64,000 nucleotides of DNA from Branchiostoma floridae (lineage: Eukaryota > Chordata > Leptocardii > Amphioxiformes > Branchiostomatidae). The DNA lies in the NCBI RefSeq assembly GCF_000003815.2, contig NC_049993.1, forward strand, positions 4,717,309 through 4,781,308, in the 5' to 3' direction. The notes beneath the pieces were generated by a model that was not told where the DNA came from, searched no databases, and was given only the letters and a program-made list of their open reading frames with translations. Both the position numbers and the translations under genes were made by a program. This document shows positions 1-64,000 of this stretch, in pieces. The first letter of the stretch is position 1; each line of letters starts with the position of its first letter.

Positions 1-83
1 CAGTGGGTTCAACTTATATTCAAATCTATAAACAGCACATCAACTTATTAGTAATATTCTAAGAAGCATTATAGTTTATACAT

Positions 84-361
84 CAGGGATAAACAAGTCC
101 ACTAGCCCTATTGTCCAGGGCAAGTGAAAGTGCTGTTCGGGCAAGTGCATGACCTACCCCACTTGTCCGATCGGGCAAGTAAGATTTTTCCATTGATTTT
201 AGTGCAATTTTGATATACTTGTTACTTTTTACAGTCATGACATCAAGCAATTGTCTACAGAGAATTCCACTGCTGGAAGTGAAAATGCATATACTAGTAA
301 CAGTGACATTTGAATTATTGGTTATAGGACAAGTGGATTTTAGAAAACTTGTTCAACCCTG
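84..361. mobile_element. CAGGG-ended MITE, 5-bp target duplication
   Basis: Starts CAGGGATAAACAAGTCC and ends GTTCAACCCTG; flanked by TACAT (79-83 and 362-366). The interior is full of gggcaagt/acttgtcc motifs. A relative lies inverted at 12322-12645, and a degraded one covers about 19500-20150. In NUP155 intronic sequence. Confidence 0.75.
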
Positions 362-384
362 TACATAAAAGTGTTGAACCTTAC

Positions 385-3300
385 CGAGTGGGAAGAACCT
401 GTCAGAAGAAGCGTATGTTTTGCCCAGCTTCACCAGTTTGTTCCCCAACATGGTCATACGTGTGTCAGCAGGACTTCCAGTTGACTCGGACAGCTCTGAA
501 AAGTTAGAACAGCAAAATCAATAATCATGTACAGCCACTGTCTTAATTCTCCCATTATTTTTGTAAGACACTGCTCATGTAATAACTGACAAGAGCTTCT
601 TCCTTTTGCTTTAAAATGTACCTGGCTTGCCTTTTAAATTTGCCCGGGTTTTAAAAAGGACAATTTGAAAAAAAAAATAATATTCTGCATTTAGTACAAT
701 CAACAATGATTTCATACACATCACACAGTACTAATAATCAAAACAATATTCTTATTGCTCAACACCTATTTAATACAACAGACAGTTCTACTGTAGAAGA
801 TAAGGAAACAGTTTAAACCTTTCTGTACAATCTCCTGCCACAGACTCTCCACCAGGGTAGGGTCATGGTGCCCAGCACAGTGGATGATGGCCAGCTTACA
901 CTCGGACAGTCTGAACGGGTCGGCAAAGTCACCATACAGCTGTGCAGGAGGGAGGAAACTCAAGTCAATTTTGTATCTTTATTTTTCAACATTATTTCAA
1001 GAAGAGACCTTAATAAGGGAGTAAACCACAACAACAGTTACTCATGGACACTACAGATTTCATTTCAATTCATTTATTTGCTTGACTGTATTAATACATA
1101 CAGCCAGAGCTACCAAACTAGCCGAAGGATATTATGAAGGAATAGCCTTGCTGACTGACATTCATTTATTTACACACGCAGTTACAAGGCACATATAAAA
1201 CGACTTACAAACTCTAAGGCGTTAACATGGCTTATACAATTACAAAGCTATGTGTCAATTTTCTTAAGGACATGGCCTGGGCATCCTCCTAACGCCCGGT
1301 CCCCAACGGCATTACCTTATGGGGCCCTGCTATCCCATGCCCTATCAGTGGCTATTATGATTGTCGCCACAAACAAGCTGTCGACCAATCAGAGAATAGG
1401 CCTTTCTTGGGCTTGTTGTTTTCGCAAGCTGTCTCGCAACGGCCGCTGGGAAGCTATCAGCCAATCATGTTATGTATTACCATGGCTTTGTTTGCTCACC
1501 ATGCCGACACCCGATCCCCAACGGCTGACTGACCATATAAGGGCAAGCTCATTAATATTCATAAGCAAGGCACCCCTAATAACCGAATACTGTGGCTGAG
1601 TTGTCAGGGGTGATATCATAGGCTTTGCCGTGATTGTCAACCCTGAGTGTGAGGGTGGACCTGGGTTAACCTAGCAAGCACAATATACCTATTGTTGAAA
1701 TCAAACTTGAAAATGCTAAAAGCTCTCCCTCTGCTCCACCCTTGACCAGACCTACCCTTGTTATGTCCACCAGTTCAGCATTGAGCTGCCCCAGTGCCTC
1801 TTGTACCCGGGGTAGTCTGGAGCTGCTCCTGGCCAGGGCCTCGCACACCTGCACCTGCAGCCGCGCAACCTCCAGTTTCTCCTCAAGGTCATGCAGGAAC
1901 TCTCCATCAGCAGCGCCACCTGCCTGCGTACTGCTCTTAGCACACATGGCAGCGCGGGAGAGATACTCAATCCTCTGCTTCAGGTCCACATCAGTGCTGT
2001 AAGGATATTCAGGCCATTACGAAGAGCATTATTTGCTTCAACAAATAATCAATTCAATACATCATTGGTATCATGTCATGGCGAAACAGTGGCAACTTGA
2101 AACTACTCCGCTATAAGTTAGATATTTTTGCTCATTGTTGAATGGACTTTGAAGTTTTTCAGGTTTTTGATAGAGTATGCTTCATTTCATATCTCAACAC
2201 CATAATGATTGTTTTACAGAAAGACATTTGGCCCTCTTGTCAATTTGAAGTGCCTGGTGTTACTAACAGACTTCCAGGTTTGTTTATGTGTTTAAGTCAG
2301 GAATCTTCGAAGTCAATATACGAAACATGAAAGGTGAAATTGTATTTCTAACTGACCTGTGTCGTTCAGCCAGTTTGGACAGGATCTGTGCAGCTGCTGA
2401 ATAGTTTCTGCTTTTTTCATGGTACTTCCACAGGAGGTCATAGGTCGCGATGTTGTCACCTTGGTACTGGGCTGCTCGTGTTAGGTAAGGCTCGATGTAG
2501 GGAGACGAGATCTGGACAAGCAGACATTTTCTTTCCTTTCAAAAATCATTCAGAGCAAAATGTACCTTTCTTCCCCAGTCTCTGTACCAGTATTAGTCAC
2601 CATGTATAATATCATAGGAGCTTCTCAGGCATGAGGTAACATAACTTCTAAGGCCACACCAATTTAATTTCTTGGTTCACGGATTTTTTCATAAAAAATA
2701 TGGAGCGAGAGGGCGAAATAAAAATAAAAATTGTAAAATGGTTGGGGTAAAGGTAACGGCTAATCCAAAACATAGAAGAAAAAATTTTCAGCTTCAAAAA
2801 AGTACAAAAACACTATTATTGTACAGTAACAGCACCTGTACCCACACTTTAAGGAGCTTATAATATAAAGGCCAATTTACTACACCAGAAAGTTGGTGAA
2901 TGGTTTCATTTATGGTGAAAATTTGCTGAGTGATAATTTTTATTTTTATCTTTTTTTCCAAAAAATAGGAGCGAGCGAATCCGTGAACCAAGAAATTAAA
3001 TTGGTGTGGCCTAAGTTAACAACAATTAACCGATATGACTGATATTAACTTTAATGTTGTCTAGTCACTCTAGTGTAAAGAAAGTGTACTAATAACTCAA
3101 AAAGCTTCTGAAAATCAAAACAATTTTTCACCTGATAAAGCCAACCCTTTGACACCAAATTTGTATTGGTTATGGGATTAGACATCAGGGATAAGAAAAG
3201 ACAAACAAATGATTGTGATCAAGCACAATATACATGTAAATTCCAATATCATTTGACTATTTGTTTAACAATTTTGGCTTTTTAGCTTGTAAGTTGGGAG

Positions 3301-6300
3301 ATATGCAATAATGTAAATCATTGTAAGTGATTTTTAACCTTTGTAAATTGAATGAAGTCCAGTGTCTTGCTGCAATATTTCAATAATTACATCTTTTAAA
3401 TAATCTCAAAAAACAGCCAAACCTCCAGTAGTTTGTCCTGCAGCCCGGTGCTGACCAGCCAGTCGTACAGCGCCACATGGAACAGCTCATCCTCCGACTT
3501 CAGCGCCAGCCGCATCATCTGGTCAACCTGAGCACACACAACAAAATATGTAACTTCTAACAAGACATTCAGCACTGCTTTACAGAACCTACTATTAGTG
3601 ATTCACAGAAAACCTGAGGGCAACAAAGTGTACAATGTCTCACAAAACATCTAACACTGCTTTTCAAAACCTACTCCTTGTGATCCACAAAAAACAAAAC
3701 ATTAAAAAAATGATGGGTAGTGATGGCTAAGTGTCAGAAGACTAAAAAGAGTTGGAAGTACATTGTGAACTGAAATTTTGAAGCTCAAAGAATTTCATAG
3801 GTCACTGTTCTAGTTATAATTTATGTGTGTGTAGAATTGTAATCCAAAAAGCTTTGATATTTGTGAGAGATAAAAGTTTCAAGAATGCTGTTGGACACAT
3901 TTTCACAAGATTCCATGGGATGAGAAGTTCAAAGGAAAAGTTGCACTTACATACTGCTGTGCCTCCACAGCACTGAGCCTGCCCCTGGTGTCGGGAGGGG
4001 GGCCGGGGCGGTTGGGCACGCTGGGGGAGCCGGGGTGCTCCTGGGAGATGGTCACCAGCTGGCCCAGGGCATCAGTCACACACTTGTAACACTCCAGCCT
4101 ATGGGTAACAAAGTCCATGCTTTACATCTTTGTATATTCACAGATTTCTTGTTTCCAAATTTTGTACCAAAAAGCTGTTTCACTAAGAGGAAGGTTAAAC
4201 GTATGGCTGAAAGTGTATACAGTTTAAACCATTACGAGAAAGGGCAATCTCTTATATAGGAAATAAACTAAATGATACATGAATGATTGAATTACATACA
4301 TAGATGAGGAAAAGAAAAAAAATTATTCATGTTTTGAGCAGCTATTTTTTCAACTTAGGCATATGTCACATTTTCTACCCGGGCCTGGCCAGGCTGTTAG
4401 CGAAGACGAAAAATTAAAGTTTATGGCATATGCACAATGTATGCTTTTAAACCATTTTTATTTTTGTTGTCTTTTATATTCTACTTTTCGTTCGAAATGT
4501 GACTATAGCCTAACTAGAGAAAACTCATCGGAAAGTATGAGGGTGTAGCATCCCTGTCCCCCTGACCTTGCAGTGAAAGCCATGCTGCCCTGTGCGTCCT
4601 CCGGTGGTTCCCCACTCCTGTAGTGGTGCAGGGCCAGTCCCTGGGGATCTCTCCTCTGGGCAGAGTTCAGGCTTAACTCAACCACACCATCATAGAAGTG
4701 TACTACATGGGGGAACAGCAAACTAAACATTGGGCATCCTGGAAACACATTTTCTTATCATTCACTACTGCTGGATACAACTAATTAGAACTGGTTTTAA
4801 CTGGTTCAAGCCAGTCTTACCTAATGCGGTATACCCTGTTGGAACAACCCATAGACCATGGACAGTTAAATATTGCTGCATGTGGTTCTAACTAGTTTAA
4901 GCCAGTTTTACATTGTGCAACAAGTCTAACTCAATANNNNNNNNNNNNNNNNNNNNNNNNNNNNNNNNNNNNNNNNNNNNNNNNNNNNNNNNNNNNNNNN
5001 NNNNNNNNNNNNNNNNNNNNNNNNNNNNNNNNNNNNTTTATGTTCGCGGTTTCACAGTGACTGCTTCACAGTGAACTCAAAAACACCACGAAAGTTCTTG
5101 TCCCATTGTCTAAGCACTACATGTACATGTACATACAATAAACTGTGCAGTATTATGATGTAATGGAGACATCCGTTACGACAAATACGCACAAATACTT
5201 AAAGCAGAAATTGGACCCAATCTTTGAACACATTTATCAAGAAATGTATTGTATGTGACTAAAGCACTACTAGTACATAATAGCACACACAAAACCACCA
5301 TTCTATTTTATCCCAACAGCAAAATTAAATCCCTGCAAACTTAAATGCATTTACAGTAAGTTGAAAGGAAAGCAGACCTTAGAGCAGACTGCGTCCTCAG
5401 TGCTGTAGAGAGAGGGACAGACCTCCCTCAGACGAGAGCTGATGGCATCTGTTGTAGCATCGTCACCAAGGTAACGGTTGATCAAACAGGTGATGAGAGC
5501 ACTCAGGATCTAATGAAGGGTAACAGGAAATAAATAAGGGCTAAAATAAATAAATCAATGCTATGAGATGTGGGGAAACTTTCCATAACAAGCACTAGAC
5601 TTTGGCATCACTGTTTAACTATAGGTAGCCAATTAGATTTGTCCTACCAAGATATGATCAAACTTAGCTAAGACTAACTATACAATTTTCACTTAGGCCA
5701 CACCAATTTAATGTCTTGGTTCACGGATTCGCTCGCTCCTATTTTTTGGGGAAAAAAATAAAAATAAAAATTACCACTCAGCAAATTTTCACCATTAATG
5801 AAACCATTCACCAACTTTCTGGTGTAGAAAATTGGCCTTTATATTATAAGCTCCTAAAGTGTGGGTACAGGTGCTGTTACTGTACAAGAATAGTGTTTTT
5901 GTACTTTTTTCAAGCTGAAAACTTTTTTCTTTGTGTTTTGGATTAGCCGTTTCCTTTACCCCAACCATTTTACAATCTTTATTTTTATTTTTATTTCGCC
6001 CTCTCGCTCCATATTTTTTTAAGAAAAAATCCGTGAACCAAGAAATTAAATTGGTGTGGCCTTAGTAATGAACAAAATACAAATTCTCCTAACCTCCTTT
6101 CCATTCACAATCACATCCCTGAATCGCAGACCACGGAGTTGGTTTTGCATCTCCTGGTAAAGAAAATTGTCACATAAAGAACAATTAGTGGAAACAAGAA
6201 ACAAGAAACCTTACAAAAACTAAAGTGAAATTCAAAGTGAAATTCAGCATATATCTAGTATGTACATATCTGAAACTCTGATAGTTGCGCAATGTGAGCC

Positions 6301-9300
6301 ATAAGTAAATAAAAAAGTTGACCCAAAAGATATAAAAACTTGCAGGGCTCACCTTAGGTAACCCAGCAGCTACCACCTGGAAGGGGTGCTCACACAGCGC
6401 CCTCCACAGTCCCAGCACCTCACATGTCCGATGTACCAACTGTTGTACCTGCACAAGGGAGGCCTTCTCTGCACCCTGGGCCTCAGCTGGAAATACACAA
6501 CAAAAAGGGCTCAGATCTCACACTACACACAGATTGATACAAATAGAAGGAAAAAAAATAGTGTTAGGCCTAGAAAAAAAAGTGTTGTGTTTCCTGTTTC
6601 AGCCCTGAAAAAATTAGGGTCGGTAGGTAGGGATAAACTTTTTTTTTTTTGTATTCTTTTTTAGGCTGGCCAAAACTCTAGTGATACATATTTCAATACA
6701 GTTGAACAAAGTAAACTGAAATGCATGCGGACACTTGTCTTTTAATGTCAAACTTTAATTTTGTGCGTGATAGATACATTTATCCTTCATTAGACAGGAC
6801 AAGCAGTGTTTTACTTCAATAGGAAGCAGGCTGAATAAAAATTCTAAGTGGAAGCTATGTGACTCCACTGCCCACCCCAAAAAAGTCTAGGGTTGGCAGG
6901 TTTTTTTAGGGTAGGTAGGGAAACAGGAAACACAACATTTTTTTTCCTAGGCCTTATTACACCTTTGATTATAGCAGACAAGCTACTACTCCAAAAGCTG
7001 GGTAAGTCAAAACAGTGAGGACTGGGGCTATGACCTTTTGCTCAAGAAGCATAGTTGGACTATGCATGCAATATAATAATAATGATTCTTTTTAAAAAAA
7101 TGGAGCTATTCTTACTCTGATACTTCCTCTGCAGCTGCTGCTGCACCTGGCCAGCACCTGACACACCCGCGTCTGGCCGCAGGAATCCCAGCATCCTCTG
7201 GTGGATGTTGCGAGGCGATCCGAACCCGTTGGCGGCGGCGGGACCCGAGGAGAGCGCGTTCTTCTCCATGAAGTCTCTCAGACCTCTCAGCTCGTCCAGG
7301 ACCCAACCCAGCCCCTCACCTGTTACTGTACTGCACAACTGGGGGGAAAAAGCATGATTACAACCAGAAAAACAACTCATACTGTAAATGCAGAAATGTT
7401 CGCGGTGGATTAATGTTCGCGGTTTTCGCGGTGACCACTTCACCGCAAATTTAAAACCACCGCGAATATTATTCTATCATGATATTAGATTGCAGTCTAT
7501 GGTGTTACCGCGAAATTAAATCCACCGCGAAAAGTTCTTTTTCCCGCTACCGCGAAATTAAATCCCCGCGAACTTTAATACATTTACAGTATTCTTGTAA
7601 CTGGGAATTTGGAAAACCTAACAATGCCTTGCGCCAGTGCAATGGTCTAGTGGGTAGAGCGCTCGCCTTACATTCGGTAGGTCTTAAGTTCGATCCCCAG
7701 CCGAGTCATACCAAAGACTTTAAAAATTGGTATATGCTGCTTTCTCTGCTTAGCACTCAGCATTCGGAAAGCGTATGGAAGTTAAACACACACCACTACC
7801 TGTGGACTAGCCCCCTGCTGTCATGTATGCACAAAGTTGTGTGGCTCAGGGCTACTGAAACAGATGGGCACTGCCCTATGCACCATCTGGTGCAAGGAGA
7901 ACTTTCACTAACTTAACTTTTATATCAATCTGTTGCTCACAGCAGAAGTCAAATGAAAGTAAAGAGTTCTCCATCTTTGTGCAATCAATGCAACATTTGT
8001 ACAAAAAAACAATGCAGTAATTTAATCACCATTTGTTGGCCTTGCTGTTTGGTCTCGAACACCACCTGACTCTCCCACAGTGGCCTGAAAAACGGTACAT
8101 TATCATTTAGGCAGAACTTGAGATACATGCAGGGAATTATAATAGTTATTGGATCCAAAGATTTTAATAAAATTGTGAATCTAAAAACTTGAATTCTTTC
8201 TAGCAGCCCACAAAAAATAATATGTCCAAATTTTGCCAGCCTTTTAAACATTGTAGCCATTTGGCACAGACCTTTCTCCCTGAAATGAAATGATTAGACA
8301 GAAGTGATGTAGCTGAACCCACCCCAGAATCCTGGCCATGTACAGACAGATGCCATTGTGTTTCCCCGAGAACTTCACCTCTGGACCAATAGCTGTGCTG
8401 CTGGGGTCAGGTGACCTGAAGGGGAGCTGCTGATTGGCTGGTGTGGATGTCACAAATGCAGAGGGTGTGCTCTGGAACAGTGCTGAGGAAAACATTGACA
8501 GACAAGTGATTAAAACCAAATATTCATAAAGAATCATGAAACTAAAAGAAAATTCTTGTTCAATGTCACCAAAGCTCAAGCAACTGGATATAATTTTCAA
8601 ACAGTTTCAGACAGCATCCACTGTCTTTCGTCAGTGACACTGAGGATGGCTGGTTGAAGTTCCATTTCAATCCTATTTCTTCCTTTCCACAAGGCCTTAA
8701 AACTACTTAGAATCCCAAATTTCAGTTCTACACTTATTCTGACAAACTTTCAAAGTCCAGGTCCAACACTACTGATGACACAACCACCTGTAGAGCTAAC
8801 AACAACATGAGCACCTGACGCACCTGAGGAGGCAGCAGGTGTCTGCAGACCTGGCACAGGGCTGGGTGCACCTGGCATGGGGCTTGGGGACATCCCTATG
8901 TCTAGATAAACATGCACATAAAATGAGAATTTTCCTCCACAATAATAATACTTCTACAGCTCAACTCACAATTAAGAGGTCTATTTTTTAAAAATCTTGT
9001 TAGTCATGGAAAGGTTAATAACTAATTGAAATTGAGCATGAAAAGAGATTGTTTTAAGTGTGTACAATAATATTATATGAAAGTTGGCTATTCTGTTATC
9101 ATGTTGACTTGACATGTTCAGGACCTGGTTACTCAAACAATGTAGATGATATCAGTATGTATTATGAGGTAAAGAGTATTAAATCCACCACCTGGAAGTT
9201 GCCCCATGTTAGTGATGTCTGGAGCCACAGGGAAGGCAAACTGGGCCTCACCCCCAAACCTGAAGAACGCTCGAGTTGCCCACTCTGATACCTGCAAGGA

Positions 9301-12300
9301 AATAAATAGTCTAACTGTTACTCTGTCTGTTACAGAGGTACATGATAATATCATTTGAAATGGCTTAATCATCAACTGATCAAGGATTGACCTCAACTGA
9401 TGTCAGGATTGAAATTTAGCACAAAGTTCAAAGTTTTGTTGCAGACTTTCCTAAGTATCCCAGAAGTGTCTCAAAAGGAAATTACAACTGTCTCAAAGCT
9501 TGGATTATCCAAAACATTTTTTTGCTCAAAAAAGCTGGTACTATAATAAAGTCCAATAATACTTTTTTTCTATACTGTTGTACCTAGAAGAGACTTGGCT
9601 ACGAGTTCAGTCTTGTCAGCGCAACAGACATGTAATTCTTCAAATGTCCTTAAGTACGCACATCCAGTTGTCCTAAGCCACATTTTGGTGGGCACTGGCC
9701 ATTCCCTGTTATTGTACAGCAAGTATGAGGCAGATTGCACAGGATGTGTATGATTGTAACGGAACGTGTCGATAGAACACGGTGGAGCGTAGCAAACGGA
9801 GTTCCAGAACGAATAGAACGTTACCCGTATCTTATGGAAATAAAGGAGAGTTTGGTTTGATCGTCTCACAAGACAGACGTGTCGTCAATTCATCCGACTA
9901 GTTGTTATATTCAACATGATCTTTACATGTTAAAGGCAAGATCAAGGAATGAAATAAGTCAAGGAATAACAGTTAGGTAGACATAGGGCCTAGGAAAAAA
10001 AATGTTGTGTTTCCTGTTTCAGTCCTGAAAAAATTAGGGTCGGTAGGTAGGGGATATTTTTTTTTTTGTAATTTTTTTTAGGCTAGCCAAAAATCTAGTG
10101 ATACATATTACAATACAGTTGAACAAAGGAAACTGAAATGCATGAGGACACTTGTCTTTCAATGTCAAACTTTGATTTTGTGCACAATAGATACATTAAT
10201 CCTTCATTAGATAGGACAAGCAGACTGTTTTTACTTCAATAGGAAGCAGGCTGAATAAAAATTCTAACTGGAAGCTTTGTGACTCCACTGCCCACCCAAA
10301 AAAAAGTCTAGGGTCGGCAGGTTTTTCTAGGGAAGGTAGGGAAACAGGAAACACAACATTTTTTTTCCTAGGCCTTAGGTAGACATAGGTGTCTAAACTC
10401 TGACCTCCTGGTCGCTGGCAGCCTTGGAGCAGGCTAAGATCAGACAGGTGGCGCAGGCCTGCTCGTCTTTCAGCAGCTTGAAGAAGGCTTCCACCTCCTC
10501 ACAGTCTGGTCCACCGTTGCTTAGCAACAACTGCCTCAGCTGGTCAACCGGTCGCAGCTGGTTCAGCAAGTAGCTTCCCTGTGGTAAGAAAGGTAAAACA
10601 AATCAAGCATACTGTAAATGTTTTTAAGTTCGCGGGGATTTAATTTCGCGGTAGCGGGAAAAAGGACTTTTCGCGGTGGATTTAAGTTCGCGGTAACACC
10701 ATAGACTGCAATCTAATATCATTATAGAAAAATGTTCGCGGTGGTTTTAAATTCGCGGTGAAGTGGTCACCGCGAAAACCGCGAACATTAATCCACCGCG
10801 AACATTTCTGCATTTACAGTATTTAAAACAGATACAGGGTGAAATTCTACAGCTAGATAAGAAATATGAACAGTTAACAAAGGAATTTAAGTCCATGCAT
10901 ATTATATATCTTGGAACTATGATGCAACTGAAAAACGCTGTAAACTTGTAAACGCATGTTTTAAGAAGTTTTGAAGACATAGATGGGATATAGCTTAATC
11001 TTTTGTCTTATTTGGGTGTTTTTTTTAGCAAATGCTGAGCCTGAATGTGTAATAAAGTTCATTGTCATTATAACACTTGTCACTCAAAATCATTTTTTTT
11101 TAAAGAATACCCACCTGTGCACTGAGCACCACGTATCTCTTAGGAGGTAACCAGTGTTGGTTCACTACAACTGGAGGGATGGACTTGGGGGGAGGAGTTC
11201 CATTTTTGGGCCCAAAGATCCCAAAGTCTTCCACGTCTGACACCTCTGTTAGAACCCAAGTCCTCCCGTCAATACCAAGAGTGACCTATTCACAAGTGGG
11301 CAACATTGTTGGAAATCAAAATTATTTCATATTTGAGGATTCTTGTGAATTGAGCATACCTATCATTAAAGGGGCATTCCAATCCGCACGGGAGTGTTAT
11401 TTTCCGATAGATATTAATCTTAGGAAGTGATAACTGCATACTACTTCACATTATACGATTAAGTACCCAGTTGCTCCACATGCCTCAAAAGCATTCAGTC
11501 TTCTACTAAACTCCCCAAGTACCTTCTAATTGAATCAATCCTATGGCTGAATACAATGCAAAACTTTTAGGTAAGGTTACAAAACTAATTTCAGGTTCGC
11601 TAAGAAATCTTGTTCTTGTATTCTTTGCTATCTTATGAGCAATTTGCCTTCTCGGTTTGCTTAGCGAACCTCACTTATTCCGAAAATATGTACAATAAAC
11701 ACAGTGTCTATACGTATAGGGAATGCATGGGTAGGGTCTGCATGGGTTTAGTGAGTGTCATTATTGTACACATCACGTAATTCATCCCAAGGTGAATTCC
11801 ACAAAATACGGCTGATTATGTATTCATTGCCACATTATCTATTGGAAAACAAAACTCCCTTCTGGAGTGGAATGCCCCTTTAAAGGGAAGTGATAGCAAA
11901 TAAGAATAACAACAAGTTCAGTTCAGATCAGTTCATCCTCGTAAGAGGTGCCATTAATGATATCCGACCATGAATCTCTATCATTTTTTTTTTTTTTTAT
12001 TTACTTAGAGGTCACCGCAAAACAAGGCTCATGGAGCCACTCAAGCGTTTTGGGTTACATTACTGAATTGTGAAGAGAGATGTTTGTTTACCCTTAATTT
12101 AAACAGTTTCATATCTAGCATGGCGGCTAGCAGGTTGTGGTAACAACAAAACAACACATATCTACAATATTATGATAACAGGGTGCTGATAGAATACATA
12201 TTATAGATGGTTAAACATTTATCACCAAAAGTTGTGGGAGAAATATGTATTTTAACCTCCATGGTACACCGTCGACAGATGAAAACGTTTACCAAGACAG

Positions 12301-15300
12301 AATGTAGTTTTAAAAAAGGGTCAGGGTTGAACAAGTTTTCTAAAATCCACTTGTCCAATCGGGCAAGCACATAAAAAATGTACTTGCCCGAACCAATTTT
12401 TCACTTGCGCAAAATTCAAATGTCACTGTTACTAGTTTATGCATTTTCACTTCCAGCAATGGAATTATCTGTAGACAATTGCTTGATGTCATGACTGTAA
12501 AAAGTAACAAGTACATCAAAATTGCACTAAAATCAATGGAAAAATCTTACTTGCCCGATCGGACAAGTGGGGTAGGTCATGCACTTGCCCGAACAGCACT
12601 TTCACTTGCCCTGGACAATAGGGCTAGTGGACTTGTTTATCCCTGAAGGTATTGAAGTCCTAAATGTAAGGTCAAGATTCATAGGTCATACCAACTGACC
12701 TGTGTCTCCATGAGAGGGATCTGGAAGGGGAAAGTGTCCGTACTCAGGCACCACAACATGTCTGAGTCTTCCGCCTGAGAGGAGGCCAGCAATGTGGAAC
12801 CTACAAGGTACATGATAGTAGTATATCAGGAGCTTACTCAATAATTTTTGGAGGTGGCAGAACCAAGTACATTCCCTTACAACAACTTCACAACAACTCA
12901 CCTCAACAAGACTTGCGCATTATCATGGAAACTCATCTGTGTTGGTAGTAATCATAGAACAATACTTAACTTTCTTTCAACAAAAGGGTATTACTATTAC
13001 ATGGATCTAATACTTAAAAGTAGATTTCTTTGGTGAAAGGTTTGTGTAGACAACACTCTTCTCTATTTTTTTGTCAACTTTCTATTATACATTATATTGA
13101 AATGATCTTCCAGAAGCTACATTCTTTTTTTTTTAAGTCCTGGAAGGAAGTTCAACTTTGTTTCAATGCTATTCACTAAAACAGTCCTACAAAAGCACCA
13201 TGCAGGGTTGTAGCCAGCACCTGTCCTTCAGTCCTTTGAAGGAATTTTGCAGCTGGGGACTGAAAAAAGTTTTCCCCATTCCGTCCCCTGGGACAGACAA
13301 AAGTTGATACATGTATGTAAAGATATGAATAAACTGAAACCCATGTGTTCTTCTTCACGAAAACAGATGCCATTGAACAGCTTAGTCTACAATCAAAATT
13401 TGCACCTCAAAATGCAGGAAATAGTATTTCAAAAGGTCTAGATTTCAAAATTTTCTGGGACCCAGACTCCCTAGAAATGACGCGCAACGTCACGCCCTGC
13501 CTTCGGTGCTCGATAGGATTCCCATTCAAAATCAAGGGGACTGAAAATGATTTCAGGCTGGCTACAACCATGGCACCATGTCTACCTTTCCCATAGAAGG
13601 CAGAGTGGATGTTGGTTGGTCTCTGAGGTGCAGCGGTAGCAGTAAACCCAGGAGGCAGGCGGACATGCACCAGGGCCAGGATACTGGGGCGGGCCTGGGG
13701 CTGGTTAAAGTAGCTGGTCGTAAAATACAACCGCACTCCTGGACGAACAACAAAACAAACATGTTAGGGATACACTAAGTCTAAGGAAATATCATGCATT
13801 CAGTACAAATTCAACATCACATTTGTATCAATACAAATTATACTTGTCAAGGACACATTGCGTTTATTACTTTTTTCGTCAGTTTCTATTATACTAATTT
13901 ATAGTCTGTTTTTCTCTTCCTAGGTGTTCAACATAATGCTGCATTGCAATTAGAAGACTTTGCTACCTGACCTGTTTGAGTTACAGCTACCAGGTGTATG
14001 TTGGTAGAGTCTGTATTGGGAACAGCGGAGATGTGCACAATAGACTTGAAGTTGGACCTGTCAATGGTGCTGTAGGAAAAAAATTGTTGTCAACTAGGTT
14101 CCATCACAGTAAAAAGACTGTCACACATGACTGGCATCGACTCATATCAAACTTCACTTCTTATAAGAATCATTTCATACTGCTACTGTCTATTATCAGA
14201 TGAATAGGTAAAGTTCTCAGAAAAAAAAATATACAAAATACAGGATCCAGAGATCATTTGAACAAAAGTGACGAAACTAGAACTTAAAATGGAATTTTCA
14301 AGGAATGACCCTCCAACTAGTAATACTACTAACATACTGATACTGTACATATGTTGCTGACTTTCACAATGGTTTCACCAGGGCTCTAGCCAGCTCGAAA
14401 TTTTTTTCCGTCACCCAATTCCCATTGTCGCGAAAACACTATTCCTAGAGTTAGGGAGACTGAACTGAGACCTTGAAAAACGGGTTTTTAATGAGATTAT
14501 TGTATGCGAAAGGGCGCCGACACACATTGTCAACAATCATAACAATAGCAAAACAAACAGCGTGTGGCTTTTACGGCCGTGGACGGCGTCCCCAAGCCGC
14601 CTGTAGCTTCCACCAAGGATTTTTGTCTGTCAAGGTTGACGGATTGGTTTTAAAATTTTTCCGTCACATGCAGCAAATTTCCGTCAATTGACGGGAAAAC
14701 GGACGCTGGCTAGAGCCCTGTGTTTCACGTACCTGGCTATCCTTGCTGCATACTGTACAATAGTGGACTGGTTCATCCAGGAGACCCGCCCCATGGCCGT
14801 CCCATCAGCACCAAGGTCAAACACTCCCAGGGTGCCCTTCTCTGTCCGTGTGTACAGGACATGGCGGCTGTCGTCTACCTCAATCTGCACTATTGGGTCT
14901 ACAGGGAATATATCAAAGGAAATCAGAACAACTTGGTGCTGTGCTTCTTTCACTAGAGGCTAACTTTGCTACCATTATCACTAGATATGTGATAGAATGG
15001 TAAAGCTTATGGTCTAAGACTCTATATACAATTACAGTAATATCAAGTATGGTAAGGTACAGGCTAAGCAACCCTTTTTGGTTTCAAAACAACGACAGCA
15101 AAACAGTACAAGACAAGCTATTCAAAGTCTCCTAACACACTATCAGTATATCTACATGTAAACCTTTCCTCAGGACTTGACAGTTCACAATATGTACCAA
15201 GACACATACTTCTAGTTTGACCATATCTTTATACATTCATATAAAAGCCCGAGGTTGTTAACAACATACCTTCTTCTGAGAATGAGAAAGTGAGGAAGGA

Positions 15301-18300
15301 AGGCACCAGGAAGGACAGGGAACTCATAGAATGGTTCAGCTTCTTACAGCGCCTACTGAACCAACCCTCCTCTGCCTGAAACATACAACATAACCACACA
15401 ATCAATCAAGAGCTAGAGTAAACCATGTAGAGGGAAGTGGCCTACAATTTATTTATCTTTATTTATTTATTTGCCAATGATACAACTCATTACACGGATC
15501 TGCCTAGGCAGCTTTGGGCTGGTAGCGGCAGATCCACAGAGATACAGATGAACATATATCATCGGTCGACATCGTCGTGATCGCACATGTTCGCACATGT
15601 TTATACACGACGGGGTTATACCGCCCCTTACGGGGTGACATACCCTTTCATATGCGCCAGGTCTCCCGTCCGGGTGAATGATGTAAATCACCGTGAGCCG
15701 AAGCTAGGTACTCATTTTCACCTGAGTATAGTGAGGAAAGCCGTGTAAAGTGCCTTTCCCAAGGGCACAAGATCGGTAACACGGCAGGCGGATTCGAACC
15801 CGCAACCTCTCGGTCACGGGGCGAACACGGTCCCACTGCGCTACGCGGTCCCACCGCACCACAATGTACATGTCCGAGTTAACAGTGTTTGAAGACACGT
15901 GATGAAGGTTAGACTTCCAGGTAATAAGATACTCCAAATAGCAATTACTCAAGCAACTGAAAATGATTTGGGAAATGGTCAGATGTCTCAGGCAGAATCC
16001 ACTAAAGCTCGTCAGTGACACTACCTTTCATCAGTGATCAGGCTTTTAGCTAGGATTTTATAATAGGGAGGCCAAACTTACTGGTGAGTCACGGTAAGTG
16101 ACTATTGTAGGGGGTCTGGGGGCATCCCGCTTCCATGGTGCAGAGTTTTTGATGATTTTAAGTTAAAATAGTGCATTCTAAGGTTTCCCAAGTGGCAAAA
16201 ATACTGTTCCAGAGGTCACAGTAGAAGGTTGTGACCACAGATGACCTGGAAGCATCCCTGGTCAATCAGAATTTCATGCTTGTCATGGATTTTCTCCCCA
16301 GTATAGGGCATCCAGGGGCATCAAATTTCTTCTTATTCTAAGAAAAGTGCATCCAGATGACGCGTTGATGCATGCCTGGCTAAAAGCCTGTCAGTGATAC
16401 TGTGTCACATTGTCACTGATGAAAGGTAGTGGATTCTGCTCGAAATGTTTGACCATTTCCAAAATCATATCCAGTCGCTTGAGTAATTGCTATTTGGAGT
16501 ATTTGAAAATATATCTTGTGAAATATTGATTCAACTTCCATACTGAGATTTTCCTCAAAAACTGGTAACTAGTATGCAGGGCTCGAAATACTTTTTTCTG
16601 CATACCTGCACTGGTGCAGGTAGCATTGAAAATTACCTGCACCAGACAAATTTTACCTGCACCACTATGAATTTAGGAAGTATGGATCATACTAAAATTG
16701 TTCAGGAACTATTGCTATTTTTTTAGTTATACTTTATAAGTGGAAACAGTCAAGGCAGCTAATTACAATCCAGATACACCTACATCATACTATATATGGG
16801 ACATTTATCTATAAAACCCAGCACATGGACCAGCGCAGGTTAGGTGCAGGTAGACACCAGAAATACCGGCACAGATCCAATTTTACCTGCACTAAGGTGC
16901 ATATGCAGGTGGTATTTCGAGCCCTGAGTATGCCTTACCTGGTAGACTATTTCATACAGGCAGCCGTCCTTCCCAGCCAGGAAGATCCGACCCTTGTCTG
17001 TTCCCACCACACTCAGGATGTAGGTGTTGTCAGAGGGGATGGAGAACAGGGGGTCTGGCAACAGGTGCATCTCTGCATACTGGTTTCCAGGTGCTGCACC
17101 TGCGGACACAGAAACACCTGTATCACATGCATGGCAACCTATAATGTTTGACTCCAGTCAAAATCAATATCTATGGGAAACACGGTCTCTCTTCTGGAGT
17201 TTAGGACTCCTTACTATCAAGCGACTACTGTCAGTGGCAGTGACAGGCCTTTATTGTGGTGACAGGCCATAGGGGCATGTTCGGGCATGACGCACCCGCC
17301 ATGACACACGAGTCAGTGGTAGGAGGAACCCCTTGCATCCTTGGTCGGAAGTCCTCCTAGGAGATGGAAACTCCAAATAATAAACCTGCATCTGCTGGGG
17401 CCGTCTTACGTGGCAAAACAGTTCTGTCCCTGTAGGACTTAGTGCGCCAGTAGACGAGAGGGTGGAGAAGGAAGTGCACACCCCTCCTTCACCTTAAAAA
17501 GTCACGTGCAGGCCAGGCAGACTGGTCGTCTAATCAACCTGTCTGCCTACCATTGATCTTCGGATACGAAGAAACAGCCATCATCAAGCGACTACAATAT
17601 ACATTCCATCAGTGTCATGTTATCCTGATATTGTATGTATATGTTATTTTGTTGTTATTTTTCACATCTTCAACAAGATAACTATCAAAGGACTCTTTAC
17701 TTCTTTTTGTCTCTGTAGACTAGACAGAGGACTAAGCTACTTTTATGTATAAAAATGAACATATTGAGTTTCACAGACACAAGCAAGTACAACTACAATG
17801 ATTAAAAACTTAAATTCTTCTAAAACACACGTTTCCAAAAGCAAAGCTATAGATTTGATCACGGACATTATATACATGACTGTATGTGTCCTTGATTTGA
17901 CTATCTATCCTAGAATTCCCATTGAAGATGGTTGAGCTGGTCATGTACCTTCAGGAGAGTTGGCAAAGCTGACTCCCAGGAGAACAATGTCCACTGGAGT
18001 GGTCAGGCACAGGAGGAACTTGATATGTGGCTGGAATATACCTAGACGTGTGGAGTAAAAATATGGCAAAGGCCATTAGCAGTAGAACCTAAACTCTCAA
18101 AATGACGACCACTGACATTGTTAGACAAATACAATGACCTACATGAAATTTGTAGTGTAACTTTCGTAGTGTAAGGCCACACCAATTTAATTTCTTGGTT
18201 CACAGATTTTTTCATCAAAAATATGGAGCGAGAGGGCGAAATAAAAATAAAAATTGTAAAATGGTTGGGGTAAAGGTAACGGCTAATCCAAAACATAAAG

Positions 18301-21300
18301 AAAAAAAGTTGTACAGTAACAGCACCTGTACCCACACTTTAAGGAGCTTATGATATAAAGGCCAATTTGCTACACCAGAAAGTTGGTGAATGGTTTCATC
18401 AATGGTGAGAATTTGCTGAGTAGTAATTTTTATTTTTATTTTTTTTTTCCAAAAAATAGGAGCAAGCGAATCCGTGAACCAAGAAATTAAATCGGTGTGG
18501 CATAAAGTTCGTATTTCATTCATCTATTTACTTATCATTAATCCCACTCTACTGATGGTGACTTAGTTTTGGAATACTCATTTAATTCTAAGTACTGAAG
18601 GTATTCTGTCAGAAACCAGGGTGAAACAAATAACCATATTTTAGTTTGCTGTATTGTTTTCTCTCTGTACACGTCTGACTCACCTGGTTTTGGTTTGACC
18701 AGACCTGCACTAAGAATGGTTTCATTTAGCCCATCAAAGTAGGCCAAGTCACTCCTGCGGGAGAAACGAGAAGACAAAGTCTAAATACAGTAGTGCGTCA
18801 ATCAACGAAGCCAGTATTTGATCAAATCACAGATCCATGTTAAAACACATAACAGCTGAATTGAAATCAGAATTTACCCGTCCTCATAGTTCCACACGAA
18901 GATGTCGCTGTCAATTGTCAGCCACGCCCTGCTGATCTCTGGGAACACTCCCATCATGCAATTGCACTGCATGCCTGTAAAATCTGGTTAAGTGGCAACA
19001 CACCTCCAGTCCAATTCCAGTTCTACATGTTCTCAGCTTTGTACATAAACCCATGCTATTGGTACTAAAAACTGTCGCTACCAGGCTTTTAGCTAGGATT
19101 TTATAATAGGGAGTCCAAACTTATTGGTGAGTCGTGGTAAGTGACTATTGTAGGGGCGTCTGGGGGCATCCTGAAGCTCCCACCTTCCATGGTGCAGAGT
19201 TTTTGATGATTTTAAGTTAAAACAGTGCATTCTAAGGTATCCTAAGAGGCAAAAATACTGTTACAGATGTCACAGTAGAAGACTGTGACCACAGATAACC
19301 TGGTAGCATCCCTGGTCAATCAGAATTTCATGCTTGTCAGAGGATTTTCTCCCCAGTATAGGGCGTCCAGGGGCATCAAATTTCTTGTTATTCTAAGAAA
19401 AGTGCGTCCAAATGACGCGTTGACGCATGGCTGGCTAAAAGCCTGGTCGCTACACCTACATACTTATTTGTTACTGCTAGAGATCAAATTTATCATAGTT
19501 TATTTGCATTTGAAAGTGAAAGGGCTGATCGAGCAAGTAAGATTTTTCCATGAGATTTTTATCTACTTGTTGCTTTTCACAGTCATGTCATCAAGCATTG
19601 TTCAACACAAAAAAAGTAGCGCCAATAATAAAAGGTTTCCATTGCTGGAAGTGAGCATATGTTTTTAGAAAATGTTATTTGTTAAAATTAGATTTCAGGC
19701 ACGTGACCAGTTGGTTTGGGCAAGTAAATTTTTGCGCTTGCCTGATAGGACAAGCAAGGATAAACAAGTCCATTAGCCCGATTGTCCCGCCCAAGTAAAA
19801 GTGCTGTTTGGGCAAGCAGACTTACTTCCCCACTTGTCCGACGGGCAAGTAAGAATTTCCAGATGTGACCCGCTCAAATTACCACTGAGTGTGACAGCAC
19901 ATGGGGCTGAATGCCTGCCTATATTGACCATGTCATTTTTAAGCCAGTAGCGACATCGATTTTGTTGTTGTTGCTGTCCTCGTTTAACGTCTGTTATTTC
20001 GCTAGACGTGGTCTCTTAACAAAAATGAAAATTTATGAAAGTGAAACTACATAGAAAAATGTAATTTAAATTTCGGGCAAGTGAAAATTTGGTTTGGGCA
20101 AGTAAATTTTTAATGTACTTGCCCGATAGGACAAGTGAATTTTTGAAAACCCTGTGTCTAACCCTGACAAGCACATTTCAGTAAACTTGTTGAACTCTGC
20201 CAGTTTTTTTAACATGTTGAAGGATACGGCTGAACTGTTCGACCAGCTCTGGTGGGAGAGGCACCCTCCTGACAGGGCTGAGGAGAGGCAGGTTAGCCAG
20301 GGCTGGGTGGAGGGTTGCCAGGGCAGGGTAGTCCAGCTCACTCACACCACTCATACTGGGCGCTCCTGTGGGACAGAGAATCAACAACCAAGTTATACAT
20401 CAATAATCAATCCAATCCATGTTATGATTTTATGCGTCATTGAAGGTAGCCTGGTTACCAAACCCCAGCCCGACCTCAAGTATCTATCGTGCAGGGGTCT
20501 GGCCGGATGGGATAGGAACTCTTCTCAATTTTGCACCTTATAGTGGGCAAAAAACCCCACCAATAGAACAACACAGGATCAGCAGGAGGTAATTACACCC
20601 CTGCCATGATTGGTTCAAGACCCCCAACTGTACTTTTTGAATCCATAACGTAGCTGATTCGCTACTGTGATAGCCTGCTGACCAACTGTGGTGTGTTGTA
20701 GCTGGCTACCTGTGGTGAGAGTGGTCATCAATCTTACTAATTCTTAGGTTCTCCTCCCACTGATCAACGGGCCTTCGAGAACCTTTCTACAGCCATCCTG
20801 CCAGACCCCAACACGAAAGATATATCTTGAGGTTGGGTTATGGAATCCAGGCTACATTGAAGGTTAAACATCCGGGTAATAAAATACACAACAGTTACTC
20901 AAGCAACTGGATAGCTGGGAAGGATTTTGGAAATGCTTTATTTTGTTATCATGATTTGAGCGATTGTGGTAGATTAACTACTAACTCAGTAACTGTAGAG
21001 AGTCCAATACTTTTGTAAGAAGCTTGTCATTTTGACCTAAATATCCTGCTAGCTGTCGCGCAACTTTATACTGAATTTCTGCTTTATATTAATTAAATTA
21101 TTATAAGGCCTGTTGTAGGATAGTCTTCAGTTAGTTAGGCTCCCTTTACAGTAAGACAATTGGAGCCGTGTGAAAGGTAAAACAGAAGTCTGTGAGAGGA
21201 GCCCACCATGTGAGGCGACCCTCAGCAGGTCCGACAGGTCTCCATACTGCCTGTCCGCTATGATGTTCCTGTCGATCTGTTTCCCAGCAGCCTCCAGGGC

Positions 21301-21345
21301 CTCTTGTGCTGACGCCCCCGCTCCGCCCAGTCCAAGTGATGCCAT
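385..21345 (-). CDS. NUP155: Nucleoporin NUP155, partial (28 exons; C-terminus outside window)
   Basis: Large scaffold nucleoporin of the inner ring of the nuclear pore complex. The translated exons follow vertebrate NUP155 from the N-terminus (MASLGLGG) through the beta-propeller region ([47 protein letters not shown]) into the alpha-helical C-terminal half ([28 protein letters not shown]). Exons, 5' to 3' on the minus strand: 21207-21345, 20228-20365, 18878-18974, 18684-18754, 17949-18041, 16939-17099, 15270-15375, 14733-14898, 13972-14069, 13586-13738, 12700-12800, 11115-11285, 10405-10578, 9192-9291, 8824-8901, 8323-8482, 8030-8084, 7116-7338, 6353-6486, 6094-6153, 5378-5509, [one missing], 4567-4702, 3951-4098, 3423-3527, 2357-2511, 1756-1996, 819-939, 385-495. 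Phases agree at every junction. About 46 residues expected between 5378 and 4702 are absent, at the gap. By comparison with the roughly 1390-residue human protein, about 140 C-terminal residues lie left of the window. An AG just before the ATG could mean a 5'UTR intron. Confidence 0.95.
2651..3012. mobile_element. AGGCCACACC MITE, copy 1
   Basis: 362-bp element with long inverted termini (AGGCCACACCAATTTAAT ... ATTAAATTGGTGTGGCCT). The arms continue into ggttcacggatt and share gagcgag motifs. Three copies occur in NUP155 introns. Confidence 0.8.
4937..5036. other. Assembly gap (100 N) in NUP155
   Basis: The round length suggests a placeholder of unknown true size. It lies where the NUP155 exon between 5378-5509 and 4567-4702 is expected; neither flank (4703-4936, 5037-5377) holds it. 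Confidence 0.95.
5037..5359. repeat. Degraded CGCGG-family element broken by the assembly gap
   Basis: Begins at the gap edge with atgttcgcggtttcacagtg and ends ctgcaaacttaaatgcatttacagta. The termini match 7380-7591, but the middle is foreign or diverged. Confidence 0.5.
5695..6062. mobile_element. AGGCCACACC MITE, copy 2 (opposite orientation)
   Basis: Same termini as 2651-3012 with the interior reversed; about 32 bp from NUP155 exon 6094-6153. Confidence 0.8.
6565..6955. mobile_element. TAGGCCTAG MITE, copy 1
   Basis: Inverted termini built on ggcctaggaaaaaaa / ttgtgtttcctgtttc; about 390 bp; a second copy at 9988-10374 is highly similar throughout. In a NUP155 intron. Confidence 0.75.
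7380..7591. mobile_element. CGCGG-rich MITE, copy 1
   Basis: TACTGTAAATGCAG ... CATTTACAGTA, about 212 bp, with many ttcgcggt / accgcgaa motifs in inverted arrangement. Near-identical copies at 10610-10821 and 43775-43985. Confidence 0.82.
7631..7915 (+). mobile_element. tRNA-derived SINE
   Basis: The head has pol III promoter boxes: A-box-like tctagtgggtagagc (about 7647) and B-box-like ttaagttcgatcccc (about 7683). A non-tRNA body follows (ctgtggactagccccctgctg). A reverse-strand relative of the body occurs at 47030-47228. The head is too diverged to fold as a functional tRNA. Confidence 0.65.
9988..10374. mobile_element. TAGGCCTAG MITE, copy 2, with 15-bp flanking repeat
   Basis: GCCTAGGAAAA ... 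TTTTCCTAGGCC, flanked by perfect direct repeats TTAGGTAGACATAGG (9973-9987 and 10375-10389). Ends 30 bp from NUP155 exon 10405-10578. Confidence 0.78.
10610..10821. mobile_element. CGCGG-rich MITE, copy 2 (opposite orientation)
   Basis: Reverse-oriented copy of 7380-7591 with the same TACTGTAAATG ends; 32 bp from NUP155 exon 10405-10578. Confidence 0.82.
11370..11879. mobile_element. TTAA-flanked MITE (piggyBac-like ends)
   Basis: TTAA (11366-11369 and 11880-11883) flanks inverted termini AGGGGCATTCCA / TGGAATGCCCCT. The interior has no ORF. In a NUP155 intron. Confidence 0.65.
12322..12645. mobile_element. CAGGG-ended MITE, same family as 84-361, inverted
   Basis: Starts CAGGGTTGAACAAG and ends ACTTGTTTATCCCTG; the body is the reverse complement of 84-361 with scattered differences. 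Flanks agggt/aaggt are an imperfect 5-bp duplication. Confidence 0.7.
13203..13572. mobile_element. hAT-type MITE, 8-bp target duplication GCACCATG
   Basis: CAGGGTTGTAGCCAGC ... GGCTGGCTACAACCATG between perfect copies of GCACCATG (13195-13202 and 13573-13580). The right duplication lies at intron positions +6 to +13 of the donor of NUP155 exon 13586-13738. Confidence 0.82.
14379..14720. mobile_element. hAT-type MITE next to a NUP155 splice donor
   Basis: CAGGGCTCTAGCCAGC ... GCTGGCTAGAGCCCTG with 8-bp flanks ggtttcac / tgtttcac (7 of 8). The flank sits at +5 to +12 of the donor of exon 14733-14898. A sister copy is at 37127-37455. Confidence 0.8.
15447..15853 (-). mobile_element. tRNA-derived SINE with (AAAT)n tail
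   Basis: On the minus strand: a tRNA-like head with A-box cgtagcgcagtggg and B-box GGTTCGAATCC (about 15791-15801), a body of about 300 bp, then a taaataaataaataaag tail at the 15447 end. In the NUP155 intron between exons 7 and 6. Confidence 0.75.
16039..16390. mobile_element. hAT-type MITE, 8-bp target duplication TCAGTGAT
   Basis: CAGGCTTTTAGCTAGGATT ... GGCTAAAAGCCTG with perfect TCAGTGAT at 16031-16038 and 16391-16398. Sister copy at 19082-19445. Confidence 0.83.
16577..16926. mobile_element. CAGGG-ended MITE next to a NUP155 splice donor
   Basis: CAGGGCTCGAAATACTTTT ... GGTATTTCGAGCCCTG with AGTATG on both sides (16571-16576, 16927-16932). The interior repeats acctgcac / gtgcaggt. The right flank lies at +7 to +12 of the donor of exon 16939-17099. 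Confidence 0.78.
17229..17582 (-). mobile_element. Unclassified retroposon, 13-bp target duplication
   Basis: Perfect 13-bp direct repeats ATCAAGCGACTAC (17216-17228 and 17583-17595) bound a 354-bp segment without inverted ends. The long duplication and an AATAAA near one end (minus strand) suggest target-primed reverse transcription. I do not recognise the family. Confidence 0.6.
18174..18503. mobile_element. AGGCCACACC MITE, copy 3
   Basis: Same family and orientation as 2651-3012, about 30 bp shorter through an internal deletion after the aaacataaag stretch. Confidence 0.8.
19082..19445. mobile_element. hAT-type MITE, 8-bp target duplication GTCGCTAC
   Basis: Same family as 16039-16390, with perfect GTCGCTAC at 19074-19081 and 19446-19453. 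In the NUP155 intron between exons 2 and 3. Confidence 0.83.
19500..20150. repeat. Degenerate relatives of the 84-361 MITE
   Basis: Repeated gggcaagta / gacaagtg motifs and the block gtaagatttttccatga...cagtcatg correspond to pieces of 84-361 in broken, rearranged form. No intact ends seen. Confidence 0.5.
20446..20855. mobile_element. GTAGCCTGG MITE, 7-bp target duplication ATTGAAG
   Basis: GTAGCCTGGTTACC ... GGAATCCAGGCTAC; inverted sub-termini share gacctcaag / cttgaggt. ATTGAAG precedes and follows. In NUP155 intron 1. Confidence 0.72.
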
Positions 21346-21718
21346 ATCTGAGAAACAATGTATGAATATATCTATAATATTTCTATTTTCATAGACAGAG
21401 GATCTTAATAATGTATTATTAATTATGGTCAATTTGCACGCAGGGTCTTCCTTTTACTGATGTGATGCACAGTGAATAGGATAAAAGGAGACTTATCTGT
21501 TATAATGTATAATAGTAATGGTTTTTCTGGTATGTATATGAAATATCACAAGTTCTTTACAAAAACAAAGATCTCAGCTTCTTTTGGGACGATTACCAAA
21601 ATTATTTTATAATATGTGGTGCAAATTTTCCCAGGAAAAAGCCTGTCAGTGTGGTTGTATCACTTTGCTCGGACTTTCATCCAAAATCAGGCAAAATCTA
21701 AAGGTATAAACAACGTAC

Positions 21719-23140
21719 GCAAGTATACCGAAGTCACGGGTTCCGCACTGGGCGCCCAGTGCGGAATTCGTGGAGAAAATGGCGTCGGCACTCGGGGCCC
21801 AGTGCGGAAGAAACTTCCGCACAGGAATTCCAGTGCGGAACGGCTTTGTTCGAGTGCTGAAGACCCGTCAGCACTGGAATTCCAGAGCTACACCTTGTCT
21901 CGGCACTCGTTTTCCAGTGCCGAACTCCGCCCAGCACTCGGTTTCTAGTGCCGAACTCCGCCCAGCACTCGGTTTCTAGTGCTGATCTCCGCTCAGCACT
22001 GGGTTTCTAGTGCGGAAGGGTGGTTCAAAGGTCGTTCAGCACTGGTTACCCAGTGCGGAGGTCATTGAGCACTGGATAACCGAGTGCCGATCTACCTAAG
22101 TCTCGGGTTCCGCACTGGGATTTCTAGTGCTCGGTGACTTTTCGGCACTAGAGGCCGAGTGCTAAGACCACTTCGGCACTAGAAGCCGAGTGCTACTATC
22201 ATTTTAAGACCGTCAGCACTGGGTTTCCAGTGCTCGCGTCCAAATCGTTACTCAAAAACATAGTTGACATGCAGCAGCGCCTACTCACCTTCGGACTTAC
22301 TCAGTATTTTAAATCAATTTTGCCCTAGTCTTGTCTCTGTCGGAACTCAAACAGCATGTGTGTATCATCGCATCGCTACATCCTACATGTATAACGTTAT
22401 AGTGTTGTATATGATGACCTCATGTCAACAGTGTGTCAGCTTCGTTCCCTTTTTTTTTCTAAATTTCACGAAGATAAAATGCCAATAAATTACAGCTCCC
22501 TTTGTCGTGTTTGAGTTGCAGACTACTTTCAATCAAACGTTCGCATGCATCATTTCATTTTGTTGATGCGTGGCGGCTACAGACAGTTTAGACAGTTCTA
22601 CTTTGGTCACGAAAAAAAACATTAATGTCTAAATAAGAAGATAATTGATATGTACTGTTCTTTGAAAACCCGACACGGATATTTCCTCCCATACGCAGCT
22701 TTCTCAGACTCAAGTCAAGGTGAACGTTTTGTTACACTTCTTTTATGTATTACATTTGTATATGTGTACCGCCTTTAACTGCCCGGAACTATAAATAACG
22801 TAACGGAGGCTGGCTGTCAGCACTCAGTTTCAAGTGCGGAATATTTGTCGTCACTTGTTTTCTAGTGCGGAATATTTGTCGTCACTTGTTTTCTAGTGCG
22901 GAATATTTGTCGTCACTCGTTTTCTAGTGCAGGATATTTGTCGTCACTAGTTTTCTAGTGCGGAAGGCAGTCTCAGCACTCGGTTTCTAGTGGTGAATCG
23001 GGGTTTTCAGTGCTGAAGTCGACTCACCACTGGACACCTAGTGCGGACGTAACTTCGGCACTAGACTTCTAGTGCGGAAGGCCCCTTCCGCACTAGACAC
23101 CGAGTGCTGAGAGAGGAACCCGTGACTTCGGTAGTTTTGT
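21719..23140. mobile_element. TIR element (1422 bp) with terminal palindrome arrays, 9-bp target duplication
   Basis: Direct repeats ACAACGTAC (21710-21718 and 23141-23149) flank inverted termini that share ACCGAAGTCACGGGTTCC (21727-21744 and 23115-23132). Inside each end is an array of short palindromes of the form GCACT-n(5-9)-AGTGC at roughly 30-bp spacing: about 13-14 in 21741-22240 and 9-10 in 22815-23110. The centre (22245-22810) is AT-rich, with no credible ORF. A 9-bp duplication and complex termini resemble non-autonomous Mutator-like or foldback elements; the family is inference. It lies between NUP155 and SKP2. Confidence 0.85.
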
Positions 23141-23490
23141 ACAACGTACACACATGCAATGTTTGACTTTCATAACAACAACAACATTCATATATCAAAT
23201 CTTGATTAAATCATAACTCTTGTTTGTTTAGGTGTAACATTCCGTTCGGCTCAGTTTATAGTTTCAGTTTTCAGCATGTCCAGAAATTACATTTGTCTTT
23301 TCTTCCTCAACAAACGGCATATCTGAACTGAAAAAAATTACACATACCTTTCAAATGAAACACGTGGTCTATCAGATGCCTTAAACGTCACAGTAAATGT
23401 CAATATATCCAGCAAACGTAGTAAAAACCCTGACAAACCAAATTTTGAAAATTCAATCTAACTGGAAGCAGCCATTTTGCCCGCCATGTG

Positions 23491-23498
23491 TTACGTCA
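23491..23498. promoter_or_regulatory. CRE-like site, possible NUP155-side promoter element
   Basis: TTACGTCA (TGACGTAA on the minus strand) lies next to a YY1-like AAAATGGC (minus strand, about 23472-23479). If NUP155 has a non-coding first exon, this would be a plausible promoter upstream of it, placing the palindrome element inside its first intron. Weak, motif-only evidence. Confidence 0.25.
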
Positions 23499-23921
23499 AC
23501 ACTTCTGCGCAGGTCAGTACGCAAGTTATACCATCATAGAAAGAAGGGGATGTCTTTGCAATACCTTGATAAACAATTTAAAAAGTTTACAATAATTGAG
23601 CAAAAAATGAGTAATAGTGTATACTATATAAATTAATTTTGAATGTATCATCCAGATTGATATTGATAATGAATGCGAATTAAAGTAGCATGTTGCTAAT
23701 ATTATTTTTCACCTTTATATGAATAGAATCACCCAAAATGATTTACTAGCAAAACCAAGCAAAATGTATCTATAAATGATATTGAGAAGAAAATTCTCCA
23801 TCATAATATAACTAAGCAGATGAAGATTATCTTCAAGAGTTTTTACTGTTCCTATATGTTGGTTTACTAGTTGGAAAAGGAGAATATTGGCCATTTCCGG
23901 AATGTACCATGAAACAGGAAA

Positions 23922-23929
23922 TGACGTCA
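23922..23929. promoter_or_regulatory. Consensus CRE in the SKP2 promoter
   Basis: TGACGTCA, the perfect palindromic CREB/ATF site, ends 27 bp before the SKP2 ATG. ETS-like cores flank it (catttccgg 23891-23899 and caggaaat just upstream). CRE plus ETS close to a start is typical of TATA-less chordate promoters. Confidence 0.55.
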
Positions 23930-23956
23930 CGACCAACTCAGCAATCTTGTGCGAAG

Positions 23957-26900
23957 ATGGCGGCAAACACGAACGGGAAGAGAGCATCCTGCAACGATTC
24001 GGACCTCGATTGCAACGAGAAACGGCGCACGAGAGCTCAAACTAGGTGGGATCATAGTTCACATATAGATGCATCGACCAACGACAACATTTCGTAGTTT
24101 CTTCATAAGATTCCGTAAATTTGCGCTATTTGTCGCCGGCAAAAATAGCGCGCGAAAGTTTGCACCAAAACAACATGTTGCAACATGTAGCGCGTAGGTG
24201 ATCAACTGGCAATTTTTTTCTGTACATATTTTCCATTCTTGTGATCAATGCGTCTTTTTGAATCACTTTTGCATCTCACTTTGCTTTATTATTACATGAA
24301 TACACAGAATTGGAAAGGTGTAGGAATAGACATCAGAAGAAAGGCCGAAATTGTGAAACCCCAGTGCATTGTCCACCCACTGAGTCGGTGGGCTTGTAGC
24401 GATTTACATGACAGATTGCAGTCGGCTTTCCCAGACAAACAAACGCAGCGGCCTCCCTTTTGTATGGATATTGTGTATTTGACGGTAGGCTACAAAAATC
24501 GCTGTGATTATCATGGAAATCGGGACATCCATTGTCAAGCATCTTGCCTAAATCGCCACCAGACATAGCCCAGACATTTGTTACAGTTGTAACACCGATC
24601 CTGACTGAATAAGTAGCAGGTAAAAATTTGTGTGACTCATTTAGCCTCTTTGTATCAAATTATGTTTCTCCCATAACGGTAGTTATTTTCTTATGCACAA
24701 CACGTACATGCAATCTTCAATGTTTCTAGAGTAAATTCATCTGGCCTCTGGGTTTGTGAGTATGAATGATGTGTTGTTTGTCTTGTCTTGTCTTGTCGTG
24801 ATACTAGACAAAACCCCGCATGGGGTTTACTGAATTTCATGAATTTTTGTCAGTTATCTTATCATTCAATGACTTCAATCATGGAATATGGATTTCATTC
24901 ATACATCCATAGAGCTTTCTAATACTATACATAAGGATTTGCCTTACATCATTCATGCAACAAGCATAGTAACTTTTATGTTGAATCTTGGCCACAGGAA
25001 AATACGTTCTGAGATTTTTGAGAATCCTTCCACAACAAGAATGACGTTCATGACGTGGGACGTGGACCCCATCGTTACGCAGCACATCTACGATGACCTG
25101 GGTGTACGGGAGATCCTGGTGGACGATGACATTGTAGAGAAACTCCGTCCCACCCCTCCCATCATGGTCAACAATGGACTCTTCCCACCCAAGGTTGGTG
25201 GATCACTGTTATAGTGTTAACATTTCACTTATGTGATGTTTTGGCACCTTTACTTTTCTTTGTTTTGTTTTAGACGAACAACTTGAACTTGCTGAAAATT
25301 CTGTACCATGACTGTAAGGTTTGATCCACTCACAGGGATCGAAATACTTTTTTTTGCTACATGCAAAATTGCAAGTTGGCAAAAATTTTACCTTCAATTT
25401 GAAAAATTTACATGCAAAATACAACTATTCTATACTGCAATGTTCTAGCCAGTATCCATCATTCCGTCCTTTGGCGGAATTTTGCTGCTCAGACTGATAA
25501 GCATTTTGCCCATTCTGTTACTTTTGGCGGACAGAAATTGGTGCATGATAATATAGATAGAACTTGAAATTTTGGAAAGATATCCACATAATCAGCATGT
25601 AAGTTTGCAGCAAAGCCACCGTGGCCTCAGTATTTTTACCTATAGGCGAGGTATTTTCAACATGCAAGATTGCAAGTTCAGAATATTTTTACGTGCAAAT
25701 CTCAAAAATCACTTGCAAATTGCAAGTTAAGTATGTGTATTTCGAACCCTGACTCACACCAGAAACTCTTGGCTGTAGCATATAACATAACACATGACAA
25801 AGCTGCACAGCTAGCTGAAAATATTAATTCACTAGCCTTTGAAATGAGGACAGAAAAAGGATATGTTGAGTACGACTTTAAAGAATTGGATTTTGAACTA
25901 TTTTCTCCCTACAACACCCACTAAAGATCCCCAAGGTCAGAAGCTACTAGTGAGTCAATATCCCTGAAGAAGGCTGTAGAATTGTTTTGAGAATTCATTG
26001 TTGTCTTATATTGAAGTTTGAACTGAAAGTTTAAATTTAGAGCTCATCTCATGCTAAAGTTTACCTTGCTAAATGTTTTCTGTTCAGCCCCGAAAGGTTG
26101 AGACAGTCCACTCCCACCCCGGGGAGAGCAGACTTCGCCCCCTGCAACAGACCACACCCTGTCGCTGGATGTCACGGAAACACGACAGGCAGAAAAATGA
26201 TTCAACTATGGGTCAAGGTCAGTGTTTCCAAGTCTTTTCAAACAAATTAAAGAATCATATAAAATGCATGAGTGGGTGAGTCAGAAAGTTAAATGAGTCT
26301 ATCTTGGCAGTTTCAATAATTTGGGGCTTGCCCTGTACATGGGTCATCCCAACCTCCAGATGTGAATCAGGATAAAGGCATGGCCATGTAAATAGATCAC
26401 CGACTCATCACCCACAAATTTATTTTCTTCTGTTAGTTTGCACTTGGCACTTATTCTTTGCTTTCATTACCACCTCACCAGTCAAACCGTGCACCTCTAC
26501 TGAACGTTATGCCCTAGAAGAGGGCTTTGTTCAGTAACATATATAGATAGAGATACATGTAGTTTTCCAGATGGGGAGACTTCATAGGAAGCAAAGATGG
26601 ACACTAGATGGTACGATAATATGTTTTTCTAAGGCTTTAATTCCTTGTTCCCCCACAGTTCCCTGGGAGAGATTGTCAGACGAGCTGCTCCTGTCTGTCT
26701 TCAGCTGGCTCAACAAACGGGACCTGTCCAGGTGCATGATGGTCTGTAGTAGATGGCATAACGTAGGGTAAGTCACCTTTGTTTATGTCAAGTGGCCTAT
26801 GTTGCATTACCTGTTGCATAAAAAATCTGAAGTTAAGAATCCATGCTGACTTTCTGCCATCATCTAGTCTTCTACCTTATTGCTCTATTGTTTAGCCATT

Positions 26901-29900
26901 TGTTGTTTGTGTTGTACTCGATTAAATTAACTAATTGATTTCCAATCAAGAGATATTATATTTGTTGACATATCTATCATTTTTATCATTGATTTGCTAT
27001 CAATTAGTTTTAAAATATGTCAAGTAGATTAGATTAATTATAATAGTTTTGTTGAAACTTCTTTTGGCTTTATCTGTATTTGCTGTTAATTTGTGTTTTT
27101 TGGTGGCAAAGAAAAGTAGATTAAGTTCAATCATTAATTGTTTTATTTCCAATCAAGTGTAAATGGAAATAAAAATCTGTGTGAATGGTTAGCCTTATTT
27201 TTATCCAGAGCATTTACTGATTTGAAATTGAACTAAATTACTCATGATTGACTGATGGATTGACTGTATCTTTGTATATTGTCTGCAGTTTGGATGAGTC
27301 TTTGTGGGGGAGAATAGATCTGTCAGGCAAGGCCCTGCGGCCTGCAGCTCTAGGCTATCTGGTGGCCCGAGGGGTGACTGTTCTGAGGCTAGCCAGAACA
27401 GATGTCTGCTCCCCAGTCTTCCATGATGAGATGGGGCTCAACTGTCTGTCTGTCCAGGAATGGTCAGTAGTTTAATGTTTTCATGTAGTGTCAATTTTTC
27501 ACGACATACTGTGAATTTCTTAAGTTTTGTGTAGGTTTTAGTTTCACAGTGAGTTACATAACAAATTGAATATTTATTTCCAATCTACGATACTACTACG
27601 ACAAAAATGTAGAATTGTTTCATCCACAAATCTATAACACCACACCTTTTCCCCTTCTATTGCAACATAGAACCACTGCAAACTTTAAGTCCCTTATACT
27701 ACTAGCAAGAGTATGTATTGAAATGTATTAAATCTTGAAATATTCTTTCCTATTGTATTATATAAGCCTCTAGTTAAGTCTAGCTTCCAAAAACATTATG
27801 TTTGTTACTTAGAACTATTTTCTATTTATTTTTGCTCCTTTGTTACTAACGAACTGTGAAGAATATAGATTTACATGTGCTTTCTTTCATGTGTGATGTT
27901 CCTGTTTCTATCAGCCCCCTGAAGCTGCAGTATTTGGACCTGTCCATGTCTAACATTGAGGCGTCATCAGTGAACGAGATCCTGCGGCTGTGCAGTAGAC
28001 TTGTCAAACTCAGCCTGGAGTCCTGTAGTGTGTCAGGGGAGACACTCAGGTACGCAAAGCAAAACTCATATTCTATTTGACATGATTTTACGGGAGATTT
28101 TGTCCTTGATTCATAGGGGTGGTTTGGGCCACAGGGGTCAAACCATTTAATTAGCTGACCTCCGACCCCCACCAATAGGAGAGCAGTCGCCCCCAGCCTT
28201 TCTAGAGAGAAGTCACGTTTCTTCGTCGCCATCTGCGGGTCAGGCGGGGGAGGTGTCGTCTTCTTAGGAAACAGCGCGTCTTTTTTCTGATCGTCCTGAT
28301 CGCTGACCTACGATTCCGAAACATTGCCTCGCAGTGCCGAGTGGCTGTTCCTTTGGGGTGTAGGTTTGACGGTTCACCACAACCTGGGCACTTTTTCGTC
28401 CTGGGCTTCCTCTGTGGCATCTTGCGATCTTGAACAACGAGAGCTAGAAGAAACGTGATTTCTCTCTAGAAAGGCTGGGGGCCAAGCCCATCAGCCTTGT
28501 CATTCCTGTATGAAAGGAGAGTGCAGATAATTGACAAAGTGTCCAATCATGAAAATTAGAATTACAGTATCATCAAAGTAGAAAATTGTATTGCATGTTG
28601 TAGTATTTTGTTGATAGTAGAAGGGCTGTCAAACATTGTCACTCCAGAACCCAGGTTAGAAACCAGATCTTTCTGACAGTGCTTTTGTTTTACACTAACA
28701 TTGTTGTTGTTCCATTTCTTGTTTTATGTGTGGAGAAATGAAAACCTTATTGCCGTAAAAGGTAGTGGGGTTGTATTTTGCCCTGCCCATTTTGTGAAGA
28801 AAGTTGACTCCTATGTTTATTTCCCCACAGATACATTGGTCAGTGCTCTGACCTGGACACCCTGAACCTAGCCATGTGTACAGGTATAGGGGAGGACCAC
28901 GAGGCCATGGCTTACATGATGCAGCAGTGTAACAAGTAAGGAACATAGAAACTTGTACCATAAGATACAATCATTAGACTTATGTCATGTGCATGTAAGT
29001 CATGATAGAGTAAGATTTTACTCCGCAGACAGAAGTAATATACACATGAACACCAGGATAATATGACTGTCATCTGACCTTCTGTTTTTTTATTTCCCAC
29101 ATAGGCTGAAGAGTCTGAATATTGCCTGGACAAATCTCAATTACCCCACACTAGCTGCTGTGAGTACTGTCTTGTGTTCGATTGTACATGGTTTACATTT
29201 CCATTTAGTCTTATAATCCTGATGATGATAAAAAGATAATCCATAATCCATATGCACACATATGTTGTGGATTGTTCAAACCGTAGTGAATATTGTTGCT
29301 AGTGATGGGAAGGTTAATGTCTTCACTTTCTCCACTTCAGGCTGTAAGTAACCTTCCCAGGTGTCTTGAACACCTGAACCTGAGTGGATTCAGAAGTCTC
29401 CTCACGGATGAAGGTAAATAATGATTCATATCTCTCTCTCTCTCTCTCTAGATCTCTCTCTCTCTCTCTCTAGATTGCTCTCTCTCTCTTAGGGCATTGT
29501 TTCATATATACAGTTTTTATTAACACTTCTTAACATTGCTTCAGTTTTGATTGAACATCACAAAGTGCAATCAGGCATCTATATCACATACAAATATATG
29601 TATCTGTAGTAAAGCTTAATTTTGATAGTTTCTTAAAGTTTATTTCCAAGCTTTCCTTTCAGCAGATTGTGAGGCAATGAGACAATAATGTCTTTTGTAT
29701 GTTTTACTTTCTCCTCTAGCTGTGTATATGGTGGTGCAGAGATGTCCAGGTCTTATTGAGTTAGATGTCAGGTAAGAGACTAAATTCCTGTCACAGGCAA
29801 GAATTTTTTTAGTTTCTCTCATGGGCAAATGTGATAATTTCTTTTCTAAATGGAGACAGTTTTATTTGTGCTTTGCACCAAACTATCCACCAAAGTTTCC

Positions 29901-32900
29901 ACCCAATATCTTGTTTAATAGAGGCTAGGGACAGTCATGATATCACTTGATTAAATATTTTTTGTAACATGAAGTTTTCAGAAGGCTGATGTAGCTTTCA
30001 AGTTGCTAACTTTGAATAACCCAAAGAGTAAGTTAGGATATATCTAATGTAGATAATTGTAGCGAACATCCTAAGTGATACATGTGTAGCTGATGACTTT
30101 TGTCTCCCCCTCCCCAGTGACAGTAGCCTGCTGACCCCCACCACCCTGGAGACTCTCATCAACGGCCTCCCGTCCCTCAGACACCTGGCTCTCAGCCGCT
30201 GTTATCACATCAACACAGCCTACCTAGTGTAAGTGCAAAATAGCAGTGATTTCGCTAGCTATAGTGTAGTTGAAATAGTTGCAAAGAAAAGTGTGTTGTC
30301 TAGTGGTTGTCTAAACTGCCAGAGTTTCAGCCCAATAAAATGCTCTCAGTACCAGGTTTTGACTGCTGAAACCCCTAAACAGGGCCTGTGCCCCTAACTT
30401 CAGGGTTTCGCGTGCAACACGTATGCAATGCTGTTACTTCCAGGGGCACCGCTGTTTCAGATATGGGCTTCCGGGTTGTTTAGCCTGGGCCTCATTATAG
30501 CCTCATTATCATACTCTCGCGAGAGATGCCCCGGCGTGGCAGCGCGAGATCCTGTTACAGAACCACAGCAACCAGTTGTTTATGCCTTGTAACTAGGGTG
30601 TTTGGGGAGCCTAGGATCATTAATCACTCCTAAACAGCTGTCTTTCCAAGAATTTAAGCCCTTCCCCCTGACCTGACAGCGGCCTCATGAGTAACTTCCA
30701 GCAGATTAGTTTTCCAGGCAGGCATTTTCAGGGCATGACCTGGCTGGGTGTGTTCATGCTGACATCTGATTTTCCTCAACTTCAAGTGCTCTCTACACTT
30801 TTCCCTCTCAATTCACATGGTAATCTTTACATTCCTCTTCAACCTTGTACTTTTCTCTACTTATTGCTATATTTCTGGTCAACTTTGGAATTTTTCTATT
30901 CTTTCCATGTGTCTTTGAATCACTATGACCCAACACGTGGGTATACATGACTGTAGTGTCCGGTATCTGGGTTACACATCAAATTGATGTCAGAATCACT
31001 TAAAATTATACAGAACTTTATCAAACTGTACATTATTATTCAATCTGCAAATTAAGATAAGCAAGACATTCATATTTTTATATATATTCATCCTTTATTC
31101 TGGTAAAAGAAGAGGAAGTGCCCCCCTCCCCACCCCAAACCCCATCTCATACATGGTAGCTCCAAGTGCATACAAATCAGTTTTCTAGAATATTAAGTCA
31201 TTCTAATAACTAGTATATCATAGACACAGTGGTATCTAATAGTTCTTTTCCAACCTATGGCTATGTCTGCCAACCTTGGTCTTCAGGATCATATAGAGAA
31301 TTTATCAAAGCTATGTCGGTTTTGTGGAGAGTCAGTCTTGACTAAGGCCGACAAAGCAAGGTTTATCAAACCACTCGTTTGTATTGAGTATGCTAAGCAA
31401 ATTGAAGAGCTATGGCAGATCAATGTTCACAGGGACAAAAGTTACCAGCATCCTCCCTCCTTCTGTCACAGATGTAGATTGAAATTGTACCAGCCAAGGC
31501 CCAAGACCATCACACCTACACGCGTGTCTTGGTACAAACACCCATTTGGCAAGCCTTGTAACCACTGTGAAAAGGTCTTGTCTATTTCCAAAGGAGGTAA
31601 AAAACCCAAAAAGAAGTCTAAAGCTGGTAGACCAAGGCTGCAGACAAATGATAAGGGGGCAAAGGTTGAACAAGAACAAAGTACACCCGAGTACAGTGAT
31701 GGAAACTTGACTGAAGAGACGTTTGCACATTTGCTGGATTTGCTCGAGGACCTGCCATTCGATGAGACCAAGTTTGAGCCCATTTGTAACCTTGATGCAT
31801 ACAAATGTGGCATCTGCCAGTCATTCCTATACCTACCTGTGCTAACCCCCTGTGCTCACATTTTCTGTTTTGAGTGCATACAAAAATCATTCACTATTTC
31901 TGAAAGAAACATGATCGACTGTGCCATTTGTAAAACACAGATATTACAGAATGACCTCAAACCTGTACACAGAACTTGGGTATCTTGTTACACCCAGTTA
32001 ACATTCAACTGCAAAAACTGTTCGACTCAGTTGAGGTTGGAACAATTGAAGCACCACCTTGACTGTAGCTCAACGACAGAAGATGAAAGTACAGGTGCAG
32101 GTCCCCCTGCCCCTCCCCCTTCAGTTACACTTACATCACTGCAACCTGTCCAGGTTGTCTATGTCCCCATTGCAACTCCAGTGCTCTCTACACCACCTAA
32201 CAACACTGCTGCCCAAACTTCTACTTTCACTTTAACTAACACAGCAGGCTCATCTGCTGCTTCCACTAGCACTCCCTCCACTTCATCAACCACTTCATGT
32301 CATTGCGAGCCAGGCATGATTCCTTTTGATCCGAATGAAGATGGTCCCCTGAATTCGCAGCAGAAAAAAGTTGCTCTATCATACGTTCATCGCATGATGG
32401 CTGAAGCTCCTGACAAACGGAGTTTTCAAGTGCCAACAGGAGGACAGGTATGGAACATTTTTCTTTCTTGTTGGAATATAATTTATCACAATAAATATTT
32501 CAAAATTTTACATCAATATACTTTGATGCTTACAAATCTTTCTGTGTTAAAATGTATGCTGCATTCAAAAGCACATGGGTGTCTGTTATTTTAACATATG
32601 ACATCACTACATACTGTTGATACATCAATGAATCTTGATTTTTTTTTTTACTTTGCAGCCCCTACAGTTCGTACATGTCCCACGGCCTAGGAAGAAGACC
32701 AGTGAAACAACATCATCCACTACTAGGAAACGGGCCAAGATGATGCAGGATGTCCGTGACAAAGTGAGCGGTGGTGCTGCTGCTGCACAGATGAAGGCAG
32801 AACTCCAGCTTCACCCTCGTGACGAGCTGCAACAGATGTTGCAGGAGTTGAAGCTGGATCGGATCGTCATCCCCAATGGTCACCTGTTGGCAGCAAAAGT

Positions 32901-35900
32901 TGGGGTTGGAATGAGCTGGAGTCAAATAAGAAAGTTGAAAAGGTACAGTTGGCAAAATAAAACAACTTTGTCTGTGTACAAACCCTTATCTTGCATTTAG
33001 TTGAAAAAGGGTGTACATATATTTCAAAACCATTCTATTTTGTTACAGGTGGCTGGGCAAATATAACATCAAGCTCCCTAGTGAGAAGATTTCGAGGGAG
33101 ATAGCTGCAGAACAGATTTCTGGGTTTGACATCACTGCAGAAAAGTTACCTTTTTCTGTAAGGGAGAACCGCAAGGACCCATTCACAGTACAGCTCCGGC
33201 CTTGTGCTTACGTCACGTCATTGAAAGACACCATCTTCTCCTACCTGGACAAGAACAAGGAAGCAAAGTAAGGGTCTACCATTCCTTGTCAGACTTACAC
33301 TGATTACACAGGATGGAAATAATACAGTAAAATGCCAACAATGTTGACGGCAATTAACTCCACTACATTTGTCTCTTACAGCATGCTGACCTGGCACGGC
33401 AAAATCCCAGAAGACGAAGTTTGGGTGAAACTTGGTGGGGACCATGGTGGGGAATCATTCAAGATGATCTTCCAAGTCCTCAACAGGGATCACCCAAACT
33501 CCAAGGACAACACCAACGTCTTTTGCATTTTTAATGCAAAAGACAGCCGTGAAAACCTGACCCTGGCGCTTCAGCGATACACTGAAGAGATCAGAGACCT
33601 TCAGGTGTCTAAGTGGACGTAAGTAAACATATTTTCTTTTGGATTTGAACAATGGTGTGGACATAAAAATCAGTTTTACAAACATTTACAATATTAAATG
33701 TTAATCAAAACAACGTTCTTCAAATGCAGGTCCGACGGGAAAGAATACAAGCTGAAAATCCTTGCTACAGGAGACTACGCCTTCCTGTGCACGTGGTATG
33801 GGCTGTCTGGAGCTTGCGGTGAGGGAATTTAAATTTGAACACTAACATGAATATATCTAGTGATACTTTGTTCAGAGTTAGCTTGACACTGTGCTGTTGT
33901 ATTTTTACTACAGGATTCCACCCCTGTCTATGGTGCTATATCACCCTGCACCAGATTCCAGAGGACAGGGAGAACAGACCTCTCAGAATCCCTAAAAGGA
34001 CTCTGGACTCCTTGGCTGCAGACCACCAGAGGTTTGTCCAAGAGGGCATGGGCAAACTCAAAAAGGCCAAGGAGTACAACAATGCCATTGCACCAGTGAT
34101 GTTCAATGTGCCTATAGACCAGGTAATTTCAGACATCTCCAACTAAACTTTCACCTACTTAGTCATTATGTATATCAGACTCTTAATCTAAGCTGCTGCC
34201 TCTATTTATTTACAGGTTATGGTGCCTGGTCTGCACATCGGCCTCGGCCTGTATAAGAAGCTTTTTGAACATCTAGAGGCTGATTTGCAGGACATAGACC
34301 TGAAGCTACAGTCATACCTTGAGTCTGTCCTAGCTGAAGGCGAGGTGACGAAGGATGTTCTTCTCGCCGATGAACATCTGGGCAAGTTCAAGTCCTTCGT
34401 CGCTGCCATTGACGAGGCGCGAGCTTTGGATGATGCAGCAGATGTCCTTGAAGACCAAATAGAAGAACAGGAGAGCCAGCTGGCCTGGCTTGCCTACAGA
34501 GATGGCGTGGAGGACTCCATGGCTGAAGTCGTCTTCAACGAGGCCTGCAGCATGGTTCAGGACCTGTTCCAGCAGAAGGAAACTCTGGTAAGTACAACAT
34601 TCAAACTATTCAAATGTGACAGCTATATTCTAACTTCTAAATGATTATCACTGGTCTATGTCCATTCCATGTTTATCATTCTTATTCATTTAGAGGGCAA
34701 AGGCTGATGCTGTCAGGAATAAAGCATCAGTGAAGACCGGCAAGGGCCCCTTGACGTCACAGTTGGATCCTAAACTGAAAGAGTTTAAAGTCCGCAGGCA
34801 GGAGTACCATGGCAAATCCTTCATCGGCAACCATGTACATAAGATGCTCAAGGCAAGTACCGTACTTGTTTCTCATTTGAATTTCTTGACATTGCAGGTC
34901 TGGTACACTGTTGCAATCTAAAACCATCTACCACTTCAGAATTTCTCATCTGCTGTTGTGATATTTTCTTTATGTACACAGGAAAATGCAATAAACGAGC
35001 TAACATCTATCGTGGTCACAACCATAAATGAAATCCTGGAGAAGTTTCCTGACCTGCCCCTGTCACTGGTGCCAAAGGCACATGCAACGGCTGAGAAGCA
35101 CAAGCAGCTCTTCACGCTGTTTGCCCAGTGCCATAAGAAGTACTCCCACGCTGATCTGATGGATGCGGAAGCTATAAATGAGCTGGGTAAGAATTCCCAT
35201 AAAAATAACATTCTTTGTGTATTGTTCACTCATTTTTCCTCACCCCAGCATGCCTGGGATCTTTGATGTGTATTTAGCTATGGATGTAACTTAAAATGGC
35301 ATGTAAATTGATTTCTATGTAAACATTTACATTTACAGACAATGCAATCACAGCATTCATGGGATATTATCGGCAACATGTGCCACATGGGACAGTACCT
35401 ATAAAGATGCACATGTTGGAGGATCATGTGGTTGACTGTGTCAGGAGTTGGGGGTTTGGGCTTGGCTTCCTGGGCGAGCAGGGCATCGAACACCTCCATG
35501 CCATCTTCAACAACATCAATGCCACATTCCGCGGCATGATGAAGGATGAGGTGGTCCAGCTCAAGGCTGCCCTGAAAGACCATCACATCCAGAACAGCCC
35601 TGGCCACGAGGGCGGTGTTCCAGACCCTGTACCAAGAAAGAAAAATGACTAGCATTACTATTGTTGTTAATTCTATTGTTATTGGTATCAAATGTATGAG
35701 TAATGTTGCATGTAATTTCAGACTTGCATGCTAAGAGAAAGGTGTAAAAACATTTGACTCCTACAAAGACTGGAGTATAATGTAGTGTTCTATATTATAA
35801 TTCATAGACTTCATTAGTATATGCACTAATGCAACAATTATATCTGGGATACTTTAATAATTATCATAAACTGCCACCAAACAAGTGTATCAGTACTGTG

Positions 35901-38108
35901 TGATGCAAATTACAGTAACTTGTATGACAAATGAAAACGAGTGAGGCCATTGTACAAAAAAATATTGTTATTGTGTTTTCAATATTTGTGATCAATGTTC
36001 ATAAGTTCATCATAACATACTGGCCCATTTTGGCATTGTAACTCTAGCACACTGTAACCATGAAAATATTTATTCACTATGTTATTGAAATGGTCACAAA
36101 TAAATCCTTTTACTCCATCTTACAACATACAACACAACACTGATGATTTCCAAACGTGATCATAGAATACTGGGTTTGGTCTCAAGGGGGGAGGGGGGCG
36201 GTATTACTCTATGGGACGAAATGGAACTTCGGGAACCACAACGCTTTCAAAACAAATGTAAACAAATGTTTCCGAAGTCAATTCACCAAGTTAACGTGAC
36301 AGAAACTAATATTTTCCGATAATATTCGATAAAACGTGCCATTCAGAATATGCAAATGAGGTAGCATGGCGGAAAACAGAGAAAACATACCTTTGTTTCG
36401 CGAACTCCTGAACGGTACAAAAAATTCCAAAGTTGTCAGGCTGCCTTCTGGAGGGTTACCGACCGATCGATCCAACTATTTCCAGTGTTCTCGGCCGTTG
36501 GAATTGAGACACATTCGTAAAATCCCATGCTAAAGTCTGTGATTGCTTCTTGACCTCTCCACACCGACGCAGCAACTTAGAACCGACCGATGGCGGCGAA
36601 ATCCCGGCAGAAACGCGAGTAAGCAGCTTCAGCCTCTAGCCAACAAAGATGGCTACCGTCTCTATCAAGTTGGAGGCACCACGTGACCGAAACTATGAGC
36701 TATGATTGGTCTAAAGATGGATATCCAGTTCTGAGCCTGCAGTGCGCCCACGCGGCCGCATGGTGGCGCAGGCGTATGTGTACCTCATTATGCATGCATT
36801 ACATCACCAGATAGGCCACACCCATACAAACTAAAGTGCCAAAGCCAAACAGCGGTGGGGGATTCCCTATCCTGGTTATAGCTGGGTGCGGCTTACAGGG
36901 CATATACATATATCTGAATGCTGGATGTATCAGGGCTTGGCAATAGTTGGCATCTTATAGGTTAAAGGTCTGCTACGCAGTTTTTTGTGCTCAAATTTGA
37001 AATATTCTAGAACTAAGAAATCTCAGATTTACTACTACTTTTGACACTTTTTGACACTTTTGTGTCATTATTTCACATTTGCAACGTAGAGAATTAGCCT
37101 ACAAACATTTCGTCCTACGCGCGCTGCAGGGCTTTAGCCAGCTCGAAATCATTTTCCGTCAACCAATTACAATCGTCGCGAAAACCGCGAAAATTAATTA
37201 GGAGGACTGAACTGAGACCTTGAAAAATGGGTTTTAATGAGATTATCGTATGCGAAAGGGCGCCGACACACATTGTCAACAATCATAACAATAGCAAAAC
37301 AAACAGTGTGTGGCTTTTACGGCCGTGGACGGCGTCCCCAAGCCGCCTGTAGCTTCCACCAAGGATTTTTGTCCGTCAAGGTTGACGGATTGGTTTTAAA
37401 ATTTTTCCGTCAGACGCAGCAAATTTCCGTCGGACGGACGCTGGCTAGACCCCTGGCGCGCTGTAACTTTCTGACCTCCCTAGTTAGGCACCGGTGAGAA
37501 TTCGAACAAGAATCAATCATCAACGGTTCATTCGGAAGAAACAAAATGGCTGAAACCCAGCGCGGGTGTGCAGATTCAGAGGTTTTCAAACGCGCTCGCA
37601 CGGCGAAAATATCGACTCCCGACATACCTTGAATAGTGTTCCGTAACGTGGTAGGCTTGATTCAACTAACTGTACAAAGAAATGGCCGGAAAATGGATTT
37701 TTTGTTTTCAGTTTGAAGCGCAAAAAACTGCATAGCAGACCTTTAAGGTCTTCTTTGGTATGGAGTCATATTGTCAACATTTTCAAAAGGAAATATGTGT
37801 TTTTTTATGTACCTTGTACAGCTTTCTTCAACCAAGCAATACCACATTCAGACATATGTTTGTTGACATGTAGCAAACACTAACAGTGCCACTGATGTTT
37901 TCTCTCTCTACATAACAGGAATCTTGGTGCCATGCCCAAGTTGGCCACGTTAGAAGTCTTTGGTATCCTGTGTGAGATCGGCATCGCTAATCTAAAGGAA
38001 CTCCTGCCACGCGTGAAGGTGAACACACGGCTCTTCAGCACCGTGGCGCGCCCAACCACCGGCTACCGCTGGACGTCCATATGGGGACTCAAGTGTCCCA
38101 ATATGTAG
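23957..38108 (+). CDS. SKP2: SKP2-like F-box/leucine-rich repeat protein (12 exons, 472 aa)
   Basis: Substrate-recognition subunit of the SCF (SKP1-CUL1-F-box) ubiquitin ligase; the vertebrate orthologue targets the CDK inhibitor p27 and acts in the nucleus. Exons: 23957-24045, 24998-25193, 26088-26217, 26659-26767, 27289-27462, 27915-28049, 28831-28935, 29105-29159, 29341-29413, 29720-29771, 30118-30228, 37919-38108 (stop TAG 38106-38108). All phases agree. The F-box starts near residue 139 ([18 protein letters not shown], then CSRWHNV and DESLW). About seven leucine-rich repeats follow ([57 protein letters not shown]). The tail [10 protein letters not shown] matches the IWGIKC end of human SKP2. 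The N-terminus is basic and low-complexity as in vertebrates; 472 aa compares with about 424 in human. The start has a good context (gcgaagATGG). The 7.7-kb last intron carries a whole other gene (31257-35652). Confidence 0.93.
25333..25751. mobile_element. CAGGG-ended MITE in SKP2 intron 2, 5-bp target duplication
   Basis: CAGGGATCGAAATAC ... GTATTTCGAACCCTG between ACTCA copies (25328-25332, 25752-25756). Interior repeats of gcaaattgcaagt. A nested piece (about 25440-25540) resembles the 13203-13572 element. Confidence 0.75.
28189..28482. mobile_element. MITE with about 33-bp inverted termini in SKP2 intron 6
   Basis: GCCCCCAGCCTTTCTAGAGA ... TCTAGAAAGGCTGGGGGC; the arms continue into gtcacgtttct / agaaacgtga. 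No clear target duplication found. Confidence 0.7.
29432..29490. repeat. (CT)n microsatellite in SKP2 intron 9
   Basis: ctctct runs interrupted by tagat, 20 bp after the donor of exon 29341-29413. Confidence 0.9.
30229..31256. other. SKP2 intron sequence 5' of the nested gene
   Basis: A GC-rich patch (30350-30620, with the TCTCGCGAGA motif) is followed by AT-rich sequence. No ORF, no recognised repeat and no convincing TIR partner downstream. It probably contains the promoter and possibly non-coding exons of the nested gene. Confidence 0.4.
30515..30524. promoter_or_regulatory. TCTCGCGAGA palindrome, possible promoter motif
   Basis: The palindromic CGCG motif TCTCGCGAGA is a known core motif of TATA-less promoters. 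It occurs in a GC-rich patch about 730 bp before the start of the RAG1-N-like gene, and could mark that gene's own promoter inside the SKP2 intron. Confidence 0.35.
31257..35652 (+). CDS. RAG1 N-terminus-like transposon protein (RING finger + DDE-like transposase), 10 exons, 1092 aa
   Basis: Exons: 31257-32447, 32659-32942, 33049-33267, 33382-33618, 33730-33818, 33914-34122, 34216-34587, 34694-34852, 34982-35186, 35339-35652 (3279 nt, no internal stop). Seen: a RAG1-type zinc-binding region with C20/C23, H65, C70/C73 and C101/C104, including HPPSFCHRC and a following GRPRLQ motif. Next is a C3HC4 RING (C184/C187, C199/H201, C204/C207, C222/C225) and a C2H2-like finger (C252/C255, H266/H267, C270), the same order as the non-core part of vertebrate RAG1. 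A Ser/Thr/Pro-rich linker (about 275-370) leads to a transposase-like half: GGDHGG (D585), ATGDYAFL (D659) followed by a Cys/His cluster ([10 protein letters not shown]), and [11 protein letters not shown] (E1035) near the C-terminus. These are my candidate catalytic residues. Known: mobile elements coding RAG1-N-like proteins (N-RAG-TP) are described from Aplysia, with relatives in lancelet, sea urchin and cnidarians. Inference: such an element, nested on the same strand in the SKP2 last intron. I found no flanking TIRs and no RAG2/Kelch ORF nearby. An AATAAA lies at 36099-36104. Upstream 5'UTR exons are possible. Confidence 0.85.
36099..36104 (+). terminator. Poly(A) signal candidate for the RAG1-N-like gene
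   Basis: AATAAA about 450 nt after the stop codon of the nested gene, in AT-rich sequence and on the same strand. It would let the nested gene end its transcript before the last SKP2 exon. Confidence 0.35.
36240..36840. other. CpG-rich block in SKP2 last intron with short ORFs
   Basis: A GC- and CpG-rich stretch downstream of the RAG1-N-like gene, unlike the AT-rich DNA around it. It holds a 55-codon plus-strand ORF from ATG 36366 ([17 protein letters not shown]...) and an ATGGCGGCGAAATCC start near 36590 followed by a donor-like cga|GTAAGC. These look like promoter or first-exon sequence, or the 3' part of the nested transposon. I do not recognise a product. Confidence 0.3.
36966..37742. 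mobile_element. TTAA-flanked element holding a nested hAT MITE
   Basis: TTAA at both edges with inverted termini AGGTCTGCTACGCAGTTTTT and AAAAACTGCATAGCAGACCT. About 780 bp including the 329-bp nested insertion. In the last SKP2 intron, 3' of the RAG1-N-like gene. Confidence 0.7.
37127..37455. mobile_element. hAT-type MITE, 8-bp target duplication GCGCGCTG
   Basis: Sister of 14379-14720 in the same orientation, bounded by perfect GCGCGCTG (37119-37126 and 37456-37463). Nested inside the TTAA-flanked element 36966-37742. Confidence 0.82.
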
Positions 38109-39476
38109 AGTCAAAAGCCTTTTAGAAATCAATGACTTAGGAAGAAAGTAAAGTCACAATATGCCAAATAGCAGATACTCAACCAAATGGATATGATTTG
38201 GGATGCCTATCCTTCATTGGCATATGAAGGTCACAATGATTTGAAAATTACTCTTGACTAAAGGAAAACATGTCAGCATTATTTTGAGTATTTGCTGATC
38301 TTGCCATGAAGCAGATTTTGTATGTAGGATTAGAATGCAATAATGTAGCAAATTGAGAAGATACATGTCATGTCCACTAAAGCAGTATCTGCATGTTCTT
38401 TTAATCGTTCCACAAACCACATTAATCAAAAATATTCCAATGAAATGTTAAAACATTCTATATCAAAGGTAAATTCCATTGTAAACTTTTCAAGTAAAAA
38501 TTTGTATTTCTGTCATACTTGAAAATTGTATATAGCTTCTTATTTTGATATTGTCTGATTGTAAAACTAGATAGCAAGATTGTACTGTAATGAATACATG
38601 TATGTGCATTAGCTATTACTTTCTGCCATTGAGGAAATTGTTATTATTGATACAATTTGCTTTGTCAACTAATTTGGTGCTCAGTTTTAAATTTTGAATT
38701 CTTAGAATGTTCAAATTTTAGCTTCTTTGGTAAGTTGTAGTGTTCTTCTCACGGAGAGGGCTGATGTTAGGCCATCTGGTAGTTGGACTAATTTCTTAGA
38801 GTTGGGTAAATTTGATATGTTATAGACATTTTTGTTTAACTTTTGTTTGAGTTCAAGTTAAAAAAATACATGTTACTGTTTGTATTACTGATGTCACAGC
38901 AGTGTTGCTCTTATTGTTGCTAGTTTATGAATTAATTGCTACAATCATGGTTCGAATTGGATATATGTAGGCAAATGCAGTATTTGTGGTCCGAGGAACA
39001 ATATTCCTAGCAAGCTATTTGTTTCTTATTGCTTCTCCCAAGAACTAAGAAGCACAGAAGAAACTTTCCCTTGCCCCTGTTGTGCAAAGAATGTTTTTGT
39101 GTATCATCCCTCTCAATGCTGCAATGTTTGTTATTAAGGTTTCTTTAGAATTTTGTTTTTTCAGAGGGAGATTTATACAATATATGGTGATGGGGAAGTG
39201 AATTTATCTGTAGAGGTAGAGAAGAAAGATTTATGAGTAGTACATGTATTTTACAAATGATATGGTTCCATTAATTAAAATATGTTCGAGTATATGGTGA
39301 TGTTTGTCATGTTTTATAACTTCCTTGATTCCTTTTCTCTGGGATAAACGTATTTGTGGAATTGATGAAAACTTATTGTAGGATATTTTGCAATTTCGTT
39401 TTACAACTTTAACCAAAGTTCAAACGTTCGTGGCGGTGCATTGATACATGCTCTAGACAAAGTTCACAGCTTTCAC

Positions 39477-39482
39477 AATAAA
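39477..39482 (+). terminator. Poly(A) signal candidate for SKP2
   Basis: AATAAA about 1.4 kb after the SKP2 stop and 250 bp before the next gene's ATG. The interval 38109-39470 is AT-rich with no recognisable ORF, consistent with a long 3'UTR or spacer. Confidence 0.2.
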
Positions 39483-39729
39483 GGGGTCGTATGGCCTTGC
39501 TTTTATACACCCTTTCAAAGTTTGATGAGGGTATGATGTACCAATTGGAAGACATTCAAAGCGATCAGGTGGACGTATGAAAACTTATTAGTTATATTCT
39601 AAAAGTATGACCATACAGATCTACGTTGTAGAATACATAAATACTCCAAACAACGGACGGTGTTCTAGAACACGAAATTCAGTTTTCACCTAGTTACCAG
39701 TTCAGGGAACTGTGGCGGCTGCAGTCGCT

Positions 39730-41587
39730 ATGTACCGCTTCGTGGCCTGGGCGAGTAACGTGAAAAACGTGGTGGTAGAGACAACTTGTCGGATCGGCAG
39801 GGCTGTGTGTTGCTGTTCATGTTGCGGAGATGAGGACTCCACAAACGGAGACTGGGTGTACCGGGAGCCAACAGGTGAGTAGCGGGGGTCAGTCACCTCA
39901 ACCAGCATTCAACAACCTCATGGACGTAAAATGATTTTAACTCTGACTGTTTCTCATTGATTATGCACATAGGGTCCTCATTTTCGTTAATTATATCGGT
40001 TGATTATCTCCCCCATCCAAATAGCAAATTGTCCAAAGTATGACTTAACAAAGACATCATTTAGAGTGTATTATTACATGGTTTTCGAAGGAAAAGTACA
40101 AGTTGTGTTTTGTCGTCTTTTCGTTTGCAGGTATTCAGGAGGTCCCTCCCTACATTGATCTAACGGGTTCGTCTCTGACGTTAGACGAAACAGTAGAGAG
40201 AGACCCGGGTTCTGTAAATGAGAAAAGTAGGTTTTGTTTTAGCGGAGAAGGTCCGGAGACGGATGAGGTGGCAGTGACGGTTTCCTCGGCTGGTGTCGTC
40301 ATCACAGAGCAACCCCGTGCCTTGAAAGGCGACATGGCGATCGCTGAAGTCAAGTTGACGGCAACAGACGACGAAGTTTCGGCTGTGCCGGAAGATGTCT
40401 CTCTACAGGATGAGATTGCAAACGCCGTCCCTACGAATGCCGTTCCGCCGAATGAATGCGGAGTTTCAAAGGAGCCCTTCCAGGAGGTGGCAACGTCGTC
40501 GGCTGACGACCACGGGCATGACGAATCAGAAGTGAAGCAGAGCGCCAACTTGCACAAGAAGGATGTCTCAACGGCTGACAACCCTGTTGTTGATAACGAC
40601 GATGATGATGATGATGGGGAAAACGGCGTCTTCCCAAGCTTCTCTCTTGTTCAGACCATCAACAACAAGAAGAGCCCTGGCCAACACAGCCCGGGTCGTC
40701 GCGGCGCCAGTCCCTCCGTATCTGCCCCAGCCCTGCAGCGGGACTACGAGATGAATCCTTCGGGCGCAGGTCCACTGGAGCGCCGAGGAGAGAAGGTGTC
40801 TCCGCGCGGTGGTGCCGGCATCAACCTGCTGAAGACCGCGAGTCTCAACTCCTTCCTGTCGTCCGTTAAGGCGAACAAGTCGTCACTGCATGCCACGATG
40901 TTGGGTCAGTTTAAGTCAGTTGTGATCTTTTAGCTAACGAGTCCAGTGTCTGTTTGAACAGTTAAATCGGACAATCATTGAAAAAGTTTATTCCTATTTA
41001 TTGAAAATCGATTGTGCGCACTGAATAGTTAGCATTGAATATCCGTTTAGACTCATTTCATTTGCGTTTTAATCTTGTCCATTTTATTCGAATATTTGTC
41101 AGCTCTCCAAAATGCTTAGTGCTGATCTAACACACTGCACGTAATGGTTTCAACAGATGCTGCAGACTTCGGGCTGGAGTTCCTACCGGCCTGCAGGCCC
41201 GCCCTACCGCGTCAGGGAAGCACACCGCCCGGACTGAGCAGGTACCAGGTCCTGGTCGGGAAAACCTGGCTCAGCAAGCTGACCGCCATCGGGCGCAAGC
41301 GCCACCATGGGGCCAAGCGGCGAAAGGCAAAGATAAAGGACAGAGAGCGCCTGGTTACCCAGACGACGGATGGGGTAGGTTTCTATGGGGAAAATATATG
41401 TTTGTCCGTGAATAGTTTCATCAGGTTGGCGCATTACTGAGTAAAGAGACCATTTTTACACAATCACAGCTTTATTTTCACCTACGCTTAAAAGTTATTC
41501 AGGTCATTGTATTCTATTTCACATGGTCATTGTATTGTATTTCAGATTCGGGTGGTGATTGAGTTTGGTGAGAGCACCACCCTGTGA
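39730..41587 (+). CDS. Unrecognised protein, 4 exons, 392 aa
   Basis: Exons 39730-39874, 40131-40904, 41157-41374 and 41546-41587 (stop TGA 41585-41587); phases and GT-AG sites all agree. I do not recognise the family. The N-terminus (MYRFVAWASNV) is followed by a Cys cluster around residues 35-40 (VCCCSCCG), a possible acylation or metal-binding site. The middle (about 60-280) is acidic and low-complexity, with a run of six Asp and then Ser/Pro/Gly-rich sequence, so probably disordered. The last 100 residues look more ordered: a short hydrophobic stretch (YQVLVGKTWLSKLTAIG), a strongly basic segment (KRHHGAKRRKAKIKDRER) that could be a nuclear localisation signal, then RVVIEFGESTTL. The final TTL fits a class I PDZ-ligand pattern. 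No transmembrane segment or signal peptide is evident. An AATAAA lies 34 nt after the stop (41621-41626). The gene sits between SKP2 and GCDH with its own roughly 1.6-kb upstream region. Confidence 0.7.
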
Positions 41588-41620
41588 AGAAGGCAAAAAG
41601 TGCAGGAAGAGAAGTCACTA

Positions 41621-41626
41621 AATAAA
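41621..41626 (+). terminator. Poly(A) signal candidate for the unrecognised 392-aa gene
   Basis: AATAAA 34 nt downstream of the TGA stop. It is very close to the coding end, so later signals may be used instead. Confidence 0.3.
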
Positions 41627-42112
41627 TTTATAAAGACCATAGTACACTGGTGGCTTTCCTGGAAGTCAGGTCCTGCTATGCTGCTACCTGTAGAGACACT
41701 AATTGTATGTGAACAGAGACTTTATATTTGTATATTTGTAAAACAGATTATCCAGAAATGCCATGTCTTACAGAGAACTTACTGCATTAAAACACTGCAG
41801 TCATCAGCCTTGGAAGGTAAAATTTGCACCTTTTGCCAAAGTAATAAATTTGACATTGAAATACTAGTAACATCACTTTTACAAATACATGTATTTCTAG
41901 AAAGTGCAAGGTGCCCTAGAAATTACCAATTCTTCACTTGATACAAAATGATACAAAGAGCATCACATAGAAGAATAGTTTATATATGTAAAGCATACAG
42001 TCTATATGTCATTACTTGTCAGTGTGGCTGACAGCACACTTTTGAAATCATAAAATATGAAATACATGTAGTGCCTTTTGTATCACTATTCTTTATTGTG
42101 TGTAAATAGTAT

Positions 42113-42295
42113 CTCCAAGCAGAGGTTGAGTCGCGTAGATATAGTAGTAGTCGGAAAAATTACAGANNNNNNNNNNNNNNNNNNNNNNNNNNNNNNNNNN
42201 NNNNNNNNNNNNNNNNNNNNNNNNNNNNNNNNNNNNNNNNNNNNNNNNNNNNNNNNNNNNNNNNNNTATCTACGAGACTCAACCTCTGCTTGGAG
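42113..42295. mobile_element. TIR element interrupted by an assembly gap
   Basis: Left arm 42113-42141 and right arm 42267-42295 are 29-bp inverted repeats with one mismatch (CTCCAAGCAGAGGTTGAGTC ...), flanked by AGTAT on both sides. The 100-N gap lies between them, so the true length is unknown. Confidence 0.65.
42167..42266. other. Assembly gap (100 N) inside a TIR element
   Basis: Flanked by the inverted arms described at 42113-42295, in the spacer between the 392-aa gene and GCDH. A fold-back sequence would explain the failed assembly. Confidence 0.95.
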
Positions 42296-43370
42296 AGTAT
42301 GTAAACAGATGGTTAGGTCCATGTAAATTTAATGGTTGCACAACTGAGGAAAACCGAAAAGGGGAGTGGCTAGTAACCCCTAGGCCCTTGCTTTGAAATA
42401 TGCGGTTCTACAGAAACTTGCCAACTTGTCATTAGGCACTACAGTACAAGGTGAACAACAACAAATAGAAAGAACACATACGAATAGTATGTCAACTATC
42501 AAGTTCCTTTAATCCTGTACATATAAGTTAATCACTCTCTATAGCATGTACACAACCCATACATGTCAGCAACTCTCCAGTACATCATTATCATGGTTAA
42601 GAGAAGTACGAAGTTTCCTACATTTAAATAAACTGTAATACGTAAAAGAAGGCCACCTTTCTCACCAAATTACTAGTAGCTTTAATCTACAGAACATACA
42701 GGGGACCATTTCAAAATATATTAGGCCAAATAGCTCCATAGGCAAGATTCATTTGCCTGATAGAAATAGTGACATTTTCTCGTACTGGGGACCATTTTAC
42801 ACGTCATTCATTCTATTCAAAAATGTTATTCTCCCCCCCCCCCCCAATGACTATAGGAACAAACAAAATGCTTTTTTTGTAATAAAAGTTGGCTTGCATT
42901 CTTTTGCCCTCCCCATTCTCAACTTTGTGTCTAACATGGTTCAAGCTTGCTATACAACTAGTATATCACATGGTTTAATTTGCACTCTTCTATGAAGACC
43001 TTGGTCTTAATTAAAACTATCCTAACAAAACTCTTACTACACAGACACAAGAAACCTGAGACACTTGTTGTAAGAACAGGTGACAAGAGTTTTTTCTTCA
43101 CAATTTACTCTTGGAAGATCTGGTATTGTTAAAATCTATGTACATGAAAATATGGGAAATATTGGTGCAAGTCTGCACCGTCAGACAATCTCCTGTTTAA
43201 CAAATGTAACATGGAAAAGAGCAAAACTCATTGACAGTGATTAACTTTGTTTCATGTTATCTAAAGATGAATACAACAAAATCTGCATCTATCAGAAATT
43301 TCAAGGAACTGCATCTGTGTGTTTGGTGTTTTTTGCATGCTTTGTGTCCATAGCAGAAGCACATGGCTCA

Positions 43371-50944
<7,574 letters not shown>

Positions 50945-51274
50945 CGTTTCTTCGACTCTTCTTCACACAACGTAGATCCCACAACTTTCTCACACTTCTT
51001 GTAGAGCTACAACCACCGAAATATGGACGTTAGCCCCCTTGAGTGAGCAGAAAAATGACACTACGTAACGCTGCACTGGTACGCTGTCAACCTTGCGCAA
51101 CAGTCATGTGTTAGCTTGTTCTCGTACCCAGGGTGTTCTCCTTCCCAGAGCTTTATCCGAAAAAGGTTGGCGTTGGAATGTATCCGCCTGATGTTTAAAT
51201 ACCCGTGACCTCTGACCCGTGACGTATGACCTCGTTCCCAGGGTGTACAGTGCACTGTGCCTTGGGAACGATCG
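50945..51274. promoter_or_regulatory. Shared GCDH / MULE-derived gene upstream region
   Basis: The two start codons are 330 bp apart and point away from each other, so this interval probably works as a bidirectional promoter. It contains a DR1 nuclear-receptor site (51206-51218), a CRE-like TGACGTAT with an adjoining TGACCT half-site (51220-51232) and two copies of cccagggtgt (about 51127 and 51237). Confidence 0.55.
51206..51218 (-). promoter_or_regulatory. DR1 nuclear-receptor element
   Basis: TGACCTCTGACCC; the reverse complement GGGTCAGAGGTCA fits the direct-repeat-1 consensus bound by HNF4, RXR/PPAR and COUP-TF receptors. It lies about 265 bp upstream of the GCDH ATG. DR1 control of acyl-CoA dehydrogenase genes is established in vertebrates; activity here is inference. 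Confidence 0.5.
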
Positions 51275-52641
51275 ATGGCTGCGAAACTATCGCCTGCTGT
51301 CGTCGGACCGCAGTTGCCGACGTATGAAATCTTTAACACACTCAAAGATTTCGAGGAAACGCTTGTCAGTTTCAAAAGAGCAACACTGACCAACTATGCA
51401 GAACTCAAAAAGGATAACAAACAATTCGGGGAAACTGGTGAGTTTTTCGATCGGGTTTCTGACCAGTTTTCGCGCGAAATGCGTTCTATAACTCCCATGC
51501 TATTAAACACTGTATGCGCACTGTTAAGGCTCGAACTCGGGAGCGTTTGAACGGTTAATTAAGTGTGCATTTGATTGTAATTAGAATAAAGTATAACAGG
51601 AAAGAATATAGTACAAAAACTGTATGTAAAAAAATTAGGTCAGCGCTATTTTCTCCATGTGGTGTTTAACTTTAATGTACACCAGATGTGGTCCCATCAG
51701 ACTGGCTTTACGTCTTACGTTACTGACAGGTTTGAAGCACGGATAGAATTGAACTGTTGTTTCTGGTTGGTTTTCAGCACTCAACAAGCTGTAAATGCTT
51801 TTCTTCAAACTATAATAGCATGACTTTTGAAGTTTTAATGACATGTACAATGGCAGGACTTTGTTCGAAAATAGCACAGTCCTCCCATTGTACATGTCAT
51901 TAAAACTTCAAAAGTCATGTGAATCGGAATTATATCCTAACAGTTATTAGAGAAGAAACGTGACTTCACAGCAATCTAATCTAAGACATTACATCATTGA
52001 ACATTGTATTCTGAAACGTCACAGCCATTGTTGTAACACTACATCATTGTACATTGTACTGCTGAACTTGCTGAAGTGTCTAAGCACAGTAGCCTGGCAG
52101 GCATGCAGCATGCATCAGAGATCTTTGAAATGAATTCGTCCTCATTAAAAATGCATCTATGCAGTCACACTTACACTTATGTTTCCGCAAATAATTTTTC
52201 ATGTCACAAAACACCTGAAAAGCACTACGAATGAATGTTAAGATTTACATTACATTATGTGAGTCCTTTCATTCACATCTGCGTTAGTCTACTACTGCTC
52301 AAGCCAAAATGATTGAAAATTGAATTTATCATTCGTATCATGAGCACTTTAGAATGTACATATTTAAATTTCTACAATGCCAAACACAACCTCAAAATAT
52401 ATGCTTAATGTCAAACACAGATCACATCCCAATGTGCACTGCAGTATTGATACTTAGTAACTGTTACAGTACTAGCATAAAATTTCATCTGTTACACAAG
52501 TTGGAAAAAAGTTTCAACTATCTTTAAGATACAAAAGTTTAAAAGTTATATAAATATATATATTCAAAAGTTATTTATTCATATATATATATATATATAT
52601 ATATACATATGTATATATATATATATATATATATACATATG

Positions 52642-52721
<80 letters not shown>

Positions 52722-55700
52722 CAACAAGTTGGGTAGTAGAAATGCAGGCAGTTGATAATGTAGGTTTCCATCTTGCATAGCTGTTGTCACTTGTACCTGC
52801 AATGTAAAAAAAGCCTGTTATAATCACACCGACTGGCAAATTATTTTGAAAAGAATGAAATACAACAAAGATTTGGGATCAACCCGACAGAAGTGATATG
52901 TGAAAATTGATCAGGGACAATCAAACGTCCACCTTGGAACTGTATAAAATTAATTGTTCTCACAAGTGTTGGCAGGTGACATTACTCTCACAACTCAAAT
53001 AGTTGACAATAGCATTTTGTCAAATAGTCCAAATATCATCACAATCTGTTCACAGAACAAGAAACAAACATACAGGCACATTATTTAAGACACACAATAA
53101 AAACGAAACCTCCATTTTCACAGGGGTAATGAAGACTGTTTTCATCATCAATGAGAAAATGCTATAATAGTACACCATACTTGGCATGCATATTATCTTA
53201 ATGACAACTTGTCCAAAACAACTTGGCAAGTGAACTTTTGTAGGCAGTAAGCAGTAAGTTTGCTCAATAGTTGATTTATTGTGCAAGGAGATAGCAGTGA
53301 ACATTGGTTTTCAAGGCTTGAGGATCGTATACCTGAGGGAAACACTTGATCGTATACCACCACGCCGCTCTGAGGCACATGGTAGGATCCTCAGAAATGC
53401 TGACAACTTCAGCCAGTTTAAGTGCCGAACATAGCGCTTTAGGAATACCACGCTGCCATATTGTATCGATCTGTTAAACTCACATTAGATTTTGAAGTGT
53501 CACATTTTAATCATTCAGAATGAGATCGATTTTATAATTGACATAGATATATATATACCTGATGGTGTGCAGATCCACACTTTTAAATTGTAAAGTTTAG
53601 TGGAAATTGTGATAAGTATGTAGATTAATGCACTTAGGCAAGACATTCCATTGTTTTAGTCCTAAGCGCCAGCCTCTCCTGTACAATGTACGAGGCAATT
53701 TAGTCCTCGGACTATAATCTTGTACATTACATTGTGTGTGTTTTAATAAATAAACCAGTTCTCTCTCTTGTTCTTGGACTGTCAGTTTGGCTGTCTGATA
53801 AAAGCTTGCCGTGGAAGCACTTTGAGACTGGTAATTGAACAGAACAGTGTAACAATGAGCTAGAAGAATACCTGGAGGGTGGATGGAGAAAAGTGTCGAA
53901 ACTTACCGATATGTCTTAGCCTCAAATTCACCCACTCACTATCCCCCACTTCTTAAAGTGTCTTCTTGGCCCTGTACATATAGTAACATAATGATTAATT
54001 ATTTGCATAACAATAACTTAACAACTTGTTCATTAGCAAGACATTAGTAACAATAGAAGTGTATTTTACAGTGCAACCTTCACCAGACAAAATGACCCGC
54101 TGGGACCTGAAACATGTCGACTATGATGGTGTGCCATTTCAGCTGGTGGGGAAAAAAAGCTACGGATGTCATCAAGGAACAGACAAAGCCATCGCACAGA
54201 AGGCGAAGTACCGGGCACAAAAAGAGCAACAAATGGTATGTGACCTTAGTACTGCAGCAAAACATCTGTTTTTGTATTTATTGACCTGGATGTGCTATGG
54301 CCTTCACTTTTGGGTGGCTGAACCCGTGTATGTTTGGGCCCCCTAGCAGCTTGCTCTGAAAAGGGAACCACAGATTTCCCATGATATTTAGTATGTAGGT
54401 AGCTTAGACAGAGATGTACATAATGAATGGCAAATTATGCACTTCATTTTCATATTATTCACAAAGGAAAATCTTTGCAGATACATCTAACTTGTAATTT
54501 ATTAATCTTTACAGATACATCTAACATGTAATTTATTAAGCTTTGCAGATACATCTAACATGTAATTTATGGCATGGGACATTATATATTAATAGAGATC
54601 AATTATGCAAAGTAGAGTCAAATTTGCATAATTAATGTTAAGTGCCATAATAAGTGGTAAATGATTTGACTGTCAACATTGTGACCTATTTAAGTTAGTT
54701 GTGTGTAATTTAAGTTCGTTGTGTTGTATGTAATATGTAGATTTGGAAGGCATTTATTTGCATAATCAGAATATTTCATGGAGATATGAGGTCTCGGACC
54801 TCTTGTTTCAATGGGAATGAGCACTGTTACAGACTATACATAATTAGACTGCATAACTTTTATGCACAGTTTATAACAAACTGCCATAACTTCAATAACA
54901 GTATGCTTTTTTTGTTTTGTTAGCGTCAAGACCATGTCTTCAAAGCTACACGCAACTTGATACAGAATACAAAGAAGGTGGACTGCCCTGCTAAGATGAT
55001 GGTGGTACACATCATCAAATTCCCTGCTTTCAAGGTACAGCACTTGCATTAATGACTCTCTTATTTGATTGTCATGACTGAATTAATATCTAATTTTTAG
55101 ATTATTCTTAAGCTTCAGCAAGTGTCATCCTAGTTTTTTTGCAGTTGCCATACACACCACTTACCAGCTTGTGAAAGATAGCATGGGGCCACTTGAAAAC
55201 TATATTGGATGGTGCCTAGGCTACTTATTCATACCCATGTACATTTTCCAATATCAGATTTCAGAGAAAGACGACAAATTGAAGAGGGTAGGTTCACTAG
55301 CCCTGAAAGCTGCATTGCGGTCAAACCCCTCCACAGTTGAAGGAGTCGTGGAATTCCATGCCCACTTTCCTGCCATGACAGAGCATAAGAACCACCCAAT
55401 TGTTGGAGAGGTAACAAGTCATTCTGTTTTCTTCAGTTCATTTCATCATAGGCAGGTTGAATGCCATATTGAGCAAGCTTGTGCAAATCATATGCAATAG
55501 CATGGCAAGTCTGAGACAAAGAGTGTTTTGCTACACGTGTCACTTACAAAACCCTTACAACACCTTCATGAAATTAGCAATTTGAAGGAAATCAAAATGT
55601 AGGCTAAGCATTTGTCTAACTCATTTCATTACTAAACAGGCGGCTGAACTGCGTGAGGAAGTAGACAAAGAAGTAAAAGAGCGGATACTGGAGCTTGCCA

Positions 55701-58700
55701 AGGTTACAAGGAGCGTACCGGAATTGAAGCGTCACATCCAAACGTACGTACAGAATGAGCTCTTCCGGGGACAACCACCTCCTTCACTCACACGGCGGCG
55801 ATATAACCCCACCGATACCGACTTCAGGAACATTCTGGCAGCATCCAAGAAGCAGACAAGAAATTCAGATGATGACCAGGTCAATCTGCAGGTAATACAC
55901 AAAATGATATATTTCCTGCAAATTCCAATCCTTAATTCATAATGAGCACCACCTACATGTACCTGAGTTATAGGCAGTAACATTAATGCAGGTTATAAAT
56001 CAATCATAACACTTGTCTATCAATTATGGGCGAACATACATGTTCTTAAAATGTAACCTTTTGGTTACTCTGGGTGCTTGTGTGTAATTTGNNNNNNNNN
56101 NNNNNNNNNNNNNNNNNNNNNNNNNNNNNNNNNNNNNNNNNNNNNNNNNNNNNNNNNNNNNNNNNNNNNNNNNNNNNNNNNNNNNNNNNNNNNNNNNNNN
56201 NNNNNNNNNNNNNNNNNNNNNNNNNNNNNNNNNNNNNNNNNNNNNNNNNNNNNNNNNNNNNNNNNNNNNNNNNNNNNNNNNNNNNNNNNNNNNNNNNNNN
56301 NNNNNNNNNNNNNNNNNNNNNNNNNNNNNNNNNNNNNNNNNNNNNNNNNNNNNNNNNNNNNNNNNNNNNNNNNNNNNNNNNNNNNNNNNNNNNNNNNNNN
56401 NNNNNNNNNNNNNNNNNNNNNNNNNNNNNNNNNNNNNNNNNNNNAATGTGTGTTACACAGTGGTTGGAGCCTTTGTCATACACAAGGAAACCACAGCAGA
56501 CCTTCAGGAGGACCTGACTGTCTTCAAGGAGTGGAATCCTGACTGGAAGCCCAGCCACTTCATGGTTGACAAATCTAATGTGGAAATCAATGCCTTGGAG
56601 GAAGAGTTTCCAGGTAAAAGCAGTCACTGTCCAAAATGAACGAGTACTATCAGATAACTAGCCACATGCAGAGTTCCATTCTTAACAACAATGTTAACAA
56701 TGAGGTTTTACATGAAAATTTATACAAAAGTCTCTCAACAAGACAACAGTCAACCTCATCATATCTCTGACTTGAATAAAAGGATAAGTTACAATCTTAG
56801 TATCAGACACATATTTCAATATGTACCTACACCTAATTATGCTTGCACTTTAAAAATACAGCCTGCAACATAAGAGTCATATGCAGCTAGTAGTGTACCA
56901 AAAATACTGTTGATCCTTCTATGCAGTAATTTGCAAGGTTGGTGACACAAGGAATCTCGAAAAAAAGAACAGGATACACAAGGTAATTGGTGCTGATTGC
57001 TGATAACATGCAGTTACGAAGGGTATGGAATCATCACCGGTATAAAATCGTGTAGTATGGTAAGGCCCTTATGATACATGTACCATGTTTAGTAACCGGT
57101 ATCTTTGTGTTCTTTCCAGAATCAAAGATCCTCTTGTGCGATTTCCACAGGGAGAAAGCTTGGGTTGAGTGGTGTCGGAAGACAGACCATGGGGTTCGTG
57201 ATCAGCAGGACACGCTGCTGAAGCTGCTGAGAGCTGTCGCCTCTGCCTCAAGTCCAGAGGAATACTACACACGACTGAGCGAGCTGCAGGATTCAGATGT
57301 TTGGAAGAGGAACTGTAAGGTCCAGACATGGCTTTCCACCCACTGGCTACCTGAAGCTGAGGTATGAATGGATTTGGTATTTCCCCTTTTGTACTATATC
57401 CATCTTGAGATGGTGTATAAGTAATCAGAAATTTCAGACTTCGCCACATCATACTGCTTTAAGAGTAGGTGGAAAATTCCCAGATAGACTTATTGCTCTA
57501 AACAACACTACTATGTGCTAGGGTTGGGTGTGACAGGTCGTTCAGTCTAACATAACCAGCTATTGTAGCAATGAGAGCCTGCAAAGCTGGAGTGTTACAC
57601 TGAAGGATGGTTATATCGGCTATGTAGATACAGATAAAGAAGTGTTATGCTGCACCAGAGGGTAGTGATACCAGCTATAAAGATACAGAAACAGAAGCTG
57701 GTGTGTTACACTGAAAGGAATTTATAATGGTTATACAGATACAAACGCAGATGCAAGATGCCCAAAGCACTTGCTATTTTAGTATTATAACTTCACTCTT
57801 AGCTTTTGTGTCTAATCCTGCATGTTTCTTTCTTATGTCTTGTGTAGAAATGGGTGCACGCATTTCGGTCAGAACACATGACTGTCGCCATCTATACAAA
57901 CAATGGCATCGAGAGGCAGAATGAGACTCTCAAGTACAAGCATCTTGATGGCAAAAAAAACTGCAACCTGACCGAGATGGTAACAAGGGTTGTTACCAGT
58001 TTCCTTCCAGAAACCCATCGCAAGTAAGCTGAAATTGAATATGCTTTTCTTGGATTTAATGGTTGACAGTCAGTTATGTACAAATATACTCATCATTTTC
58101 CTTTTGATTTGCATACATCTTATAGTTCACTGATGCATGGGCATCATATCTGTAAGCAGGGAAATTAATTGTCTTTTAAGTATCATTACTAGTAAACTAG
58201 TATATCCCTCTTCTCTTTTCTTTAGGTACATAGAGCTCAATGTCCGATTCTCACCCGGGTATAGTGTCTACAATAGAAACCTGCCAGCTTTCCTAAAGAA
58301 CAGGCCCAGGGACATGGTGCAGCACATCCTGTCACGTTATGGAGAGGCACAGTCCATCGACACCAACAGCATTGTGGACAAAGGAGAGGGCCATTTCACA
58401 GTAAAGAGCTCCAGTCGCCAGAACACACACCATACTACTTCCTTCGGAATCAACAACAGCATTCCCTCATGCACGTGCAAGGACTGGCAGAGGTTCAAAT
58501 TGCCATGCAAACACTTCTGTGCTGTCTTCCACCATGTGCCTGGATGGGGCTGGCATAGTCTTTCACCCATGTATAGGGACAACCCCATCTTTTCACTGGA
58601 TGAAAGGTACCTGGGACATACCCCAAACACCATAGATGATGGCTGTGATGAAGACGATCCTGGCGATGCTGCCATGTGGACCAGCACTGTATCAGTGGAT

Positions 58701-60059
58701 GATGTGAAGCCAACACAGACCTGCAAATTACCAGCAAAAGGAAAAAAGTCAAAGAAGTGGATACTAAAGACGCAGTGTGGCAGTGTCCTTCGGGAGATCA
58801 CACAGCTGGCATTCCTCGTCCATGATGAAGAATACCTGCAGCTCCTCAAAAACCAACTTGAGGATGTGTTGGAGGATGTGAGAGGGCACACACCTCATGA
58901 TGGTCCTTTTCCTCTTAACACCAGCCCAACAAAAACACAGGGGGCAAGTTTTCATGCCAATAGCATACCATCATCAACCATCCACACAAAGACAGAGGGA
59001 GCAAGTTCTAACAACATCACTCCTCTGAACCCCACCCCCACAAAAAGGACGGCAGCAATGGCAAAGCTTCCAGCATACAGAGCGCCAAACAAAAACAGGA
59101 AAAACCCATATACCAACCGGGTTGGCCAACAGGCAGAGATGATGAGAAGCAACTTCCGATGTAACGTCATGGTTCAAGATGATGACACAGAAGAGAGCCT
59201 TCAGCTCACAGTGGTAGACCTGACTGAGGAAACAGGTCAGACAGACCTCCCCTCAGATGATGAGAAGGGACAGGGTGACTGGTCGACAATTAACCATACT
59301 AGTTTGACTGCGGAAGATCGAAAACAACTGCAAGTTGGAGAGTGGCTTACCGACAAACACATCAACTGTTCCCAGCACCTCCTGAAGGAGGAGTACTATC
59401 CTATTGTTGATGGTTTTCGGGACACAGTCGTCCTTGCATCTAGTACTAGGATGGAAAGCTCGACCTCCCAGCTGGCAGTCCCAGCTATGGCAGAATGTGT
59501 TCAGTTGCACCACCTTGGCAACCACTGGGTGGTTTCCTCTGCAAAAGAGGGAGATTCTGGTGGCATCACTGTGTATGACTCCTTGTACACGTCTCTGGGG
59601 ATTGGGCTACGAAGACAGCTAGCGACCATCTATCAGCAGTATGCTACTGCAGATGAAGGTGTCATCCCGGTAAAGGTCATCTGTGCGCAGCGGCAGATAG
59701 GCAGCAGTGACTGTGGGCTTTTTGCCATTGCTAACGCTGTTGCGCTGGCTGAAGGACGGTGCCCCACTGACATTGAGTTTCACCAGATGAAGATGAGGGA
59801 ACATCTTGATTGGTGTCTGACAGAAAAGTCTCTCCCAATGTTTCCACACAGCACACGTGTAGCTGGGCATAAGAACTTACAGCAAAGCACATACCAGATG
59901 TGCATCTTCTGCATTTGTCTTGAGTACAGACAGGATGCACCGATGATACAGTGTGACCAGTGTGCCAACTGGTACCACTATCACTGTGTGAACATGTCCC
60001 CTCAAGATGTGGCTATCCTTGTAGCAGAAGAGAAGTACATCTGCCCGACATGCAGATGA
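51275..60059 (+). CDS. MULE-transposase-derived protein with SWIM zinc finger, Ulp1/SENP-like protease and PHD finger (partly in assembly gap)
   Basis: Exons: 51275-51437, 54072-54235, 54924-55034, 55258-55410, 55640-55891, one or more in the gap 56092-56444 ending at 56613, 57120-57361, 57848-58023, 58226-60059 (stop TGA 60057-60059). Phases agree on each side of the gap. The N-terminal third has a WRKY/GCM-like zinc-finger region ([21 protein letters not shown]). The MULE-type transposase core follows: MVDKS and [13 protein letters not shown] after the gap, then [14 protein letters not shown] with the family's likely catalytic Glu. The first catalytic Asp would lie in the gap. The long last exon holds a SWIM finger (CTC ... 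PCKH, about 58467-58530), a C48 Ulp1/SENP-like domain (His in GNHWVV, Asp in VYDSLY, Gln and Cys in [13 protein letters not shown]; about 59280-59840) and a C4HC3 PHD finger (59899-60056). Known: MULEs carrying Ulp1 domains occur in plants. Inference: a domesticated or host-like gene, because it is multi-exon, shows no stops, has no TIRs in view and is head-to-head with GCDH. Exon 4's acceptor (55257) is the least certain. Confidence 0.82.
51819..51919. repeat. Near-perfect hairpin, about 42-bp arms
   Basis: catgacttttgaagttttaa... is repeated inverted, ending ...ttaaaacttcaaaagtcatg, with one mismatch or bulge and an approximately 17-nt loop (ttgttcgaaaatagcac). In intron 1 of the MULE-derived gene. 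Confidence 0.8.
52578..52722. repeat. (AT)n / (ATGT) microsatellite
   Basis: About 140 bp of alternating AT with interspersed acatatgt units, in intron 1 of the MULE-derived gene. Open frames through it are composition artefacts. Confidence 0.95.
56092..56444. other. Assembly gap (353 N) in the MULE-derived gene
   Basis: Removes coding sequence between exon 55640-55891 and the partial exon ending at 56613, including the expected first catalytic Asp region of the transposase domain. Confidence 0.95.
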
Positions 60060-60325
60060 AGAGGGACATACTAGTTAGGAGAGTTTCGACATGCCTTGTC
60101 TTATTTCTTTTGTTTTTCATGGGGAATATCTAGTTTGCCCACTTTGTCAGAGTCAATGTTGCCCTTAATGTATGCTTGACAGTTTAAGTTCAAGTCAAAG
60201 TTAAAGCCATTCTTACTGTTCTGTGTTCACCAAAAAACGGTCAGGCAACTTTTGGGGCATCATGAGAACGGGGCACTGCCACTTTCTATGCTTTGCATCC
60301 ATATGACAGTAGCATGGAACGTTAA

Positions 60326-60525
60326 CTACATTACCCTCAATTTTTTTTTTCATGTTCATGTCTCCTCTCTGACATTGGGCTTGACTAGGGTTACACTCCC
60401 TAGTCACTGAGGGGGCCCTAATTACATTACCCTCATTTTGGGGGGGGTTCATGTTCATGTCACTCTCCTCTCTGACAATGGGCTTGACTAGGGTTGCACT
60501 CCCTAGTCACTGAGGGGGCCCAACT
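60326..60525. repeat. Two-copy tandem duplication, about 105 bp each
   Basis: The block attaccctca...gttcatgtc...tctgacaatgggcttgactagggt...cactgagggggccc occurs twice in a row, downstream of the MULE-derived gene, with small differences in the T/G-rich part. Confidence 0.75.
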
Positions 60526-60807
60526 TAATGTTCCATGTTACTGCCTTATGTAGCCAGCATAGTTAGTGGTGGATGTAGATAGCCATTTTGGAAGCCTGGG
60601 GACCACAAATTTTTACTTAACTTAGGGGGGATGGGGGATGACACCCTTGGCAGATGACCTCCTCGTTGGTGGGTGTCGGTAATGTTGTCAGTCACAGGCA
60701 ACAGCTAACGATCTGCCATGTCCTAACTCTTCTGTGATTCTAAGTAAAAAAAAGACAAGGCAAAAGACAAGTAATTGAGTCAATGTTTTGGATGCCAGAT
60801 ACATCTA

Positions 60808-60985
60808 TGGTAAATAGAATGTACATGTGAGTAAGGTGCTGTTTCTTTGTGTAGAGAACAGATAAGACACTATACAGGTAAGTAAGGTGTGTTCCTTTGA
60901 CAAGAGACCAGGTGAGATGTGGTAAAAGATGAGTAAGGTGTGGAACATTTGACTAAAGACCAGGTGAGACATTGTACAAGATAAA
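60808..60985. repeat. Inverted, degenerate units of the 51-bp minisatellite
   Basis: gagtaaggtg...ttcctttg...agaccaggtgaga is the reverse complement of the unit at 61020 onward, in 3-4 diverged copies. The array changes orientation at about 60985-61020. Confidence 0.7.
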
Positions 60986-61019
60986 CACACTGTACCCACC
61001 TATACAGTACATGTATCTC

Positions 61020-62695
61020 ACCTGGTCTGTAGGCAAAGGAACAACACCTTATTCATCTGTACACTGCCCTATGTGATCTATAGGCAAAGGAAAGACACCA
61101 TACTCACCTGTATAATGCCCTATCTGGTCTATAGGAAAAGGAAAGACACCATACTCACCTGTATAATGCCCTTTATAGCCTATAGGCAAAGTAAAGGCAC
61201 CGTACTCACCTGTATAATGCCCTATCTGGTCTATAGGCAAAGAAAAGGCACCGTAGTCACCTGTATAATGCCCTATCTGGCCTATAGGCAAAGAAAAGGC
61301 ACCGTACTCACCTGTATAATGCCCTATCTGGCCTATAGGCAAAGGAAAGGCACCGTACTCACCTGAAAATGCCCTATCTGGCCTATAGGCAAAGGAAAGG
61401 CACCGTGCTCGCCTGTATAATGCCCTATCTGGCCTGTAGGCAAAGGAAAGGCACCATAGTCACCTGTATAATGCCCTATATGGTCTATAGGCAAAGGAAA
61501 GGCACCATACTCACCTGTATAATGCCCTATCTGGTCTATAGGCAAAGAAAAGGCACCATAGTCACCTGTATAATGCCCTATCTGGCCTATAGGCAAAGGA
61601 AAGGCACCGTACTCACCTGTATGATACCCTATCTGGTCTATAGGCAAAGAAAAGGCACCGTAGTCACCTGTATAATGCCCTATCTGGCCTATAGGCAAAG
61701 AAAAGGCACCGTACTCACCTGTATAATGCCCTATCTGGCCTATAGGCAAAGGAAAGGCACCGTACTCACCTGTATAATGCCCTATCTGGCCTGTAGGCAA
61801 AGTAAGACACCGTACTCACCTGTATGATACCCTATCTGGTCTATAGGCAAAGAAAAGGCACCGTACTCACCTGTATAATGCCCTATCTGGCCTATAGGCA
61901 AAGAAAAGGCACCGTACTCACCTGTATAATGCCCTATCTGGCCTATAGGCAAAGGAAAGGCACCGTACTCACCTGTATAATGCCCTATCTGGTCTGTAGG
62001 CAAAGGAAAGGCACCATACTCACCTGTATAATGCCCTATATGGTCTATAGGCAAAGGAAAGGCACATTAGTTACCTGTATAATGCCCTATCTGGCCTATA
62101 GGCAAAGGAAAGGCACCGTACTCACCTGTATAATGCCCTATCTGGCCTGTAGGCAAAGTAAGACACCATACTCACCTGTATGATGCCCTATCTGGCCTGT
62201 AGGCAAAGGAAAGGCACCGTGCTCGCCTGTATAATGCCCTATCTGGCCTATAGGCAAAGGAAAGGCACATTAGTTACCTGTATAATGCCCTATCTGGCCT
62301 ATAGGCAAAGGAAAGGCACCGTACTCACCTGTATAATGCCCTATCTGGTCTATAGGCAAAGAAAAGGCACCGTACTCACCTCTATAATGCCCTATCTGGC
62401 CTATAGGCAAAGGAAAGGCACCGTACGCACCTGTATAATGCCCTATCTGGCCTATAGGCAAAGGAAAGGCACCGTGCTCGCCTGTATAATGCCCTATCTG
62501 GCCTGTAGGCAAAGGAAAGGCACCGTACTCACCTGTATAATGCCCTATATGGTCTATAGGCAAAGGTAAGGCACCGTACTCACCTGTATAATGCCCTATC
62601 TGATCTATAGGCAAAGGAAAGGCACCGTAGTCACCTGTATAATGCCCTATCTGGTCTGTAGGCAAAGGAAAGGCGCCTTACTCACCTGTGCAATA
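61020..62695. repeat. 51-bp minisatellite, about 32 units
   Basis: Units such as ctcacctgtataatgcccta + tctggtctataggcaaag + gaaaggcaccgta, 51 bp long, in uninterrupted head-to-tail order with scattered substitutions and one 1-bp deletion near 61363. Because 51 is a multiple of 3, several frames on both strands stay open for hundreds of bases. These should not be read as genes. Confidence 0.95.
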
Positions 62696-62817
62696 TCTTA
62701 CCTTATCTGTAGTCAAAAGAAACTGATATAGCTGTCACCTGTACGGTGCAAAAACTTTAGTTTCATTCGCACGTGCGCTCGCATTTATTAATAGTTTGGT
62801 GTTTTGTCAACGTCACA

Positions 62818-62848
62818 ATGGCGGCACAATTGGTTGAAGAAGTGCCGA
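62818..62848 (+). other. Candidate first coding exon of an unseen gene
   Basis: ATGGCGGCACAA opens a short frame (MAAQLVEEVP) that meets a usable donor (cga|GTAAAC) before a stop at TAA. Just upstream are a CRE-like CAACGTCA and a CACGTG E-box (62770-62775), a typical arrangement for a CpG-type promoter. No downstream exon was identified, so this may be chance. Confidence 0.22.
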
Positions 62849-63000
62849 GTAAACTATCCCATAATCATTAACATATAAATGATATTCTGTATTTACCTCA
62901 TGGTACTTTGTAGTCCCTTGCCGTGGTGCTGCCACTCTCCTGGCCTCTGCCTCGTGATGTATATTATCATTACGTTAACGTTGCGTTGTTGCACCCCCAC

Positions 63001-63146
63001 CTAACTCCTTCTGCTTTTCCCCCTACCCGTTCACCTTTTCCCCCGGACTTCCTCTTAACCCCCGCTGTACTTCATCTGTGCCCCCGTCATTCCTCTTTAC
63101 CCCCGGAGTAATTCCGCTTTTCCCCCGCCCTTTTCCTTTTCCCCCA
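63001..63146. repeat. Pyrimidine-rich tract with repeated CCCCC runs
   Basis: About ten C4-C5 runs separated by 8-20 nt of mostly pyrimidine (ttttcccccg, ttaacccccgctg). The minus strand is correspondingly rich in G-runs. No ORF recognised. Confidence 0.6.
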
Positions 63147-63410
63147 ATGGCCGCCGTCAACCCGAATTGCACGTAGTCGACACGAAAATCGTTCGGAAAG
63201 TAACAATAACGGTTGCGCCACGGAACATGAAATAGCCTATGCTCTAGTACACATTCTGGGCCACCTTTCTGCCAAGTGGCGTTTCACAACTCCTTCCCAG
63301 TCTGAACTGAAAAGCCATGTGCCGTCAGCAGCGCGTAGTTTGTGGCGCTCCACTACTACTTCCTGGAGGCTGGGTGGTGGATCGCCTGAGGCCGGCGCGC
63401 TGTGTGTGCT

Positions 63411-63457
63411 ATGACGATCGGGCGACTCGCTAAGTTCGGCATTGATAAGGTTACCCC
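63411..63457 (+). other. Candidate first coding exon of an unseen gene
   Basis: ATG at 63411 opens MTIGRLAKFGIDKVTP and runs into a consensus-like donor (ACCCC|GTGAGT) in a GC-rich, CpG-containing stretch near the right edge. No following exon can be recognised before the window ends. The reading could be fortuitous. Confidence 0.22.
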
Positions 63458-64000
63458 GTGAGTCTACAGGTCGTTCTGTTAAAAGAGGGACACACCGACC
63501 CTGGTGACCCAGGTTGGAAACAACGCAGGTAAAAGTCCCCGTGTCAATCCGAGGAGCAGGATCGCGCCCGTGAATAGGCGTCTCAGCCCGACCAGCATGG
63601 TGGGACCCAACTATTTTTTTTATCTCACTGTGACTTGAAAGCTAAGTAACGACAGAGTGCATTTCATAATATACCCTTTATTTTTTTTCACAAACTCGCC
63701 ATGTGTCCATTTACAGTACTTCATACATTTCTTGCTACTCGCATGTATTGTACGCCCTGCTGCATTTCGACTGTGTTCGTACACGTTCTGCAAAGATCCA
63801 GCCACCCTTCCTTGAGTTACACTGTTCACAAACACAAACACAAATACAAACACACGGTACTGAAACCAAAGCATACGTGACGTGACGTATTAAAGACGCC
63901 ACAGCCGACATTATGAAGATTTACATCAAGTGAAAACTTGAAATGCTATATATATAGAGCTACATGTATGCACAGGCAGAGAATGCGTACCACTAAGCGT

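Follow-up and report, generated by a model that had tools for sequence, protein, structure and literature searches.

Organization of the SKP2 locus

The 64,000-nucleotide stretch of the Branchiostoma floridae genome analysed here (the window) contains a DNA transposon of 6,411 bp that lies in sense orientation within the last intron of SKP2 (Table 1). The element has perfect 11-bp terminal inverted repeats (TIRs), a length never reached when both flanks were resampled 1000 times with a Markov model, and is bordered by a perfect 4-bp target site duplication (TSD), GGGG. The host gene is assigned as SKP2 because the exon downstream of the intron, the one exon used for this assignment, matches solved SKP2 (E 5.2e-11), in agreement with the nested position first proposed. 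The original prediction had delimited the feature as 31257..35652, which is exactly the coding span but falls short of the unit, the transposon with its TIRs and TSD. A 16-bp inverted repeat (30880/36420) was the initial TIR candidate and was dropped because similarity to another full-length copy (C19) extends past it on both sides and the flanks mismatch.

Table 1. Coordinates of features at the SKP2 locus, as positions in the window.
Feature	Coordinates	Strand	Basis
Last SKP2 intron, containing the element	30229..37918	+	Boundaries read by eye
Left TSD, GGGG	30443..30446	.	Same as 36858-36861
Complete transposon, very probably Chapaev, 6411 bp	30447..36857	+	TIR and TSD; CAC ends; DUF1280 transposase within
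Left TIR, CACCGCTGTTT	30447..30457	+	11 bp, perfect
Exon 1: Chapa zinc region (residues about 1-125), RING, C2HC motif, linker	31257..32447	+	
C3HC4 RING, residues 184-225	31806..31931	+	Pfam zf-C3HC4, 1.9e-5; 8 ligands pair with RAG1 ligands
C-x2-C-x11-H-x2-C zinc-finger-like motif, residues 252-270	32010..32066	+	Ligand conservation
Exon 2; 3' part aligns with the segment preceding the RAG1 catalytic core	32659..32942	+	Splicing, alignments
Exon 3	33049..33267	+	Splicing
Exon 4, with D585	33382..33618	+	Splicing, alignment
Exon 5, with D659 (putative second catalytic Asp)	33730..33818	+	Splicing, alignment
Exon 6, with C678/C681	33914..34122	+	Splicing, alignment
Exon 7, with H750	34216..34587	+	Splicing, alignment
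Exon 8, with G912; followed by the GC-AG intron	34694..34852	+	Splicing, alignment
Exon 9	34982..35186	+	Splicing
Exon 10, with H1013/H1018, E1035/E1039 and the stop codon	35339..35652	+	Splicing, alignment
Right TIR	36847..36857	-	Pairs with left TIR, 11 bp
Right TSD, GGGG	36858..36861	.	Same as 30443-30446
Terminal SKP2 exon with stop	37919..38108	+	phmmer against solved SKP2, E 5.2e-11

The transposase gene and its product

Splicing of the nine introns yields a reading frame of 3,279 nt (1,092 codons plus a stop) with no internal stop, so that the ten-exon, undisrupted gene read initially from the sequence is borne out. The splice sites are complete, as had also been claimed. They are GT-AG in all of the nine introns except intron 8 (GC-AG), whose GC donor is also present in two other copies of the element (L009 and L010).

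In a Pfam search of the 1092-residue protein the transposase body matches DUF1280 (PF06918; E 1e-12), a domain assigned to Chapaev transposases and grouped with RAG1 in clade II (PMC3985635). At E values up to 1 the sole RAG1 family found is the N-terminal RAG1_imp_bd (PF12560), which at 22.2 bits lies just below its cut-off of 23.3, and none of the RAG1 families matches the core. Published descriptions of Chapaev elements (PMC4079192) list TSDs of 3–4 bp, 5'-CAC…GTG-3' termini and the motifs C(2)C, LH and H(4)H. The SKP2-intron element has a TSD within this range and 5'-CAC…GTG-3' termini with inverted repeats (the CAC termini recur in the other full-length copies), and its DUF1280-type transposase carries all three motifs. 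Residue D585 is invariant in all 38 aligned rows, as are C678 and H750, with C681 present in 37 of the 38; H1013 and H1018 are conserved in 36 of the 36 rows that have a letter at those positions. A Chapa domain, judged by its RAG1-like N-terminal pattern, precedes the RING, and the four ligands of the C-x2-C-x11-H-x2-C motif are invariant in all seven aligned RING-bearing relatives. The non-core RAG1 architecture originally described holds for the paired-Cys region and the RING ligands, but the finger is C2HC rather than C2H2. We are highly confident that this is a cut-and-paste Chapaev transposon, complete in structure and probably autonomous, with a Chapa zinc domain followed by a RING in its transposase.

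Other copies, mobility and constraint

The same assembly contains five more full-length copies that fall into three lineages: C19, the twins C9 and C10, and the twins L009 and L010. All five have homology models without stops or frameshifts and with introns that match those of the window frame, which shows that the frame is no chance reading. The inverted repeat of C19 is weak, and its left end can be placed in more than one way. Of eight DUF1280 places, L014 and L015 were excluded from the intact count because their gene models are incoherent. The L009/L010 twins are 98.0% identical over 5.9 kb with TSDs TTTT and AGCT, and the C9/C10 twins 98.8% identical over 8.25 kb with TSDs TAAC and GTTA; near-identical elements in different TSDs imply that relatives of the SKP2-intron copy moved recently. 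The SKP2-intron lineage itself has at least one full-length copy (counts being lower bounds), and its remaining pieces are short fragments of about 73–88% identity. Judged by these comparisons, recent movement is seen for the sister lineages and not for that of the SKP2-intron copy, which may nevertheless be presently active.

Between the window and C19 coding sequences dN is 0.28 and dS about 2.1 (saturated), a ratio of 0.13. For L009/L010 the ratio is 0.46 overall, 0.85 in the linker and 0.17 in the body; the linker value, which raises the overall ratio, is probably due to gap misregister in the codon pairing, and constraint was judged on the body value. By its substitution pattern, the coding sequence is under constraint.

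Such strong constraint, together with the recovery of one intact full-length copy for the lineage (a lower bound) beside short fragments, might suggest that selection for a host function keeps the copy in the SKP2 intron. We regard domestication as very unlikely: the TIR and TSD are retained in perfect form, mobile transposase lineages can be equally constrained, and, since the frame is open in each of the five further full-length copies, the intactness of this one requires no host function. Searches recovered no lancelet protein above 64% identity, one of them scoring the 8000 candidates with the largest number of shared words. On the assumption of neutrality since insertion, an open frame permits up to about 1.7–1.9% divergence (at 95%), a limit compatible with a young insertion of the SKP2-intron copy. 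Of the two states first suggested, mobile or domesticated, the mobile one is favoured and the domesticated one is unsupported.

Comparison with RAG1

Profile comparison of the window protein with vertebrate RAG1 gives a collinear alignment of 803 columns (E 1.5e-18) with three CxxC pairs, eight RING ligands and most of the core catalytic and zinc residues in register. The original reading of a gene in which a DDE-transposase-like body is joined to non-core domains resembling those of RAG1 is upheld. A full-length global alignment (E 1.3e-27) misplaces the counterpart of H795. A family profile that includes relatives matches an N-terminal fragment of RAG1 (E 1.8e-8) as well as full-length RAG1 chains (E 3.3e-9 and 3.6e-9), so that the expected N-terminal similarity is recovered at family level but not from residues 1–124 of the window protein alone (E 0.38). 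The body alone aligns locally to the RAG1 core with 17% identity over 491 columns (E 5e-4, 31.6% probability), and a body-only global profile alignment to the core fails (E 0.42).

Two models compete for the origin of the RAG1 non-core region, one of fusion (PMC8355894) and one of a single ancestor (PMC4411706). The collinearity seen in the profile alignment speaks for the second, in which one ancient RAG1-like transposase is already proposed. The fusion model would have the N-termini of RAG1 and Chapaev joined to their cores independently (for RAG1, Transib plus an N-RAG-TP-like element), making the collinearity partly convergent. RING–zinc finger modules are common, and by sequence comparison the RING of the window protein is not specific to RAG1, with TRAF6 ranking above RAG1 in a single-sequence search and RNF4 and a RING2 chimera ranking above it with a RING profile. 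In the profile alignment the C2HC motif that follows the RING does not line up with the finger of RAG1, the similarity of body to core is by itself modest, and the canonical Transib is described as being without the N-terminal part (PMC8355894). Against independent joining stand the shared order of Chapa, RING and core, the CxxC pairs and RING ligands in register, and a body-alone score of 41.0, which none of 120 shuffles reached (maximum 32.6). We consider independent fusion possible though rather unlikely. This alternative concerns the evolutionary reading and not the identity of the SKP2-intron element.

Under the single-ancestor reading, the lancelet family would be presently mobile with a transposase homologous to RAG1 along its length, from the Chapa zinc region and RING through a DNA-binding segment to the DDE core, and the RAG1 N-terminus would have been inherited with the core and not fused to it, a combined proposition to which we give about even chances. 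At stake are the source of the non-core half of RAG1 and its role before V(D)J recombination; if the proposition is true, the original job of the RAG1 N-terminus could be tested in a living element.

A putative transposition mechanism

We envisage expression of the ten exons through host transcription and splicing, after which the transposase would recognise the CAC…GTG ends. An RNase H active site like that of RAG1 (predicted residues D585, D659 and E1039), with a CxxC/HxxxxH zinc site, would then excise the element, and insertion at a staggered cut would generate the 4-bp duplication. Zinc and ubiquitin-conjugating enzymes are possible binding partners of the Chapa/RING part, which, like the RAG1 N-terminus, may regulate the transposase; a ubiquitin ligase activity is predicted.

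Relationship to known systems

The protein shares with RAG1, RAG1L and ProtoRAG of the Transib lineage a layout that is collinear for most of its extent, the zinc ligands of the N-terminus and RING and the D/C/H/E residues of the core being in register, and the gene might accordingly be viewed as a ProtoRAG or RAG1-like gene instead of a Chapaev. This is extremely improbable given the Pfam assignment and the TSD of 4 bp as compared with the 5 bp given for Transib (PMC8355894). Identity to RAG1 is low (17% in the body). Six further ORFs within the element gave no convincing domain, and no adjacent RAG2-like gene was seen among them: five have no Pfam domain, and the sixth has one match (E 0.096), below its cut-off.

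Papers citing Panchin and Moroz (2008) describe N-RAG-TP of the mollusc Aplysia californica as a transposon protein similar to the RAG1 N-terminus, and according to one of them it is made up of such sequence throughout, a difference from the SKP2-intron protein. We conjecture that N-RAG-TP is itself a Chapaev. Within B. floridae, LOC118422598 (P0040) belongs to the same family and shares its introns, with a complete element on C9 and the 98.8% twin on C10. Its precomputed Pfam domains include no RING, and a proline-rich tandem repeat occupies that region, whereas the window protein has a RING. Chapaev1_BF and Chapaev2_BF, Repbase Chapaev elements of B. floridae mentioned in the legend to a figure in PMC4079192, have the superfamily hallmarks (CAC…GTG, 3–4 bp TSD, C(2)C/LH/H(4)H) in common with the SKP2-intron element; compared by these hallmarks only, the SKP2-intron copy could be a member of one of these families or of another.

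PMC4411706 describes two Chapaev subgroups that combine a Chapa zinc domain with a RING, in a passage that does not state the species. The original designation as a RAG1-N-like transposon was correct in recognising a transposon gene but overlooked its Chapaev identity and ends, and this kind of element is already in print. The SKP2-intron copy is thus another member and not a new kind of system, although a useful living relative of RAG1, which carries out antibody gene rearrangement: with a complete element, defined ends, an intact RING transposase and recently moved sisters, it offers a native system in which domains could be removed one by one and transposition measured.

Chapaev element in the SKP2 intron

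A DUF1280 search of the Branchiostoma floridae assembly identifies eight places, including one in the intron of SKP2. Two pairs of copies are twins, L009/L010 with 98.0% identity across 5.9 kb and C9/C10 (loci L011/L012) with 98.8% identity across 8.25 kb, and their ends were set at the points where twin likeness breaks off. CAC...GTG termini and perfect 4-bp target site duplications (TSDs) are present at these break points, and the TSDs differ within each pair (TTTT and AGCT for L009/L010; TAAC and GTTA for C9/C10). Scanning the SKP2 intron for this design yields two candidates, a strong one (see table) and a weaker one with an inverted repeat of only 3 bp. In 1000 Markov resamplings of both flanks the longest repeat is 9 bp, short of 11 bp. 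The left end of the element (CACCGCTGTTTCAGAT) is similar to CACGGCTGTTTCGCAT, the C9/C10 right end. The feature is a real, complete Chapaev transposon and is probably autonomous. A further full-length copy, C19, has DNA stretches 66–79% alike to it; the C19 right end has the TSD ACGA and pairs with more than one possible left end, and the left end that fits the window alignment has a perfect repeat of only 4 bp (10/16).

Features of the SKP2 intron (window coordinates)
Feature	Coordinates	Details
Chapaev element	30447-36857	GGGG at either side; perfect 11-bp terminal inverted repeat CACCGCTGTTT
Coding frame	31257-35652	1,092 codons, ten exons
Internal inverted repeat	30880-30895 and 36420-36435	16 bp, perfect; 433 bp inside left end, 422 bp inside right end
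Left-end segment matched on C4	30479-30900	86% match at C4:23412878-23415390
Separate short element	36962-37746	TTAA at both extremes; inverted arms 41 nt, 85% complementary

The internal repeat, whose length is reached in 0 of 500 flank resamples, is not conserved in the C19 copy and is perhaps a subterminal binding site. The separate short element is a MITE-like insertion about 100 bp past the Chapaev 3′ end.

Coding capacity and host gene

The predicted reading frame proved exact when its nine introns were removed from the sequence, with no stop and consistent phases. Eight of its introns are GT-AG and one, intron 8, is GC-AG; the phases are, in order, 0,2,2,2,1,0,0,0,1. GC-AG at intron 8 is common to the diverged window, L009 and L010 copies, and the GC donor may be ancestral. 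Pfam matches are to DUF1280 (1e-12, residues 475–638) and a C3HC4 RING (1.9e-5), and the RAG1 importin-binding family matches residues 49–136 at 22.2 bits, slightly under its 23.3-bit cut-off. The exon downstream of the intron matches SKP2 (5.2e-11), which identifies the host gene.

Related copies, selection and age

Homology-based spliced alignment gives models without stops or frameshifts for C19, C9, C10, L009 and L010; the models are local, with L009 and L010 spanning residues 2–1076 of the window protein and C19 residues 9–1091. Their intron phases follow the window order with two exceptions: intron 8 of C19, adjoining a small gap, is set in phase 1, and C10 has one additional intron of 48 bases. 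The C9 product is exactly P0040 (LOC118422598 [Branchiostoma floridae]). In the C9 and C10 loci and in P0040, a proline-rich array of 17-residue repeats occupies the position of the window copy's RING region. No coherent gene model was obtained for two other DUF1280 places, L014 and L015.

Among the matches listed in a DNA search of the assembly, whose counts are lower bounds, there is no second full-length copy of the window lineage; they comprise diverged stretches of the five copies and, elsewhere, short pieces with 73–88% identity, at least one of which (L042) has a stop inside an exon. The right 558 bp of the element match only C19 apart from themselves, and the left 454 bp have an additional 86% match on C4. 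The C4 locus also has five further matches of the inner part of the left end, spaced roughly 420 bp, and is possibly a non-autonomous derivative or array.

Between the window copy and C19, dN is 0.285 and dS 2.13 (saturated), a ratio of 0.13; dN is 0.135 for RING plus finger and 0.285 for the body (the DDE-transposase-like part), which puts constraint on the RING region at or above that on the catalytic part. The dN/dS ratio is 0.26 for the C9/C10 twins and 0.46 for L009/L010 overall but 0.17 in the body, a gap due to the linker, where codon pairing is unsafe. Transposases under selection during their mobile life are expected to show such constraint, which therefore does not speak for a host role. 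The original reading of a mobile or domesticated gene is partly borne out: the transposon is complete and probably autonomous, and domestication is unsupported. Divergence since insertion is at most about 1.7–1.9% (95%) if the frame was unselected after insertion, a rough estimate that rests on the absence of nonsense and splice mutations and ignores indels. Lancelet lineages are interspersed among species in a 22-row tree, which leaves the window copy without a near relative (highest identity 64%) or a firm position.

Relation to RAG1

A profile was built from 37 of 40 relatives found, excluding P0007, P0012 and P0020 as incomplete or much longer. It matches full-length RAG1 chains, presumably from mouse, at E 3.3e-9 and 3.6e-9 as a single alignment that extends from the N-terminus up to where the catalytic core begins. 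An N-terminal RAG1 fragment is matched at E 1.8e-8; a second match to the core stretch of the full-length chains is below significance. The proposed RAG1-like N-terminus is supported by the family profile but not by single sequences: the N-terminal window sequence reaches only E 0.38, and TRAF6 outscores RAG1 for the RING module. Also against it, with a RING profile RNF4 and a RING2-BMI1 chimera rank above RAG1, each matched over two stretches, and TRAF6 lies directly under the best RAG1 entry. Of the excluded proteins, P0012 (Nucella lapillus, 1594 aa, predicted) combines a DUF1280 body with PF00566, presumably a TBC domain; it is either a fusion created by gene prediction or a chimera of host and transposon.

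Set against 26 RAG1 proteins (of 120 listed; vertebrate where a name is given) in a profile-profile comparison, the window family (38 rows) aligns over 803 columns (window residues 7–1083; E 1.5e-18, probability 99.1). The body alone matches the RAG1 core more weakly (E 5e-4, probability 31.6, score 41.0), with control scores of at most 25.7 for 60 column shuffles, at most 32.6 for 60 block shuffles and 18.2 for the reversed profile; against the relationship, global alignment of the body alone to the core fails. In the full-length alignment the three N-terminal CxxC pairs and the eight RING ligands align with those of RAG1, and the finger after the RING is out of register, its RAG1 cysteines lying opposite other residues. 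In the local alignment D659, C678, C681, H750, G912, H1013, H1018 and E1039 pair with RAG1 residues that we take, in mouse numbering, to be D708, C727, C730, H795, the G of the GN motif, H937, H942 and E962; the global alignment departs from the local one at H795. The first aspartate is left unaligned with RAG1 by the program, and by eye only, D585 (38/38 rows) in VKLGGDHGG faces VKESCDGMG of RAG1.

Kapitonov and Koonin proposed that the common ancestor of Chapaev, Transib and RAG1 already carried Chapa and RING joined to its core (PMC4411706), whereas a rival explanation derives RAG1 from recombination between Transib and N-RAG-TP, the RAG1 N-terminal-like protein of an Aplysia californica transposon (PMC8355894).

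Comparison with known Chapaev elements

Among the open papers listed on N-RAG-TP, Chapaev, Transib and RAG1, no title or abstract opening describes the SKP2-intron copy; subscription papers and Repbase were beyond reach. DUF1280 is assigned to Chapaev transposases, grouped with RAG1 in clade II (PMC3985635), and Chapaev hallmarks are CAC...GTG ends, 3–4 bp TSDs and C(2)C, LH and H(4)H motifs, with Chapaev1_BF and Chapaev2_BF present in Repbase (PMC4079192). A 2025 paper unites Chapaev, Transib, RAG1 and others by these shared motifs (PMC12730594). The Chapa domain is named from Chapaevs of lancelet and sea anemone, and two Chapaev subgroups have Chapa followed by RING (PMC4411706). Membership, architecture and the RAG1 link are thus of an already published kind. 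The present analysis contributes a complete SKP2-intron copy with its ends, relatives in the same assembly that are open and have moved recently, and profile evidence at residue level that the protein is collinear with RAG1. The element is useful in that it makes testable both where the RAG1 N-terminus came from and what it first did.
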